In this document: positions 1 to 64,000 of the stretch, piece by piece
How positions within the stretch are numbered: position 1 is the first letter of the stretch
Layout: every line of letters starts with the position of its first letter
From: Corallococcus macrosporus DSM 14697
GTDB taxonomy: Bacteria; Myxococcota; Myxococcia; Myxococcales; Myxococcaceae
NCBI RefSeq assembly: GCF_002305895.1
Contig: NZ_CP022203.1
Coordinates: 660,501-724,500, forward strand
DNA length: 64,000 nucleotides
Direction of reading: 5' to 3'
The notes under the pieces: generated by a model
Database searches by the model: none
What the model saw: the letters and a program-made list of their open reading frames with translations, nothing else
What the model was told of the DNA's origin: nothing
Made by a program: the position numbers and the translations under genes

Positions 1-499
1 CGTTGTCCTCGATGAGGTTCGTCGCCGCCTCCTGCCGCACCTGGGGCGACTCGTCCCGCACCATGCGCTCGTACAAGTCACCGGTGCGCTCCAGCGCGCC
101 GGTGCGCCGCATGGCCCGCAGCGTGGCGGCGCGCACGGCCGGGTCCGCGTCCTTCAACGCGCGCTGGGCCACCACGTTCATGGCCTCCGGGTCCGCTTCA
201 CGCTCCGCGCGGGCCACCAGCGCCGCCGCCAGGTGCTCGGCCATGACGGGGTCCGTCTCGCGCGCGAAGGCGTCGCGCAGCTCCGCGTCCGGCAGCGTGA
301 CGGCGGCCTCGCGCAGCAGGGCGCGCAGGTAGCGCTGGTAGGCCGGTGAGCCGGAGCCCAGCCCGCGGCGGAGGTCGTCCATCAGCCCGCGCACCGAGCA
401 GGTGCTGGCGCGGAGCGCGGGCGGCGCGTGGGTGGAGGCCGCGTGCGCGCCCGAGGCCAGCAGGGCGGCGAGCGTGAGCGTGAGGCAGAGGCGTGTCAT
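1..499 (-). CDS. Secreted HEAT-repeat protein, 3' end cut by window edge
   Basis: Reading leftward from ATG at 499, the frame stays open to base 1, so the C-terminus lies outside the window. The first ~20 residues form a signal peptide (MTRLCLTLTLAALLASGAHA). The rest is short amphipathic alpha-helical units rich in Ala, Leu, Arg and Asp; 'DPAVRAATLRAM' and 'ESPQVRQEAATNL' are typical HEAT-repeat phrases. A GGGAG ribosome site sits six bases before the ATG. The gene starts 15 bp after the stop of the HEAT-like gene at 515-1768, so the two are probably co-transcribed. HEAT scaffolds usually bind proteins; no catalytic motif is visible and the specific role is unknown. Confidence 0.75.
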   Translation of the reverse strand, partial: MTRLCLTLTLAALLASGAHAASTHAPPALRASTCSVRGLMDDLRRGLGSGSPAYQRYLRALLREAAVTLPDAELRDAFARETDPVMAEHLAAALVARAEREADPEAMNVVAQRALKDADPAVRAATLRAMRRTGALERTGDLYERMVRDESPQVRQEAATNLIEDN

Positions 500-514
500 G
501 GCGGGCTCCCGGGC

Positions 515-1768
515 TCAGTCGTGGCCGACGAGGCAGTGGAAGGGGTCCTGGTCCGGCAGGCTGTTCCAGAGCCGGACGAAGTCGTGGACGCCGCTGGCGT
601 AGAGCTGCTCGAAGACCTGGTAGAGCGGCTGGAAGCGCGGGTCCGTCATCGCCATGTTGGCCATGACGGGCAGGGCGTCGCGGCCGGAGGCGCGCGCGGC
701 GAAGCGGAAGAGGGCCCAGCGCACGCACGTGTCCTGCTCGCGCGCGAAGGCCTGGGCGAACATGTCCAGCACCTCCTGGCTGTCTCCGGAGACGGAGAGG
801 TTGTGCGCGGCGGCCTCGCGCCCGTCCGGGCTGCCCTCCTGCGTGAGCACCTTCGCGTACCGCGCGCGGGTGTCCTCATCCAGCACGGGCGTGGCGTGCA
901 TGGGCGTGGACAGCGCCAGGTAGCGAATCTGCTCGTCGGGGGACTCGGTGCCGATGGTGAGCAGCGCGTCCATGTAGGGCGCGGCGTCGCCCTTCGCCTC
1001 GAAGTCGCGCTTCATGACGCGGGCGATGGTGCGCGTGGCGGCCCAGCCCGCCTCGCCGGAGACCGCGTCCTTCGCGAAGGACGTCAGCGTGTCCAGCGCC
1101 GCCGGCTCGAAGCGCTTCTGCGTGTCCAGCGCGGACAGGAGGCCCGCGCGGCGTCCGCCGTCCAGCGTGGCGTCCATGCCCTGCGCCAGCAGCTTCGTGG
1201 CGACCTGGGCGTGGTGCACGGCCTCCGAGCCGCGCAGCGCCGTGAGGAGGACCTCGAACTCATCCGGCCCCGCGGCGCGCGCCCAGGACAGCACCTCGCT
1301 GGCGCGCTCCGGGTCCTGGCCAATCAGCTCCGTGAGGCGCTCCGTCAGGTAGTCGGCGACCAGCGGGTCCCCCGACGCGAGCAGCGGCGCCGCCCACGCG
1401 CGGAAGCTCTCCAGCGTCACCGCCGCGTCGAAGCGCTCCAGCTCCCGCCAGCACGTGGCCTCGTCGAAGCGTGGCGGCGGTGGCGCTTCGTCGGCCGCCC
1501 CGCCCGCGCCCGCGCGCCCGCCGTGGCCAGGTCCGCCGGAGGTGGCCTTCCGCGCGGACGCGGCGGCGGTGGCGTGCGCCGAAGCCGCGGCGTCGCCGCC
1601 CGGCTCGCGCGAGGACAGCAGCGCCACGCCCGCCACGAGCAGGGCCGTGCCCGCCAGCCACGCCAGCGCCTTCCTGGGCACGCGACGGCCCGGAGCGCCC
1701 GTGGCGGGGGCGGCGGAGCGGTGGAGGGATTCTGGAGTCATGGGCGCCTGGGCCTGTGAGGGGTCCAC
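515..1768 (-). CDS. Membrane-anchored alpha-solenoid (HEAT-like) protein
   Basis: 417 residues from a GTG at 1768; an ATG at 1741 is the alternative start but has no ribosome site. One N-terminal membrane segment (about residues 34-51) follows a basic stretch. An Ala/Gly/Pro-rich linker (about 52-100) leads into helical repeats of HEAT type, such as 'SPDEQIRYLALSTPM' and 'GSPDGREAAAHNLSV'. This suggests a periplasmic solenoid held to the inner membrane. The next gene on this strand (1-499) is another HEAT protein 15 bp away, and the kinase gene lies 68 bp upstream, so the three may form one transcript. No enzyme motif was seen; a scaffold role is inferred. Confidence 0.75.
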   Translation of the reverse strand: MDPSQAQAPMTPESLHRSAAPATGAPGRRVPRKALAWLAGTALLVAGVALLSSREPGGDAAASAHATAAASARKATSGGPGHGGRAGAGGAADEAPPPPRFDEATCWRELERFDAAVTLESFRAWAAPLLASGDPLVADYLTERLTELIGQDPERASEVLSWARAAGPDEFEVLLTALRGSEAVHHAQVATKLLAQGMDATLDGGRRAGLLSALDTQKRFEPAALDTLTSFAKDAVSGEAGWAATRTIARVMKRDFEAKGDAAPYMDALLTIGTESPDEQIRYLALSTPMHATPVLDEDTRARYAKVLTQEGSPDGREAAAHNLSVSGDSQEVLDMFAQAFAREQDTCVRWALFRFAARASGRDALPVMANMAMTDPRFQPLYQVFEQLYASGVHDFVRLWNSLPDQDPFHCLVGHD

Positions 1769-1836
1769 TCCCCCTGAGGGCCCGGCGCCCGCGCCGTCTC
1801 ACGAAATCATTTCGCGCGGATTTTCCCGCGCGCGGC

Positions 1837-3507
1837 TCAGCGGCCCGTCTTGATGCCCAGGCCGCCGCCCTGGCCGGCGTGGCCAGGCCGCCGCGTCCCC
1901 GTCGGAGTGCCCATGGCGGGCGGCTTGCTTCCCGCCGAGCGGCGCAGCTCCAGGCGGAGCTCCTCGTCCGTGGCGGACACCTGCCGCGTCACGGGCTCGT
2001 AACCGCTGAGGGCCAGCGTCACCGACACCGGCGCGGCCCCGGGCTCCAGCTCCAGGCGCAGCGGCGTCTCGCCGCGCTCCTCGCCGTTGACGCTCACCCG
2101 GGCCCCGGGGGGCTCGGTGATGACGGGCAGCTCCACGGGGCGCGCCGGCTCGGGTTCGATGGGCGGCGGGGGCTGCACGTCGGGCGGGACTTCCGGCTGG
2201 TGTGGCACGGCGACGACGACCGGCGGGCGGACCGGCGTGGCGTCCGCGGGCGAGCGGAAGAAGACGATGCCCACCCCCGCCATGAGCAGCCCCAGCCCCG
2301 CCGTGGCCACCGGCAGCCAGGGGATGCGCCGGACCGGCTCCTGGGGCGCCCGGGCCAGCGGCGCGGTGCCGCGCGTCTTCTCCTTCGCGGGCAGCGCCGC
2401 GGCCGCGGCCTGCCGCGAGCGCGTCCCGGCCGGGACACCCTGGGGCGAGCCCCGCATGGCCCGCGACGCGGAGGAGCGCCCCGCGGGGCCCAGCACGCCC
2501 GGCACGCCGCTGAGCGACGAGTTGGAGCGCGAGTCCAGGTCCGCGTCCTCCGCGAGCTGGTCCAGCCGCGCCGGGTCCGTCTCGCTCGCGATGCGGTCCG
2601 CGTAGAGCTCCCGGAGGAAGGCGGCCAGGTGCGCGCTGCTGGAGGGCAGCCGCAGGTTGAGCGCGTAGTCCTCCAGCGCCAGCCGGAAGGCGCCGCAGTC
2701 CGGGTAGCGCTGGTCCGGCGAGGGCGCCAGCGCCTTGAGCACCACCTCGTCCAGGCCCGGCGGCAGGCGGGGGTTGAGCTGGGACGGCTTCGGCACCTGG
2801 CAGTCCTTCACCAGCCGCAGCGTCATCATGTCCGACTCGCCCTTGAAGAGGCGCTTGCCGGTGAGCAGCTCCCACATGACGACGCCCAGCGCGAACAAGT
2901 CACTGCGCGCGTCAATGGACAGGCCGCTGGCCTGCTCCGGGGACATGTACGGGTACTTGCCCTTGAGGACGCCGGTGGCCGTGTTCTGGCTGCTGGTGGC
3001 CGCCTTGGCCACGCCGAAGTCGATGACCTTCACCCCGCCGTCGAAGCCGACGAGGATGTTCTGCGGCGACACGTCCCGGTGCACCAGCCGCAGCGGCCTG
3101 CCCTGGGCGTCCCGCGCCTGGTGCGCATAGTCCAGCCCGGCCGCCGCGTCCGCGATGATGCGCAGGATGAGCCCCACCGGCAGCGCCTTGCCCTGCGCGC
3201 GGGTCGTCTTGTCCAGGCGGCGGACGTCGTCGCCCTGCACGTACTCCATGGCCAGACAGTGGCGGCCCTCAATCTCCGTCAGGTCCAGGATGGTGATGAG
3301 GTTCGGGTGCGTCAGGCGCGCGACGAGCCCCGCCTCGTCCAGGAACATGGAGAGGAACTCATCGTCCTCCGCGAGGTGGGGAAGGATGAGCTTGAGGACG
3401 ACAAGTCGCTCGAACCCCGTCCCATGTTCGCGGGCCAGGAACACCTGACCCATTCCCCCAGAGGCAATCTTGCGCAGTAGCTCGTACTTCCCGAATGGCA
3501 CAGCCAT
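1837..3507 (-). CDS. Transmembrane Ser/Thr protein kinase with C-terminal PEGA domain
   Basis: 556 residues. The Hanks-type kinase domain fills about residues 8-280: glycine loop ASGGMGQVF, ATP-binding Lys39 in VVLKL, catalytic loop HRDVSPQN (Asp145), DFG at 163-165, and 'YMSPEQ' in the activation segment. All catalytic residues are present, so it should be active. A Pro/Ala/Arg-rich linker leads to one membrane helix (around residues 395-417, 'PWLPVATAGLGLLMAG'). Outside the membrane there is a Pro-rich stretch and a PEGA domain ('PPGARVSVNGEERGETPLRL'), a beta-fold common in myxobacterial kinases. The kinase lies in the cytoplasm and the PEGA part in the periplasm. The substrate is unknown. 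The HEAT-like gene 68 bp downstream may be a partner. Confidence 0.93.
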   Translation of the reverse strand: MAVPFGKYELLRKIASGGMGQVFLAREHGTGFERLVVLKLILPHLAEDDEFLSMFLDEAGLVARLTHPNLITILDLTEIEGRHCLAMEYVQGDDVRRLDKTTRAQGKALPVGLILRIIADAAAGLDYAHQARDAQGRPLRLVHRDVSPQNILVGFDGGVKVIDFGVAKAATSSQNTATGVLKGKYPYMSPEQASGLSIDARSDLFALGVVMWELLTGKRLFKGESDMMTLRLVKDCQVPKPSQLNPRLPPGLDEVVLKALAPSPDQRYPDCGAFRLALEDYALNLRLPSSSAHLAAFLRELYADRIASETDPARLDQLAEDADLDSRSNSSLSGVPGVLGPAGRSSASRAMRGSPQGVPAGTRSRQAAAAALPAKEKTRGTAPLARAPQEPVRRIPWLPVATAGLGLLMAGVGIVFFRSPADATPVRPPVVVAVPHQPEVPPDVQPPPPIEPEPARPVELPVITEPPGARVSVNGEERGETPLRLELEPGAAPVSVTLALSGYEPVTRQVSATDEELRLELRRSAGSKPPAMGTPTGTRRPGHAGQGGGLGIKTGR

Positions 3508-3631
3508 GTGTGCCCGCCAGGATATCGCCCTTTCTTACCTCGTGGGAATTGCTCAGTCGCGAATTACCCCACAGGGTGGAGAGTGAGCAGGCAGGCAGGC
3601 GAGCCGCGCCCGCCCGGCTTTCCAGGGTGAG

Positions 3632-4393
3632 TCAGGCTTTCATCTTGTAGCCGGAGCGCAGCACGCCGTAGGTGAGGGCGGTGGCCACCACGGCGACGGC
3701 GAAGAGGATGCTCCCGCCGCCCAGCGGCGAATAGATGCTGCGGCCGAGCATGCCGTAGCGCAGCCCCTCCACCATGTAGACCATGGGGTTGAAGAGGCTG
3801 ACGGTGTTCCAGGGCGCGGGCAGCTCGCGCACGGAGTAGAAGACGCCGCCCAGGAAGGTGAGGGGCAGCATGACGAAGGTGGGGAAGAAGTTGATCTGCT
3901 CGAACTTCTCCGCCCACACCGCCGCGAGCAGGCCCAGCACGCTGAAGACGTAGGACGACAGGATGAGGAAGTACGCGGCCACCCCCGCGTGCTCCAGGCT
4001 GAAGCCGGTGAAGAAGGTGGCCACGAGCCAGGTGAGCAGGCCCACCACGAGCCCGCGCACCATGGCGCCGCCGATGAAGCCCGCCATCAGCTCACCGGGC
4101 CCCAGCGGCGCCACCAGCAGGTCCACCACGGTGCCCTGAATCTTGGTGATGAACAGCGACGAGGAGCTGTTGAGGAAGGCGTTGTTGGCGATGCCGAGGA
4201 ACACCAGGCCCGGCACGATGAAGTGCAGGTACGGCAGGCCCTCCACCGTCTGGACGCGGCTCGACATGGAGACGCCGAAGACGATGAAATACAGCGTGGT
4301 GCTGATGAGGGGCGACAGGACGGTTTGCCCCGGCACGCGCATGAAGCGCCGGACCTCCTTCGCCAGAAGGGTCTTCATCCCAAGGACGTTCAT
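3632..4393 (-). CDS. ABC-2 type transporter permease
   Basis: 253 residues with about six membrane segments in the ABC-2 exporter pattern. The N-terminus (KTLLAKEVRRFMRVPGQTVL) is the usual amphipathic entry helix, and the 'TFLGGVFYSVRELPAPW' region is the conserved re-entrant part of the family. It begins 9 bp after the stop of the ATPase gene (4403-5335), giving a complete one-ATPase, one-permease exporter. Such pairs export drugs, polysaccharide or lipid-linked compounds; nothing here fixes the substrate. An in-frame ATG at 4378 (MKTLLAKEV) is an alternative start. Confidence 0.9.
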   Translation of the reverse strand: MNVLGMKTLLAKEVRRFMRVPGQTVLSPLISTTLYFIVFGVSMSSRVQTVEGLPYLHFIVPGLVFLGIANNAFLNSSSSLFITKIQGTVVDLLVAPLGPGELMAGFIGGAMVRGLVVGLLTWLVATFFTGFSLEHAGVAAYFLILSSYVFSVLGLLAAVWAEKFEQINFFPTFVMLPLTFLGGVFYSVRELPAPWNTVSLFNPMVYMVEGLRYGMLGRSIYSPLGGGSILFAVAVVATALTYGVLRSGYKMKA

Positions 4394-4402
4394 GATGTGG
4401 GC

Positions 4403-5335
4403 TCAGGCGGCCTGTTGAGGGCGGCCGCGGAGGATTTCGATGAGCACGTCCTCCATGCGGGAGCGGCGCGTCTCCACGTCGGAGATGAGCTGCCCTTCGG
4501 CGTAGAGGGCGCGGAGCAGCTCGCCGGACGGGGCGCAGCCGTCGCGCTCCACGTAGGTGAGGGCGCGGCCGTCCTCGCTGAGGCGGGCGGCGAAGCGCTT
4601 GCCGGCCTCGGACAGGCCCGGCTGCGGCTGCTCGAAGGTGATGACGACGCGGCGCTCGCCGAAGCGGCGCAGCAGGGTGGCCTTGTCCTCCACCATGAGG
4701 AGGCGGCCCTCGTTGATGATGCCCACGCGGTCGGCCAGCTCCTCGGCCTCTTCCAGGTAGTGCGTGGTGAGGACGATGGTGGTGCCCTCCGAGGCGAGCT
4801 TGCGCACGTAGGTCCACAGGTCGCGGCGCAGCTCCACGTCCACGCCCGCGGTGGGCTCGTCGAGGAACACCAGGCGGGGCTTGTGCACCAGCGCCTTGGC
4901 GATGAGCAGCCGGCGCTTCATGCCGCCGGACAGCGCGCGCGTGTACGCGTCCTTCTTCGCGTGCAGGTTGAGGGCGGTGAGCACCTCGTCGATGCGCGCT
5001 TCATCCGCGGGGCGGCCGTAGAAGCCGAGCTGGATGCGCAGGGACTCGGCCACGGTGAAGAAGGGGTCGAAGTTGATTTCCTGCGGGACGAGCCCGATGT
5101 CGTAGCGCGGGCCCACCGGGTCCTGGTCCAGGTCCTTGCCGAAGACGCGGATGCTGCCGGAGGACTTCTTCACCAGGCCGCAGACGCTGCCAATCATCGT
5201 CGTCTTGCCCGCGCCGTTGGGGCCCAGCAGGGCGAAGATTTCACCGGGCCGGATGGCGAGGTCCACGGTATGAAGTGCCGTGAACTCTCCGTAGCGCTTG
5301 GAGAGTCCCTGGAGTTCGAGGGCGGGGGTGGACAT
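4403..5335 (-). CDS. ABC transporter ATP-binding protein of exporter pair
   Basis: 310 residues from ATG at 5335 (MSTPALELQGLSKRYGEF); a longer in-frame reading upstream has no family similarity. Walker A is GPNGAGKTT, the Q-loop region is 'GLVPQEINFDP', the signature is 'LSGGMKRRLLIAKAL', Walker B is 'LVFLDEPTAGVD' and the switch histidine is in 'TTHYLEEAE'. The C-terminal ~80 residues form the regulatory tail typical of DrrA/CcmA-type exporters. It energises the permease encoded 9 bp downstream. The substrate is unknown. Confidence 0.92.
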   Translation of the reverse strand: MSTPALELQGLSKRYGEFTALHTVDLAIRPGEIFALLGPNGAGKTTMIGSVCGLVKKSSGSIRVFGKDLDQDPVGPRYDIGLVPQEINFDPFFTVAESLRIQLGFYGRPADEARIDEVLTALNLHAKKDAYTRALSGGMKRRLLIAKALVHKPRLVFLDEPTAGVDVELRRDLWTYVRKLASEGTTIVLTTHYLEEAEELADRVGIINEGRLLMVEDKATLLRRFGERRVVITFEQPQPGLSEAGKRFAARLSEDGRALTYVERDGCAPSGELLRALYAEGQLISDVETRRSRMEDVLIEILRGRPQQAA

Positions 5336-5442
5336 GGCGCGCTTCCTGTAACACCTTCGGTCGCGCGGCGCTTGCCTTGTGTGCGGCCAGGGCGCGGGGA
5401 GGCACCGGGCAGGGTGGCGCGTCGCGTTGTCCGCCCCCCTGC

Positions 5443-6273
5443 TTATTCCTGCATGGCGACTTCCTGAAGGTCGGCCCCTCGGACTTGGAAGACGGCGAAC
5501 GCGTCGGCGCCCTGCTCCACGCTGGCGAGACAGCGCACGTGCGAGCGCTGGCCCCCCGGATGCGCGACGGTGGCGGCGTAGCGCCGGTGCAGGTGGCCAC
5601 ACAGGACGAGCCGGGGTTGGAGCGCGTCCACCAGAAGCCGCGCGTAGTCGTTGCCGACCAGGTCGTGGCTCGCGCTGCGGCGCTGGCCCTGGAAGCCGGC
5701 GGCTTGCTGGGGCTGGATGATGCCGGAGGGCCAGTCATGGAGCAGGAGCACGTCCGCGCGCCCGAGCGCCAGGGCCCGCTCGACGTCCTGCTCGTTGAAG
5801 AAGGTGAAGTCCTTGTTGGAGGCGGTGCCCAGCGCGGCCAGCGGCGGGCGGGGCTGGGTGAAGGTGGCCTCGCGGTGGATGCCGGACAGGCCCGCCACGC
5901 GGAGGTCGTTCAGCTCCACCACGCCGCTTCGTCCAAGGTAGTGGCAGCGCGGCGCGAGCTCGGCGCCTTCGGGGTGCAGGTCGAGGTGGCCGTAGGGCTC
6001 GTGGTTGCCGCCGATGAAGTAGACGGGCCAGGGGAAGCGGCGCCGCCGTTGGTGGTAGGCGGCGAAGTCCCCCAGGTGCCGGTACCTCAGCGGCGCGGAC
6101 ATGGCGGCCAGGTCCGCGTCGTGACGGTGGGGCTCGAAGTCGCCCACCTGGAGCACGAACTCGAGCGGCCGGCGGCTGCGCTCCTCCCAGGCGGTGAGGT
6201 GGCTCACCATTCGGTTCATGTGCCCGTGCACGTCGCCCACGGCGGCGAAGAAGAACGTCTGGGAGGAGGACAT
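5443..6273 (-). CDS. Calcineurin-like phosphoesterase with Dbr1-like sequence
   Basis: 276 residues from ATG at 6273. All metal-binding blocks are present: GDVHGH (Asp14, His16), GDFEP (Asp45), GGNHE (Asn90, His91), LLHDWP (His179) and GHLH (His227, His229). The segment from residue 52 to 132 ('DADLAAMSAPLRYRH', 'YFIGGNHEP', 'YLGRSGVVEL', 'VAGLSGIH') and the LHDWPSGI block read like eukaryotic RNA lariat debranching enzyme Dbr1, from memory of that family. One difference: Dbr1 has Cys in place of the first Asp, while this protein keeps Asp14 as in ordinary two-metal phosphoesterases. Substrate unknown; a nuclease or phosphodiesterase acting on RNA is one possibility. The gene stands alone between the exporter and the MocR gene. 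The start at 6273 is chosen because the conserved domain begins seven residues later. Confidence 0.88.
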   Translation of the reverse strand: MSSSQTFFFAAVGDVHGHMNRMVSHLTAWEERSRRPLEFVLQVGDFEPHRHDADLAAMSAPLRYRHLGDFAAYHQRRRRFPWPVYFIGGNHEPYGHLDLHPEGAELAPRCHYLGRSGVVELNDLRVAGLSGIHREATFTQPRPPLAALGTASNKDFTFFNEQDVERALALGRADVLLLHDWPSGIIQPQQAAGFQGQRRSASHDLVGNDYARLLVDALQPRLVLCGHLHRRYAATVAHPGGQRSHVRCLASVEQGADAFAVFQVRGADLQEVAMQE

Positions 6274-6379
6274 GGCGGACTCCGTTCGCGGGGCCTGGCG
6301 GGCCAATGCGGCCGGCTTCCGTGGCCGGCGAGGACGGGGGCGTCGCTTCCGGACTGACGGGAGGCGCCGGGTGGTGGTG

Positions 6380-7807
6380 TCAGAGCGCTCCGCCGAGCTT
6401 CGCGCGCAGACGCCGGAGTCCTTCGTCAATGCGCTCCACCGTCACGCCGCCATAACCCAGCACCCAACCATGGCGGGTGGGCGTTCCGGCGAAGTAGCGG
6501 GAGAGTTCCTCGATGCCGATGCCCGCGTCATGGGCTTTCCGGGTGAGTTCCCGCTCCCGCCGGGCGCCGCCTCGGGGGAAGGTGACGCACAGGTGCAGAC
6601 CGGCGACGGAGGGCAGTTGTTCAAAGGTGTCGCCGAAGTGATGGCGCAGTCGCTCCGACAGCCGCGTGTGCCGTTGCGCGTACTCGCGCCGCGTCTTGCG
6701 CAGGTGCCGGGCCAGCGCGCCCGTGTCGATGAAACGCGCGAGCGCCGCCTGGGCGGGAAGCTGGCTGTGCCAGTCCGTCACCTGCTTGGCCAGCCGGAGC
6801 TCCCGTCGAAGCGGGGGCGGCGCGATGAGGAAGCCCAGGCGCAGCGCGGGGAGCAGCACCTTGGAGAAGGAGCCGACGTAGAGGACTCGGCCCGAGCGGT
6901 CCAGGCCGTGGAGCGTCTCCAGGGGACGCCCGCCGAAGCGGAACTCGCTGTCGTAGTCATCCTCGATGATGACCGCGTCGCGCCGCCGGGCCCAGTCGAG
7001 CAGGGCCCTTCGGCGCGCGGGGGACATCACGATGCCCAGCGGGAACTGGTGCGATGGCGTGACGTACACCAGGCGCGTGTCGGCCGGCAGCGCCCGCACG
7101 TCGAGCCCCTCCGCGTCGACGGGCACCGGCACGACACGGGCTCCGTGGGATTGGAACAGGACCCGCGCGGGTGGATAGCCGGGCTCCTCCACGGCGACGC
7201 GGTCTCCGGGCTCCAGCAGCACCCGTCCCACCAGGTCCAGCGCCTGCTGTGCCCCGTGGGTGATGAGCACGTCCGACGCCTCCGCGCGAACGCCTCGGGA
7301 GATGCCCACGTGGCGTGCCACCGACTCGCGCAGCTCGGGGTGCCCGGACGGGTCCGCGTAGGCGGCCGTCATCGCCGTGGTGCGCAGTTGCCGCGCCAGC
7401 AGCCGACTCCAGGCCTCGAATGGGAACAGCGTGGCGTCGGGGATGCCGACGCGGAAGTCGTACGGCGCGGAGGGCATGGCGGGCGGAGGGACCTGCAGCC
7501 CGTTCCAGATGGCGCGCGGGCGCAGCTTCACGCCGCGAGCCGTCGCCGCGCGGGCTTCTCGCTCCCGGGACGCGTTCTGGACGAAGCTGCCCGCGCGCCC
7601 CCGGCTGACGAGCAGGCCTTCGGCGGTCAGCCATTCATAGGCCACGCTGACCGTGTTGCGCGAGACGCCCAGCCGTTGAGCCAGCTCTCGCGACGGGGGA
7701 ATCTGTTCGCCGTCGCGAAGGTGCCCATCGAGGATTCGCGCGCGCAGGCCCCGGTATATCTGCCCCGCGACGTCCCTTCGGTCCTGGAGGTCGACGTGAA
7801 GGTCCAT
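6380..7807 (-). CDS. MocR-family (GntR-aminotransferase) transcriptional regulator
   Basis: 475 residues from ATG at 7807 (MDLHVDLQDRRDVAGQIYRG), the usual start of MocR proteins; longer readings to the right run into the divergent cupin gene. A GntR winged helix occupies residues ~10-75 ('PPSRELAQRLGVSRNTVSVAYEWL'), a linker covers 75-115, and a fold-type I aminotransferase domain covers 115-475. It has 'IEDDYDSEFR' and the PLP lysine Lys316 in 'YVGSFSKVLLPALRLG'. MocR proteins sense PLP or an amino compound through the aminotransferase domain and bind DNA with the N-terminus. It is divergent from the cupin gene (7890-8354), with repeat elements between them, so it probably controls that gene. 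Confidence 0.93.
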   Translation of the reverse strand: MDLHVDLQDRRDVAGQIYRGLRARILDGHLRDGEQIPPSRELAQRLGVSRNTVSVAYEWLTAEGLLVSRGRAGSFVQNASREREARAATARGVKLRPRAIWNGLQVPPPAMPSAPYDFRVGIPDATLFPFEAWSRLLARQLRTTAMTAAYADPSGHPELRESVARHVGISRGVRAEASDVLITHGAQQALDLVGRVLLEPGDRVAVEEPGYPPARVLFQSHGARVVPVPVDAEGLDVRALPADTRLVYVTPSHQFPLGIVMSPARRRALLDWARRRDAVIIEDDYDSEFRFGGRPLETLHGLDRSGRVLYVGSFSKVLLPALRLGFLIAPPPLRRELRLAKQVTDWHSQLPAQAALARFIDTGALARHLRKTRREYAQRHTRLSERLRHHFGDTFEQLPSVAGLHLCVTFPRGGARRERELTRKAHDAGIGIEELSRYFAGTPTRHGWVLGYGGVTVERIDEGLRRLRAKLGGAL

Positions 7808-7822
7808 GAGCAGGTCCCATAG

Positions 7823-7867
7823 TTTGGCCCAGTGAGATTCGTCAATTCTGGCCCGGTGGGAGGGCCA
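7823..7867. promoter_or_regulatory. Candidate MocR operator: repeated TGGCCC elements
   Basis: The 82-bp divergent gap holds two direct copies of a TtTGGCCCaGTGaG-like element, at 7823-7836 and 7847-7860, offset by 24 bp. An inverted GGGCCA at 7862-7867 pairs with TGGCCC at 7849-7854. Direct repeats spaced about two helical turns apart are how several MocR/PdxR proteins bind. Assignment to the flanking regulator is inference. Confidence 0.45.
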
Positions 7868-7889
7868 GTGACGGCGCAATGTCACGGAC

Positions 7890-8354
7890 ATGAACGACAC
7901 GTCTTTGTCCTTTGCGTCCTCGCGCCCGGTCGACCCCGAGCGCATGTCTTGGATTCCCATGGGCCCGCCGGGCCTCTCCTTCAAGCCGCTGCGCTTCTTC
8001 CGGGATGGCTCTGGCTGGATGTACCTCTTCCGCCTGGAGCCCGGCACCATCATCCCCCGGCACCGCCACACCGGCGAGGTGCATGGCTACAACCTCTCAG
8101 GGACGCGCGAGTTGCTCGACACGGGGGAGGTGATTGGGCCCGGTGGCTACGTCTACGAGCCGCCCGGCAACGTCGATAGCTGGCGGGTGACAGGCGCTGC
8201 GCCGGCGGTGTTGCTCATCACGGTGCGCGGGGCCATCGAGTACCTGGCGGAGGATGGCCAGGTCTCCAAACGCGTCACGTCCGAGGACCGGCTCCAGACC
8301 TACCGCCGCTGGTGCGAGGCGAACGGCGCGCCGTTCCTGGCAACCCTGGAGTGA
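7890..8354 (+). CDS. Cupin-domain protein (ChrR / dihydroxyacetophenone dioxygenase-like)
   Basis: 154 residues forming a single small cupin barrel. The metal-binding motif is 'PRHRHTGEVHGYNLSG', with His58, His60, Glu63 and His65 as candidate ligands. The second cupin block lies around 'PPGNVDSWRV', where the usual His is not obvious. This subfamily includes 2,4'-dihydroxyacetophenone dioxygenase and ChrR-type cupins; the substrate here cannot be named. It is transcribed away from the MocR regulator with 82 bp between, which points to regulation by that protein. The ribosome site is weak (ACGGAC). No signal peptide, so it should be cytoplasmic. Confidence 0.8.
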   Translation: MNDTSLSFASSRPVDPERMSWIPMGPPGLSFKPLRFFRDGSGWMYLFRLEPGTIIPRHRHTGEVHGYNLSGTRELLDTGEVIGPGGYVYEPPGNVDSWRVTGAAPAVLLITVRGAIEYLAEDGQVSKRVTSEDRLQTYRRWCEANGAPFLATLE

Positions 8355-8466
8355 GCTCCCCTTCGCCATGGATTGAATTTTCTCCGGAGGGGGCCGTCCT
8401 CAGCCGCGCTCGCCGCGATGCCCATGGCACACGGCGAATCCCCGCTCGCTGCCCCTCGGAGAAGAC

Positions 8467-9288
8467 ATGTTCGTGCGCTCGCTGGTCCTTCCTGTCGTCG
8501 CGCTGTCCCTTGTCGGCTGTGCTGGAATGACAGTCACCCGGACGGTGACGGGGCCGGACGGCAAGACGGTCGTCACCAGCTCCGACCCCGCAGAGCAGGC
8601 CCGCATCGACGCGGAGGCGCGTGAGCAGGAGGACTACGAGAAGGCCATCGCGGAGGCGCCCCGGCGCTCACCCCAGGCGCCCATCGAGGTGGCCGTCTTC
8701 GAGGCGTCCGTCGCCGAGTCGCTGGCCAGGTCGCTCGACCGGAAGCAGCTCAACGATTCGCTCGTGGCGGAGCTCTCCGCGGACCCGCTGCTGCGCGTCG
8801 TGCGCGTCACGGGGCTCCCCAGCAGCGCGACGCGCTCGGGTGCCTCGGACGCGGACCGCATCGCCGCCGCGCAGGCCAAGGGGCTCTCGCCCGACGTGTG
8901 GATCCTCCCGCAGGTCTTCTTGGAGGACGCGGTGGGGACGAGCGGCGGCAAGCTCGTCTCGATGCAGGCGTTCACGCTTCGCGGCAACGTGCGGTCCGCG
9001 TATGGCACCGGCGCCGCGGAGCCCAAGGAGCGGGGGACGATTTTCCAGAACGTGCAGGTGGTGAAGATCGCCGCGGCGGCGATTCGCTCCGCCGTGGTGA
9101 GCCAGCTCGGCCCCAACCTGCCGGACCGCGAGGCGGTGGCCGGGCTCACGAAGGCGCGGCAGCAGAAGAAGCTCGATGCCATCAAGGAGCAGGCCGGCAT
9201 CAAGCCCGAGGACGACACCAACACCCGGCTGCGCAAGCTGCTTGGCATGGAGCAGCCGGAGGCGGAGCAGGCCGCCACGACGGAGTAG
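8467..9288 (+). CDS. Hypothetical lipoprotein
   Basis: 273 residues. The N-terminus is a lipoprotein signal (MFVRSLVLPVVALSLVGCAG) with lipobox VGC, so the mature protein starts at Cys18. After the lipid site there is a low-complexity spacer rich in Thr, Glu and Ala, then a mixed alpha/beta domain (about residues 65-215) without recognisable catalytic residues. The C-terminus is charged and helical ('KARQQKKLDAIKEQ'). GGAG lies seven bases before the ATG. The domain, with phrases such as 'SPDVWILPQVFLEDAVG', recalls envelope lipoproteins that score a peptide or curli-type assembly, but I cannot place it in a family. Confidence 0.75.
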   Translation: MFVRSLVLPVVALSLVGCAGMTVTRTVTGPDGKTVVTSSDPAEQARIDAEAREQEDYEKAIAEAPRRSPQAPIEVAVFEASVAESLARSLDRKQLNDSLVAELSADPLLRVVRVTGLPSSATRSGASDADRIAAAQAKGLSPDVWILPQVFLEDAVGTSGGKLVSMQAFTLRGNVRSAYGTGAAEPKERGTIFQNVQVVKIAAAAIRSAVVSQLGPNLPDREAVAGLTKARQQKKLDAIKEQAGIKPEDDTNTRLRKLLGMEQPEAEQAATTE

Positions 9289-9488
9289 GCACCGTCCGCT
9301 TTTCCACGCCTGCTGTCGTCGCGGCGCGTAAGCGGCCGGTCAACAGCCCTTCATGCTGAGTTCGCCGCGGAATCGCCTTCGCATCGCGATGAGAGCGGCG
9401 TGCCGGGCTCGCCACCACGTAGAGGCCATGGGGCAAGTCCACCCCTGCCGGCTGCTTGTCCATGGTGATGGACGCATGGTGTTGATTC

Positions 9489-9935
9489 GTGCTTATCCGT
9501 CGACTCGTGCGAAAGCTGAACCCCTGTCGTGGTCTGCTGTGCCTCCTGTCGGTTGTGTCGCTGGGCTGCTCCAGCGGTGCCACTGGCGCTTCGACACGCC
9601 GCTCCGCGAACCATCATGACGCCTACGCGCAGGCGGCCTGCCTGGACAGCGCAACGTGCTGTATCCAGCGCTTTGGTCCGGATGCGTGCGGCCTCTCCGC
9701 TGCTGAAGCTGCCGTGCTCATGACGGGCTCGCAGGTGGCAGCCGAGGGAAGCGCTCCGGATACAGAGAAAGCCCAGGACCTCAGCCTCCCTGATTGGAAG
9801 CGGCGCTGCATCCAGAACTACGTCAATTGCAAGGAGTACGACTGGATGGGCTCTTGTTACGACTGCATGCGCTACTGCGAGGGACAGCAGGAATGGCCGG
9901 ACGACAAGTGCCGTCCGCGCGGGAAGAGCAACTAG
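9489..9935 (+). CDS. Cys-rich lipoprotein, TIGR02269/SitA-like myxobacterial family
   Basis: 148 residues from GTG at 9489; GTG at 9507 gives a tidier signal peptide. The N-terminus (LVRKLNPCRGLLCLLSVVSLGCSS) looks like a lipoprotein signal cleaved before the Cys in LGC. The mature part has many Cys: 'CLDSATCCIQRFGPDACGL', then 'PDWKRRCIQNYVNCKE', then 'GSCYDCMRYCEGQQ'. This pattern belongs to a myxobacterial lipoprotein family some of whose members are SitA-type toxins passed between cells by outer-membrane exchange; that link is from memory and applies to the family, not proven for this gene. The DUSAM gene follows after 3 bp, so the two are a unit. Confidence 0.7.
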   Translation: MLIRRLVRKLNPCRGLLCLLSVVSLGCSSGATGASTRRSANHHDAYAQAACLDSATCCIQRFGPDACGLSAAEAAVLMTGSQVAAEGSAPDTEKAQDLSLPDWKRRCIQNYVNCKEYDWMGSCYDCMRYCEGQQEWPDDKCRPRGKSN

Positions 9936-9938
9936 GCC

Positions 9939-10319
9939 ATGCCTGAAACACTCGATTGGGACCCCATTCGCGCGCTCGCGCGGCGCGTCCTTCGCGAGGG
10001 GGCGCCGCTCGCCTTGACGGACGAAGTGCGTGCGCTCCTTGTTCGCTCCGCACGAGAGGTGGCCATCAGCGATGCAGTTGCCTCCCACGCCTTGTCCTCG
10101 GAGGACGAGGCGTTGGACCTGCTTCGCGAGATTTCTCGCCGCATTCGCGACGGCTCCGCGAGAATCTCCGATGCGCTGAACCGCATGTATCAACACAAGG
10201 AGGCCGGTGACTTCGACAGCGCCCGCCAGGAAATGCGGGAGGTGCTCGCCGTCGAAGTCGTACCGCTCTACCGTGACATCGCGGAAGGTCAGCTCGAAGA
10301 CCTGGCGGACGAGCCGTAG
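9939..10319 (+). CDS. DUSAM domain-containing protein
   Basis: 126 residues, all helical, without signal peptide. The opening 'DWDPIRALARRVL', the middle 'LLREISRRIRDGSARISDAL' and the end 'VEVVPLYRDIAEGQLEDLA' match the DUSAM family, which is known essentially from Myxococcus and Stigmatella relatives and has no assigned biochemical function. It begins 3 bp after the Cys-rich lipoprotein, with GGAAGAG as ribosome site. The pairing of a secreted lipoprotein with a small cytoplasmic partner is what an effector-immunity pair would look like, but that is inference. Confidence 0.8.
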   Translation: MPETLDWDPIRALARRVLREGAPLALTDEVRALLVRSAREVAISDAVASHALSSEDEALDLLREISRRIRDGSARISDALNRMYQHKEAGDFDSARQEMREVLAVEVVPLYRDIAEGQLEDLADEP

Positions 10320-10631
10320 CGACAGATGGCCACGGGTACCGAGCCCCCGCGTCGCCCGGGAACGCGCGACACGGACACGTTGAGCGCGCTACCCGCGAGG
10401 AGGCAACCGGCCATGCCAGGCCCTGGTTCCGGCCCGGGGCACGGGCCACCTGGCGCGCGACAGGTGTTGCCCGGGGGACATGGTGCAGGGGGCGTCGCTT
10501 GCCCGGCTACCTCCGGACTCCCGAGGCAGGCTCCAAAAGAGGGACTGGGCGGGACGCTCTCACCTTGAGTGCGCTGTTGCACCCTGGTATCCGCAGAGCC
10601 CCTCACTCCGCCTCAAAGCAGGAAGGCCCAG
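10320..10631. other. Intergenic, leader of ettA
   Basis: 312 bp between the DUSAM gene and ettA. Short open frames here have no family similarity and proline/glycine-heavy compositions typical of chance reading in GC-rich DNA. I see no clear promoter, hairpin or RNA gene. Confidence 0.5.
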
Positions 10632-12311
<1,680 letters not shown>

Positions 12312-12332
12312 GCTGCTGGTAGGACCTTTCTT

Positions 12333-12354
12333 CCCTCCCCTGGCCAGGGGAGGG
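12333..12354. repeat. Perfect 22-bp palindrome after ettA
   Basis: Bases 12333-12343 (CCCTCCCCTGG) are the exact reverse complement of 12344-12354. It sits in the 69-bp gap between ettA and the ATPase gene. It could fold into a stem with no real loop and act in termination, or be a protein site at the left border of the low-GC module. There is no T-run after it. Confidence 0.5.
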
Positions 12355-12380
12355 GAGAATGGGGGACGGGAGGCGTTGCC

Positions 12381-13583
12381 GTGATCGAGAAGGTCCAGTT
12401 CCGCAACTTCAAGGCGTACCGCTCGCACGACCTGGAGCTGGAGCCCTTCACGGTCCTGGTGGGCCCGAACGCGTCGGGGAAGACGACGCTGCTCGAGGGG
12501 CTGAGCCTGCTATCGGCAGTTGCAAGTAACCTGTTGGCAGGCGGGCGCTCCTACTGGCCTGGCCCCCTCGTTCAGTCTCATGGGAGTGATGCACCTGTTG
12601 AGATTGGGGCAGTTGGGAAATGGGGAGGCATTGACGGCTCCGTAACGGCTATCAGTCCATCTGAGGCAGTGCAGAGGGCAGACACGCTGACCCTTCCATT
12701 CTGGATTCGCGGCGAGTTTGGAGGGGGGCGTTTTGGGATCGAAGGAAACCATCGCGGCGCCTCGCGCACTCTTCCGTTAGACCTCGGATATCAATCGGGC
12801 AAACTCCGGAGTGATGTGGAGCCCTCGCAGTTGGGACATTTGCGGGCAGCGCTAAGTGCCACTGCTATCTTGCGGTTTGTCCCAAGGCTCCTGGCGGCGG
12901 CTTCATACAGCGATGAAGTAGTGCCCTCCCTGGCCTCGGATGGAAGCGGCTTCGCGTCCGTGTTGGCATATCTCAAGCTGAGCCAAGACGAGGTATTCAA
13001 CGAAATTGAGTCCGCCCTCAGAGAGATCGTTCCTTCGGTACGGCGTATTCGTATCGAGCGCGCCGCCGTTGAGCAAACGGCTATTCGTACCATTGCTTTA
13101 GACGAACAGCGGCGCAATGTTCCAGAGAAGAGGACGCTTTGGGGCAACCAAGTTGTTTTCGACATGAAGGGCGCGAAGGGAGTTGCGCCTGATTCGGCGG
13201 GCGAGGGCACTTTGATGGTGCTCGGGTTGCTCACTGCGATCATGGGCCCATTGAAGCCCCGGCTTGTCCTCTTGGACGACATTGAGTTGTCACTCCACCC
13301 GGCGGCGCAATCGCGCCTCATCGCGGCCCTGCGCGCCATCCAGAAGCGTGACCCCCAACTGCAGATCATCGCCACCAGTCACTCGCCCTTCATCCTGAAC
13401 GACCTCGACCCGAAGGAGGTCCGCATGACCTACCTCGCGGACAACGGGTTCGCGCGGTGCGAGAAGCTGACCGCGCACCCCGAGTTCGAGAAGTGGAAGG
13501 GTCTGATGGCGCCGGGCGAGTTCTGGAGCAGCGTGGGCGAGGACTGGATTGGAAAGCTGGCTGAGGCTGCTCCGAATGAGTGA
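12381..13583 (+). CDS. AAA/RecF-like ATPase, first gene of a candidate defence pair
   Basis: 400 residues from GTG at 12381. SMC/RecF/OLD-type ATPase head: Walker A GPNASGKT (28-35), signature DSAGEGTL (271-278), Walker B LVLLDDIE (295-302), and the His switch ATSHSP (331-336). There is no coiled coil of SMC size and no TOPRIM at the C-terminus, unlike full-length OLD proteins. The next gene overlaps by 8 bp and carries TOPRIM-like residues, so the pair may be a split OLD-like system. Bases ~12510-13320 fall to about 50-60% GC (60 bases from 13081 hold 29 G+C), whereas both ends of the gene are near 65-72%, suggesting mosaic origin. Comparable ATPase/nuclease pairs in other bacteria are anti-phage; that role is inferred. 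Confidence 0.85.
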   Translation: MIEKVQFRNFKAYRSHDLELEPFTVLVGPNASGKTTLLEGLSLLSAVASNLLAGGRSYWPGPLVQSHGSDAPVEIGAVGKWGGIDGSVTAISPSEAVQRADTLTLPFWIRGEFGGGRFGIEGNHRGASRTLPLDLGYQSGKLRSDVEPSQLGHLRAALSATAILRFVPRLLAAASYSDEVVPSLASDGSGFASVLAYLKLSQDEVFNEIESALREIVPSVRRIRIERAAVEQTAIRTIALDEQRRNVPEKRTLWGNQVVFDMKGAKGVAPDSAGEGTLMVLGLLTAIMGPLKPRLVLLDDIELSLHPAAQSRLIAALRAIQKRDPQLQIIATSHSPFILNDLDPKEVRMTYLADNGFARCEKLTAHPEFEKWKGLMAPGEFWSSVGEDWIGKLAEAAPNE

Positions 13584-14334
13584 GCCCTCCTTCGCGTTCG
13601 GAGTCGTCTGCGAAGCGCGTGCGGACCAACTCACGGCATGCATGATCGCAAACCGAGTCATCGATGAGCACGTTGACTGGGTGGCCCCCGAATTTCGCGA
13701 CACCTTCTATCGGTGGCGTGGTGTCAGCGCGTCTCCAGACGACAGGTTCGTGCGGTGGCAGAAAGTCCGGGAAGAAAGCGCGCTCCGCGGCATCAAGCCG
13801 ATCTTCGGACGTTTCGGAGGAGAATCCGGGAAGCCCGATGCGCTCATGACAAGGCAGGCGCTGCTGCTTTTCGCTTCCCTCGACAGTCGGCCAGATGCCG
13901 TCGTGCTGGTGCGTGACAGTGACGGCGACCCTTCACGTCGAGATGGCTTGGAGCAAGCGCGGAGCACGCACGCATGGCCCTTCAAGGTGGTCATCGCCCT
14001 GGCAGAGCCAAAGCGCGAGGCATGGGTGCTTTCCGGCTTTGAGCCTCAAAATCCTGATGAGAGCGCTCGTCACCAACGTCTCAAGGCGCGGCTTTCGATC
14101 GACCCGTTGGTCAGGTCCCACGAACTCGACGCTCGCGAGCATGGCGCGAAGACGGACATCAAGCGCGCGCTCACGGAGTTGACCCAGGACGACTGGAACC
14201 GCGAGCAGCAGTGCATCGAAGAGTCGCCGTTGGAGCTCCTGAAGCAGCGAGGCGAGAGAAACGGCCTCGCTGCCTTCATGAAGGAGATCCGCGAACACCT
14301 CGTTCCCATCTTCGGCCCGGTTGCTCCCAGGTAG
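13576..14334 (+). CDS. TOPRIM-like/DUF4276-type partner of the ATPase
   Basis: 252 residues from ATG at 13576, overlapping the ATPase stop by 8 bp (ATGAGTGA), so translation is coupled. Near the N-terminus 'FGVVCEARADQ' supplies Glu13, and 'AVVLVRDSDGDPS' supplies Asp114, Asp116 and Asp118. A glutamate followed by a D-x-D after a hydrophobic strand is the TOPRIM metal-binding pattern. 'KVVIALAEPKREAWVLSG' resembles the region after DxD in DUF4276/RloB-type proteins. There is no signal peptide or membrane helix. GC is around 57-60% in sampled lines, low for this window. A nuclease activated or held in check by the ATPase is the natural hypothesis. I could not assign it to a named defence system with certainty. 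Confidence 0.75.
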   Translation: MSEPSFAFGVVCEARADQLTACMIANRVIDEHVDWVAPEFRDTFYRWRGVSASPDDRFVRWQKVREESALRGIKPIFGRFGGESGKPDALMTRQALLLFASLDSRPDAVVLVRDSDGDPSRRDGLEQARSTHAWPFKVVIALAEPKREAWVLSGFEPQNPDESARHQRLKARLSIDPLVRSHELDAREHGAKTDIKRALTELTQDDWNREQQCIEESPLELLKQRGERNGLAAFMKEIREHLVPIFGPVAPR

Positions 14335-14361
14335 GAACGAGCCAGGCCCAGAGAAGCCAGC

Positions 14362-14607
14362 TCAGCAGGCGTCGATGCACTCCACCGTGTAGAACGGCGT
14401 CACGTCCTCGGTGGCATGGCAGTCCGGGTTCGCGCAGGAGCAGTGCAGCGTCATCACATACTCCGTGAGCGCCTCGTCATTGTAATACGTATACGTACAG
14501 GCCAGCCGGGACGACTGCGCCTCGGCGGTGGGCGTATAGCCCAGACTGCCGACGCCAATGCCTCCGGGAACCGCCAGCACCGCGACCGCCATGAGCAGCT
14601 TCTTCAT
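14362..14607 (-). CDS. Small Cys-rich secreted protein
   Basis: 81 residues with a clear signal peptide (MKKLLMAVAVLAVPGGIGVG, likely cleaved after AEA at about residue 30). The mature ~50 residues hold six Cys ('LHCSCANPDCHA', 'VECIDAC' and one in 'LACTYTYYNDE'), enough for three disulfides. The 'CTYTYYNDEALTEYV' opening resembles small secreted DUF6289-type proteins, a weak match. GGAG lies a few bases before the ATG. It converges on the TOPRIM-like gene with 27 bp between. Role unknown. Confidence 0.65.
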   Translation of the reverse strand: MKKLLMAVAVLAVPGGIGVGSLGYTPTAEAQSSRLACTYTYYNDEALTEYVMTLHCSCANPDCHATEDVTPFYTVECIDAC

Positions 14608-14657
14608 GTCACTCTCCGGGGTAACGCGAACTTCGGGGGAGCGCGGACATTACCGCC

Positions 14658-15776
14658 TCAGGGCCGGTACTCCCAATGCCAGGGCTCGGACGGGACGGTG
14701 CGCACGAAGCCGAAGTTCCTCGCGTTGTTCGCCAGCCATCGGTACGTCGAGGTGCCCGTGCCGCCCGTGTTGATGTCCACCGCGATGCCGCCCTGATGGT
14801 TGGAGTAGCCCGGAGGCGCGGCCAGGTTGCCCGTACCGTTCTTGTACGCGCGGTACAGCGCCTCCTGCTCCGCCATGCTGCGGAAGCCGCTGTTCACCTT
14901 CAGGGTGATGCCCTGCGCGCGCGCCGCCGCGTGCATGCGGTTGAACGCCGCCGCCGCGTCCGTGCGCATCTCCTTGCCGTTGGGCACGGGCGACAGGGAA
15001 ATCCGCCGAGGCTGTCCATTCACATAGCCCGTGACGACCCGGCCGCCACCGCCACCGCCCGGGTTGGTGACGGGGCCCTGGACGTTGATGCCCAGCTTGT
15101 CCCACGTCTTGGGGCCCACGATGCCGTCCGCCGTCAGGCCGCGGGACTGCTGGAAGGCCTTCACCGCCGACAGCGTCTTGGGGCCGAACACGCCGTCCGC
15201 CGTGCCCGACGAGAACCCCAACTGGTTGAGCCGCTGCTGGAGCGCCCGCACCGGCTCGCCCCGCGCGCCATTGCGCAGCGTGGGGCCCGAGCCACCGCTG
15301 ACCCCCGCCGAGTTGAGGGCCTGCCACGTCTTGGGCCCGACGACGCCGTCCACCTGGAGCCCTCGGGCGCGCTGGAAGGACTGCACCGCCGACTGTGTCT
15401 TGGGACCGAACACGCCGTCCGCCGCGCCCGGGTTGAAACCCGCGGCCTTGAGCTTGTTCTGGAGCGTCGTCACCGCCGCGCCCCGCGCGCCGTTGCGCAG
15501 CGTGGGGGTCGCGCCCGCCGAGCTGAGGGCGCCCCTCGTCTTGGGCCCGGCGATGCCGTCCACCTGGAGCCCACGCGCGCGCTGAAAGGCCTGCACCGCC
15601 GCCAGCGTCTTGGGGCCGAACACGCCATCCGAGGCGCCCGGGTTGAAGCCCGCGGCCCGGAGCTGGTTCTGGAGCGTCGTCACGGCCGCGCCGCGCGCAC
15701 CCATGCGCAACGTGGGCGAGGCAGAGCGGGACGCGCTGCTGGACGCAGCCGCGGAGGAGCGGGCAATGGCTACCAT
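14658..15776 (-). CDS. M15B D,D-carboxypeptidase/endopeptidase with three peptidoglycan-binding repeats
   Basis: 372 residues from ATG at 15776 (MVAIARSS), chosen for its AAGAG ribosome site; an ATG at 15818 is upstream in frame. Three PG_binding_1 repeats lie at about 21-85, 90-155 and 165-230, each with 'DGVFGPKT'. The first two are almost identical, with a 69-residue period. A Gly-rich linker (239-245) precedes a VanY-type M15 domain: SGFRS (296-300), SNHQGGIAVDI with Zn ligands His327 and Asp334, and EPWHWEY with Glu364 and His367. The zinc site is complete. There is no signal peptide, which is odd for a wall enzyme and recalls endolysins or effectors delivered by a secretion system. Confidence 0.88.
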   Translation of the reverse strand: MVAIARSSAAASSSASRSASPTLRMGARGAAVTTLQNQLRAAGFNPGASDGVFGPKTLAAVQAFQRARGLQVDGIAGPKTRGALSSAGATPTLRNGARGAAVTTLQNKLKAAGFNPGAADGVFGPKTQSAVQSFQRARGLQVDGVVGPKTWQALNSAGVSGGSGPTLRNGARGEPVRALQQRLNQLGFSSGTADGVFGPKTLSAVKAFQQSRGLTADGIVGPKTWDKLGINVQGPVTNPGGGGGGRVVTGYVNGQPRRISLSPVPNGKEMRTDAAAAFNRMHAAARAQGITLKVNSGFRSMAEQEALYRAYKNGTGNLAAPPGYSNHQGGIAVDINTGGTGTSTYRWLANNARNFGFVRTVPSEPWHWEYRP

Positions 15777-16271
15777 GGGGGACTCTTCCCTTGTGAAGAA
15801 GAATGGAGTTGGACCCATTTTCCCAGCCGCTCAAAGAAAGTTGCCTCGGATTGCGTCAAAAGCGCGTTTCAATCCTGTCACGCGCCTGGGTTGAGCTGCG
15901 TTTCGTGGCGTGACGGAAAAGTTGCATCAAGGTGGCATGGGTTGGATGGGGGTCGTGGCATTCATTCCCGCGGAAATCTTCCAATGGAATGCAGTCCTTG
16001 CCTTCCCGCCCGGGGCTTCGGGCGTGCTCGTGCAGTCCAGAAGTCCGCGGATGGCGGCACGGATGGCGCAGCCGGCCAAGTCGGTCTCCTGAGGCGTCTG
16101 GTTTGTCATTGCCCGCGCGGACGCTGGCCGCGTTCCGGCGGCGGGCTCCCCGCGCATGACGCTGTTCGTTCAATCCGATGGGAGGACGTTCATGGCGAAT
16201 ATGACCGATGCGCGCGCAGGCTGGTGGCCACGGCCACCCGTGACGCGTCCGGCGCGCGCTGAGCCACGTCC
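15777..16271. other. Intergenic between the M15 gene and the LanM remnant
   Basis: 495 bp. The first ~130 bp are the upstream region of the M15 gene and are relatively AT-rich. Several short open frames exist on both strands (one from 16108 leftward, 'MTNQTPQETDLAGC') but none has a good ribosome site or family match. From about 16197 a plus-strand frame reads 'CARRLVATATRDASG', which could be decayed lanthipeptide-synthetase sequence. No lanthipeptide precursor was found. Confidence 0.45.
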
Positions 16272-16952
16272 ATGTTCCCCGAGGCCGTTGGCGGCTTCGC
16301 CCACGGCGCCACGGGCATGGGCTGGGCGCTCGCGCGGCTGGCGCTGAGCGGCGCCGGCACCCCGGCGGAGCGGCAGGCGTGGCTCGACCTGGCGCACGCG
16401 GCCTTCGACTACGAGGAGTCGCTCTTCCATCCGGACGTGGGCGGTTGGCGGGACGCGCGCAGCGGCGTGGGCGCGCGCTTCCTCCCCAACGGGTGTCATG
16501 GCAGCACGGGCATCGGGCTGGCGGCGTGTGACCTGCACGCCCGCACCGGCGCCGCGCGTCACCTGGACGTGGCGCGCCGGGCCGCCGCCGCCGGACTGCG
16601 CGAGGGCTTCGGCTGGAGCCACACGCTCTGCCATGGCGACCTGGGGCCGTGGGAGCTGCTGGAGCGGTGGCGCCGCATCGGCCCCGAGGCGCTGGGCGCG
16701 GACCGGGACGGCTGGGACGCCGCCATCCTCTCCGGCCTGGAGGAGCGGGGGCCGGTGGGCGGATGGTCTCGGGATGCCTTCACCCCCGGGTTGATGCCCG
16801 GCATCGCCGGAATCCTCCACCTCCTGCTGGAGCTGCATCCGGAGAGCAGGCTCGCCACACCCCTGCTGCTGAGCCTGCGCGAGGAGGCACCCGGGCCTCC
16901 GTCCGGGCGCCAGGCGGGCCCCCCGAAAACCGCCTGGAGGCCCGTTTCATAG
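16272..16952 (+). pseudogene. Remnant of a class II lanthipeptide synthetase (LanM), cyclase part only
   Basis: 226 residues matching only the C-terminal LanC-like cyclase half of LanM. The motifs are 'GFAHGATGMGWAL' (His11), 'NGCHGSTGIG' (Cys75, His76), 'TLCHGDLG' (Cys120, His121) and 'PGLMPGIAGILHLLLELH'. The zinc ligands Cys75, Cys120 and His121 are kept, so the cyclase core itself is not obviously dead. Full LanM proteins are about 900-1,100 residues with a DUF4135 dehydratase half; here an in-frame TGA lies just upstream and no dehydratase sequence is present. A neighbouring frame (16197-16260) may be the broken continuation. No precursor peptide, transporter or protease gene is adjacent. 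A stand-alone short cyclase is the less likely alternative. Confidence 0.65.
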
Positions 16953-17105
16953 AGAAAATCTAGGTCTCCTGAAGGAACAACCTTGGGAAGTGGTCCCCTG
17001 TGAAGCTGTTCTAGTCCCGCCGGGGCATGAAGTGGCCGACGAAGCTTGCATTCGTTCCGCGCTGCTGAATGTTGTCCCCAAGGTTTTTTCTAGGGAGAGA
17101 GGGTC

Positions 17106-18023
17106 ATGAAGGGAAGCTTCGCCAAGCGCATCACGTTGTTCGTCCTGACCAACCTCGCGGTGCTCGCGATGCTGGCCATCGTCGGGCGGATCATCGGGGT
17201 GGAGAACCTGCTGGCCCGCCAGGGCGTGGGACTGAACCTGCCGGGCCTGCTCATCATGGCGGCGGTGATGGGGTTCGGTGGTTCCATCATCTCGCTGCTC
17301 CTGTCCAAGCCGATGGCGAAGTGGAGCACCGGGGCGCAGGTCATCAAGCAGCCCCGCACGGAGGCCGAGCAGTGGCTGGTGGAGACGGTGCACCGGCTGT
17401 CGCGGGACGCGGGCATCGGCAGGCCGGAGGTGGCCATCTACGACAGCCCGGACATGAACGCCTTCGCCACGGGCGCCAACCGCAACAACGCCCTGGTGGC
17501 GGTGTCCACCGGCCTGCTGCATGGCATGCGGCGGGACGAGGTGGAGGCCGTGCTCGGCCACGAGGTCGCCCACGTGGCCAACGGTGACATGGTGACGCTC
17601 ACGCTGCTGCAGGGCGTGCTCAACACCTTCGTCATCTTCCTGAGCCGCGTGGTGGGCTTCTTCGTGGACCGCTTCCTCAGCCGCTCCGAGGACGGCGAGG
17701 AGAGCGGCGGCACGGGGCCGGCCTACTTCCTCACCAGCATCGTGCTTCAGATTGTGTTTGGCATTGGCGCCAGCATCATCGTGGCCTGGTACAGCCGCCG
17801 GCGTGAGTTCCGCGCGGACGATGGCGGCGCCAGGCTGGTGGACCCGGGCGCCATGGCGCGCGCGCTGGACCGGCTGCGCCGGCAGCAGGGCGAGCCGGCC
17901 ATGCTGCCGTCCAACATGCAGGCGTTCGGCATCCGCGGTGGCGGGATGATGGCGCTCTTCTCCAGCCACCCGCCGCTCGAGCTGCGCATCCAGCGCCTGG
18001 TGGACGGGAGCTGGAAGCGCTGA
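17106..18023 (+). CDS. htpX: HtpX family zinc metalloprotease
   Basis: 305 residues, inner-membrane M48 peptidase. Two N-terminal membrane helices (about 8-30 and 44-66) precede the catalytic motif '[14 protein letters not shown]' (His152, Glu153, His156). The third zinc ligand is Glu234 in '[14 protein letters not shown]', and two more hydrophobic segments lie around 168-190 and 208-228. The active site faces the cytoplasm and cleaves misfolded membrane proteins. Ribosome site GGGAGAGAGGG. The upstream gap contains inverted arms AACCTTGGGA (16979-16988) and their complement near 17075-17085, followed by six T. A strong hairpin follows the stop. Confidence 0.95.
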
Positions 18024-18042
18024 CGCGAGCGCTGGGCGTGCC

Positions 18043-18078
18043 CCCGGCACATGTCACGAGCGTGTGACATGTGCCGGG
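18043..18078 (+). terminator. Stem-loop after htpX
   Basis: A 15-bp perfect stem: CCCGGCACATGTCAC (18043-18057) and its reverse complement (18064-18078), loop GAGCGT. It lies 20 bp past the htpX stop. There is no T-run beyond 'CTGTTTGG', so termination may be partial or Rho-assisted. The inner CACATGTCAC/GTGACATGTG arms could also be a protein-binding palindrome. Confidence 0.6.
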
Positions 18079-18224
18079 CTGTTTGGTGACACAGGGCGCG
18101 CGCCTGTGACGGTGCGGCAACAACGGGGCCCGGTTCGTTGCAGTGGTCCATCCCGTCTTGTAACGGGAGCGCAAACTCGAGCCCGGGCGCTCTGTGCGCG
18201 CCCCGTTGGCAGTCTCGCGCCGTC

Positions 18225-19553
18225 ATGACCCTCCCTGCATCGTTCCGCGCTGTTCTCCAGGCAATGCTGTCCGGCTCCGCGCTGCTGCTGGCGCCCCTCG
18301 CGTCCGCGCAGCAGGACGCGGCCGCGCCGCCGGCCTCCAGTGAGCCTCCTTCCGAGCCGGTGCCGGTGCCGGTGCCCGAGGGCGCGAAGCCCGAGCCCGC
18401 GAAGGCCGAGCCGGCCGAGAAGAAGGAGCGGGCCTGGTACGAGCGCATCCGCATCCGTGGCTACTCGCAGGTCCGTTACAACCGGCTGCCCAGCTTCCGG
18501 GTGAATGACGAGCTCGTCAACGACCAGGGCGACCGCTTCCTGGGCAGGAACACCGGCTTCGGCATCCGGCGCGCGCGCCTGGTCCTCTTCGGTGAGGTCC
18601 ATGACCGGGTGTCCATCTACCTCCAGCCGGACTTCGCCTCGGTCATTGGCGACCAGTACAACGTCACCCTCATGCGGGACTGGTACGCGGACATCTTCCT
18701 GGACGCGAAGAAGGAGTTCCGCCTGCGCGTGGGCCAGTCGAAGATTCCGTTTGGCTTCGAGAACCTCCAGTCCAGCCAGAACCGCCTGCCCCTGGACCGC
18801 AACGACGCCATCAACAGCGCGCTCAAGGACGAGCGCGACCTGGGCGTCTTCTTCTACTGGGCGCCCGACGAAATCCGGAAGCGCTTCAAGTACCTCGTCG
18901 ACAACAACCTGAAGGGCTCCGGCGACTACGGCGTGGTCGGCGTCGGTGTGTTCAATGGCCAGACGGCCAACCGCGCCGAGCGCAATGACACCCCGCACGG
19001 GGTCGTTCGCGTCACGTATCCCTTCCTGTTCGGCTCGCAGTACGTGGAGGCGGGCGTGGGCGGCTACTACGGCCGCTTCGACCTCAACGCCTCGCCGCGT
19101 GACGGCATGCCCTACGCGCTGGCGCGGGGCTCCAACATGGTGGACGCGCGCGCCATCGTCAGCCTGGTCATCTACCCGCAGCCCCTGGGCTTCCAGGCCG
19201 AGTACAACCTGGGCCGCGGTCCCTCGCTGGGCGAGGGGCCCGTCGATGGCCTGCTCATCGACAGCCGCCAGCTCCGGGGCGGCTACGCGCAGCTCATGTA
19301 CAAGCTGGATGGCGTGCTGGGCGTCTCCCTCATCCCCTACATCCGGGGCACCCTCTACGACGGCGGCAAGAAGTTCGAGACGAACGCGCCGCTCTATGAC
19401 GTGCGCGAGCTGGAGCTGGGCGCCGAATGGCAGCTCAACAAGGCGCTGGAGCTGACGGGCACCTATCTGGTGTCAGACCGTACCTCGTCCCGGTACCCGT
19501 ACACCCGGGAGCAGGGCCACGTGACGCGGGTCCAGCTCCAGTTCAATTACTGA
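18225..19553 (+). CDS. Phosphate-selective porin O/P family protein
   Basis: 442 residues from ATG at 18225. Signal peptide about residues 1-28 ('AVLQAMLSGSALLLAPLASA'), then a Pro/Ala/Glu spacer with VPVPVP and EPAKAEPAEK repeats. A 16-strand-type barrel follows: 'RIRGYSQVRYNRLPSF', 'GFGIRRARLVLFGEVHDRV', 'EFRLRVGQSKIPFGFENLQS' and the C-terminal 'HVTRVQLQFNY', ending in the aromatic residue required for outer-membrane assembly. OprO/OprP porins pass phosphate or polyphosphate, but in myxobacteria the family is broad and specificity cannot be read here. No pho box was recognised. Confidence 0.88.
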   Translation: MTLPASFRAVLQAMLSGSALLLAPLASAQQDAAAPPASSEPPSEPVPVPVPEGAKPEPAKAEPAEKKERAWYERIRIRGYSQVRYNRLPSFRVNDELVNDQGDRFLGRNTGFGIRRARLVLFGEVHDRVSIYLQPDFASVIGDQYNVTLMRDWYADIFLDAKKEFRLRVGQSKIPFGFENLQSSQNRLPLDRNDAINSALKDERDLGVFFYWAPDEIRKRFKYLVDNNLKGSGDYGVVGVGVFNGQTANRAERNDTPHGVVRVTYPFLFGSQYVEAGVGGYYGRFDLNASPRDGMPYALARGSNMVDARAIVSLVIYPQPLGFQAEYNLGRGPSLGEGPVDGLLIDSRQLRGGYAQLMYKLDGVLGVSLIPYIRGTLYDGGKKFETNAPLYDVRELELGAEWQLNKALELTGTYLVSDRTSSRYPYTREQGHVTRVQLQFNY

Positions 19554-19739
19554 AGCAATCCCGGTGGGCGCCGTGAGGTGTCTGTCACAAGCTCGTGACT
19601 GGTGCGGTGCGTCAGGGGTTGTTCGTTGATACTGGATTTGAACGCTGGGGCTGTTGTTTTCGCGGCTTGAGCAACTTTCGGACATTGATCCGGAAAAACA
19701 TGGAGGCGTCTGGCTTGCTTCGCCTCCATGGAGCCGTCG

Positions 19740-21371
19740 ATGACTGGAAGCAACACCTCCTACCGAATCCGTCAGGGAGACACGCTCAGCGCCATTGCGC
19801 GGCGCAACAACACCACCGTGGATGCACTGGCGCGAGCCAACAACATCCAGAACCCGGACCGCATCATCGCCGGGAAGACCCTGGTCATCCCGGGCGCGCG
19901 GGACGGCTTCGAGGCCAACGTCCCCCGGCCGGTGCCGCGTCCGGCGGGCCTTCAGACGGGTGGGGCGCAGCCGCGTGACAGCTTCGAGGCGGGCACCTCC
20001 CAGGCGGGCATGGCGCAGGGCGTCACGCCCGCGGGCACCGGGGCGGTGTCTGGCACGCAGAATGGCTATCGCAACATCGACCTGACGGCGTTCCGCCAGG
20101 GCGGGTCCAACTCCGAGTCCGCCATTGTCGTTGGCACCTCGGAGGGCAACCGCACGCCGAGCGGCGGCTTCACGGCGAGCTACGGGGGTCACACGGACCC
20201 GGGCAATGCCAAGCACAACCGGGGCTCGTTCTCCTATCAGGGGGGCGGCGCGAGCTCGCCGTCGCACGCGGATGAAATCTGGAACCGCGAGCTGGGCCGC
20301 GTCACGCCGCAGTACCAGGCCGCCGCCCAGCGCGCGGGCCTGGACCCGAACAACGCGCTGCTGGCCTCCTCCTTCTACGACCTGCACACGCAGTCGCCCC
20401 GCGCGGCGCAGAACTTCCTCAACCGCGAGCTGCCCCGGCTGGCGCAGGACCCGCGCGGCGTGACGCCCGAGGCGCTGGTCGACGCGCGCGTGAATGCGTT
20501 CCGCAACGACGCGGGCGAGCTGCGCGCGGCGGGCTTCGACCACAGCGAGACGCGGCTGCGCGCCGACCAGACGCGCCGCGAGACGGCGCTGGTCCGGGCC
20601 CTGGACGCGCGCGGCTACCGCGACGGTGGCTCGAACACCTCCGCGCTGCCGGCCGAGGTCCCCATCCCGCGCCCGCGCCCGGAGCACCTGACGTCCGGCA
20701 CCCCCGCGCTGCCGGCCGAGGTCCCCATCCCGCGCCCGCGCCCGGAGCACCTGACGTCCGGCAACACCCAGGCCGCCGAGAGCGCGACGCCCACGGACTT
20801 CAACGACACGGCGGCCATCACCCCCGCGGCGGACCGCCCGGCGGTCCAGACGAACGCGCCGTGGATCAGCCAGTATGACGGCTCGCAGGTGGTGCGCGCC
20901 GGTGACACGGCGTGCTTCCGCGCGGTGGAGGCCATGGTCAAGCAGGCGGGCGGCACCGTCACCGGCCCGGGCAACCGCATCCAGGTGGCCACCGGTGACG
21001 CCTCGGGCGGCGGCGTGACGGTGGACCGCGCGGCGGCGCAGCGGGGCCGCGAGTACATCGACAGCCAGCTCGACGCGGGCCTGCCCGTGGGCGTGGGGGT
21101 GAACCACCGCTCTGGCCAGAACTCCGACAACGTGGACGGCATCACCGACCACTTCGTCATGATTACCGGCCGCGGCGTCGACGAGCAGGGCCGCACGTAC
21201 TACACCTTCCACGACCCCGCGACGAACCACCGGGAGCGTGGCGCGGACACCAACCCGAACAACCGCTTCTACGTGAACCCCGACACGGGCAACCTGTACC
21301 GCGAGGGGCCCACCACCGGCGCCGTGGTCCAGCGGCACTTCGAAGTGACGATGGTCCGGCCGAACGCCTAG
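19740..21371 (+). CDS. LysM protein with cysteine-peptidase-like C-terminus
   Basis: 543 residues from ATG at 19740 (GGAG upstream); ATG 19728 is an alternative. A LysM domain spans residues 8-52 ('YRIRQGDTLSAIARRNNTT'). A Pro/Gly-rich linker leads to a helical central domain at about 135-290 ('SYQGGGASSPSHADEIWNR', 'ALLASSFYDLHTQSPRAAQNF') seen in other myxobacterial LysM proteins but of unknown activity. Two copies of a 21-residue Pro-rich unit (about 301-342) come next. The C-terminal domain has 'GDTACFRAVEAM' (Cys392), 'DHFVMITGRG' (His471) and 'YYTFHDPAT' (Asp492), the order of a papain-fold Cys-His-Asp triad. Likely a peptidoglycan-degrading enzyme. No signal peptide, so export would need another route. 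Confidence 0.75.
   Translation: MTGSNTSYRIRQGDTLSAIARRNNTTVDALARANNIQNPDRIIAGKTLVIPGARDGFEANVPRPVPRPAGLQTGGAQPRDSFEAGTSQAGMAQGVTPAGTGAVSGTQNGYRNIDLTAFRQGGSNSESAIVVGTSEGNRTPSGGFTASYGGHTDPGNAKHNRGSFSYQGGGASSPSHADEIWNRELGRVTPQYQAAAQRAGLDPNNALLASSFYDLHTQSPRAAQNFLNRELPRLAQDPRGVTPEALVDARVNAFRNDAGELRAAGFDHSETRLRADQTRRETALVRALDARGYRDGGSNTSALPAEVPIPRPRPEHLTSGTPALPAEVPIPRPRPEHLTSGNTQAAESATPTDFNDTAAITPAADRPAVQTNAPWISQYDGSQVVRAGDTACFRAVEAMVKQAGGTVTGPGNRIQVATGDASGGGVTVDRAAAQRGREYIDSQLDAGLPVGVGVNHRSGQNSDNVDGITDHFVMITGRGVDEQGRTYYTFHDPATNHRERGADTNPNNRFYVNPDTGNLYREGPTTGAVVQRHFEVTMVRPNA
20641..20763 (+). repeat. Two perfect 60-bp tandem copies inside the LysM gene
   Basis: Bases 20641-20700 recur exactly at 20704-20763 (period 63 bp). 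Each encodes 'ALPAEVPIPRPRPEHLTSG', a Pro/Arg-rich linker. Identity at every base, including third positions, indicates recent duplication or gene conversion; copy number may vary between strains. Confidence 0.9.
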
Positions 21372-21522
21372 TCGTTCCGCGGGCGCCCCGGCGAGGGGCT
21401 GAGAAGTCCTGATTCCAAGCGTATCCGGGGCGGGAGGCGTGGCTTCCCGCCCCGCTGTGTTCAGTCAGGAAGTGGGCGCGGGCGCGCGGCGCGTTATGGT
21501 CACCTGTGCGCCCCGAGGAGCC

Positions 21523-22686
21523 ATGAACTTCGTCTTCATCTCCCCCCACTTCCCTCCGCATTACTTCCACTTCATCTCCGCGCTGCGGGAGCGGGGCGTC
21601 ACGGTCCTCGGTATCGGTGACGCGTCCTACGAGTCGCTCCACCCCGAGCTGAAGGAGTCCCTGCGGGAGTACTACTTCGTCCCCAGCCTCACGGACGAGG
21701 ACGCGCTCACCCGCGCGGCGGGCTACCTGACGTGGCGGCACGGCCGCATCCACCGCATCGACTCGCTCAACGAGTCCTGGCTGGAGGTGGAGGCGCGCCT
21801 GCGGGAGGACTTCAACGTCCCGGGCCTGCATCCCGAGGACATCCACCGGCTGCGCTCCAAGTCCGGCATGGCGGAGGTGTTCCATGCCGCGGGCGTGCCG
21901 CATCCGGACCTCATCCGCGTCCGCGACGCCGCGCAGGTGAAGGCCTTCGCCGCGCGCGTGGGCTACCCGCTGGTGCTCAAGCCGGACGTGGGCGTGGGCG
22001 CCGCCAACACCTTCAAGGTGGCCAGCGACGCGGAGGTGGACGCGGCCCTGTCCCATCCGCTGCCCACCACCTACGTGGCGCAGCCCTTCGTGCGGGGCAC
22101 CATCGTCACCTACGACGGCATCGTGGACCGGCACGGCGTCATCGTCTTCAACCTCAGTCACGAGTACAGCGACGGAGGCATGGAGACGGTGATGGAGCAG
22201 CGCGACATCTCCTTCTGGAGCCACACGCAGATCCCCCCCGCGCTGGACGTGCTGGGCCGCCAGGTGGTGGCCGCCTTCGGCCTGCGCGAGCGCTGGTTCC
22301 ACCTGGAGTTCTTCCGCCTGCCCGACGGCCGCTTCATGGTGCTGGAGGCCAACCTCCGTCCACCCGGCGGCTTCATGGTGGACATGATGAACTACACCTG
22401 TGACATCGACGTGTACCGGCTCTGGGCGCGCGTGGTGACGGGGGACCCGGTGGCGGACTTCCGCTACACGCCGCGCTACCACGTCTGTCACAGCGCGCGC
22501 CGCAAGTCCCGCCGCTACCGGCACTCGCACGCGGACGTGGAGAAGAAGCTGGGCAGCTCGCTCATCCTCCACCGCGAGCTGCCGGCCATCTACCACAGCC
22601 TCCTGGGCGAGCAGATGTACCTCTCCCGCCACACGGACATGGACGCCCTGCGGGACACGGTGCGCTTCATCCAGGAGAAGGCGTAG
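21523..22686 (+). CDS. ATP-grasp domain carboligase-like protein
   Basis: 387 residues from ATG at 21523 with GAGGAG six bases before. The N-terminal pre-ATP-grasp domain starts 'MNFVFISPHFPPHYFHF'. The ATP-grasp fold is shown by 'YPLVLKPDVGVGAANTFKV' (nucleotide-binding lysine strand) and 'WFHLEFFRLPDGRFMVLEANL', where Glu and Asn are metal ligands. The C-terminal 'DIDVYRLWARVVTGD' is also typical. Enzymes of this class join a carboxylate to an amine or thiol through an acyl phosphate; the substrate is unknown. It stands alone, converging with the DUF2378 gene 7 bp away. No signal peptide. Confidence 0.85.
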   Translation: MNFVFISPHFPPHYFHFISALRERGVTVLGIGDASYESLHPELKESLREYYFVPSLTDEDALTRAAGYLTWRHGRIHRIDSLNESWLEVEARLREDFNVPGLHPEDIHRLRSKSGMAEVFHAAGVPHPDLIRVRDAAQVKAFAARVGYPLVLKPDVGVGAANTFKVASDAEVDAALSHPLPTTYVAQPFVRGTIVTYDGIVDRHGVIVFNLSHEYSDGGMETVMEQRDISFWSHTQIPPALDVLGRQVVAAFGLRERWFHLEFFRLPDGRFMVLEANLRPPGGFMVDMMNYTCDIDVYRLWARVVTGDPVADFRYTPRYHVCHSARRKSRRYRHSHADVEKKLGSSLILHRELPAIYHSLLGEQMYLSRHTDMDALRDTVRFIQEKA

Positions 22687-22693
22687 CGCGCGC

Positions 22694-23266
22694 TCAGCGC
22701 TCCGTCCAGGTGAGCAGGTACGTGGTGCCGTCCGCGTCTTCTTGCGTGCGCGTCACGCGCGGGGACTCGGCGCCGCCCATGCGCAGGAGCGCCTCGAAGA
22801 GCGCCTCCGCGTAGCCGGGCGCGTTCACCCGCGAGTTCATCCGCATCACGAAGGTGGTGGGGCCCTGCTCCGTGAGCTCCGCCTCCGTGTAGTTGTCGGT
22901 GCCGCGCAGCGTCTGCGGCAGGCGCTGCACCATGCGCCGGGGGCCCAGCAGCCGCATCACGCCGTACACCGCGCGCCCCACGATGGTGCGGCCGTAGCCC
23001 TCCACGTGGCGCTCGGCGAGCTGGCGGAAGGCCTCCTCCCGGGGCACGCCGGGGAAGGTCTCCTCGGCGATGACGTTCAGGCACTGCTCCCACAGCGGCA
23101 CCGGGTAGGCGGGCAGCAGCGGCCGGTCCAGGTCGATGCCGGCCTGCCGCAGCCGGTGCTTGAGGCGCGGGGACACCTGGCCGCGCAGCCCGTGCTCCAG
23201 CAGGCCCTCCACCACCTGGACGTAGACGAGCCGCTGCTCCAGGGGAACGGGCCTTCGGTGCTTCAT
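22694..23266 (-). CDS. DUF2378 family protein
   Basis: 190 residues. The pattern 'EQRLVYVQVVEGLLEHGL', 'LYPAYPVPLWEQCL'-like block (here 'LLPAYPVPLWEQCLNVIAEE') and 'AERHVEGYGRTIVGRAVYG' is characteristic of DUF2378 (TIGR02265), a paralogous family in Myxococcus and Stigmatella relatives with no known biochemical role. No signal peptide or membrane segment. It starts 10 bp after the esterase stop, so the two form an operon with the esterase first. Confidence 0.85.
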   Translation of the reverse strand: MKHRRPVPLEQRLVYVQVVEGLLEHGLRGQVSPRLKHRLRQAGIDLDRPLLPAYPVPLWEQCLNVIAEETFPGVPREEAFRQLAERHVEGYGRTIVGRAVYGVMRLLGPRRMVQRLPQTLRGTDNYTEAELTEQGPTTFVMRMNSRVNAPGYAEALFEALLRMGGAESPRVTRTQEDADGTTYLLTWTER

Positions 23267-23276
23267 GGTCGGCGCC

Positions 23277-24050
23277 TCACCCCAGCAGCCAGCGCATGGC
23301 GGTCGGCAGCCGGCGCTGCCAGTCCCGCTCGTGGTGTCCGCCGTGCGGGTCCAGCACCAGCGCCACCTCGTGGTCCGCGTAGCCCAGCTGCTTGAGGTGC
23401 TCGTAGAAGGCGCGCGTGGACTCGCCGTAGTAGAGCGGCACGCCGCTGGCGTCGGTGTACTCGTGGGCGCCCGCGTCCAGGTAGATGCGCGTCCAGCGGC
23501 GGCTGTGCGAAGCCCACGCGCCGAAGAGCTGGCTGGCGCCCCACGTCACGGTGGGGGACAGGGCGCCGATGCGGCCGAACACGTCCGGGTAGCGGCACCC
23601 GAGGTACAGCGAAATCAGGCCCCCCAGCGACGAGCCCATGGCCCCCGTCCACCGAGGCTCCGGCCGGGTGCGGTAGGTGCGGTCCACCAGCGGCTTGAGG
23701 TGCTCCACCAGGAAGCGCGCGTAGGCCTCGCCGCGCGCGTGAACCTGGCCGCGAGGCTCGTCCCACGGCGAATAGTCGTGCACGCGCCCCTGGCCGGAGT
23801 CCACCGCGACGATGAGCCAGGGCTCCAGGCTCCCTTCGCCCACGCCGTGCTCCAGCGCCAGGTTGGCGCACCAGGTCTCGAAGAGGGCCGATTCAGGGTG
23901 GGCGAACACGTTCTGCCCGTCGTGCATGTACAGCACGGGGAACCGGTGGCCCGGCATCGCGTCGTATGCGTGGGGGGTATAGACGCGCACGGTGCGCGCG
24001 AAGCCCTCCTGGGGGGAGGGGAAGTCTCGGACGATGTGGACGTGGCCCAT
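23277..24050 (-). CDS. Putative esterase (alpha/beta hydrolase, esterase D/Fes-like)
   Basis: 257 residues from ATG at 24050 (MGHVHIVRDFPSPQ). The family signature 'FPVLYMHDGQNVF' is followed by the nucleophile elbow 'GAMGSSLGGLISLYLG' (Ser141). A late acid/His region 'VLDPHGGHHERDW' supplies the His. Such enzymes hydrolyse acyl esters, including trilactone siderophores and acyl sugars; substrate unknown. No signal peptide at this start; the longer upstream reading is Pro/Arg rich and not convincing. It is followed by DUF2378 after 10 bp. Confidence 0.88.
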   Translation of the reverse strand: MGHVHIVRDFPSPQEGFARTVRVYTPHAYDAMPGHRFPVLYMHDGQNVFAHPESALFETWCANLALEHGVGEGSLEPWLIVAVDSGQGRVHDYSPWDEPRGQVHARGEAYARFLVEHLKPLVDRTYRTRPEPRWTGAMGSSLGGLISLYLGCRYPDVFGRIGALSPTVTWGASQLFGAWASHSRRWTRIYLDAGAHEYTDASGVPLYYGESTRAFYEHLKQLGYADHEVALVLDPHGGHHERDWQRRLPTAMRWLLG

Positions 24051-24165
24051 GGGAACCGGGTGCCAGCATACCTGGAGGGGGGACGGCCCGGGAGCCGCTG
24101 GCCTCGGGGATGCACGAGCGAGGCGCCCAAGCCGCGTGAAAAGCCGGTTATTCTGGAGTCCCCTC

Positions 24166-24357
24166 ATGGAGCTGGAACATCCCCATCTGGCGGTCCTGCT
24201 GCTCACCACCGAGGCCGACCTGCGCGACGCACGCGAGGCCCTGGATGGGAGCGAGGAGTCCCGCCTGCGCTATGTCGCCGCGGAGAGCCGCGCGGAGGCC
24301 GCGTACTTCCTGGCGTGGGACCTGCTCGAGGTCGACCCGCGCCTGGGCCGGGCCTGA
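24166..24357 (+). CDS. Small hypothetical protein
   Basis: 63 residues from ATG at 24166 with GGAG eight bases upstream (CTGGAGTCCCCTCATG). Acidic and helical ('LLTTEADLRDAREALDG', 'AESRAEAAYFLAWDLL'); no Cys, signal peptide or motif. Codon third positions are mostly G or C as in real genes here. It is divergent from the esterase and precedes the barrel gene by 84 bp. Reality as a gene is moderately likely. Confidence 0.5.
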   Translation: MELEHPHLAVLLLTTEADLRDAREALDGSEESRLRYVAAESRAEAAYFLAWDLLEVDPRLGRA

Positions 24358-24441
24358 GCCCCGGCGCCGCGCGCGTCCCGTCCCTGGACGGCTGGTCCGT
24401 GTCGCGGACGGCTCGGATGGAGGGCGCCGCTGTAGGGAATC

Positions 24442-26580
24442 GTGGTCTGTCTTGTGCACAGGGCGCGGCGCGTGCGTCGGGTGCTCTGGGTGGGGTGGTG
24501 GCTGGGGTGGTGGTTGGCGGGGGCGCTGCCCGCGCGTGCCGCGCCGTATGAGGTGGAGCCTGAGTCGGTGGGCGCGCGGGAGTTGCTCGCGCTCGCGGAG
24601 GAGGGCGCCATCTCCGGCGAGACGCTCTCCGCGCTGCTGGCGCTCCGGCGGACCGGCGTGGACCTGTCCGTGGCGAGCCGGGCCTCGCTCTATGGGTTGC
24701 CGGGGCTGACGTACTCGGACGTGGACGGGCTGCTGCGGGCGCGGGGGACCGCCGCCGCCGCGGGAGGGCGCCTGGCGCGTGGGTTGACGGAGGCGGCGTC
24801 GCGGCGGCTCGCGCCCTTCCTGGACGCGCGCGCGCCTGGGCGCCTGTCGGGTGACGCGCGGTTGATGATGGCCTTCGCGGCGTCGGATGGGCTGCTGCCG
24901 CCGCTGGCCTTGCAGGTCCGCGCGGGAGGGCTCGCGGGGCTCCGGGTGGGGCTGCTGACGGCGCTGGCGCGGCGCACCCTGGGGCCGCTGCGCCGGGACG
25001 CGCGCCAGCGGGGCTTCGTGGTGGACGGACCCGGGGCGGCTGTCCAACTGCCCAAGCTGTACATGCAGTGGACGGGGGAGCGCGCCTCGCTGCTGGCGGG
25101 GACGTACCGCCTGGGCTTCGGGCAGCGGCTCACGCTGGACACCACGTCGTTGCCGTCGCCCGACGGCTTCCTCCCGGATGATGGGGTGCGCCCGCCCGCG
25201 GGCCTGGAGCGGGCGTGCCTGGTGGGCGGTGACGGGTGCGAGCCCGAGGCGCGCTTGTCGGACGTCACGCCGGACTTCCGCTGGGACGAGGCGTTCCGGG
25301 GCGTCGCCGGGACGGTGCGAGGTCCGCTGGGCGCGGGCGCGGCGCTGGCGCTCACCGGCTTTGCTTCGTACCAGTCGCGCTCGCTGGCCCGGTCCGCGGT
25401 GCTGGACCGCGGAGCGTGTCCGTCCGCGCGGCCGGGTGCCCGCGGTGCCTGCAAGGCGCCGGACGTCTGGGTGCCGCTGTCTGGCGGCCGGTGGGAGAAG
25501 CTCACCGCGCGGACGCTGCCGGGCGTGTTTCGCGAAGTGGCGGGCGGTGGCAACGCGACGCTGTCGTTCTCCTCGCGTGGGCACGTGGGGCTCACCGGCT
25601 GGGGCGCCCGGCCCGTGTGGCGGGAGGCGACGCTCGACTTCCAGCCCAGCGCCCGTTACCCGGCGGGCGGTGCTTTCGGCGCGCTGGGGCTCGACGCCGC
25701 GTGGGGGCGGGGCGCGGTGGACCTCTTCTTCGAGGGCACGCGCAGCTTCGACGCCGCGCCGGGTGGGGGCGGGGACTTCGGGATGATTCAGCGCACCGTG
25801 CTCTCCGGTGCGTCGCGTGAGCTGGAGGTGTCGCTGCGCTACTACGGGCGGGGCTTCGCCAATCCCTACAGCGGCGCGCCGTCCGGCCCGGATGCGCTGG
25901 AGGGGCTGCGCGTCCGCAACGAGCTGGGCGCCCGGCTGCGCTACCTCCACCGGGAGGAGGGGGCGTGGCGGCTGCGGGGACAGGTGGATGCCTGGACCTT
26001 GCCCGCGGATGGGGCGGTGGCGGGGAGCGCGGGCACGCTCCACGCGCGGACCTCGGTGCGCGGGGACCTCCGCGCGTGGGCGTGGCTCCAGCCCTCGCTC
26101 CAGGTGGAGCTGCGTGACAGCGGCGTGGGCGGGGTGGGGGCGTGCGCGGACGACGTGCTCACCGAGCAGGAGGCGGCGGACCTGTGCGCCAGCGCGCGCT
26201 ACGGCGTCACCGCCCGCTTGCGGTCCGACCTCACGGAGGGGCTGACGGTGGCGCTCCAGTACGGGCATGCGCGGGTGCGGGCGCCCGAGTTGGAGGGGCT
26301 TCGGTCCGACGCGCAGGCGGTGCTCGACGTGCGAGCCCAGCCGTCCGCGTCCCTGAAGCTGCACGGGCGGCTGATGTGGAAGGACCAGGACCTCTCCGAC
26401 CGCAGCCGGCTCCAGCAGGAGCTGCGGGCCGCGGTGGAGGTCGCGTGGAGGGTGTCGAGCGCCGTGTCGGCCCAGGGCCGGTACGCGTGGGTGCTCGACT
26501 TGAAGGACGCGCGCGTGGCCCGTGTGCCGCCCGACCCGCCGCGCCACCTCTTCCACCTGGAGCTGGAGACGCGCTTTTGA
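24442..26580 (+). CDS. Outer-membrane beta-barrel protein with N-terminal helix-hairpin-helix
   Basis: 712 residues from GTG at 24442 (GGGA upstream). A basic N-terminus and Trp-rich hydrophobic stretch (about 14-33) form the signal peptide, ending ARA. Residues ~73-101 ('GVDLSVASRASLYGLPGLTYSD') match the helix-hairpin-helix of ComEA-type DNA-binding proteins (V-D-L-N-x-A pattern and L-P-G-L). From ~150 onward alternate polar/hydrophobic strands form a large barrel; the last residue is Phe in 'HLFHLELETRF', the usual assembly signal. HHH plus barrel is also seen in Bacteroidetes proteins. It lies 26 bp before a lamin-tail lipoprotein and upstream of an SNase-like gene, so a role with extracellular DNA is possible but inferred. 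Confidence 0.75.
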   Translation: MVCLVHRARRVRRVLWVGWWLGWWLAGALPARAAPYEVEPESVGARELLALAEEGAISGETLSALLALRRTGVDLSVASRASLYGLPGLTYSDVDGLLRARGTAAAAGGRLARGLTEAASRRLAPFLDARAPGRLSGDARLMMAFAASDGLLPPLALQVRAGGLAGLRVGLLTALARRTLGPLRRDARQRGFVVDGPGAAVQLPKLYMQWTGERASLLAGTYRLGFGQRLTLDTTSLPSPDGFLPDDGVRPPAGLERACLVGGDGCEPEARLSDVTPDFRWDEAFRGVAGTVRGPLGAGAALALTGFASYQSRSLARSAVLDRGACPSARPGARGACKAPDVWVPLSGGRWEKLTARTLPGVFREVAGGGNATLSFSSRGHVGLTGWGARPVWREATLDFQPSARYPAGGAFGALGLDAAWGRGAVDLFFEGTRSFDAAPGGGGDFGMIQRTVLSGASRELEVSLRYYGRGFANPYSGAPSGPDALEGLRVRNELGARLRYLHREEGAWRLRGQVDAWTLPADGAVAGSAGTLHARTSVRGDLRAWAWLQPSLQVELRDSGVGGVGACADDVLTEQEAADLCASARYGVTARLRSDLTEGLTVALQYGHARVRAPELEGLRSDAQAVLDVRAQPSASLKLHGRLMWKDQDLSDRSRLQQELRAAVEVAWRVSSAVSAQGRYAWVLDLKDARVARVPPDPPRHLFHLELETRF

Positions 26581-26606
26581 CGGAGTTGAACGAGAGGGGG
26601 CAGGGC

Positions 26607-28421
26607 ATGAAGGGATGGGGCAGGTGGCTTGGGTGGGGCTGGCTGGTGGCGTTGGCGGGCGCGTGGGCGTGTGGCGGCGCCGCATGGGACGAGGACACGG
26701 ACGCGGCCTGCGCCGGGCTGCTGCCCGGTGACGTCGTCATCACCGAGTACCTCAACGACCCGGTGGGCACGGACACGGGCCAGGAGTACGTGGAGCTGCA
26801 CAACCCCACGCGCGTCCGGGCGGACCTGCGGGGGGTGACGCTCTACGCGTCGCGGTCGGACGGCTCCCAGGAGCGGGCCTTCGCCGTGCTCGAGGACTGG
26901 ACGGTGGAGGCGGGGGGCTACCTCGTGCTGGGAGACGTCCGCGACGGGCCGCTGCCCGCGCACGTGGAGCACGCGTACGGTGAGGGGCTGGGCGCGCTGG
27001 GGAACTCGGGCGGCCGGCTGGGCGTGCGGTGCGGGGCGCGGGTCCTGGACGAGGTCCAGCTCTCCGCGCCCGCGAAGGGCGGTGTTGCGCGCGTCTACGA
27101 CGGCCGGCTGGTGCCGGATGTCGCGGGGAACGACGACCTGGCGCGCTGGTGTGATTCCCCCGATGCGGGTGGGGGTGGGGCGTTCCAGGGCAGCCCAGGC
27201 GCCGCGAACGCGCCCTGTGGACCGCCGGGCGATGCGGGCCTCCCCGTGGACGCGGGCCACGTGCCGACGTGTCTGCCTGGCGACGCGGGCGTGGCGAGGC
27301 CGCTCGTGCGTCCGCGCGCGGGTGACCTGGTCCTCACCGAGGTCATGGCCAATCCCCGGGGAGACGACACGCTGGGCGAATGGGTGGAGCTGCTGGCCAC
27401 GGCGCCGGTGGACCTCAATGGCGTGACGCTGGCCGCGGAGGCCGGGGAGACCACCGTGGCGGCGGAGGGCTGCCTGTCGCTCGCGGCGGGGGAGTCCGCG
27501 GTGCTGGCGCGCCGCGCGGATGCCACCCTCAACGGAGGGCTTCCCACGCCACGGGCCACGTTCCACATGGACCTGCGCAACGCCGGAGGCCGGCTGGTGG
27601 TGAAGGTGGGCGACGCGGTGGTCGACGCGGCCGACTACGGCCCGGCGGTGGATGGCGTGGCCACGCAGGTGAGCGCGCCGCTCGCGGATGCCGACGGCAA
27701 TGACGCGCCAGCCGCCTGGTGCGAGGCCACCGCGGCGTATGGCACGCGCGGCAACCTGGGGACGCCCGGACAGGTGAACCGCGCCTGTGTGGGCGATGGC
27801 GGCACGCCGGGCGGCGCCGGTGATGGAGGAACGCCTGCCGGTGGTGGGGACGCCGGGACACCGGCGCCGCCGGGCTGTATCGACCGGACCACGGGGGCGT
27901 CGCGCGCTCGCAGGACTCCCGCCGCGGGCTCGCTCGTCCTCACGGAGTTCATGGCCGACCCTCAGGCGGTGGCGGACGCCACGGGCGAGTGGGTGGAGGT
28001 GCTCGCGCTGCGCGACGTGGACCTCAATGGCGTGTCGCTGTCCAATGAAGGTGGGAGCCGCGCGACGTTCGAATCGGCGTTGTGTCTGTCCGTGAAGGCC
28101 GGGGGCCGCGCCATCCTCGCGCGCAGCGAGGACGCGGCTCGCAACGGCGGCTTGCCCGCGGTGCTGGGCACCTTCAACTTCAACCTGCCGAACACCGCGG
28201 GCAACCGGAAGCTCGAGCTCTCGGTGGAGGGGCGCCTGGTCGACGCCGTGACGTGGACCGGCGCGGCGACTCCGGGTGTGTCATCGCAGCTCGACCCCCA
28301 TCGAAGCGACCCCCAGCGCAATGACTGGCCGGGGAGCTTCTGTCCCACGCCCGACGCGGCCCGCTATGGCCGGGGAGACCGGGGAACGCCGGGAGGGGTG
28401 AACCGCCCATGCGCGCCTTGA
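26607..28421 (+). CDS. Lipoprotein with three lamin-tail (LTD) domains
   Basis: 604 residues from ATG at 26607 with a strong GAGGGGG site. Lipoprotein signal MKGWGRWLGWGWLVALAGAW then Ala-Cys, lipid site about Cys22. Three LTD beta-sandwiches: about 40-155 ('GDVVITEYLNDP', 'QEYVELHNPT'), 232-340 ('GDLVLTEVMANP', 'GEWVELLAT') and 430-545 ('GSLVLTEFMADP', 'GEWVEVLAL'), joined by Gly/Asp/Ala-rich linkers. LTDs occur in bacterial surface proteins and next to secreted nucleases. The gene overlaps the SNase-like gene by 13 bp, indicating coupled translation. Likely an outer-membrane surface lipoprotein; ligand unknown. Confidence 0.85.
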   Translation: MKGWGRWLGWGWLVALAGAWACGGAAWDEDTDAACAGLLPGDVVITEYLNDPVGTDTGQEYVELHNPTRVRADLRGVTLYASRSDGSQERAFAVLEDWTVEAGGYLVLGDVRDGPLPAHVEHAYGEGLGALGNSGGRLGVRCGARVLDEVQLSAPAKGGVARVYDGRLVPDVAGNDDLARWCDSPDAGGGGAFQGSPGAANAPCGPPGDAGLPVDAGHVPTCLPGDAGVARPLVRPRAGDLVLTEVMANPRGDDTLGEWVELLATAPVDLNGVTLAAEAGETTVAAEGCLSLAAGESAVLARRADATLNGGLPTPRATFHMDLRNAGGRLVVKVGDAVVDAADYGPAVDGVATQVSAPLADADGNDAPAAWCEATAAYGTRGNLGTPGQVNRACVGDGGTPGGAGDGGTPAGGGDAGTPAPPGCIDRTTGASRARRTPAAGSLVLTEFMADPQAVADATGEWVEVLALRDVDLNGVSLSNEGGSRATFESALCLSVKAGGRAILARSEDAARNGGLPAVLGTFNFNLPNTAGNRKLELSVEGRLVDAVTWTGAATPGVSSQLDPHRSDPQRNDWPGSFCPTPDAARYGRGDRGTPGGVNRPCAP

Positions 28422-28921
28422 AGGTGACGAAGCGCGGCGGGGCCCTGCTGGGGTGGGGCGCGGTGGCCTGGCTGCTGGCGGCCTGCGGCGTTGATTCAGG
28501 GGCGTCATGCGGCCCTGCCTCCGGACGGGTGACGGAGGTCCTGGACGGGGACACGGTCGTCCTGGAGAGCGGCGAGCGCGTCCGCTACCTGCTCGCGGAT
28601 GCGCCGGAGCGCACCGGCGCGGGCGGCGACTGCTTCGGCCCGGAGGCGCACGCGTTCAACCGGGGGCTCGTGGAGGGCAGGCGGGTGACGTTGGCGTATG
28701 GCGAGGCGTGCGAGGACCGCTACGGCCGGCTCCTCGCCTATGTGTCCGTGGAGGGGCGGGAGGTGAACACGCTGCTGGTGGAGCGAGGCCATGCCTGTGT
28801 CCTCCATGTCCCGCCCGCGGGCCGCTCCAGGCGCGCGGAGTTCGAGTCCCTGGAGGCCCAGGCCCGGCTGGCCAGACGGGGCGTGTGGGGCGCCTGCGCG
28901 CCCGTGCCGTGCCAGCGGTGA
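28409..28921 (+). CDS. Thermonuclease (SNase)-like lipoprotein
   Basis: 170 residues. Lipobox LLAAC gives a lipidated Cys26. The SNase core matches staphylococcal nuclease: 'VTEVLDGDTVVLE', 'RVRYLLADAPER' (Arg59, Asp64, Glu67 equivalent to Arg35, Asp40, Glu43) and 'DRYGRLLAYVSVEG' (Arg107 equivalent to Arg87), then 'EAQARLARRGVWG'. Every catalytic residue is present, so an active Ca-dependent nuclease on the cell surface is expected. Four further Cys (34, 75, 101, 130) could stabilise it. It is the third gene of the barrel/LTD/SNase set. Confidence 0.9.
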   Translation: MRALKVTKRGGALLGWGAVAWLLAACGVDSGASCGPASGRVTEVLDGDTVVLESGERVRYLLADAPERTGAGGDCFGPEAHAFNRGLVEGRRVTLAYGEACEDRYGRLLAYVSVEGREVNTLLVERGHACVLHVPPAGRSRRAEFESLEAQARLARRGVWGACAPVPCQR

Positions 28922-29127
28922 GGCACCTGTCGGACGAGGCGCCGTCGTGGCCGCCTCTTCCGCGAGGCATCGCCCGAGCTCGACCCGGAGACGGGCAGCC
29001 CACCCGGAAGATGGGATGTATCCCAGTGGTAACAGCCATGCGCGGCCCGAATGCGGAGGGCAGGCGTTCCTGGTTGGGGGGCTGGTGAAGACGTGCCAGT
29101 GGAACCATCGACTACGAAGGCGCACGC

Positions 29128-31392
29128 ATGAGCCCTCGCGCCACGTCATCGCGCACGTTGGCGGACCTGCTGGAGGTCCTGCGAGAGGACATTGGCCGGC
29201 GCTGGCTCGCGGGGGTGGGCGCCGCGCTGGGGGCGCTCGCGCCCCTGGCGGGGGCGGGCACGGGAGGGCTGCTCAACTTCGTGGCGGCGCTGGGGCCGCT
29301 GCTGCGGACGCCCTCCCAGGCGGCGCGCCTGGCGGAGGCCCGCGCCCTGGGCCGCGAGCACGGGCGGGAGCGCTACCTGGCGGGCTTCAGCATCAACTCG
29401 CTGGTGCTCGAATATGGCGCGCTGCGAGAAGCCATCCTCGAAAGCCTGGAGTCCGTGGGCTGGGCTCCCGCGCTCGCGGAGCTGCGCGCCCTGACCCAGG
29501 TGCTGGACGCGGGGCTCACGGAGGCGGTGGGCCAGTCCTCGCTGGAGGACGAGCGGGCCTCGCGGGCCACGGGAGAGTGGCTGCACGGGCTGCTCGACCA
29601 CGCGCCCACCATCATCTACGCCAAGGACACGGCGGGCCGGTACCTCTACGTGAACCACGGCTTCGAGCGGGCCGCCGGCAAGCTCCGGCGCGACGTGCTG
29701 GGGCGCACCGACTTCGACCTGTTCGCCAGGGAGATGGCCAGCAGCTTCGTCGAGAATGACCGGACCGTGCTGGCCACCGGCCAGCAGCTCACCCTCGACG
29801 AAGCCGTGCGGCTCAAGGATGGCGAGCACGTCTACCAGACGCTCAAGTTCCCCCTGCCGGACGTGCAGGGACGCGTGATTGGCGTGTGCGGCTTCTCCAC
29901 GGACTTCACCGAGGCGAAGCGCCTGGAGCGTGAGCGGGACGAAGCGCGAGAGCACCTTCGCCGCATCGTCACCCAACTGCCCGTGGTCCTCTGGGCCACG
30001 GACGCGCGGGGCATCATCACCCTCTTCGAGGGCGAGGGGCTGAGCGCGCTCGGGCTGGAGCGAGGCGCCTACGTGGGCCGCTCCGCCTTCGACGTGTACC
30101 AGGACCGGCCAGACCTCCTGGCCGCCACCCTGCGCGCCCAGGAGGGCCAGACCTTCACCCTGGAGGTGGAGATGGCGGGCTCCTACTTCATGACGGGCGT
30201 CTCGCCCGTCATCGGGCCAGACGGCCAGGTGATGAGCGTGGCGGGGGTGTCCCTGGACATCAGCGAGCGCCGGCGCGCCGAGGAGGTGCTGCGTCAGTCG
30301 GAGATGCGCTACCGGCTGGCCACGCTGGCGACCAGCGACGTCATCTACGACTGGGACCTGTCCACGGGGCGCATCGAATGGAGCGAGCTGGCCGCCGTGC
30401 AGTTCCGGTTGCCGCCGGACGACGCCCCGCATGACGTCACCTGGTGGACCGAGCACATCCACCCGGAGGACCGGGCGCGGGTGGCGCAGGACATCCAGGA
30501 TGTCATCGACCGGGGCGCGGACCATTGGACGGACGAGTACCGCTTCCTGCGCGGGGATGGCACCTGGGCCGTCATCGCCGACCGGGGGCAGGTGGTCCGG
30601 GACGCCGAGGGCCACGCGGTGCGCATGGTGGGGGCCATGCAGGACATCACCGAGCGGCGGGCCACCGAACAGGAGGCGAAGCGGCGCGCGGAGTTCGAGC
30701 AGCTCCTCATCGGCATCGTCAGCCATGATTTGCGCAACCCGCTCTCCGCCATCAGCATGTCCGCCACCGCGCTGCTGCGGCGGGAGGGCCTGGATGAGCG
30801 GCTCCGCAAGGGCCTGGGCCGCATCCTCTCCAGCGCCGGGCGCGCCACGCGCCTGCTGAGGGATTTGCTCGACTTCACGCAGGCGCGGCTGGGCGGCGGC
30901 ATCCCCATGGAGCCCCAGTGGCTGGACCTGCACGAACTGACGCGGCAGGTGGTGGACGAGGTCCGGCTCGCCCGCCCGGAGCGGACGCTGGTGCTGGAGT
31001 GCCGGGGCGACGGCTACGGGCAGTGGGACGCGGACCGGCTGGCGCAGGTCATCACCAACCTGGTCAACAACGCCCTCAGCTACAGCCCCGACCATTGCCC
31101 GGTGCGCATCCGCACCCACGGGCTGCGGGACGACGTGGTGCTGACCGTCCACAACGCGGGCGAGCCCATTGAACCGGAGCTGCGCGCCCGCCTCTTCGAG
31201 CCGATGAAGCGCGCCGAGCGGAAGTCCACGCGCGGCGGCCTGGGACTGGGGCTCTACATCGTGAAACACATCGTGGATGCGCACGGCGGCGCCGTCCGCG
31301 TCCACTCCACGGGGCAGGAGGGCACCACGTTCCAGGCCCGCCTGCCCCGCCGGCTCCCGCGGCCTGCGTGCCCGGACGTCGACGTCTCGTGA
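29128..31392 (+). CDS. PAS-domain sensor histidine kinase
   Basis: 754 residues without membrane segments, so a cytoplasmic sensor. Residues ~1-140 are helical and resemble the RsbR/RsbRD N-terminal sensor ('LADLLEVLREDIGRRWLAG', 'YLAGFSINSLVLEYGALR'). Three PAS domains follow: about 150-270 ('GLLDHAPTIIYAKDTAGRY'), 280-385 ('VTQLPVVLWATDARG') and 390-515 ('LATSDVIYDWDLSTGRIEW', with a PAC 'TDEYRFLRGDGTW'). The HisKA phosphoacceptor is His533 in 'GIVSHDLRNPLSA'. The ATPase domain has N-box 'VITNLVNNALSYS' and G-boxes 'TRGGLGLGLYIVKHIV'. No response regulator is adjacent, so it is an orphan. Confidence 0.93.
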   Translation: MSPRATSSRTLADLLEVLREDIGRRWLAGVGAALGALAPLAGAGTGGLLNFVAALGPLLRTPSQAARLAEARALGREHGRERYLAGFSINSLVLEYGALREAILESLESVGWAPALAELRALTQVLDAGLTEAVGQSSLEDERASRATGEWLHGLLDHAPTIIYAKDTAGRYLYVNHGFERAAGKLRRDVLGRTDFDLFAREMASSFVENDRTVLATGQQLTLDEAVRLKDGEHVYQTLKFPLPDVQGRVIGVCGFSTDFTEAKRLERERDEAREHLRRIVTQLPVVLWATDARGIITLFEGEGLSALGLERGAYVGRSAFDVYQDRPDLLAATLRAQEGQTFTLEVEMAGSYFMTGVSPVIGPDGQVMSVAGVSLDISERRRAEEVLRQSEMRYRLATLATSDVIYDWDLSTGRIEWSELAAVQFRLPPDDAPHDVTWWTEHIHPEDRARVAQDIQDVIDRGADHWTDEYRFLRGDGTWAVIADRGQVVRDAEGHAVRMVGAMQDITERRATEQEAKRRAEFEQLLIGIVSHDLRNPLSAISMSATALLRREGLDERLRKGLGRILSSAGRATRLLRDLLDFTQARLGGGIPMEPQWLDLHELTRQVVDEVRLARPERTLVLECRGDGYGQWDADRLAQVITNLVNNALSYSPDHCPVRIRTHGLRDDVVLTVHNAGEPIEPELRARLFEPMKRAERKSTRGGLGLGLYIVKHIVDAHGGAVRVHSTGQEGTTFQARLPRRLPRPACPDVDVS

Positions 31393-31499
31393 TTCTCCAT
31401 GCGCCGCGAAGGGGCGCCATGACACCGTGAGGCTTGCTCCAGGGGGCCTTGCCCGGCTAGCACTGGGTCCGTGGTGACACGTTTTCCCTGGAGGGATTC

Positions 31500-32333
31500 A
31501 TGAAGAAGGTCCTCATCGGACTGGGCATTGGCTGCGGTGTCTTCATCCTGGCGGGCATCGGACTGATGCTGGCGGGTGGCATCTGGGCCAAGAACAAGCT
31601 CGGCGGCAGCTTCGAGGCCGTGCAGGCCATGCAGGAGCAGGAGCAGGAGCTGGCGGCGCTCAACGCGAGCAATCCCTTCACCCCGCCTCCGGAAGGACAG
31701 GTGCTGCCGCTGGATGAGCAGCGGCTGCTGGCCTACCTGTCGGTGCGCGAGGCGGCGATGCCGGCGTTCAAGGACTTCGAGGTGAAGTCCAAGGAGTTCG
31801 AGGCGAAGCACAATGGCGACGGGGCCGAGGAGCCGGGCTTCAACGCGGCCATGGACGCCGCGGGCCTGTTCATGGGGCTGATGGCGGACGTGCGCAAGGC
31901 GTACATCGCCGGGCTCAAGGCGCAGGGCATGTCGCCCGCCGAGTTCCAGAGCATCACCACCACCGTCTACGCCTCCATGGTGGCCGACAGCACGGACCAG
32001 CTCCGCGCCATGGCGGCCCAGGGCAAGACGATGATGGCCACGCAGCTCGCCGAGGTGGACAAGCGGCTGGCGAGCGATTCGCTTTCCGACGCGGAGCGCG
32101 CGCAGTTGGAGGAGTCCCGGACGCAGCTCCAGGAGACGCTGGACTCGATTGAGCAGGGCAGCGCGGACGAGGAGCCGGGGCTGTCGGAGGCGTCCAAGAA
32201 GGCCGCCGCCGCCAACGTGGAGCTGCTGAAGAAGCACAAGGACCGCGTGGAGCTGATGGCCAACGTGGCCTTCGACGGCTTCGTGCTGGGCGGTGCCGGT
32301 GCCGAGGGGCAGTCCGCGGGCCTGGAGGACTAG
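31500..32333 (+). CDS. Membrane-anchored hypothetical protein
   Basis: 277 residues with a single N-terminal membrane anchor (residues 3-30, 'VLIGLGIGCGVFILAGIGL'). A helical periplasmic or cytoplasmic domain follows, with coiled-coil-like stretches ('AQLEESRTQLQETLDSIEQG'). There are no Cys in the soluble part and no catalytic motif. Excellent GGAGGG ribosome site. I do not recognise a family. It stands between the histidine kinase and a 395-bp non-coding stretch. Confidence 0.75.
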   Translation: MKKVLIGLGIGCGVFILAGIGLMLAGGIWAKNKLGGSFEAVQAMQEQEQELAALNASNPFTPPPEGQVLPLDEQRLLAYLSVREAAMPAFKDFEVKSKEFEAKHNGDGAEEPGFNAAMDAAGLFMGLMADVRKAYIAGLKAQGMSPAEFQSITTTVYASMVADSTDQLRAMAAQGKTMMATQLAEVDKRLASDSLSDAERAQLEESRTQLQETLDSIEQGSADEEPGLSEASKKAAAANVELLKKHKDRVELMANVAFDGFVLGGAGAEGQSAGLED

Positions 32334-32728
32334 CCCGCCGGGTGTTGCATGGGCGCTCCCGGCTCATGCCCCCCGTTCCACGGGGGCGCGGGGCCGGGAC
32401 GCCGCCGCCGCGCAATCCCTGGCGCAGGCAGCGCCGCTTCCCGGCGGCCCAGAAGACAACTCAAATCCATGGCGGCACGCTCCGCATCGCGCGGTCAAGC
32501 GAGGCCTGCCCGCACGCGGGCGTTTGTGCGCAGCGTTGCAGTTGCAGGCGTTTTTCACACGAGCAATGGATTGCGCCCGGAAGAGGTAGGCGCGTGTGGC
32601 CTGCCGTTCGTCTGGCCGCTCCCTTTTCGGCCAGCCGTTCGTGGGGTATGCAAGCCATTGAATACAACGAAGCTCACTTCGCGCGGGGAGGGGCGCGTGA
32701 ACCCTTGAAGGAATGGAGTCGGACGTCG
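32334..32728. other. Intergenic upstream of the arsC-like gene
   Basis: 395 bp. The first half is very GC-rich with short proline/arginine frames that look like chance reading. From ~32540 it becomes less GC-rich and probably carries the arsC-like promoter; I could not fix its elements. No RNA gene seen. Confidence 0.4.
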
Positions 32729-33136
32729 ATGAACAAGGTCATCTTCGCCTGTGTACACAACGCTGGCCGCTCGCTGATGGCGGAGGCGTTCTTCAATGTC
32801 ATGGTGGACCCGCAGAAGGCGCGCGCCGTCTCCGCGGGGACGCAGCCGGGAGACCAGGCGCATCCCGAGGTGCTGGCGGCCATGCGTGAAATCGGCATCG
32901 AGCTGCCGGACGTGAAGCCCCGGCTGCTGACGGATGACCTGGCGCAGGACGCGCAATGGCTCATCACCCTGGGCTGCGGCGAGGCCTGCCCCCAGGTGCC
33001 CGGGCTGCGGCGCGAGGACTGGCCGCTGGACGACCCCAAGGGGAAGTCGGAGGTCCTGGTCCACCGCATCCGCGACGAGCTGGCGGCCCGCGTGGCCGGG
33101 CTGCTGGAGCGCGAAGGGTGGATGCGCGCCGGTTAG
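32729..33136 (+). CDS. Low-molecular-weight phosphatase / thioredoxin-type arsenate reductase-like protein
   Basis: 135 residues from ATG at 32729; upstream in-frame sequence is not conserved. The N-terminal P-loop is CVHNAGRS (Cys8-X5-Arg14), the phosphotyrosine-phosphatase and ArsC signature. 'TLGCGEACPQVPGLRREDWPL' supplies Cys83 and Cys87, the redox pair of thioredoxin-coupled ArsC, and 'DDPKGK' supplies the general-acid Asp. It probably reduces arsenate to arsenite or removes phosphate from a protein. No arsR, arsB or acr3 gene is nearby. It converges with the TonB-like gene, stops 10 bp apart. Confidence 0.85.
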   Translation: MNKVIFACVHNAGRSLMAEAFFNVMVDPQKARAVSAGTQPGDQAHPEVLAAMREIGIELPDVKPRLLTDDLAQDAQWLITLGCGEACPQVPGLRREDWPLDDPKGKSEVLVHRIRDELAARVAGLLEREGWMRAG

Positions 33137-33146
33137 GGCCGCGTGC

Positions 33147-33959
33147 TCATTCCAGGTGGTAGTTGAACGGCAGCTCGACGGTGACCCGGCCGCCGAGCGC
33201 CGGTGGTGGCGGGGGGAAGGGCGCCGCGTGCCGCACCGCCTCCTGCGCGGCCTCGCACAGCACGGGATGCGGGCAGACCCCCAGCACCCGCATGGACACG
33301 AGCTGTCCCTGCGCGCCCACGGAGATGCGCAGCACGAGCCGTCCTTCGATGCCCGCCATCCGCGCCGGGTCGGGGTAGGGCACGTCATTGAAGCGGTCGC
33401 GGAACATCTCCTCGAAGGAGCGCCGGGCCGCGTCCTCCGGGGCCTCGGGCGCGGCGGCGGGAGGCGGCGCGGTGAGCAGCCCGGTGACTTCCGCTCCCAG
33501 GGCGCGCTGGGTGATGCCCGCCACGGCGCGCTCGGCCAGGCTGCCGCCGCCTTGGGACGCGATGCCGGCGGGGCGCCCGACGGACAGCGGCTCGGGCGTG
33601 CTCGGAGGCGCGGTGGCCCGGGGCGGCGGGGGCGCTCGCGAGGGCCGGGGCCTGCGCGCGGCGCGGGGCCGGGGCGGCGGGGGCGTGGGTTGGACGACGT
33701 CACCCGCGCGCGGGGCCGGGGGGACGGCGCTCAGCCGGAGCACGAGGACCTCACCCTGGTGGGCGTCCCCTTCGCGCCGCCGCGGAGCGCCGTGCCACAG
33801 CGAGGCCAGGCCCAGCAGCGCCGCGGCGTGCAGCCCGGTGGCGGCCAGCACCAGCGCCAGGAGTCGCTGACGGCTTCGCGCGGGCGCCTCACGGGCACGG
33901 AGGGCCGAGGCGAACGGCGCGGCCTCCGGCGCGGGCGCCTGGGTTGATTCCTCCGGCAT
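33147..33959 (-). CDS. TonB-like energy transducer
   Basis: 270 residues. One N-terminal membrane helix (about 33-53, 'LLALVLAATGLHAAALLGLA') follows a short cytoplasmic tail. A Pro/Arg-rich spacer ('PTPPPPRPRAARRPRPSRA') crosses the periplasm. The C-terminal TonB fold (about 190-270) reads 'PYPDPARMAGIEGRLVLRISV', then 'AAQEAVRHAAPFPPPP' and 'VELPFNYHLE'. It would transmit proton-motive force to outer-membrane receptors. No exbB, exbD or receptor gene is in this neighbourhood, so it must share components encoded elsewhere. Confidence 0.88.
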   Translation of the reverse strand: MPEESTQAPAPEAAPFASALRAREAPARSRQRLLALVLAATGLHAAALLGLASLWHGAPRRREGDAHQGEVLVLRLSAVPPAPRAGDVVQPTPPPPRPRAARRPRPSRAPPPPRATAPPSTPEPLSVGRPAGIASQGGGSLAERAVAGITQRALGAEVTGLLTAPPPAAAPEAPEDAARRSFEEMFRDRFNDVPYPDPARMAGIEGRLVLRISVGAQGQLVSMRVLGVCPHPVLCEAAQEAVRHAAPFPPPPPALGGRVTVELPFNYHLE

Positions 33960-34090
33960 GCTGTCCCCCCTCGTCCGACCCCGTCACGCCACCGGGTGGG
34001 GGTAGTGGCGCGGGGCGTGGGCGTGAAGGGCCCTTGCGCCGCGGGCCTGTGCGGCGGTCCTCAGTCCGCCGTCGCGGTGTCGCGGGCCCT

Positions 34091-34705
34091 TCAGCGCGGG
34101 GACCCCGGGGGGCGGGGTTTGCGGAAGACCACGGTGAGGTTGTTGCTGGGCATGTCCACCACGCGCTCGCGCTCCAGCCCATTCAGGGCGGCCTCCGCGG
34201 TGACGGCCTCCAGCGTCCTCACGCCCCACGCCGGATTCCGGGCGCGCAAGGAGGCGTCGAACTCCAGGTTGCTGGGGGCCGTCTGCCGGCCCTCGACGAA
34301 GTAGGGGCCATAGAGGATGAGCAGCCCGCCGGGGGGCAGCACGCGGCCCGCGCCCCGCATCAAGCCCTGGCACGCCGCCCAGGGTGAGATGTGAATCATG
34401 TTCACGTTGAGGATGACGTCCGCGTCCGCCTGTGGCCAGGACGCCGCGCTCGCGTCGAGCTGGCGCGGCGGCAGCAGGTTGGGGAGGTCCTCACCGGCGC
34501 GCCAGGCCTCGATGCTCTCCAGGGACTCGGCATCCACGTCGGTGGGCTGCCAGGTGAGGTGTGGCAGCGCGCGGGCGAACCAGGCCGCGTGCTGGCCGGT
34601 GCCGCTGGCCACCTCCAGCACCCTGCCGGTGGCGGGGAGGACTTCGCGGAGGACGGCGAGCAGGGGCTCGCGGTTGCGCTCGGTGGCCGGGGCATGTCGC
34701 TTCAT
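34091..34705 (-). CDS. DUF938 family SAM-dependent methyltransferase
   Basis: 204 residues from ATG at 34705 ([19 protein letters not shown]); ATG 34723 would add six residues. '[17 protein letters not shown]' is the SAM-binding motif I. '[14 protein letters not shown]' is motif II, and '[19 protein letters not shown]' is the DUF938 signature. The closing '[10 protein letters not shown]' is also typical. Substrate unknown. Isolated gene, divergent from infC across 535 bp. Confidence 0.9.
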
Positions 34706-35182
34706 GCTCCGGGTTTCGCACATCCATCGCGGCCCCTGCGAGCCGCGCGTGACCTGACGGGCGCATGGGGGAGCGGCTGCCCCTGCCCGTGGACGACCTG
34801 CGCACCACCCCGGGCAGCGAATGGGCGGAGCGGGGCGTGGGCCTCCTCCCGTGACGGGCTGTCCGGCGGGGCGGGGACGTTCCGTCCACGCCCGTTTGTT
34901 TCCCACCCGGCAATTCCCGGCCCCTGGGGCCGAGTCCAGTCCCGCCCCCCAGGCGCCGTTTGGGGGGTACATTGGGGGCATGGTTCCAGGGCAGGTGGAC
35001 GGCTTGGGCGTTATCTCTGGCGTTACCGTCCCCCAAAGAGGAAAGTTCACCCAGGGCTCCCCTTCCTGCCGGGCGAGCGGGCACTGGGATGCACTCCTGC
35101 GCCCGCGGGTTACACTGCCGGGCGTGGGTCCCAGGTAGGGCGGGGCGCTTCACATGTGTGTACGGTCCCTTGTTGTCGCGGA
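34706..35182. other. Long non-coding stretch upstream of infC
   Basis: 477 bp between the divergent methyltransferase and the infC leader. The left part is very GC-rich with no convincing gene. AT content rises from ~34960 onward, consistent with an infC promoter. I saw no tRNA. Open frames here lack ribosome sites and family matches. Confidence 0.45.
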
Positions 35183-35235
35183 CCTGCCGGCCACACCTTT
35201 GGGTGGGCAGGCCTGAAACCCAATTCGGAGGAGAG
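35183..35235 (+). promoter_or_regulatory. infC leader: hairpin and extended Shine-Dalgarno
   Basis: A hairpin at 35183-35211 (CCTGC/GCAGG outer stem, CCAC/GTGG inner stem, TTT loop) ends 15 bp before the ribosome site GGAGGAGAG (35227-35235). GGAGG lies nine bases before the ATC start at 35241. This arrangement would allow IF3 to control its own translation through start-codon discrimination, as established for E. coli infC. Confidence 0.6.
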
Positions 35236-35240
35236 TCACC

Positions 35241-36029
<789 letters not shown>

Positions 36030-36039
36030 GGGACCGCCG

Positions 36040-36071
36040 ACACGCGGTGGGCCTGGTTTCCCACCGCGTGT
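36040..36071 (+). terminator. Stem-loop after infC
   Basis: A 12-bp perfect stem, ACACGCGGTGGG (36040-36051) and its reverse complement (36060-36071), loop CCTGGTTT, 10 bp after the stop. No T-run follows. It separates infC from the yfa operon. Confidence 0.65.
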
Positions 36072-36271
36072 GGCGCCTCTCGGAAGGTGGGGAGTGTGGC
36101 CGCCGCCACACGAGCAGGCAGCCAGGCGTGGCTCGCCGCCCACACGGGTGTCGCTTTCCCATGGGGGAGGCCGCCCGGGAGGGCTGGCAGGCGACTTGAA
36201 AAGGAGGGCACTGCTGCCGCAGTCTGTCCGCCCGCGAACGCTCGCGGACCTCCTTTCCTCAAGGACGCGTG

Positions 36272-37159
36272 ATGCTGCCTGTCCTCCTCGCCGTGTTGCT
36301 GGCGCAGACGCCCGCCGCCAATCCCCGTCAGCAGGGGGTGCCCATTGGCAAGGGCAAGACGCTCCCTGTCGTCACGCTGTCCGCGCCGTCGGGTGGTTGG
36401 ACGGTGGACCGGATGATGCTCATCGAGGGCACCGTCAGCGACACCACCATCGACCCGGTGGTGGTCTCCATCAACGGCGACCGCTACCTGATGCGCACGT
36501 ACCGGGGGCGCTTCAGCCGCAAGTTCCCCGCCGCCAGCGGGAAGAACATCGTCACGGTGATGGCCACCAACCAGGCCGGCACCGCGCGCGCCCAGGCCAC
36601 CAGCTACGCGCAGATTCCGCCGGTGCCCTTCAAGGTGGTGCTCACCAGCGACACCGACGGCGTGTACACCGACCTGCACCTCTACGAGCCCACGGACGCC
36701 AGCGCCGCGGGAGGCACCCTCGACGTGAAGAAGATGGCGCACGTGTACTGGGCCGACACCGCGAGCCCGTCCGGCGGCACCTTCTTCCTCAACTCGCAGG
36801 GCGGTGACTTCGACCAGCCCGCGTATGGGCCGTACCTGTACATCCACCGCGCGCCGCCCAAGGGCGTGTACCTGGTGGCCACCAACTACTGGCCCAGCGG
36901 CGACAAGGCCCACACGGTGGCCACGCTGAACCTGGCGCTCTTCGAGGGCACGCCCAACGAGATTCGCCGCATGGTGCGCATCCCCCTGGCCACGCCGGGC
37001 ACCACCCGCGTGCTGGCCTGGGTGAACGTGCTCGGCGACGGGCAGGCGGAGGTGTACGTGCCGTCGCAGGACCCTCGGCCCAAGCACGCCGCGTGGCCGA
37101 AGAACCTGGACGACGCCCTCAAGGCGCTCCAGTCCAACGGGGACGGCGAAGGCGAGTAG
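36272..37159 (+). CDS. yfaP: YfaP-like DUF2135 protein
   Basis: 295 residues from ATG at 36272 (AAGGA six bases upstream; GTG 36269 is adjacent). Signal peptide residues 1-13 or so (MLPVLLAVLLAQTPA). An Ig-like strand region (about 35-105, 'LIEGTVSDTTIDPVVVSING') precedes the DUF2135 domain (about 115-280; 'VVLTSDTDGVYTDLHLYEP', 'YGPYLYIHRAPPKGVYLVA'). It is the first gene of a five-gene set in the same direction, equivalent in content to E. coli yfaP/yfaQ/yfaS/yfaT/yfaA. Probably periplasmic, a partner of the alpha-2-macroglobulin. The next gene starts 2 bp after its stop. Confidence 0.88.
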   Translation: MLPVLLAVLLAQTPAANPRQQGVPIGKGKTLPVVTLSAPSGGWTVDRMMLIEGTVSDTTIDPVVVSINGDRYLMRTYRGRFSRKFPAASGKNIVTVMATNQAGTARAQATSYAQIPPVPFKVVLTSDTDGVYTDLHLYEPTDASAAGGTLDVKKMAHVYWADTASPSGGTFFLNSQGGDFDQPAYGPYLYIHRAPPKGVYLVATNYWPSGDKAHTVATLNLALFEGTPNEIRRMVRIPLATPGTTRVLAWVNVLGDGQAEVYVPSQDPRPKHAAWPKNLDDALKALQSNGDGEGE

Positions 37160-37161
37160 TG

Positions 37162-37953
37162 ATGCCTCCGTCCTTGGGTGCCACCGCCATGCGCCGCGTC
37201 CTTCCCGTGCTCCTGCTGCTCCACGCGTCCGCGCCCCTGTCGAGCGGCGCGGCCGGGGGCCTGACGTCCGCGCCGTCCGCGTCCGGAACGGCGGGCGTGT
37301 GGGCGCATGCGTCCGCGTCTGGCGAGGCCCGTGTGCGGACGAACGCATCCGCATCGACGGCGCCGCCTCCTGTTCCCGCGCCAGCCGCCGCGAGGCCCGA
37401 CGATGCGGAGCCATCCCCGGCGTCCGAGGCGCGCGACGTGCTGCTCCGCCGCATCGTGGCGCGCGTGGCCCTGGCGCAGGTCCGCGAGCAGGACGCCGCG
37501 TGGCACCCGGACCAGCGGGATTGCGCGGGCCTCATCCGCTTCGCCTTCCGCTCCGCGTACAAGCAGGTCGCTCCGGAGCGCCTGTCCACGCCGCTGTGGC
37601 GCGACGGCCGGGGCCGCCCGTCGGACTTCGCGGACGCGGAGGTGCTGCTCCAGCGGAACTTCCAGCTCCTCGGCCGCGACGACGCCACCCGGGAGTCGCT
37701 GCGCACCGGCGACGTGCTCGCCTTCCGCCAGGAGCAGGACGCGGGCCCCATCTTCCATCTGATGTTGGTGGTGCGCCCGGAGGACCGGGCCCACGCCCCC
37801 GCGCGCGTCGTCTACCACCCGGGGGAGAAGGGCGCCGCGGTGCGCACCGGCGTCCTCCAGAACCTGGCCACCGAGGCGCCGCTGGAGTGGCGCCCGGTGC
37901 CTCGGAACGCTTCCTTCCTCGGCTTCTTCCGTTTCAAGGAGTGGATGTCATGA
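37162..37953 (+). CDS. yfaT: YfaT-like DUF1175 protein with NlpC/P60-like Cys and His
   Basis: 263 residues from ATG at 37162; ATG 37189 (MRRVLPVLLL) gives a shorter signal peptide. After an Ala/Ser/Pro linker (about 30-85) the DUF1175 domain begins. It contains 'QRDCAGLIRFAF' (Cys121) and 'GDVLAFRQEQDAGPIFHLMLVV' in two parts (His199); both have the form of NlpC/P60 catalytic blocks (D-C-S-G-x-V and G-D-x-x-x-F ... H). The C-terminus 'ASFLGFFRFKEWM' is conserved in the family. A peptidoglycan or protein amidase is plausible. Its stop overlaps the yfaA start (ATGA). Confidence 0.88.
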   Translation: MPPSLGATAMRRVLPVLLLLHASAPLSSGAAGGLTSAPSASGTAGVWAHASASGEARVRTNASASTAPPPVPAPAAARPDDAEPSPASEARDVLLRRIVARVALAQVREQDAAWHPDQRDCAGLIRFAFRSAYKQVAPERLSTPLWRDGRGRPSDFADAEVLLQRNFQLLGRDDATRESLRTGDVLAFRQEQDAGPIFHLMLVVRPEDRAHAPARVVYHPGEKGAAVRTGVLQNLATEAPLEWRPVPRNASFLGFFRFKEWMS

Positions 37954-39518
37954 CATCTCCCAAGAGTGGCCCGCCCAAGGCGCTGCTCATCGGCGTGGTG
38001 GCTGTCCTGGTGGGCGGCGCCGTGGCCGGAGCCTTCTTCCTGGGCCGGCGCAGCGGCGAGTCCCGCGATGGCGGCGGCACGGTGACGAACCTGCTCGGCG
38101 GCGAGCGCAAGGGGCCGCCCAGCGCGGGGGCTGGCGTGGACGGCATGCCCGAGCCCTCGATGAAGCCGCTGGAGGTGCCCGGCACCGCCGCGCCCTCCGC
38201 CCTCTGGGTGGACGTACACCAGCCGGGCAAGGTGCGGGACGCGCTGGCCTCCAACGCGTGGCTGCGCGAGCAGCTCCAGAAGCCGCTGGGCCAGGGCTTC
38301 GTCGGGGCGTGGGCCGCCTTCTTCGGCTCCACCGGCGAGGACCTCCAGGCGGACTTCAAGGGCGCGGTGCTGGACCTCTTCGCGGGCCAGCTCCTGGACG
38401 CGCCGTTCCGCGTGACGTGGTTCGCCGGTGACGCGCGGGCCAGCACGCCGGCCTTCATCCTCCCCAAGCCGGGCCGCGCCGCCACGTCCGCGTACGAGGC
38501 GCTGGACAGCGTGGCCAGCCGCGGCGGCATGACGGCGCCGCACTGCCCCGGCGGCGGCGCGGAGGCCACCTACGAGCTGAAGCGCTGGCTGGTGGCGGAG
38601 CAGACGCTGTGGGCGGGGCGGCTGCGGGACCGCCTGGTGCTCGCGCGTCACCCGGTGGCGGTGCTCCACGGCCTGTGCGCGGAGCTGCCGGCGCTGGAGG
38701 CCGAGGACGGCGTGGACGTGGAGCTGGGCTATGACGCGGCGGCCTACGGCCGCGAGGTGCAGCTCCTGTCCAGCGTGGTGGGGTTGGCCCCGGGCACGCG
38801 GCTCCAGTTTGGCGTGGAGGCGGGGCGGCTGGTGGGCCGGGGCATCGCGGGCGAGCTGATGGACGGCCCCGCGCGCCTGGACGCCGCGCCCCTGTCCGAT
38901 GACCTGCTCAAGCTGGTGCCGGAGGACACGCCGGTGCTGCTGGCCTTCCAGCTCAAACTGCCGGAGTCGTTGGACGCCCAGACGCTCAAGGCCTACTGGG
39001 AGGCGGGCGGCGGCAAGGGCCCCACGCGCACGCGCCAGGTGGCGCTGGTGTGGACGCCGCGCGGGGACGCGAAGCTGCCGGTGGAGCTGGCCGTGCTGTG
39101 GGGCCGCACCGACGACGCGGCCGCGCTGGAGGGCCTGTTCTCCGGTGGCTCCAACCGGCTGGTGCGCGGCACCCACTGCAACCACGTGGTGCTGGCGTCC
39201 AACGAGGCGGAGCTGGAGCGGCTGCGCAAGGCGTGCGCCGGCCAGCGGCCCAACCTGCTCAACGCGGCGGGCCCGGTGGTGGCGGGGCTGCGCGCGCCCA
39301 CCTCGGTGGCCTTCGGGGTGAACACGGGCCGGCTGCTCAGCGGGCTCACCATGGATGGTTACCTGTCCGAGTTCCGGGTCAGCCGCAACGCGCCCATGCC
39401 GAGCGCGGCGCCCCCGGAAATCGAAGCGGCGCGCGGCGACCTGGAGTCGCTGCCGTACCTGGGCCTGCGCGGCACCGTGCAGGGGGACTCGCTGGTTCCT
39501 GGAGGTTTCGGGTCATGA
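37950..39518 (+). CDS. yfaA: YfaA-like DUF2138 protein
   Basis: 522 residues from ATG at 37950, overlapping the previous stop. One N-terminal membrane helix (about 10-31, 'ALLIGVVAVLVGGAVAGAFFL') anchors a large periplasmic domain with family phrases 'SALWVDVHQPGKVRDAL', 'RDRLVLARHPVAVLHGL', 'LLKLVPEDTPVLLAFQLKLP'. Length is close to E. coli YfaA. No catalytic motif was seen. Its stop overlaps the yfaS start (ATGA), so the stoichiometry with the macroglobulin is probably fixed by translational coupling. Confidence 0.87.
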   Translation: MTSPKSGPPKALLIGVVAVLVGGAVAGAFFLGRRSGESRDGGGTVTNLLGGERKGPPSAGAGVDGMPEPSMKPLEVPGTAAPSALWVDVHQPGKVRDALASNAWLREQLQKPLGQGFVGAWAAFFGSTGEDLQADFKGAVLDLFAGQLLDAPFRVTWFAGDARASTPAFILPKPGRAATSAYEALDSVASRGGMTAPHCPGGGAEATYELKRWLVAEQTLWAGRLRDRLVLARHPVAVLHGLCAELPALEAEDGVDVELGYDAAAYGREVQLLSSVVGLAPGTRLQFGVEAGRLVGRGIAGELMDGPARLDAAPLSDDLLKLVPEDTPVLLAFQLKLPESLDAQTLKAYWEAGGGKGPTRTRQVALVWTPRGDAKLPVELAVLWGRTDDAAALEGLFSGGSNRLVRGTHCNHVVLASNEAELERLRKACAGQRPNLLNAAGPVVAGLRAPTSVAFGVNTGRLLSGLTMDGYLSEFRVSRNAPMPSAAPPEIEAARGDLESLPYLGLRGTVQGDSLVPGGFGS

Positions 39519-42500
39519 AGTGCCTCATCCGACTGGCGGCCCTGTCCGCGCTCATGCTGTCCGGCGTGGCCCTGGCCAAGCCGCTCTACATCACCGTCCC
39601 GCGCGCCTACGGCACCCAGGAGCCGGTGGCGGTGGACGTCGCCTTCGAGGACAAGGGCCCCGTCGAGCTGCGCGTCCTCAAGCCGGAGAACCTGGACGCC
39701 TTCATCCGCGCCCAGGGGGACTTGCGGCGCGCGTACCAGACGCCGCCCACGCTGAAGAACCCGGGCCGCGCGCTCAGCCGCGGCTTCAACGCGGTGCGCA
39801 CGCCGGGCATGTTCCTGCTGGACACGCTCAACCCGGCCTTCCGAGACGCGGTGGGGGACGTGATGCCGCGTCCACCGGAGGCGCGGGGCTCGGGTGAGCC
39901 GCTGGCCCGGGTGGCCGAGGGCCCGGAGCGCCTGGTGGGCGTGCCGCCCGGCTTCACGGTGGCGCGCAGCCAGTGGCTGAACCTGGACCTGGGCGGCGCG
40001 GAGCGCGACTTCAACGTCCCCGGCTTCGAGGTCCGGGAGCCCAGCGGCTTCCAGGAGCGCCGCGTCACGCTGGCGCCGCTGCCCGCGGGCACCTACGTGC
40101 TGCAGTTGGTGCAGGGCCGCGTGGAGGGGCAGGTGGTGCTGGTCGTCAGTGACTTGACGGTGCAGCTCAAGCAGACGGATGGCCAGGTGCTGGTGCGCGT
40201 GGCGGGCCGGGACCAGCAGCCGCGCGAGGGCGCCGAGGTGCAGGTGTACCTGCCCAGGGGCAAGGGCCCGGCCGGCAAGACGAACGCGAAGGGCGAGGTG
40301 ACGCTGGAGGTGTCGGAGCCGCGCGTCATCGCCACGGCGACGGCGGGCGGGGACACGGCCATTGTCGACACGGACTTCTACTCCGCGCTGGCGGTGGCGC
40401 CGGACGTGTTCATCTACAGCGACCGGCCCATCTACAAGCCGGGCCACGAGGTGAAGTTCCGCGGCGTGGTGCGCCAGCCGGACACCTTCCTGGCGCGCCT
40501 CTTCATGCCCAAGAAGCGCCAGGTGCAGGTGAAGCTCGTGTCTCAGGAGGGCCGCGCGCTCACCACGCGCGCCGCGGTGGACGCGTTCGGCGCCTTCCAC
40601 GGCACGCTGAAGGTGCCGGACGATTTGGGCACCGGCGTGCTGCGCGTGGAGGCGGAGGTGGACGGCCACCCGCACCAGGGCGAGGCCCGCGTGCAGGACT
40701 ACGTGAAGCCCACGTTCTATCTGGAGATGGAGCCCGCGTCGGAGACGGTGGTGCCGGGGCAGACGCTGCGCGCGAAGGTGCGCGCCCGCCGCTACGCCGG
40801 TGGCGCGCCCGACGACACGAAGTACGAGGTGTTCCTCTACCGGAGCCTGCTGGACGCGCCCGCCTGGGTGGACGACGCCGGCAAGGGCGGCCAGGGCAGC
40901 GACGTGACGTACGGCAGCGCCTCCACCACGGAGGGCCGGCTGAGCGTGCCGGAGCGGCTGTACTCCTCCGTGGAGGCGCGCGGCGCGTATGACGACCCGT
41001 GGTCCAGCGCCAGCGGCTTCGACGCCAACGGCGAGGCCGAAGTCGAGGTGGCGGTGCCGGCGCTGGCCGCGGGCGAGGAGCGGCTGCCGTACCGGTACAC
41101 GCTCACCGTGCGCGCCCGGGACGACCAGGAGACCTTCGCCAACGCCACGTCCGCCTTCTTCCTGTCGAAGGTGGAGGTGCTGGGCCTGGCGCGCTACTCC
41201 GACGCGGTGGTGGCCAAGGGCGGCGACGCGACGCTGGCGGTGCGCGCCACCACGCTGTCGGGCAAGCCCTACGGCGTGACGCAGGGCGAGGTGGAGTTCG
41301 TGCTGCGCAAGGCGGATGGCGCGGAGACGCGCCTGGGCAAGCGCTCCTTCTCCACGGCGGCGGACGGCACGCACCGTGAGAAGGTCCCCACCTCGGACGT
41401 GGGCACCGTGCTGGCGCGCGTGGTGGTGAAGGACAAGAACGGGGAGACGTGGCAGGGCGAGGAGTCGCTGCTCGTCATCGGCGGCGCGGACGAGCCGGTG
41501 GCGCGCGTGCCCAACCTGACGCTGGCCTCGCTGTCCGGGACGCTGGCGCCGGGTGACACCGCGAAGCTGGTGGCGCTGATGCCGGACAGCTGGGGCTCGG
41601 GCGGCCGTGACGCGGGCCCGGTGTGGGTGACGCTGACGGGCGCGTCGCTCTACGACACGCAGGTGGTGGAGCTGACCGGCCGCACGCTGGTGCACAGCTT
41701 CAACGTGGAGAAGCGCTTCGGCAGCGCGGTGTACGCGTCCGTCGCGTACCCCACGGCCACGGGCCGCTGGGAGGAGCGCACGGTGGCCTTCCGGGTGATT
41801 CCGCGCGAGCGCACCCTCACGGTGGAGCTGCAGCCCCGCCGCGCGGAGGCCACGCCGCTCACCGAGCAGTCCATTGACGTGCGCGTGGTGGACCACGAGG
41901 GCCGCGGCGTCGTCGCGCAGCTCTCCGTGGGCGTGGTGGACAAGGCCGTCTACGCCATCCAGAGCGAGTTCCGCCCCAAGGTGCTGGACTTCTTCTACCC
42001 GCCGGCGCGCAACAACGTGTCCAACTTCTTCTCGGCGGAGTTCCAGGGCTACGGCTACGGCGAGGCGCTGGCGCGGAAGCTGGCGGGCCTGCCGGACCAC
42101 GCCTTCGCCTCCATCAAGCCGCCCAGCCGCCAGACGAAGGACCTGGAGCGCGACACCGCGCACTGGGACCCGGCGGTGGTGACGGACCGGGACGGCCGCG
42201 CCACGGTGCGCTTCACGCTGCCCTCCAACCAGACGCTGTGGGTGGTGACGGCGGTGGCGGCGGACACCTCCGGCCGCTTCGGCGAGGGCACCTCCGAGTT
42301 CGCCACGCGCGGCGGCCTCAACCTCTACGCCGCGCTGCCCCAGTTCCTGCGTGAAGGCGACGAGGCGCTCGCCTCCGTGCGCCTGTCGGCCGGGGAGAAG
42401 TCGCCGGCCAGCCAGCTGTTGGACGTGAAGCTGGCGTCGCTGGGCGCGCTGAAGGCGGACCAGGCCGCGCACAAGGTGGAGCTGGCCAAGGGCGGTGAGC

Positions 42501-44233
42501 AGGTGGTGCCGCTGACGCTGAAGGCCGCGTCCACCGGCGCCGCGCAGCTCATGGTGAACGTCGCTGGCGGCAAGGACCCGCTGAAGGACCTCAAGCGCTT
42601 CGAGGTGGGGCCCGCGGCGGTGGAGGACGAGGTGAAGGTGAGCGCCTGGGGCGGCGGCGCGCTGGAGGTGCCCGCGCCCAGGGAGGCGACGCTGGCGCGC
42701 GTGGAGCTGGTGCTGCAGCCGTCCATCGTGGACGCGGCGCTGTCCAACGTGCGCGAGTTGCTCACGTACCCCTACGGCTGCCTGGAGCAGCTCGTGTCCA
42801 CCACCGTGCCCAACGTGGCGGTGTACCAGGTGCTCCAGAAGGCGGGCGCGCTGGCGAAGCTGGACACGGACACGCAGGCGCTGCTGGCGGAGGCGCGCAG
42901 CCGCTCCGTGCAGGGCACCGCGCGCATCCTCGACCTGTCGGTGAAGGGCGGCGGCTTCACCTGGTTCGGCGGCTACGAGACGCCGAGCCTGCCGCTGACG
43001 CTCATCGCGCTGGACGGCCTGGCCTACGCGGCCGAGGCGGGGCTGGTGGACCGCGCCGACCCGCGCATCGTGGAGAGCGCGCGCTGGCTGGAGGCGCAGG
43101 AGGGCCTGCCGCCCGAGTACGACGCCACCCGCGCCTACGTGCTGGCGCGGCTGGAGGGCCCCAAGCAGGCCGCGCGCGTGCGGGCGCTGGTGCAGGGCGC
43201 GGAGGGCGGGGACTTGTACCCGCTGGCCCTGGCGGTGCTGGCCGCGGAGAAGGCGGGCGTCATGAAGGAGCCCGCGCTCCAGTCCCAAGTCAATGCGCTG
43301 GTGGCGCGCAGCGCGCAGGGCTACGCCACGCTGGCCTCGCTGAAGCCGGGCCAGCCGCTGGAGCAGTCCGAGGCCTTCTTCCGCTTCCCGCTGCGCCGCG
43401 TGGGCATGACGGCCATCGCCGCACACGCGGCCTCGTTCGGCACGCTGGACGTCACCCGCGCGCGCCGCCGCATCCTGGAGCTGCTGTCCGAGCCCGGCCT
43501 GTCCACCTTCGACCGGAGCACCGCGCTCCTGCACTCGCTGTGGCTGCTGGAGCGCGACGCCAAGGCGATGCGGGGCATGAAGGCGCCCGAGGTGAAGGGC
43601 GTGAAGGCGCCGGTGAAGTTCGCCCCGCGTGGCCTGGGCCTGGTGGCGGTGCTGGAGCCGGGCACCCGCGCCGTGGACGTGGGCGGCTTCGACGGCGTGG
43701 CCACGCTGCGCGCCACCACGCGCACCCCGCTGTCCGCCGTGCAGCCGAAGGCGGAGGGCATGTCCATCCAGCGCGCCTACTACGCGCTGCGCGAGGGCGG
43801 GAAGGTGCGGCTCTCCGCCGGTGACACCGTGGCCCAGGGCGAGGAGGTCTACGTGGAGCTGACGCTGGACGCGCGCGGCGACCACCGCGTGCGCTCCGCG
43901 TACTACGTGGTGGAGGACGCGGTGCCCGCGGGCTTCGTGCCGCTCCAGGAGGACAAGGCCTTCCGCGGCCCGCCGCACGCGCTGCCGCTGGTGCCCGAGG
44001 CGCTCAAGCGCCGCGTGCTCGACCCGGAGCGGGCGACCTTCTTCTTCGAGGAGCCGGCGTGGTGGAGCGACAGCCCGCGCACCGTGGGCTACGTGCTGCG
44101 CGCGCAGTTCGCCGGCACCTTCTCCGCGCCGCCCGCGCGCATCGAGGACATGTACGCCGCCAGCATCCACGGGCGGACGGCCGCGGACTCGCTGAAGGTG
44201 GTGCCCTCCAAGAAGCGCCAGGGCGACCTGTAG
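39515..44233 (+). CDS. yfaS: Bacterial alpha-2-macroglobulin (YfaS type) with CLEQ thioester motif
   Basis: 1572 residues from ATG at 39515. Signal peptide MKCLIRLAALSALMLSGVALA; no lipobox, so soluble in the periplasm. MG-type Ig-like domains fill most of the N-terminal half; the MG2 part has 'VFIYSDRPIYKPGHEVKFRG'. A bait-like region and the A2M block 'VTDRDGRATVRFTLPSNQTLWV' follow. The thioester motif Cys1089-Leu-Glu-Gln1092 sits in 'YPYGCLEQL', followed by an alpha/alpha toroid ('GGGFTWFGGYETPSLPLTL'). The receptor-like end has 'GDTVAQGEEVYVELTL'. It should trap an attacking protease covalently after bait cleavage. In E. coli the yfaS paralogue is, from memory, the one lacking CxEQ, so its presence here is notable. 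Confidence 0.95.
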   Translation: MKCLIRLAALSALMLSGVALAKPLYITVPRAYGTQEPVAVDVAFEDKGPVELRVLKPENLDAFIRAQGDLRRAYQTPPTLKNPGRALSRGFNAVRTPGMFLLDTLNPAFRDAVGDVMPRPPEARGSGEPLARVAEGPERLVGVPPGFTVARSQWLNLDLGGAERDFNVPGFEVREPSGFQERRVTLAPLPAGTYVLQLVQGRVEGQVVLVVSDLTVQLKQTDGQVLVRVAGRDQQPREGAEVQVYLPRGKGPAGKTNAKGEVTLEVSEPRVIATATAGGDTAIVDTDFYSALAVAPDVFIYSDRPIYKPGHEVKFRGVVRQPDTFLARLFMPKKRQVQVKLVSQEGRALTTRAAVDAFGAFHGTLKVPDDLGTGVLRVEAEVDGHPHQGEARVQDYVKPTFYLEMEPASETVVPGQTLRAKVRARRYAGGAPDDTKYEVFLYRSLLDAPAWVDDAGKGGQGSDVTYGSASTTEGRLSVPERLYSSVEARGAYDDPWSSASGFDANGEAEVEVAVPALAAGEERLPYRYTLTVRARDDQETFANATSAFFLSKVEVLGLARYSDAVVAKGGDATLAVRATTLSGKPYGVTQGEVEFVLRKADGAETRLGKRSFSTAADGTHREKVPTSDVGTVLARVVVKDKNGETWQGEESLLVIGGADEPVARVPNLTLASLSGTLAPGDTAKLVALMPDSWGSGGRDAGPVWVTLTGASLYDTQVVELTGRTLVHSFNVEKRFGSAVYASVAYPTATGRWEERTVAFRVIPRERTLTVELQPRRAEATPLTEQSIDVRVVDHEGRGVVAQLSVGVVDKAVYAIQSEFRPKVLDFFYPPARNNVSNFFSAEFQGYGYGEALARKLAGLPDHAFASIKPPSRQTKDLERDTAHWDPAVVTDRDGRATVRFTLPSNQTLWVVTAVAADTSGRFGEGTSEFATRGGLNLYAALPQFLREGDEALASVRLSAGEKSPASQLLDVKLASLGALKADQAAHKVELAKGGEQVVPLTLKAASTGAAQLMVNVAGGKDPLKDLKRFEVGPAAVEDEVKVSAWGGGALEVPAPREATLARVELVLQPSIVDAALSNVRELLTYPYGCLEQLVSTTVPNVAVYQVLQKAGALAKLDTDTQALLAEARSRSVQGTARILDLSVKGGGFTWFGGYETPSLPLTLIALDGLAYAAEAGLVDRADPRIVESARWLEAQEGLPPEYDATRAYVLARLEGPKQAARVRALVQGAEGGDLYPLALAVLAAEKAGVMKEPALQSQVNALVARSAQGYATLASLKPGQPLEQSEAFFRFPLRRVGMTAIAAHAASFGTLDVTRARRRILELLSEPGLSTFDRSTALLHSLWLLERDAKAMRGMKAPEVKGVKAPVKFAPRGLGLVAVLEPGTRAVDVGGFDGVATLRATTRTPLSAVQPKAEGMSIQRAYYALREGGKVRLSAGDTVAQGEEVYVELTLDARGDHRVRSAYYVVEDAVPAGFVPLQEDKAFRGPPHALPLVPEALKRRVLDPERATFFFEEPAWWSDSPRTVGYVLRAQFAGTFSAPPARIEDMYAASIHGRTAADSLKVVPSKKRQGDL

Positions 44234-44236
44234 TCC

Positions 44237-46456
44237 ATGGGGTTGGCCGTCACGGTGGCCGTGCTGCTCGCGGCCACCCCCACCTTCGTCACCCGCGGCG
44301 ACGTGACGCCCGAGGCGGAGCTGCGCCGCGAGGCGGAGGGAGCCTGGAAGGCGCTGGAGACGCGCTACGTCCAGGAGGCGGGAGGCGCCCCGGTGAAGCC
44401 TCCGGCCTCCATCGTCCTCCAGAAGGGCGCGGCGCTGACGCCCCAGCGAAACGGCCAGGGACGCCCGGGGCTGGTGGAGCTGCGGCAGAACACGCCGGGC
44501 GCGCTGGATGCGCGGCTGCGGCTGGCGCTCCGGCACGAGCTGGCGCACCAGCTCCTGTGGTGGGCGTGTCCCCAGGCCAGCGAGGACCGCCTCTTCCACG
44601 AAGCCTTCGCCCTGGCGGTGAGCGGCGAGCTGCCCGCGTGGCGGGAGGGGCCCTACCTGTCGCTGTCCCGCGCGGCGGCGGAGCTGGCGGCGGCGCCGGC
44701 GGTGGACACCTCCCGGGCCCGGCGCGCGCTGGCGCGACTGCTGGATGAGTCCACGGGCTTTCCCCCGGCGTTGTCGCGCAGGCTGCGACAGTGCCAGGAC
44801 GGCGCGCGGTGGGCGTCGCCGCTGTCCATCGACGAGCTGGCGGGCGTGGGCGTGCGCGAGGCGAAGCCCGCCACGGTGGTGGTGAGCCGCCACTCGGGCG
44901 AGGTGCTGCTGGCGGAGGGCGACGTGCGGCGCGCGCTGCCGTATGGCTCGGTGCTCAAGCCCTTCCTGTACGCGGCCGGCGCGGCGCACCCGGTGCTCCC
45001 GCCGCGCGCGGGCGTCCAGGAGTGGGCGTGTGGGGCCGGGCTGCCGGCGAAGGTGGACGCGCGCACCGCGCTGCTGCGCTCGTGCAATGGCTACTTCCTG
45101 GACTGGGAGGCGCGGGGCTCGGCGCCCAGGGCCTTCGGCGCGTGGGGGCCGGTGCTGCGCGCGGTGGGGCTGACGGGCTCGCCGGACGACATGGCGGACG
45201 CGATAGGGCTGCGCTCCACGCTGGCCGTGTCCCCTTGGGGCGTGGCGCAGGCCTACCGGCTGCTGGCCGAGGCCCGGCCGGACGTGGTGGCGCTGCTGGC
45301 GGACAACGCCGCGCGCGGCACGCTGGCGGAGCTGCCCGCGTCGAAGGCGCTGGCGGGCGTGGCCACCAAGACGGGCACCGTGCGCGACGCGGCGAGCCGG
45401 CCCCAGTTCGGCTGGATTGCCGCCGTGGACACAGACCTCGTGGTGGTGGTGATGCGGCCGGGGGCCATGCCTCGCCAGTTCGCGGAGGAGGTGCCCAGGG
45501 CGCTGGCGCGCGCGCGCAAGCAGGCCGGGCTGGAGGCCGCGCGCGTGCAGGTGCTGGGGCTGTTGCCGCCGGGTGACGTGGAGGCGCGGTGCGCTGGCGC
45601 CGGCTTCGCGCTGGAGGGCGGGGTGCCGCGCCTGGGCGCGGAGGCCTGGGCGCCGCTGGCCTCGCTCACGAAGCGCGGCGCGGCGGTGTGCCTGGGCGCG
45701 CCCTGGCGCGTGCGCTTCCCTGGCGGTCCGGACGAAGGGCGTGACTACGCGGGCGTCTTCATCACCTCCACGCCGCCGCCGTACCGTCCACCGCCGGGGG
45801 TCCCCACCACGCCCAGCGCGATGAAGGCGCGGCGCGGCTCCGACTTCGTCTTCCGCACCACGCGGCTGCAATACACCGCGGGCGTGGTGGCCGCCGAGGA
45901 CGTGACGCTGACGGGCGAGGCCCGCGTGGCGCTGGCGCGGGTGGTGGCGCACAACGAGCAACACAGCCACAGCCGCCACCCACGGCGCCCCGTCTGTGAC
46001 ACCACGCACTGCCAGGCCTTCCGCGGCACCGTGCGCGTGCGCTCCGAGGACGCGAAGGCCCTGGGGATGGCGCCGCTGAAGTGGCGCAGGTGGTTGAACT
46101 TCTCCCAGGGCGGGGAGGCGCCCTGGAGGCAGTCGCGGCCCCGCGCCGAGGTGGAGCGCCTGCTGGGACGCGGGCTGGTGTCGCTGCGCTTCGAGGCGGG
46201 GCGGGTGAACTACCTGCGCACCGAGACGGAGGGCGCCGCGACCTTCGAGTCCGCGCGCTCCCTTCCGTGTGACGTGCTGCGCGCAGGACTGAAGCTGCCG
46301 TCATGCCCGCGCACGGCGTCGTTCAACGGCGCAGCCCTGGTGTTCGAGGGCCGCGGCCGGGGCCACGGCGAGGGCCTGGACGTCGAGGCGGCCAAGGCCG
46401 CGGGCACGCGCAGCGAGGTGTTGCTCGAAAATGCATACGGCGGTGAAGCCAAGTAA
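44237..46456 (+). CDS. yfaQ: YfaQ-like DUF2300 protein: HExxH, penicillin-binding-like and SpoIID-like parts
   Basis: 739 residues from ATG at 44237, 3 bp after yfaS. Short signal peptide (VAVLLAATPTFVTRG region). Residues ~60-180 include 'LALRHELAHQLLW' (His100-Glu-x-x-His104). Residues ~220-430 carry the three penicillin-binding motifs in order: Ser238-Val-Leu-Lys241, Ser282-Cys-Asn284 and Lys378-Thr-Gly-Thr. The C-terminal third resembles SpoIID/LytB: 'RPVCDTTHCQAFRGT', then 'LNFSQGGEAPW' and a glycine/histidine end 'GRGRGHGEGLDVEAAKAAG'. So a wall transpeptidase/carboxypeptidase-like core is joined to an amidase- or transglycosylase-like end. It closes the operon; AT-rich sequence follows. 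Confidence 0.88.
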   Translation: MGLAVTVAVLLAATPTFVTRGDVTPEAELRREAEGAWKALETRYVQEAGGAPVKPPASIVLQKGAALTPQRNGQGRPGLVELRQNTPGALDARLRLALRHELAHQLLWWACPQASEDRLFHEAFALAVSGELPAWREGPYLSLSRAAAELAAAPAVDTSRARRALARLLDESTGFPPALSRRLRQCQDGARWASPLSIDELAGVGVREAKPATVVVSRHSGEVLLAEGDVRRALPYGSVLKPFLYAAGAAHPVLPPRAGVQEWACGAGLPAKVDARTALLRSCNGYFLDWEARGSAPRAFGAWGPVLRAVGLTGSPDDMADAIGLRSTLAVSPWGVAQAYRLLAEARPDVVALLADNAARGTLAELPASKALAGVATKTGTVRDAASRPQFGWIAAVDTDLVVVVMRPGAMPRQFAEEVPRALARARKQAGLEAARVQVLGLLPPGDVEARCAGAGFALEGGVPRLGAEAWAPLASLTKRGAAVCLGAPWRVRFPGGPDEGRDYAGVFITSTPPPYRPPPGVPTTPSAMKARRGSDFVFRTTRLQYTAGVVAAEDVTLTGEARVALARVVAHNEQHSHSRHPRRPVCDTTHCQAFRGTVRVRSEDAKALGMAPLKWRRWLNFSQGGEAPWRQSRPRAEVERLLGRGLVSLRFEAGRVNYLRTETEGAATFESARSLPCDVLRAGLKLPSCPRTASFNGAALVFEGRGRGHGEGLDVEAAKAAGTRSEVLLENAYGGEAK

Positions 46457-46585
46457 TAAGTTTTTGATGGGTTTGTTGGCTTGTTCAATTTGTAACTGAA
46501 TTGCGTGAAATGATGTCAGGGCCGGGCGTAGAGTGCCGCTCGCCCGTCCTTTCTGGCGGGCCCTCATCCGCAGGAGTGGTCGCCT

Positions 46586-48259
46586 ATGCGCATCACCCGT
46601 ATCCCCCTGCGCCGGAAGCTGTTCGGCGCGTTCTTGTGTTCCGTGTCGGTCGCGGCGTGTGGCCCGGCTCCCGAAATGGACTCCGGGGACGAGAAGTCCC
46701 CTGAGGTGGGAGTGCAGGAGCGGGAGGTCGTCTACGGCGCGGACCACCGCACGGACGTCTACGCCTATACGAACCACGCGGCGCTGCGTGAGCGCGCGGA
46801 GAAGTCGACCGTGGCGCTGATGAATCCGTCGGACTTCAACGCCTCCAATCCCAACAACGTCACCTTCACCGGGGCCCGGCTGCAGAGCGCCTACAACCTC
46901 TGCTCCACGCAGCGCTTCCTGGACGACCCGACCTCGGCGTTCTGCTCCGGGACGCTCATCGACGACGACCTGGTGCTCACCGCGGGGCACTGCATCAGCG
47001 CGTCGGACTGCTCGAACACGCGCTTCGTCTTCAACTTCTACCGCACGTCGGCCACGGGCCTGCGGACGGTGACGACGCAGGACATCTTCTCCTGCCAGTC
47101 CGTCGTCACGCGCCAGCTCGGCACGGTGAACGGCCGCAACCTGGACTACGCCATCGTCCGGCTGGACCGCTCGGCCGCGCCGCGCTTCGAGCCCGCGCCC
47201 ATCCGCCCGGGCAGCGCGCCCCTGCCGGTGAACACGGGCGTCACGGTGATTGGCTCCGGCAGCGGCATCCCGTTCAAGATTGATGACGGCGGCTGGGTGC
47301 GTGACGCCCGCTCCAGCACCGGGGACTACTTCATCGCCAACACCGACACCTTCGGTGGCAACTCGGGCTCGGGCGTCTATGAGAATGACACCTTCACCGT
47401 GGCCGGCATCCTGGTCCGCGGCGAGACGGACTACGTCAGCCAGGGCGGCTGCCGCGTCGTGAACCAGTGCACGGACACGGGCTGCCGGGGTGAGGACATC
47501 ACCTACGTGCGTCCGGCCATCGACGACTACTGCGCGGTCAACGCCAGCATGCGCCTGTGCGGCACCACCGAGCCGCCCCCGCCGCCGCCGCCGCCCCCGC
47601 CCCCTCCGCCGGCGCCGAGCAACCCGTTCACCTACTCCGCCAGCAACACCAACAGCGCGCAGCAGAACACCACCAACTACTCCATCGCGATGACGTCGGG
47701 GCAGACCCTCACCATCGCCACGTGCGGCCTGACGGGCGCCTCGTTCTCCGGTGACACGTTCCTGCGCCTGCGCAACCCCGCTGGCGTCGAGGTGGCCGTC
47801 AACGACGACGCGTGCGGCGGCCGTGGCTCCAGCATCACCTACACCGCCACCACCGACGGCGACTTCGCCATCATCTCCGGCTGCTACTCCACGGGGAGCT
47901 GCAGCGGCAGCGTCGCCTGGACCCTGACGGGCACCGACCCGGAGCCCGAGCCCAGCACGGGCAGCTTCAACTTCAGCGCCAGCAACACCAACAGCGCCCA
48001 GCGGAACACCGTCAACGAGTCGGTCGACATCGCCGCGGGCCAGAGCATCACCGTCAGCACCTGCGGCAGCTACTCCGGCGACACCTACCTGCGGCTCTTC
48101 AACGGCACCACGCAGGTGGCCGCGAATGACGACGGTTGTGGCGGCGGCCTGGGCTCCACCCTGTCCTACCAGGCGACCACCGCCACCACCCTGCAGATTC
48201 GCGCTGGCTGCTATTCCAGCAACAGCTGCAGCGGCACCGTGACGTGGACCGTCGAGTAG
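46586..48259 (+). CDS. Secreted trypsin-like serine protease with two PPC-type C-terminal domains
   Basis: 557 residues. Lipobox-like AAC (Cys25) after a basic N-terminus, so probably a lipoprotein. The S1 domain (about 48-330) has 'VLTAGHCIS' (His135), 'NLDYAIVRLD' (Asp187) and 'FGGNSGSGVY' (Ser260), a full triad. A polyproline stretch (about 334-345) joins two similar beta-sandwich units beginning 'FTYSASNTNSAQQNT' and 'FNFSASNTNSAQRNT', about 105 residues apart, of the pre-peptidase C-terminal (PPC) kind. It sits 129 bp after the macroglobulin operon on the same strand; the AT-rich gap may hold its own promoter. Function in extracellular proteolysis or predation is inferred. Confidence 0.9.
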   Translation: MRITRIPLRRKLFGAFLCSVSVAACGPAPEMDSGDEKSPEVGVQEREVVYGADHRTDVYAYTNHAALRERAEKSTVALMNPSDFNASNPNNVTFTGARLQSAYNLCSTQRFLDDPTSAFCSGTLIDDDLVLTAGHCISASDCSNTRFVFNFYRTSATGLRTVTTQDIFSCQSVVTRQLGTVNGRNLDYAIVRLDRSAAPRFEPAPIRPGSAPLPVNTGVTVIGSGSGIPFKIDDGGWVRDARSSTGDYFIANTDTFGGNSGSGVYENDTFTVAGILVRGETDYVSQGGCRVVNQCTDTGCRGEDITYVRPAIDDYCAVNASMRLCGTTEPPPPPPPPPPPPPAPSNPFTYSASNTNSAQQNTTNYSIAMTSGQTLTIATCGLTGASFSGDTFLRLRNPAGVEVAVNDDACGGRGSSITYTATTDGDFAIISGCYSTGSCSGSVAWTLTGTDPEPEPSTGSFNFSASNTNSAQRNTVNESVDIAAGQSITVSTCGSYSGDTYLRLFNGTTQVAANDDGCGGGLGSTLSYQATTATTLQIRAGCYSSNSCSGTVTWTVE

Positions 48260-48463
48260 CCGCTTGACGCAGCAGGGGCGCGGGTGGCCTGGCCGCCGCC
48301 CGCGCCCGTAGCTTCGCAGACAACACCTCGCATCCCCTTGTTGCCCGCGTGTCCTCGCGCTCCCCGTGGCCTCCCTCTGGAGCGCGGGTGGAGCGCCTCC
48401 GGCACGCGCCGTGCTCTGGGCCCCCGCCGGGCCGAGCCCGGAGCCGGTCCCTCAACAAGGACG

Positions 48464-50653
48464 ATGCGCTACATGAATCAGCGGAAACACACGAAACAGC
48501 TACGCCGTCAGCTTCGCTGGGCGGGCTTGTCCGCCACGGTGCTGGCCGCGCCCGCGAGCTTCGCGCAGGACTGCCCCAAGCCCACGTTGCAGCAGTGCGT
48601 GGACGTCGACTACCGCGCCAGCAGTTGCGGCGGCGTCCACGACGCGTACTGCCAGGACCTGGTGGAGGCGGAGTGGAAGGCGGGCTGGGAGGCAGCTCCC
48701 AAGCGCCTGGCGCTGCTGCCCGAGGAGCTGGGCGGTGGGGTGGACACGGTGGCCTACCAGGCCCACGTCCCGAAGCGCACGCGCTTCCAGGGCATGGACC
48801 AGAGCATCATGGGGCAGGTGCTCAAGGGGCAGATTCTCTACCGCAAGAACCTGGAGAACCTGTCGAAGGACGAGGAGGCCTACCTGTCCCGGATTCGGAG
48901 CTGGGAGAAGGACGGCACCCAGGTGACGTCCTGCCAGGAGTTCGTCGAGGAGAAGTATCTCGACTTCAGCCGCTTCGAGCGGGAGGCGGGGCGCTACGGC
49001 GAGGACTACCGCGCCTTCTTCAAGGCGGCCTTCGACAAGGGCGGCATCGCGCACCGCACCCTCTACAGCCGGGACCAGGCGAAGCTGGCCCCCATCTGGG
49101 GCGAGCAGCGCACGGCGAAGAACGCGTACTTCCGCTTCACGCCCGGCCCCTACCCGAAGGGCATTGAAGGCTACGTCTTCAAGTCCGAGGCGGCGAAGCT
49201 GGCCGACAACGTGGAGGCGCGCAACTGGGTCACCCCGTCCGACGAGTGGCACGAGAAGCAGTCCGAGCAGTTCAGCCAGGTCCCCGATGACGTGCTGAAC
49301 CACGCCCAGGTGGAGCAGGAGTCCTTCTCCGCGCTGCTGAACCAGCGCGCCGCCGTCTACGCGGAGTGGCAGCGGGCCTCCAAGATTCTCCGCGCGCGTG
49401 ACCACAAGACGGAGGAGCTGGACAAGCAGACCGCGGAGCGGCTGTACGGGCTGGACAAGGCCATCGAGGCGTCGCTGGTCAAGGCGCAGAAGGACGGCTG
49501 CCTCGACGCCCGGGGCCCCACGGTGTGTGACTGGAGCCCCCGCCGCTACAAGACGATGCTGGAGGCCGCCATGGCCCCGCGCCGCGAGGCCGACCTGCAG
49601 GCGTGTCTCTTCCTGACGGGCAACGACTTCGGGCCGGAGAGCTTCGTGCGCAACGCGGACAAGCTCAAGGTGGAGGGTCTGGACCAGAAGGACTACACCC
49701 TCTCCTCGTCGCTGCTGGCGAAGTACATCGCCATCTACGGCCAATACATCCAGGGACTGGACACGCCGACGAACCCGCCCACGGCCGAGGTCCGGCACGG
49801 CGGGGAGTCCAGCGACAGCGGCTACGCGGGCGATGCCACCTTTGGCGGCGGCTACGACTACACGGCGGGCTGGGAGTACCTCCAGCCGGGCTCGGACCTG
49901 CGCAACAAGGCCGGGGGCGCCTGGTGTGACAGCGACGTGCGGCTCTACGGCGAGTTCAACGCCTACGCCAACGTGTTCAGCTCCACCCGTCACGAGGTGG
50001 CGCACGTGAGCGGCGAGGCCGGCACGGAGGGCAACGGCATCCGCCTCAAGCTGGACGCGCGCGTGCTGGGCATCTCCCTCTACAGCCACGACCAGCACCA
50101 TCCGCTGCGCGTCACCTTCTACGAGGGCAAGCCCGTCTTCGAGAGCGACGCCGCGAAGGCCTCCACGACCTTCGTCATCGTCTTCGTCCCCGTCACGGTG
50201 CAGGGCGGCCTGTCCGCGGAGGCGGGCGTGAAGATGAACATTGGCGGCGCGGTCAGCCGCAGGTGTGAAGAGGACCTGCTGGGCGTGGACCTGTACGGGA
50301 CCATCACCCCGTTCGCCGCGGTCAAGGGCTTCGCGTCCGTGGGCATCGGCGTCCCGGGCCTCCAGGTGGGCGTGAGGGGTGAGCTGCTCATCACCCGCGT
50401 CAACGTGCCGCTCTACGGCGACATCGGCCTGTACCTGAGCTCGCCCTCGCACCCGACGAACCCGAACACGCTGTTCCTGCGGGCCTCGTCGAAGCTCGAC
50501 CTCGAGCTGCGCTTCCTGGACGGCAGCATCAAGCTCTTCGGTGAGCTCGCCTTCCTGAAGGGCGAGGTGACCATCGTGAGCTGGAACGGCTTCGGCAACA
50601 CCTGGAACATCTACGACGAGTCCAAGTCGCTGCCGCTGGTCCGCGTCTACTAG
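48464..50653 (+). CDS. Large secreted protein of unknown family
   Basis: 729 residues from ATG at 48464 (AAGGA upstream). Signal peptide of about 34 residues ending SFA ('LSATVLAAPASFA'). The N-terminal ~430 residues are helical and charged, with paired Cys ('QDCPKPTLQQCVDVDYRASS'). From ~490 the protein is strand-rich: 'LYGEFNAYANVFSSTRHEV', 'VTVQGGLSAEAGVKMNI', 'FAAVKGFASVGIGVPGLQV', 'KLDLELRFLDGSIKLFGELA'. This looks like repeated amphipathic strands as in lipid- or membrane-associated sheets. Not recognised. It begins a run of four co-directional secreted-protein genes. Confidence 0.75.
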   Translation: MRYMNQRKHTKQLRRQLRWAGLSATVLAAPASFAQDCPKPTLQQCVDVDYRASSCGGVHDAYCQDLVEAEWKAGWEAAPKRLALLPEELGGGVDTVAYQAHVPKRTRFQGMDQSIMGQVLKGQILYRKNLENLSKDEEAYLSRIRSWEKDGTQVTSCQEFVEEKYLDFSRFEREAGRYGEDYRAFFKAAFDKGGIAHRTLYSRDQAKLAPIWGEQRTAKNAYFRFTPGPYPKGIEGYVFKSEAAKLADNVEARNWVTPSDEWHEKQSEQFSQVPDDVLNHAQVEQESFSALLNQRAAVYAEWQRASKILRARDHKTEELDKQTAERLYGLDKAIEASLVKAQKDGCLDARGPTVCDWSPRRYKTMLEAAMAPRREADLQACLFLTGNDFGPESFVRNADKLKVEGLDQKDYTLSSSLLAKYIAIYGQYIQGLDTPTNPPTAEVRHGGESSDSGYAGDATFGGGYDYTAGWEYLQPGSDLRNKAGGAWCDSDVRLYGEFNAYANVFSSTRHEVAHVSGEAGTEGNGIRLKLDARVLGISLYSHDQHHPLRVTFYEGKPVFESDAAKASTTFVIVFVPVTVQGGLSAEAGVKMNIGGAVSRRCEEDLLGVDLYGTITPFAAVKGFASVGIGVPGLQVGVRGELLITRVNVPLYGDIGLYLSSPSHPTNPNTLFLRASSKLDLELRFLDGSIKLFGELAFLKGEVTIVSWNGFGNTWNIYDESKSLPLVRVY

Positions 50654-50731
50654 TCCGTGTCACCCCAGGCCGCCGCGGCGTGTCCATCCGCCGCCGCGGC
50701 GGCCCCTTTCCCTTCCTGTCTGGAGTCCTTC

Positions 50732-52654
50732 ATGCGTCGCTCGAGGCTCGCCGTCCGCACGGCCGCGCTGACCACCACCCTGCTGCTCGCGGGCGCGGTG
50801 CCCATGTGGTCCTACTTCCACTCCGCCGCGACGGAGGCCGTGGACGCCGCCGCGCCCGCCGCCGCCTCCCGGCTGCCGCTGTACCGGTGGACCGTGGGCG
50901 AGGCGCGCACGTACCACTTCATCTGGAACGACCTGCAGCGGGTGGCGCTCCCCGTCCCGCAGCAGGGGGACGCGCCCCAGGCGATGGACGTCGCCCTGAG
51001 CCTGGAGGGCGAGCTGACGCTCCAGGCGCTGGAGGTCCGCGCGAACGGCGCACGCGTGCGGCTGGCGGTGAAGCGGCTGGAGCGGCACGACGCGACGCTC
51101 TCCGGCCAGGCGCTCTTCCCTGATGCGGAGGCGGTGCGGGCGCACCTGCCCCAGACGGCGTCGGCGTGGCTGGAGCTGGACGCCCGGGGCGCGCTCCTGG
51201 CCGTCCGGTTCTCCGACGCGGAGCCGCCCATGTTCCGTCAGGTCGCGCAGACGCTGGCGGCGGAGCTGTTCCCCACCGAGCTGCGCGACGCCGCCGAGTG
51301 GAGCGCCGTCGAGTCCACGCAGGCGGGCGAGGTGGAGGCGCGCTTCCAGTTCGACGGCGAGGCCGCGCGCCTGACGCGCCGCCGCGCGCGCTACCAGTCC
51401 CTGCGGGCCGCCGCCACGGCGCCGGCCTTCCGCCAGACGCTGAGCTCGCTCACGCACTTCGACCGGGACCCGGACGACTTCCTGGCCGGCGTGTCCCATG
51501 ACGAAATCCTGGACGCCACGCACACCGACGGCCGCCCGCTGGTGTCGCGGCGCGTCCGCCTGCGCCTCGCGTTCGCCTCGCGGCAGCAGCAGCCGCTGCC
51601 CCCGGCCACGGAGGACAAGCCCCTTGTCCGCGCGCCGTCGCAGGTGGCCTTCGAGGGGGACGAAGAGCTGGCGCTGACGACCAGCCAGGCGGACGGCATG
51701 ACGGTGGACGCCGCGCTCCAGGTGCTGGCGACCGCCACCGACCCCGCCGGCATCCCGGAGCTGGGCAGCTTCGCGCGGCGGGCCATCGCCGCGCTCAAGC
51801 TGGAGCCCCACCGGGCCGGCGAGCTGGGCCAACTGTTCCTCCAGCAGGGCACGTCCCCCGCGATGCGCGAGCTGATGCTGGACCTGCTCGCTGGCGCCGG
51901 GCACGCGCAGGCCCAGGCCACGCTGCGCGAGCTGATTGTCTCCTCGGAGGCCCGTGAGCACGCCGGCGCGCACGGGCTGATGGTCCAGCGCGCGGGGTTC
52001 CTGCGCGAGCCGGAGCCCGAGACGGGCCGGCTGCTGGCGCGGATGCACACCGAAGCCCAGGCCGCCGGTGACGTCGCCACCGAGCGCGCGTCCGCCTACG
52101 CCCTGGGCGCCGTCGTCTCGCACCTGCCCGCGGGCAGCCCGGTGGCGGCCGAGCTCCTGCGCCCGCTGGAGGACGCCCTGGCGCGGGCGGACAGCGCCGA
52201 GTCGCTGGAGCACTCCCTTCGCGCGCTGGGCAACAGCCGCGCCGAGCGCGTCATGGACCTGGCCGCTCCCCACCTGCGTGGCGAGACGCCCGAGGTGCGC
52301 TCCGCCGCCGCGGGGGCCCTGCGCACCGCGCCCCAGGAGACCGCCACGCGCATGCTGCTGGACGCGCTGCTGTCCGAGCCGGAGCGCGCCGTGCAAGGCG
52401 CGCTGCTGGACGCGCTGAACGCCCGGACGTTGGGTGGCTCCGAGCTGGAGCGCCTGAGCGGCTGGGTCGTGGCGGGACACCTGGCGCCGGGCGCCGAGGC
52501 CGCGCTGCTCAACGTCCTCACCCCGCGCATGGATGACAGCGTCGCCGTCCTCCGGATGCTCCAGGCCCTCGCGGTCCGTCCCGGCCAGCAGCCCGCCACC
52601 CGGGCCCGCGTCCTGGCGCTGATGGCCCAGGTCTCGGCCAGCCGGGGCGGCTGA
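50732..52654 (+). CDS. Secreted HEAT-repeat protein with vitellogenin-N-like front
   Basis: 640 residues from ATG at 50732 (GGAG seven bases upstream). An N-terminal membrane or signal segment (about 8-25). Residues ~45-290 are beta-rich ('YRWTVGEARTYHFIWNDL', 'LSLEGELTLQALEVRANG', 'AWLELDARGALLAVRFSD'). Residues ~330-640 are HEAT-like helices ('TPEVRSAAAGALRTAPQET', 'SPAMRELMLDLLAGAGHAQ'). A beta-barrel followed by an alpha superhelix is the layout of vitellogenin-type large lipid-transfer proteins; the match is by arrangement and feel, not proven. Lies 78 bp after the previous gene and 40 bp before the next. Confidence 0.78.
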   Translation: MRRSRLAVRTAALTTTLLLAGAVPMWSYFHSAATEAVDAAAPAAASRLPLYRWTVGEARTYHFIWNDLQRVALPVPQQGDAPQAMDVALSLEGELTLQALEVRANGARVRLAVKRLERHDATLSGQALFPDAEAVRAHLPQTASAWLELDARGALLAVRFSDAEPPMFRQVAQTLAAELFPTELRDAAEWSAVESTQAGEVEARFQFDGEAARLTRRRARYQSLRAAATAPAFRQTLSSLTHFDRDPDDFLAGVSHDEILDATHTDGRPLVSRRVRLRLAFASRQQQPLPPATEDKPLVRAPSQVAFEGDEELALTTSQADGMTVDAALQVLATATDPAGIPELGSFARRAIAALKLEPHRAGELGQLFLQQGTSPAMRELMLDLLAGAGHAQAQATLRELIVSSEAREHAGAHGLMVQRAGFLREPEPETGRLLARMHTEAQAAGDVATERASAYALGAVVSHLPAGSPVAAELLRPLEDALARADSAESLEHSLRALGNSRAERVMDLAAPHLRGETPEVRSAAAGALRTAPQETATRMLLDALLSEPERAVQGALLDALNARTLGGSELERLSGWVVAGHLAPGAEAALLNVLTPRMDDSVAVLRMLQALAVRPGQQPATRARVLALMAQVSASRGG

Positions 52655-52694
52655 GCCACCTTGCTTCAACCCACCCACCGCAGTCGAGGTCCTC

Positions 52695-54467
52695 ATGAAA
52701 CACAGTCTCAACGGGCTGTTGCCCCTGGCCCTGCTTGGCTTCCTCCTGGCACCCGCCGCCCACGCGGACGTCGTGGACGACGTGTGGCGCGGCACGAACA
52801 TCCGGCTCAACGCCGCGCGCATCCGCGTGAAGGGCAACGACTACGCCACCGGCTACTGGCTGCTGCCCAAGGCGGCGAACACGCTGAACCTCAACGTGCC
52901 CGCGCGGCAGTTCGGGCTCAACTCGGACCTGGTGCTGCACATGCACGGCTCGCGCTCCGGGAACGTCATCACCTGGACCTTCGATGACCGCCTGCCCAGC
53001 CGCTACAACCTGGGGGACTCCACCTACGTGACGCGCGTGCGGGGGACGCTGAAGGCCTATGCCCGGCAGGTGCGTGGCGCGGATGACCCCTACTGCGAGA
53101 GCGCCGCCTGTCCCCACAACGTGGAGCTGACCCTGGCGCCGGGCTCCAGCGCGAAGGTGAGCGGCTACAAGACCATCGTCTTCGACTTCGACTTCACCGA
53201 GGACGTCCAGGTGAAGCAGTTCGTCGCCTACGGCGGCGTCCCGCGGCCCCGGCTGTCGTCGATGGTCGTCTCCGTGCCGAGCAGCCGCTGCCCGTCCTGG
53301 CGCGCGTCGGAGCTGTCGGGCACGGTGTACCTCGGCAGCCCCGCGCCCACCGGCGGCACCCTGGTGGACCTGATGAGCGTGGACGCGAGCGTGGGCGTGC
53401 TGAACGTGCGCGTCCCCGAGGGCCAGCGCAGCGCGCGCTTCACGCTCCGGCTGCCGCCGCACTGGAAGGGCCCCACCGTCATCTATGGCGCGTCCGGCGG
53501 CGTCCGCAAGAGCCTGAAGGTGGGCCTGCGCGACTGCCCCACGCTGGCCTACGACTTCACGAAGTGGTTCGTGCTCCCGATGATCTACGAGCCCCTGTAC
53601 CAGCTCAAGCAGTGCTCCGCAGTGGCCCGGCTGAAGGAGAAGGGGACGGACTTCCTCTTCACGCCCGACGCGGAGGTGTACCCGCTCAACGAGCTGCTGG
53701 GCGTGGAGCAGGCGTGGGTGGCGGGCGTCAACACGGTGGGGGACCTGTTCGGCACGGCGTACACGTCCAAGGGCCCGAGCGCGTTCCGGATGCGCGCGGA
53801 GGATTTGAAGGGCGGCGCGGAGCAGTGGCTGGAGGGCTGGGAGGCGGTGACGGCCAACTCCCACGGCACCTTGCTGGTGCGCGACCCGGACGAGCCGTGG
53901 AGCCTCTACCGCGTGGACGAGCTGGGCCCGGCGAAGCACCCGGGCCTGTCGGAGGTGGCTCCCGGCCGCGTCTTCTTCAACGCCCTGGGCCAGGTGGCGG
54001 CGACGCTCGACACGGAGCGGGGGCCGCGCGCCGCGCGCATCTACGGCAAGGACGTGAAGGTCCTGCTGGACGTCGAGTCCGACTTCACCGCGCTCAACGA
54101 CGTGGGCGACTTCGTGGGCACGGCCCGCGACGCGGACAAGCAGCTCAAGCCCTTCCTCTGGTCGGAGGAGCGGGAGCTCCGTTGGCTGCCGCTGCCCAAG
54201 GGCTACGTGTCCGGGCGCGCGGTGTCCATCAACGACGCCGGCTGGGTGCTGGCCAACGCCCTGTCCGAGGACGGCAAATACCAGACGGCCTACCTCGCGT
54301 CGCCGGATGGCAAGTCCGTCACGGTGCTGGACGACCTGCTCCCGGCGGAGCTGTCCAAGGCCGGCTACCGCGTCGTGGAGGCGGTGACGCTCTCCGACGA
54401 CTACGGGGCGCTGGTCCTGGCCGTGAGCGAGCTGGGCGAGCGCGTCCAACTGGTGCTGTGCCCATGA
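52695..54467 (+). CDS. Secreted protein with HAF-like repeats
   Basis: 590 residues. Signal peptide MKHSLNGLLPLALLGFLLAP ending AHA. The first half contains Ig-like strands ('GTVYLGSPAPTGGTLVDLM', 'SARFTLRLPPHWKGPTVIY') with two Cys pairs. The second half shows short repeats of the HAF kind, a motif with 'A-L-N-D-x-G-x-x-V-G': 'FTALNDVGDFVGTARD', 'AVSINDAGWVLANALS', 'FLWSEERELRWLPLPKGY'. HAF repeats form extracellular beta-propeller-like domains. Function unknown. Same direction and close spacing as its neighbours. Confidence 0.78.
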   Translation: MKHSLNGLLPLALLGFLLAPAAHADVVDDVWRGTNIRLNAARIRVKGNDYATGYWLLPKAANTLNLNVPARQFGLNSDLVLHMHGSRSGNVITWTFDDRLPSRYNLGDSTYVTRVRGTLKAYARQVRGADDPYCESAACPHNVELTLAPGSSAKVSGYKTIVFDFDFTEDVQVKQFVAYGGVPRPRLSSMVVSVPSSRCPSWRASELSGTVYLGSPAPTGGTLVDLMSVDASVGVLNVRVPEGQRSARFTLRLPPHWKGPTVIYGASGGVRKSLKVGLRDCPTLAYDFTKWFVLPMIYEPLYQLKQCSAVARLKEKGTDFLFTPDAEVYPLNELLGVEQAWVAGVNTVGDLFGTAYTSKGPSAFRMRAEDLKGGAEQWLEGWEAVTANSHGTLLVRDPDEPWSLYRVDELGPAKHPGLSEVAPGRVFFNALGQVAATLDTERGPRAARIYGKDVKVLLDVESDFTALNDVGDFVGTARDADKQLKPFLWSEERELRWLPLPKGYVSGRAVSINDAGWVLANALSEDGKYQTAYLASPDGKSVTVLDDLLPAELSKAGYRVVEAVTLSDDYGALVLAVSELGERVQLVLCP

Positions 54468-54514
54468 GCCGCGCGTCTGGACCGATTTCCTCTCTGAGAA
54501 CAAGGACTCTCCTC

Positions 54515-55237
54515 GTGAAACTGAACTCACCCATGCGGTGGTTGGTGATGGTGTTCCTGGCCTTCCTGGCGGGCTGTGGTGGCTGCCAGACGGGCTCCTC
54601 GACGTGTGACTCCAGCCGGCACGGCACCCAGGGCTGCGAGTGCCGAACGAGCTCCGCCAGCTGCAACGCCGGGCTCGCATGCAACAGCGGCAAGTGCGAG
54701 CCCTGCGGAGGCGAGGGCGCGGTGTGCTGCGTCAACGCCGCTGTCACCTCGTGCAATGGCTCGCTGATGTGTGTCATGGGCTCCAACGGCGAGCGCTGCC
54801 GCAACTGTGGCGACGTGGGCGAGGCGTGCTGCGTGTCCTCCGGCAACCAGGTCTGCAACCCGGGCGGCGTCTGCGTCAGCGGCAACTGCCAGTCCGTGGC
54901 CGCGCTCACCTGCGACGACACCGGCGCCCTGTACGCGGTGGGCATCCAGGACGCCAACCTGTGCGCCGTCCGCGTGGTGGAGGTGCGGGCGCGGTCCGCG
55001 GCGGACGCGCTGGACTGCGCGACCAGCAGCGGCATGCTGTCTCCCGGCGAGCGCGTCTTCGAAGTCCCGGGCACGCCCATCACCGACTACGAGATGTGCG
55101 TGGAGACGGAGGGCGAGGGCCGGCGCACCACCAGCGTGCGGGCCTTCGGCGACTTCGAGGCCATGCGATGCACGCGCTGGACGCGGTGCGGTGATGTGGG
55201 CTGCACCAGCGTGGCCTACGGCGCCTGCACGCCCTGA
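54515..55237 (+). CDS. Cys-rich lipoprotein
   Basis: 240 residues from GTG at 54515 (AAGGA nine bases upstream). ATG 54464 overlaps the previous stop and ATG 54533 is a shorter choice. The lipobox LAGC follows a hydrophobic stretch ('RWLVMVFLAFLAGCGGCQ'). The mature N-terminus holds about 20 Cys in short repeats such as 'GLACNSGKCEPCGGEGAVCC' and 'GERCRNCGDVGEACC', like the disulfide-knotted spacers of myxobacterial surface lipoproteins. A C-terminal ~110-residue domain has four more Cys. Ligand unknown. Confidence 0.78.
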   Translation: MKLNSPMRWLVMVFLAFLAGCGGCQTGSSTCDSSRHGTQGCECRTSSASCNAGLACNSGKCEPCGGEGAVCCVNAAVTSCNGSLMCVMGSNGERCRNCGDVGEACCVSSGNQVCNPGGVCVSGNCQSVAALTCDDTGALYAVGIQDANLCAVRVVEVRARSAADALDCATSSGMLSPGERVFEVPGTPITDYEMCVETEGEGRRTTSVRAFGDFEAMRCTRWTRCGDVGCTSVAYGACTP

Positions 55238-55437
55238 GCGGCCGGGGGACGGATGCGGGGTGGAGCGCGCGGAGGGGGACGCTCCGCCCCGTGTCCTGTC
55301 GCGAGCCTTCGTGCCCCCGCTCGCATGCCCGGCAGCCGGTCCGCCGTGACGCGGCGTGACGTGGGCCCTGGACAGTCCGTGTCGTTCGTGATTGTTGGAC
55401 GTCAAATCATATTCCCGCCGTCCAAGAAGGAAACGAC

Positions 55438-57087
55438 ATGCGCCGTGGCCTCGCCCTGCTCCTGATGTTGCTGCTGCCCCTGCCAGGGCTCGCGCTGAAT
55501 GGAGGGTTGGGCGAGCCCCCGGCGGACGTGGACCGGCGCACGCCCATGGCGACAGCGTCAGGCTTCCTGGACGCGGCGCACACGCGAGACGCGGCGCGCG
55601 CGCCCCACTACCTGTCGCTGTCACACCTGCCGCCGGAGAAGCAGGCGGAGGAGGGCCTGCGGCTGGCGCGGCGGCTCGTCTTCGTGCTGGACCGGATGCT
55701 GTGGCTGGACTTCTCGAAGATCAGCCAGAGCCCGGAGGGCGACCCGGCGGACCCCGTCTACGACTCGCTGGGACAGATTCCGCTGCCGCGCGGCTCGGTG
55801 GACATCCGCCTGCAGCGCGTGGAGAGCCCGGAGGGCCCCATCTGGGTGGTCAGCGAGGACACGGTGCGCGCCATCGACTCGCTCTTCACGGTGTACGGCT
55901 CGCCCGTGCTGGAGAAGCTGCCGCCGCTGCTCTTCGTGCGGCCGCTGTGGGTGCTGGAGCTGTGGCAGTGGCTGGGCCTGGGCGTGTTGCTGCTGGCCGC
56001 GTGGCTGGCGGGCCGGCTGGCGGAGGCGGTGGCGCTGCGCGTGGGCGCCCGCGCGACGGGCATCACGAACTCGGGCTGGGATGACCAGTTGGTGTCGGCG
56101 GGGCGGGGACCGCTGCGCCACCCCGTGGCGGCGGTGATGGTGGCGTCCGGTTCGCGGCTGCTGCTGTTGCCCCCGCCCGCGCAGCACCTGGTGGACCTGG
56201 GGGCGCGCTCGCTCGTCATCGCGTCGGTGGCGTGGTTCCTGATGCGCTTCGTGCGGCTGGCGGCGGGCTTCATGGAGCACCGCGTGGGCACGGAGGGCCA
56301 GGACGTGGCGCGCGTGCGTGGGCTGCGCACGCAGCTCGCCGTCATGCGCCGGGTCATCGAGTGCGCCGTGGTGCTGGTGGCGGGCTCGCTGCTGCTGCTC
56401 CAGTTCGAGGCGGTGCGCAACGTGGGCGTGTCGCTGCTGGCCTCCGCGGGCATCGCCGGCCTGGTGCTCGGCCTGGCCGCGCAGAAGTCCATCTCCACGC
56501 TGCTGGCGGGCATCCAGCTCTCCATCACCCAGCCGGTGCGCATCGGTGACACCGTCATCGTGGAGAACGAGTGGGGCTGGGTGGAGGAAATCACCCTCAC
56601 GTACATCGTCGTGAAGGTGTGGGATTTGCGCCGGCTGGTGGTGCCGATGAGCCACTTCCTGGACAAGCCCTTCCAGAACTGGAGCAAGGTGTCGCCGGAC
56701 ATCATGGGCACGGCGGAGATCTTCGCGGACTTCCGCACCGACGTGCCGGCGGTGCGCGCCGAGCTGCGGCGCATCTGCGAGACGGACGGCGCCGCGTACT
56801 GGGACGGCAAGGTCGCGGGGCTCCAGGTGACGGACTGCACCGAGCGGACCATGAAGCTGCGCGCGCTCGTGAGCGCGGCGGACTCCGGCAAGGCGTGGGA
56901 CCTGCGCTGCGTCGTGCGCGAGAAGCTCATCGAGTTCCTCCAGAAGCAGCCGCACGGGCTGCCGCTGCTGCGCGCCGAGGCGACCCACGCGGCCGCCCAG
57001 GACAGCGCCGCCGTCACGCTCGGCGTGGTGCCGCTGACCGGGCAGGCGGGCGCCAACGTCGTGGTGCCGACCAGGCGCCAGGACTGA
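55438..57087 (+). CDS. MscS-family mechanosensitive channel
   Basis: 549 residues with a signal peptide (MRRGLALLLMLLLPLPGLAL), an extra periplasmic domain (about 25-170), then five or so membrane helices. The MscS core is clear: pore helix 'GLVLGLAAQKSISTLLAGIQ', then 'IGDTVIVENEWGWVEEITL', 'VVPMSHFLDKPFQNWSK' of the beta-domain, and a C-terminal alpha/beta vestibule. It releases solutes on hypo-osmotic shock. The large N-terminal periplasmic part places it with the longer MscS-like proteins. The solute importer at 58 kb would act in the opposite osmotic direction. Confidence 0.93.
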   Translation: MRRGLALLLMLLLPLPGLALNGGLGEPPADVDRRTPMATASGFLDAAHTRDAARAPHYLSLSHLPPEKQAEEGLRLARRLVFVLDRMLWLDFSKISQSPEGDPADPVYDSLGQIPLPRGSVDIRLQRVESPEGPIWVVSEDTVRAIDSLFTVYGSPVLEKLPPLLFVRPLWVLELWQWLGLGVLLLAAWLAGRLAEAVALRVGARATGITNSGWDDQLVSAGRGPLRHPVAAVMVASGSRLLLLPPPAQHLVDLGARSLVIASVAWFLMRFVRLAAGFMEHRVGTEGQDVARVRGLRTQLAVMRRVIECAVVLVAGSLLLLQFEAVRNVGVSLLASAGIAGLVLGLAAQKSISTLLAGIQLSITQPVRIGDTVIVENEWGWVEEITLTYIVVKVWDLRRLVVPMSHFLDKPFQNWSKVSPDIMGTAEIFADFRTDVPAVRAELRRICETDGAAYWDGKVAGLQVTDCTERTMKLRALVSAADSGKAWDLRCVVREKLIEFLQKQPHGLPLLRAEATHAAAQDSAAVTLGVVPLTGQAGANVVVPTRRQD

Positions 57088-57194
57088 GCCTCGTCTCGTC
57101 GGGGCCCCGCGGGGAGGCCCCGCCGGGCAGGCCCCGTTTGCCGCGAGCGCCGCGCGGGGCCCACCTTCGGACATCGCTTCGTCGGGAGGTGGAC

Positions 57195-57860
57195 ATGGCT
57201 GGAAGGCTGGGCAGGGCGGGCGGCGCGACGCTCCTGGCGGCGCTGCTGGGCACGGGCGCCCTGGTGGGGCGGACGGCCCAGGCGGACCCCTCACAGGCCC
57301 GGCAGACGCGCGAGGTCCTTTCGGAGCGCGACCTGCTGCTGGGGCAGCTCGCCCTCTTCGACGCCCAGAACATCGCGGCGGGCAACCTGGCGCTGGAGAA
57401 GTCGGCCAACCCGCAGGTGCGGCAGTTCGCGCGGCGGCTGGTGGAGGACCACCGCCGGCACCTTCAAGGCTTGAAGGTGTGGGGCGGCTCTCCGTCCATG
57501 GCCCTGGTGGTGGCGGACCTCAACCAGCCCCGGAACACGCCAGGCATTGGTGGCTCGGGGAGCGCGGACGGGGGGACCGGGCAGACGCGGCCGATGCAGC
57601 GGGCGGATGCGCGCCTGGAGCGCTCGGTGGGCGAGGCCCAGCAGCACCTGGACGTGCTCCGCAAGGCGCAGGGGAAGGACTTCGACAAGGCCTTCTTGAA
57701 GCGTGTCGCGGAGGACCAGGAGCACGCCCTGGCGCTCGTGAAGGACAACGCGGCGACGTACAAGAATGACAGCGCCTTCGCGCTCATGCTCGACCGGACC
57801 GGCAACCTCGCGGACCGTCATCTGCAGCGAGCCCGGGGACTGGAAGAGTCCTTCGAGTGA
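57195..57860 (+). CDS. DUF4142 domain protein
   Basis: 221 residues from ATG at 57195 with a strong GGGAGGT. Signal peptide of about 30 residues ending AQA. The helical DUF4142 bundle has 'FDAQNIAAGNLALEKSANPQ', 'VRQFARRLVEDHRRHLQGL' and 'DFDKAFLKRVAEDQEHALAL', ferritin-like in spacing. It differs from a usual DUF4142 by a Gly-rich insert around 110-130. Such periplasmic proteins are often stress-induced. Metal ligands are not certain. Confidence 0.85.
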   Translation: MAGRLGRAGGATLLAALLGTGALVGRTAQADPSQARQTREVLSERDLLLGQLALFDAQNIAAGNLALEKSANPQVRQFARRLVEDHRRHLQGLKVWGGSPSMALVVADLNQPRNTPGIGGSGSADGGTGQTRPMQRADARLERSVGEAQQHLDVLRKAQGKDFDKAFLKRVAEDQEHALALVKDNAATYKNDSAFALMLDRTGNLADRHLQRARGLEESFE

Positions 57861-58006
57861 ACGTGGCGGCCATTCGGGGCGCCCGCTGGGTTGACGTGCC
57901 GCGGAGGCGGCGCGTAACTCCGCTCGCATGAGGACCACCGCGTGGCTGTCGTGGGTATACCTGGCTGCGTCCACCCTGCCTTGAGACGAGCGAAGGACCC
58001 CACCGC

Positions 58007-58762
58007 GTGTACGAGCTCCAGGATGTCTCCAAATGCTTCGGGGCCATGCAGGCCCTGCACCCGCTGAGCCTGCGTCTGTCCACGGGGCGCACCACGGTGT
58101 TGCTGGGCCCGAGTGGCTGCGGCAAGTCGACGCTGCTGCGGCTGCTCAACGGGCTGCTGCCGTGTGACACCGGGCGCGTCCTGTTTGATGGCAAGCCCCT
58201 GCCCACGGAGGGCGCGGCGCTGCGCTCGGTGCGCCACCGCGTGGGCTATGCGCTCCAGGGGGGCGGCCTCTTCCCGCACCTCACGGGGGAGGAGAACGTC
58301 ACCCTCATGGCGCGGCAGCTTCGCTGGTCCGCGGCGCGGACGCGTGAGCGGCTGGCGTCGCTGGTGGAGCTGACGCGCTTCCCCTCGGACGGGCTGGCGC
58401 GCTACCCCTCGCAGCTCTCTGGAGGCCAGCGTCAGCGGGTGGCGCTGATGCGCGCGTTGATGCTGGACCCGGACGTGTTGTTGCTGGACGAGCCTTTGGG
58501 CGCGTTGGACCCGCTGGTCCGGCACGAGCTGCAGGGCGACCTGCGCGACATCTTCGCCCGGCTGGGCAAGACGGTGGTGCTGGTGACGCATGACCTGGCG
58601 GAGGCGGGCTTCCTGGGAGACAGCATCCTCCTGATGCGGGAGGGGCGCGTGGTGCAGCAGGGGCGGCTCGCGGACCTGGAGGCGCGGCCGGTGGATGACT
58701 TCGTCACCCGCTTCATCCAGGCGCAGCGCCCCCTGCCGGGCGGCACGGGAGGCGAGGCGTGA
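58007..58762 (+). CDS. ABC importer ATPase for glycine betaine/choline-type solutes
   Basis: 251 residues from GTG at 58007. Walker A GPSGCGKST, signature 'LSGGQRQRVALMRAL', Walker B 'VLLLDEPLGALD', switch His in 'VTHDLAEA'. The Q-loop is 'YALQGGGLFPHLT'. Unlike OpuAA/ProV it ends without CBS domains, so the osmosensing CBS tail is missing. Its stop overlaps the start of the fused transporter gene (GTGA), giving a two-gene complete importer. Confidence 0.9.
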   Translation: MYELQDVSKCFGAMQALHPLSLRLSTGRTTVLLGPSGCGKSTLLRLLNGLLPCDTGRVLFDGKPLPTEGAALRSVRHRVGYALQGGGLFPHLTGEENVTLMARQLRWSAARTRERLASLVELTRFPSDGLARYPSQLSGGQRQRVALMRALMLDPDVLLLDEPLGALDPLVRHELQGDLRDIFARLGKTVVLVTHDLAEAGFLGDSILLMREGRVVQQGRLADLEARPVDDFVTRFIQAQRPLPGGTGGEA

Positions 58763-60273
58763 GGGCGGTGTGGCTGCTGGTGGTGCTGCTCGTGGGCGCG
58801 TGCGGAGGGGCTTCCACGTCCGGGGACGCCGCGCCCCAGGTGCGCGTGGGCTCCAAGAAGTTCACCGAGTCCGTCATCCTGGGCGAAGCGGTGACGCAGT
58901 TGGCGCGGAGCACGGGCGCGCGCGTCTCACACCGGCGCGAGCTGGGCGGCACGGCGGTGCTCTGGGAGGCGCTGCGCAGGGGCGAGCTCGATGCGTATCC
59001 GGAGTACACAGGCACGCTGCGTCAGGAGCTGCTGTCGGGCCGGCACCTGCCGGATGACGCGGCGCTGCGCGAGGCCCTGGCCGAGTCCGGGTTGCGGATG
59101 AGCGAGCCGCTGGGCTTCAACAACACCTACGCCCTGGGGATGAAGGAGGCGGAGGCTGAGCGACTGGGCATCCGCCGCATCTCCGATTTGCGCGCGCATC
59201 CCACGCTGCGCTTCGGCTTCAGCAACGAGTTCATGGACCGCGCGGACGGCTGGCCCGCGTTGCGAGACAGCTACCGGCTGCCGCAGCGGGACGTGCGCGG
59301 GCTGGACCATGACCTGGCGTACCGGGGCATGGACAGCGGGGCGCTGCAGCTCACGGACCTGTACTCCACGGACGCGGAGATTCAGGCCTACGGGCTGCGC
59401 GTGCTGGAGGACGACCTGCATCACTTCCCCGCGTATGACGCCGTGCTGCTGTATCGCGACGACCTGGAAGCCCGCGCGCCGGAGGCCCTGGCCGCGATGC
59501 TCCGGTTGGAGGGCCGCGTGTCCGAGGCGGACATGGTGAAGCTCAACGCGGAGGCCCGGCTGGAGCGCGTGCCGGAGGGGCGCGTGGCCGCGGGCTTCCT
59601 CTCCAGCGCGCTGGGCGTCACCACGGAGGTGCGTGGAGACGGGCTGGCCGCTCGGGTGTGGAAGCGGACGCGAGAGCACCTGTACCTGGTGGGCGTGTCG
59701 CTGCTGGCGGCCATCGCGCTCGCGGTGCCGCTGGGCGTGCTGGCGGCGCGGCGGCCTCGGCTGGGGCGCGGTGTGCTGGGGCTGACGGGGGTCATCCAGA
59801 CGGTGCCGTCGCTGGCGCTGCTGGTGGTGATGATTCCGCTGCTGGGGATTGGCTCACGCCCGGCCATCGCCGCGCTGTTCCTCTACAGCCTGCTGCCCAT
59901 CGTCCGGAACACGGCGGCGGGGCTGGCGGGAATCCCCCTTGAGGTCCGCGAGTCCGCGGAGGCGCTGGGCCTGCCCGCGTGGGCGCGGCTGTGGCGCATC
60001 GAGCTGCCCATGGCGGCGCCGTCCATCCTCGCGGGCATCCAGACGGCCGCGGTCATCAACGTGGGCACCGCGACGCTGGGCGCGCTGGTGGGCGCAGGGG
60101 GCTACGGCCAGCCGATCCTCACGGGCATCCGGTTGGATGACGCGCGGCTCATCTTGGAGGGGGCCATTCCGGCAGCGGCGCTGGCGTTGCTCGCCAGTGC
60201 GCTGTTCGACGGAGTGGAGCGTGTCGTGGTGCCGCGAGGCCTGCGGCTGGGCGCGGCGCCGCGCTCACGCTGA
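58759..60273 (+). CDS. Fused substrate-binding protein and permease (OpuC/ProWX-like), binding part first
   Basis: 504 residues from GTG at 58759. Lipoprotein-like signal (MRAVWLLVVLLVGACGG, lipobox GAC). The substrate-binding domain spans about 28-285 ('VGSKKFTESVILGEAV', 'LDAYPEYTGTLRQELL', 'GFNNTYALGM'), as in the OpuBC/OpuCC family. The permease follows at about 305-495 ('LYLVGVSLLAAIALAVPL', EAA motif region 'EVRESAEALGLPAWARLW'). Fusions known to me in Firmicutes usually put the permease first; here the order is reversed and the binding domain is also lipidated or signal-anchored. Imports a compatible solute, exact ligand unknown. Confidence 0.9.
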   Translation: MRAVWLLVVLLVGACGGASTSGDAAPQVRVGSKKFTESVILGEAVTQLARSTGARVSHRRELGGTAVLWEALRRGELDAYPEYTGTLRQELLSGRHLPDDAALREALAESGLRMSEPLGFNNTYALGMKEAEAERLGIRRISDLRAHPTLRFGFSNEFMDRADGWPALRDSYRLPQRDVRGLDHDLAYRGMDSGALQLTDLYSTDAEIQAYGLRVLEDDLHHFPAYDAVLLYRDDLEARAPEALAAMLRLEGRVSEADMVKLNAEARLERVPEGRVAAGFLSSALGVTTEVRGDGLAARVWKRTREHLYLVGVSLLAAIALAVPLGVLAARRPRLGRGVLGLTGVIQTVPSLALLVVMIPLLGIGSRPAIAALFLYSLLPIVRNTAAGLAGIPLEVRESAEALGLPAWARLWRIELPMAAPSILAGIQTAAVINVGTATLGALVGAGGYGQPILTGIRLDDARLILEGAIPAAALALLASALFDGVERVVVPRGLRLGAAPRSR

Positions 60274-60291
60274 GGCCTGGGCGCGGTTCCT

Positions 60292-61263
60292 TCAGACCGG
60301 CTCGGCGCTCGAAGCAGGCGAGGCCTCCGCCACGACCCGGGGCGCGTCCGCGGACAGACCCGCCGCGCACAGCACCACCACCGACATCCACACGAAGTCC
60401 GCCAGCAGCAGGTGCACGAGCTGCATCCACACCGGCGCCAGCAGCACCAGGTTGGTGACGCCCGCGCCGAGCTGCACCGCGTACAGCACGGTGATGGCGG
60501 ACGCCGCGCGCCGCACGTCCTCGGACGGCCGCAGCCGCGTCACCCACCGCGACGCCACCACCAGGAAGGCCCCCACGCTCACCGCCAGCAGCGGGTGGAG
60601 CACGCGCAGCTTGATGAGGATGTGCGCCGTCTCCGACACGTCCTGCCGCAGCCCCTCCGCCAGCGTCGTGGAAGGGAAGAGCGTGTCCCCCAGCGCCGCG
60701 ATGGCGCCGCTCACGCCCAGCACCAGCAGGCCCAGGAGGCTCAGGCCCATCAGCGCGCCCGGCACCCCCTGGCCCCGCAGGCGCAGGGGCGCGCGCCCCC
60801 GCGAGAACCAGATGACCAGCGTCTGCGCGCCCACCAGGAGGAACGTGTTCACCAGGTGCACGCCCATCCAGAGGGCCCGGCCCACCGAGGCGTTGTCCGC
60901 CACGTACTTGAGCAGGACGATGCCCGCGCCGACGAGCGCCTCCGTCACCATGAAGAACAGCGCCCAGGCCGCCGCGCTCCGCACCGGGTGGCCCTTGGCG
61001 TGCCCCCTCCGGGCCCACACGTAGAGCGCCAGCGCCAGAATCATCACCAGCCCGCTCGTCAGCCGGTGCGTGTACTCGATGAGCGTCTGGACGCTGGGGG
61101 CCCGGGGGATGACCTCGCCGTTGCACACCGGCCAGTGGTCTCCACAGCCGGCGCCGGAGCCCGTGGCGCGCACGAAGGCCCCCCACAGAATCACGACCAG
61201 CGTGAAGGCGAGCACCCCCAGGCTGAAGGCCTGGAACCGGCGGGACGAGGCAGCGTGGAGCAT
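60292..61263 (-). CDS. ctaA: Heme A synthase, CtaA/COX15
   Basis: 323 residues, eight membrane helices in two four-helix bundles. Diagnostic pieces are 'FVRATGSGAGCGDHWPVCNG' (Cys pair loop) and 'IEYTHRLTSG' with a heme-ligand His. Further conserved His occur in 'MGVHLVNTFLLVGA', 'RVLHPLLAVSV' and 'QLVHLLLADFVW'. It oxidises heme O to heme A for cytochrome oxidase in the inner membrane. The stop lies 18 bp from the converging transporter gene. No ctaB or other oxidase gene is in the window. Confidence 0.95.
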   Translation of the reverse strand: MLHAASSRRFQAFSLGVLAFTLVVILWGAFVRATGSGAGCGDHWPVCNGEVIPRAPSVQTLIEYTHRLTSGLVMILALALYVWARRGHAKGHPVRSAAAWALFFMVTEALVGAGIVLLKYVADNASVGRALWMGVHLVNTFLLVGAQTLVIWFSRGRAPLRLRGQGVPGALMGLSLLGLLVLGVSGAIAALGDTLFPSTTLAEGLRQDVSETAHILIKLRVLHPLLAVSVGAFLVVASRWVTRLRPSEDVRRAASAITVLYAVQLGAGVTNLVLLAPVWMQLVHLLLADFVWMSVVVLCAAGLSADAPRVVAEASPASSAEPV

Positions 61264-61733
61264 CGCGCTCCCCCTTAACGCACTTCCACCCTCGCCGCTG
61301 TCCTACATGCCCCCCGGCCACTCACCCCGGCCATCAGCGCGGCTGCTCGGCTGCCGGTCGGCGAGCCGGAGCGCATCCAGTGTATCCGGAATGGTTCACA
61401 TGGATGCCGGGCCGCGCCCATTGGATATGCCCGCCCCCTGGCTGGGCACGCGGATGATTTCCATTTGAGTCAATGGGCCTCCCGGGCACTGGCACGCCAG
61501 GTGCTTAACACCCGGGACAGTGCATCCGACGCCTCGGCGGGCGCCGGAGACACCCACCTTTCGCATGGAGGCCGCCTCGGTGGCCTCGGCACCCCGGGTT
61601 GGAGTTTCCCCCCTCTCCGACCCGCGGGTGTGTTCTTCCAGAGGCGTGGACGCACGCCCCTCTGGAGCAGGTTCCCACAGGGGTGTGGGGAAACAGGGCG
61701 GAGCGCATCGCGGGCTGGGGCACTCCTCTGACT
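61264..61733. other. 470-bp intergenic with a sigma-54-like promoter match
   Basis: Holds the ctaA upstream region and the end of the sigma-54 activator gene. On the plus strand TGGCACGCCAGGTGCT at 61490-61505 has GG and GC separated by exactly 10 bp, the -24/-12 spacing of sigma-54 promoters; the -12 box is GTGCT rather than TTGCT. No gene on the plus strand follows it. Short frames around 61465-61731 are not convincing genes. Confidence 0.35.
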
Positions 61734-64000
61734 TCAGCCCGCGATGCGCATCTGCTCCGCGCCCAGCACCGCGGGGAACGGCCCGTAGGCCATGGAGCGC
61801 TCAATCACGTTCCGCAGCTCGCGCACGTTGCCGGGCCACGGGTGCGCCATCAGCGCGGCGATGGCATCCGGCCCCAGCCGCGGGGGCTCCAGGCCCTCGG
61901 GCGTGAGCTGGCGGACGAAGTGCCTCGCGAGCGCCACCACGTCCTCGCGCCGCTCGCGCAGCGGGGGCACGCGCACCGGCACCACCTGGAGGCGGTAGTA
62001 GAGGTCCTCGCGGAAGCGGCCCTCGCGCACGAGCTGGCTCAAGTCCCGGTGCGTGGCCGCCACCACCCGCACGTCCACCTCCACCGGGCGCATCTCCCCC
62101 AGGGGGAACACCTCGCCGTTCTCCAGGAAGCGCAGCAGCTTGGGCTGCACCTCCAGGGGGAGCTCGCCAATCTCGTCCAGGAAGAGGGTGCCGCCGTGCG
62201 CGGCGCGGATGACGCCCGGGTGGTCCGTGGCCGCGCCGGTGTACGCGCCGCGCCGGTAGCCGAAGAGCTGTCCCTCGAAGAGGTCCCGGGGCACGGCGGC
62301 GCAGTTGAAGGCCACGTAGGGCCGCTGCGCGCGGGTGGACAGGCTGTGCAGCGCCCGCGCCACCACCTCCTTGCCGGAGCCGGACTCGCCCGTGACGATG
62401 ACGGTGGCCCGGCTGGAGGACAGGCTCGCCAGCTCCGAGCGCAGCCGCCGCATGGCGGACGAGGCGGCGATGAAGCCCGGCACGTCCGTGTCCCGCGCGT
62501 CCACGTCGTCGCCGGGCAGGGCGGGCACGTCCACCTGGGCGAAGCCTCGCAGCGTGGCCACCTCCAGCGCGAAGCCGCCCAGCCGGGAGAGCGCCGTCAG
62601 CAGCGCGCGGCCGTCCGGGGGCAGGTGCCCCGCGACGCCCAGGCGGAGCCTGCGGCCACAGCCGTCCCCGAACTCCACGGCCTCGGTGGCGGGCATGGAG
62701 GCGTCTCCGCCCAGGGGCGTGGCGCGGCCCTGGGAGTCCAGCTCCTCCAGCCGGGGCGCGCTGTGGGGGAAGAGGCCCTCCACCACGGCGAGCAGCTCCC
62801 GCTGGAGCAGGGGCGCGCCCATGCCGCGCACCGACAGCCGCTCGAAGGGCACCACCAGGGACTCGGCGCCCAGCCGCGCGTCCCTGTCGGGCGCGTGGGC
62901 CGCGTCGGCGGAGCGGGGCTCGCGGACCACGTAGTGCACGAAGTGCTGCTGGTGCACCACCATGCCCACGCGGTGCAGCTCCGCCTCGCTGGCGGCCAGC
63001 AGCTCGCCGGCGGCGGGGTCTCCCTCCATGCGCGCCAGCAGCGCCAGCAGGTGGCGCGTATAGACGGCCATGCACAAATCGCCGGTGAGGCTGAAGGTGC
63101 CCAGCGCGGCCTCCAACAGCGCCCGCGCTTCCGCGGTCCGTCCGTCCAGCACGTGCAGCAGCGCCTCGAAGCGGTGGAGCAGGGCGGAGTGCCACGCGGA
63201 CGGCATGCGCTCCAGGAAGGCGCGCGCGCGCCGCAGCAGCACCAGCCCCTCGTCCCGCTGGCACGCGTAGACGCGGGCGTACGTCTCGTACAGCAGGCAC
63301 TCGCGGCGCAGGTAGGGCCAGCCGCCCAGCTCCACCGCGCGCTGGCCGGCGGCGGCGAAGCCCTCGGCGGCGTGGACGGCCTTGCCCTCCGCGAGGTCCG
63401 CCAGCGACTCCGCGAACTGGGCATAGGCCCCGGTGAGGGCCCGCTGGATGGTGCCGTCGTAGGCCGTCAGGTGCCGGGACAGCCGGCGCAGGCCCGAGTA
63501 CCGGCCGGTGAGCAGGTACAGCCGCGCGCGCGTCACCGTCAGGTACAGCGGCGTCCAGCGCAGCTCCTCCACCACCGCGTCCGCTTCATCCAGCACCGTC
63601 TCCGCTTCCGCGAAGCGCGCCAGCCGCAGCAGCGCCTCCGCCTCCGCGCGCGCGGCGAAGATGAAGGAGAAGCCGCGCGCCATGCGCCCGCCGTACGCGG
63701 CCTCTCGCGCGCGGCGGACCAACTGGAGCGCCTCGGACGGCTCGCAGGCCTCGTCCAGCCGGCGCTGGGCGAGGAAGGCCAGGTTGCGCGCCTCCAGGAA
63801 GGCGTACCCCATGCGCGCCGCGCCCTGCGCCACCTCGCGGAAGCGGCGCGTGGCCAGGGTGGCCTCGCCGCGCAGGGCGGCCTCGTGGGCGCAGGCGTCC
63901 TCGGCGAGCAGCCGCAGCGCCGGGTCCTTCACCCCCGCCAGTGCCTCGGCCAGCCGTCCGGAGCCGTGGGTGATGCGCTCCGCCTCGCCCAGGTAGAAGC
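61734..64000 (-). CDS. Sigma-54-dependent activator without C-terminal HTH, 5' end cut by window edge
   Basis: The frame is open through base 64000, so the N-terminus is missing; at least 755 residues are present, starting '..FYLGEAERITHGSGRL'. The first ~400 residues are TPR-like helices ('RLARFAEAETVLDEADAVV', 'LLRRARAFLERMPSAWHSAL'). A short GAF-like stretch comes next. The AAA+ domain has Walker A GESGSGKE, the sigma-54 contact loop GAYTGA (usual form GAFTGA) and Walker B 'GTLFLDEIGELPLEVQ'. It ends 'NVRELRNVIERSMAYGPF' plus 16 residues, so there is no Fis-type DNA-binding domain. It would activate sigma-54 RNA polymerase from solution or through a partner. Confidence 0.92.
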   Translation of the reverse strand, partial: FYLGEAERITHGSGRLAEALAGVKDPALRLLAEDACAHEAALRGEATLATRRFREVAQGAARMGYAFLEARNLAFLAQRRLDEACEPSEALQLVRRAREAAYGGRMARGFSFIFAARAEAEALLRLARFAEAETVLDEADAVVEELRWTPLYLTVTRARLYLLTGRYSGLRRLSRHLTAYDGTIQRALTGAYAQFAESLADLAEGKAVHAAEGFAAAGQRAVELGGWPYLRRECLLYETYARVYACQRDEGLVLLRRARAFLERMPSAWHSALLHRFEALLHVLDGRTAEARALLEAALGTFSLTGDLCMAVYTRHLLALLARMEGDPAAGELLAASEAELHRVGMVVHQQHFVHYVVREPRSADAAHAPDRDARLGAESLVVPFERLSVRGMGAPLLQRELLAVVEGLFPHSAPRLEELDSQGRATPLGGDASMPATEAVEFGDGCGRRLRLGVAGHLPPDGRALLTALSRLGGFALEVATLRGFAQVDVPALPGDDVDARDTDVPGFIAASSAMRRLRSELASLSSSRATVIVTGESGSGKEVVARALHSLSTRAQRPYVAFNCAAVPRDLFEGQLFGYRRGAYTGAATDHPGVIRAAHGGTLFLDEIGELPLEVQPKLLRFLENGEVFPLGEMRPVEVDVRVVAATHRDLSQLVREGRFREDLYYRLQVVPVRVPPLRERREDVVALARHFVRQLTPEGLEPPRLGPDAIAALMAHPWPGNVRELRNVIERSMAYGPFPAVLGAEQMRIAG

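Follow-up and report, generated by a model that had tools for sequence, protein, structure and literature searches.

An OLD/PtuA-like ATPase and a predicted TOPRIM-type nuclease behind ettA in Myxococcaceae: a probable phage-defence module related to HEC-01

Introduction

Dyads of an OLD-type ABC ATPase and a TOPRIM protein are a kind of module that has already been described (PMC12839542; PMC12409363), and in a survey of BREX loci such modules are presented as effectors that back up BREX (PMC12839542). In PARIS, the ATPase forms an oligomer that keeps the TOPRIM nuclease sequestered, and release of the nuclease is triggered by a phage protein (PMC12409363), while the class 2 OLD protein Bp OLD binds two metals via E400, E404, D455, D457, T506 and E508 and needs K562 (PMC6755086). 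The HEC systems, to which the locus studied here leads, were found through ‘guilt by embedding’, and some of them (e.g., HEC-06) have proved active against viruses (PMC12988326).

Here we evaluate two overlapping genes in 64,000 nucleotides of the Corallococcus macrosporus DSM 14697 genome (“the window” below, meaning that whole stretch). A first-pass annotation, made from the letters alone, had read these genes as a split OLD-like system, acquired by transfer and perhaps new. We interpret them as very probably a phage-defence module related to the candidate system HEC-01.

Results

The two genes form a conserved pair

The genes concerned are these:

10635..12311, + strand: ettA-type ABC-F gene, lying immediately upstream of the pair in all 21 close copies
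12381..13583, + strand: OLD/PtuA-like ABC ATPase gene (400 aa, GTG start), putative sensor and regulator
13576..14334, + strand: gene of the predicted TOPRIM-type nuclease partner (252 aa, ATG start), of an unnamed family

The ATPase and partner genes overlap by 8 bp (13576-13583), and both are lower in GC than their surroundings, as had been noticed at first pass, with 0.606 for the ATPase and 0.621 for the partner (GC3 0.72 and 0.735) against 0.670 for ettA upstream (GC3 0.952), 0.717 for the downstream gene (GC3 0.917) and 0.714 for the window. Across relative loci, the ATPase gene lies directly upstream of the partner gene in 54 of 55, the single exception (L055) being a short, fragmentary match and one further locus (L028) a remnant, and dN/dS values of 0.07-0.23 indicate purifying selection on both genes, so that adjacency and selection together make the pair more than a chance arrangement. 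Across 19 close copies, identities of the core ATPase and of the partner are also correlated (Mantel test, r 0.46, p 0.001), a pattern that shared ancestry alone could also yield.

The ATPase resembles defence ATPases and carries a hypervariable segment

Two parts of the ATPase gene recur in what follows:

12501..12860, + strand: hypervariable segment (residues 41-160), candidate trigger-sensing region
13512..13529, + strand: codons of PGEFWS, a motif near the C-terminus (residues 378-383) with the G-E-x-W tail also seen in HEC-01A ATPases

Four ATPase motifs were located (GPNASGKT at 28-35, DSAGEGTL at 271-278, LVLLDDIE at 295-302 and ATSHSP at 331-336), with key residues invariant or nearly so across 24 homologues. 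Family searches matched the protein to Pfam AAA_21 (1e-29) and AAA_15 and revealed RecF/SMC similarity (Pfam, NCBIfam), and in PADLOC its best model was HEC-01A PDLC04178 (E 9.7e-36, bits 121.6, in two stretches), with several further HEC-01A models matching as well. The closest fold to its AF2 model (pLDDT 88) is PtuA of Septu and retrons (Z 22 with 305 residues aligned; Foldseek E 6e-15). The G-E-x-W tail, for which the chance is about 0.018 per tail, occurs in 30/30 ATPases of this pair's family and 24/27 ATPases linked to DUF4276 proteins, versus 0/7 linked to DUF3226 proteins.

Conservation along the ATPase is strikingly uneven: in a profile of 16 copies, almost all of them located at the ettA site, it falls to 0.02-0.50 over residues 41-160, compared with 0.92-0.97 over residues 1-40 and 0.63-0.93 over residues 161-400. 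This variable middle is likely the sensor.

The partner has a TOPRIM-like topology and a conserved putative active site

The 252-residue partner matches nothing in Pfam (OLD-like TOPRIM included), NCBIfam or PADLOC, in agreement with the first-pass statement that it belongs to no named family. Its AF2 model, built from 23 sequences (pLDDT 92, pTM 0.90), shows a strand (6-12) followed by E13, a helix, a strand (45-48), helices, a strand (108-114) bearing D114-x-D116, a further helix, a strand (137-143) and a helix (147-153) carrying E148. In this model the order of secondary structure is the TOPRIM order, with a Glu after strand 1, DxD after the third core strand and an alternating beta/alpha fold. 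Among 26 diverse partner sequences, six residues never vary (E13, D114, D116, E148, W150, K196) and D17 hardly does, and we therefore bear out the residues singled out at first pass (Glu13, Asp114-x-Asp116) and propose E13, D17, D114, D116, E148 and K192/K196 as the putative active site. Residues E13, D17, D114, D116, E148 and K196 are the same in kind and order as E400, E404, D455, D457, E508 and K562 of Bp OLD, a correspondence drawn from order and alignment range rather than from residue-by-residue superposition.

Whole-chain fold comparisons score weakly. In a VIA search, the best match was to a MID domain (Z 8.7), and three OLD C-terminal regions (6nk8, 6njv and 6njw; 174-178 residues, Z 6.1-7.1) were among the listed matches with the longest alignments; the 6nk8 alignment (Z 7.1, about which value VIA scores are in the range of common folds) places model residues 4..247 on chain residues 391..594. 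Foldseek against PDB and BFVD returned nothing significant (best E 0.024), and searches of PDB sequences with the partner and with partner profiles gave chance matches only. Given these scores, the TOPRIM call rests on topology and residue pattern, and of the structural check suggested at first pass it is the modelled topology that speaks for the fold. Taken with the family and fold matches of the ATPase, topology and invariant residues uphold the earlier description of an OLD/RecF-like ATPase with a separate TOPRIM-type nuclease.

The same features bear on a DNA-repair pair analogous to RecF-RecR, with the partner as a non-catalytic TOPRIM protein, a reading to which the RecF/SMC similarity of the ATPase and the TOPRIM-type fold of the partner would both conform. 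RecR has a TOPRIM domain without a nuclease site. The partner, unlike RecR, keeps all metal-site residues, and the patchy distribution (below) and the hypervariable ATPase segment also argue against a repair role, which we consider highly improbable.

The pair is related to HEC-01 without matching it in full

Proteins of DUF4276 (HEC-01B in PADLOC) and DUF3226 (PDC-M38B) likewise follow such ATPases in the phylum. The window partner had no PADLOC match to the HEC-01B (DUF4276) models at E<=1; among its relatives, 10/26 weakly matched HEC-01B model PDLC04196 (best 3.6e-4), and the partner profile aligned with DUF4276 at an hhalign probability of 7%, a weak score, over the stretch from DxD to E148. 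With the ATPase matching HEC-01A and the partner lacking a HEC-01B match, the PADLOC check advised at first pass thus recovered one gene of the two, and by these models the pair is a relative of HEC-01, not a member. Elsewhere, the same genome (G000) carries one DUF3226 and one DUF4276 gene, L174 (G000:C1:4683444-4684193) and G000:C1:8401297-8401827.

Close copies occupy a fixed site that is often empty

Partner genes were found in 32/195 genomes and 11/90 genera of the phylum, with relatives also in Sorangium and Planctomycetota records and, within the family Myxococcaceae, in named records of Corallococcus, Archangium, Hyalangium, Pyxidicoccus and Myxococcus. In Sorangium cellulosum So ceGT47 (L054:10001-10701), the partner match is split across two frames, probably reflecting a frameshifted gene. 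We found no relatives in plasmids or phages (tblastn) or in viral contigs (scan).

Comparison of genomes at the ettA site delimits one segment:

12314..14361, no strand: presence/absence segment, replaced in close relatives by about 45-60 bp

The close copies, all in Myxococcaceae, span 6 genera (4/27 genomes of the window's genus, 9/16 of a second genus, g6, and 3, 2, 2 and 1 in four others) and cluster by genus. Four genomes of the window's genus (G124, G125, G133 and G136) show the empty site, with ettA joined to the next gene. Two genomes hold broken copies: in G065 (L020, about 1465-2022), at the ettA site, the ATPase is intact while an in-frame deletion in the partner removes E13 and D17, so that the nuclease site is lost, and in G063 (L028) only remnants of both genes are left.

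This distribution weighs on the possibility that the pair is a housekeeping or translation-stress accessory of ettA, an ATPase-controlled nuclease that would trim RNA and work with the ABC-F factor EttA. Every one of the 21 close copies follows ettA directly on its 3' side, and no close copy occurs at another site, with the ATPase starting 10-168 bp past the ettA stop in those where the start was read, and such constancy favours the accessory role. A fixed housekeeping context was also what the first-pass annotation had named as telling against defence; it holds for the close copies, but as an objection it fails because 23/27 genomes of the window's genus, like many further Myxococcaceae, lack the pair at this site and because divergent copies sit at other sites, one of them inside BREX. 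With broken copies in two genomes as well, we regard an ettA accessory as very unlikely.

The ettA site was also considered as a defence hotspot and rejected as such, its other cargo being ordinary (GntR/aminotransferase regulator, aldehyde dehydrogenase, histidine kinase, ABC exporter and the like). Just behind ettA, G126 has a gene whose 877-aa product contains a prokaryotic RING finger (Prok-RING_4; L108:2061-4691). In the window, the gap between ettA and the ATPase gene (12311-12381) contains a strong GC-rich hairpin (CCCTCCCCTGGCCAGGGGAGGG) with no T-run, and in several relatives this gap is only 10-35 bp and free of the hairpin, making co-transcription with ettA possible. Downstream, a small ORF on the - strand (14362-14607; 81 aa, Cys-containing, secreted-looking) borders the presence/absence segment, its matching stretch partly missing in G124, and is followed by a peptidoglycan-binding/VanY gene (14661-15818, - strand) whose product has 386 aa in the window versus about 302 aa in relatives, which suggests a copy-number change of peptidoglycan-binding repeats.

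Alleles at the site are mosaic

Comparing the window genome with G119, we found dS of 0.74 for the ATPase and 1.15 for the partner against 0.10-0.22 in the flanks (ettA 0.11, downstream gene 0.22, htpX 0.12), and we accordingly rejected strictly vertical inheritance as a complete account; the pair's weaker codon bias (GC3 0.72) may nonetheless contribute to the difference. Synonymous differences are blockwise: pS is about 0.2 towards either end of the ATPase gene, 0.5-0.7 in its middle and 0.4-0.7 in the partner; a pair of copies from genus g6 shows a block pattern distinct from this one. Mosaic synonymous divergence and the hypervariable ATPase residues 41-160 suggest that alleles recombined at a fixed site. 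Acquisition by transfer, as proposed at first pass, is not sustained as an event in this strain, since 21 genomes from 6 genera of Myxococcaceae have the pair at one site, directly 3' of ettA, and the copies cluster by genus; exchange between alleles at that site does look frequent. As a bolder and rather doubtful extension, the site may be a fixed Myxococcaceae immune locus in which homologous recombination swaps sensor segment and nuclease allele between species while the ATPase ends stay near-constant, the module being possibly co-transcribed with ettA and on guard against phages that attack translation.

One divergent relative lies inside a BREX operon

Surveying neighbourhoods for defence genes, as the first-pass annotation had recommended, we found a clear defence context in one of about 18 divergent loci (L049), where, in a Pirellula-type MAG, the pair is embedded between pglX and pglZ of a BREX operon (brxC-pglX-[pair]-pglZ-brxL) and a gajA-like gene comes after the operon. 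A DpdF neighbour was rejected as a second defence context, the DpdF model matching all 14 control genomes; where a copy of the pair is close by, the best match to this model is a helicase of RecQ size, in G092.

These observations also bear on a toxin-antitoxin or plasmid/MGE-exclusion module that would use the same machinery with a trigger other than phage. The Pfam family AAA_21 is named for AbiEii, and the G065 copy, its nuclease site lost beside an intact ATPase, looks as expected for a costly nuclease. Against this, the ATPase is similar to those that act as sensors in defence systems, and the relative with the most telling location lies in BREX. We consider such a module quite unlikely.

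Discussion

Patchy presence, the hypervariable segment, mosaic alleles, the BREX-embedded relative and the relation to HEC-01 together support a phage-immune reading. Weighing against it are the single clear defence context among about 18 divergent loci, the ordinary nature of the other cargo behind ettA, the failure to find relatives in phages, plasmids or viral contigs, and the weak scores of the partner in whole-chain fold searches and in the profile comparison with DUF4276. We put the probability at roughly 0.78 that the pair is a two-component, phage-triggered immune module of an OLD-family ABC ATPase and a separate TOPRIM nuclease, a divergent relative of HEC-01. By analogy with PARIS, we propose that the ATPase acts as the sensor, that the two-metal nuclease is held in check, and that infection activates it. 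The ATPase would oligomerise, binding and restraining the nuclease, probably via its conserved C-terminal PGEFW tail, and would sense an infection signal through residues 41-160; on sensing, it would release or activate the nuclease, which would cut nucleic acid with a two-metal TOPRIM site (E13, D17, D114, D116, E148, K192/K196) and so stop the phage or the infected cell. As in PARIS, the substrate would be host nucleic acid, for instance tRNA, with slightly higher probability than phage DNA.

If so, the pair extends the OLD-ABC/TOPRIM immune modules by a TOPRIM-type nuclease lineage that is unlisted and escapes Pfam, NCBIfam and PADLOC models, ties HEC-01 candidates to a conserved active site accessible to mutagenesis, and gives HEC-01-type systems a testable sensor in an ATPase segment that differs between alleles at one fixed locus.

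Among known systems, PARIS (AriA/AriB) likewise combines an ABC ATPase sensor with a separate TOPRIM nuclease (PMC12409363), but no AriB or DUF4435 match was listed for any of the 26 partner-family members. Class 2 OLD and GajA share the domain pair and, judging by order and alignment range, probably the kinds and order of metal-site residues (PMC6755086); in OLD (classes 1-3), however, ATPase and TOPRIM are fused, whereas the window has separate overlapping genes, and no fused form was noticed among the relative loci. Gabija differs in that no GajB UvrD-like helicase adjoins the pair, its neighbours being ettA and the peptidoglycan-binding/VanY gene. Septu (PtuAB) is the closest in ATPase fold, through PtuA, yet PtuB is an HNH nuclease, while the partner is TOPRIM-like in its model and has no HNH Pfam match. 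PDC-M38 also places a TOPRIM-type partner (DUF3226) after an OLD-like ATPase, but its ATPases lack the G-E-x-W tail and the partner profile comparison is weak.

HEC-01 comes nearest, with two adjoining genes in the same order, the HEC-01A ATPase match, the G-E-x-W tail and, in the partner, the same E...D...E...K pattern as HEC-01B; it differs where the window partner has DxD and KREAW motifs and DUF4276 has D and HEFEALLF. The earlier label of a split OLD-like system is largely right as to kind and imprecise as to kinship, the nearest relatives being the two-gene HEC-01A/HEC-01B candidates and the nearest ATPase fold PtuA. The suggestion of novelty holds for the variant and not for the kind, OLD-ABC/TOPRIM dyads having been described (PMC12839542; PMC12409363): within this known combination of an OLD ATPase and a separate TOPRIM nuclease, the pair stands as a relative of the candidate defence system HEC-01, divergent and unlisted.
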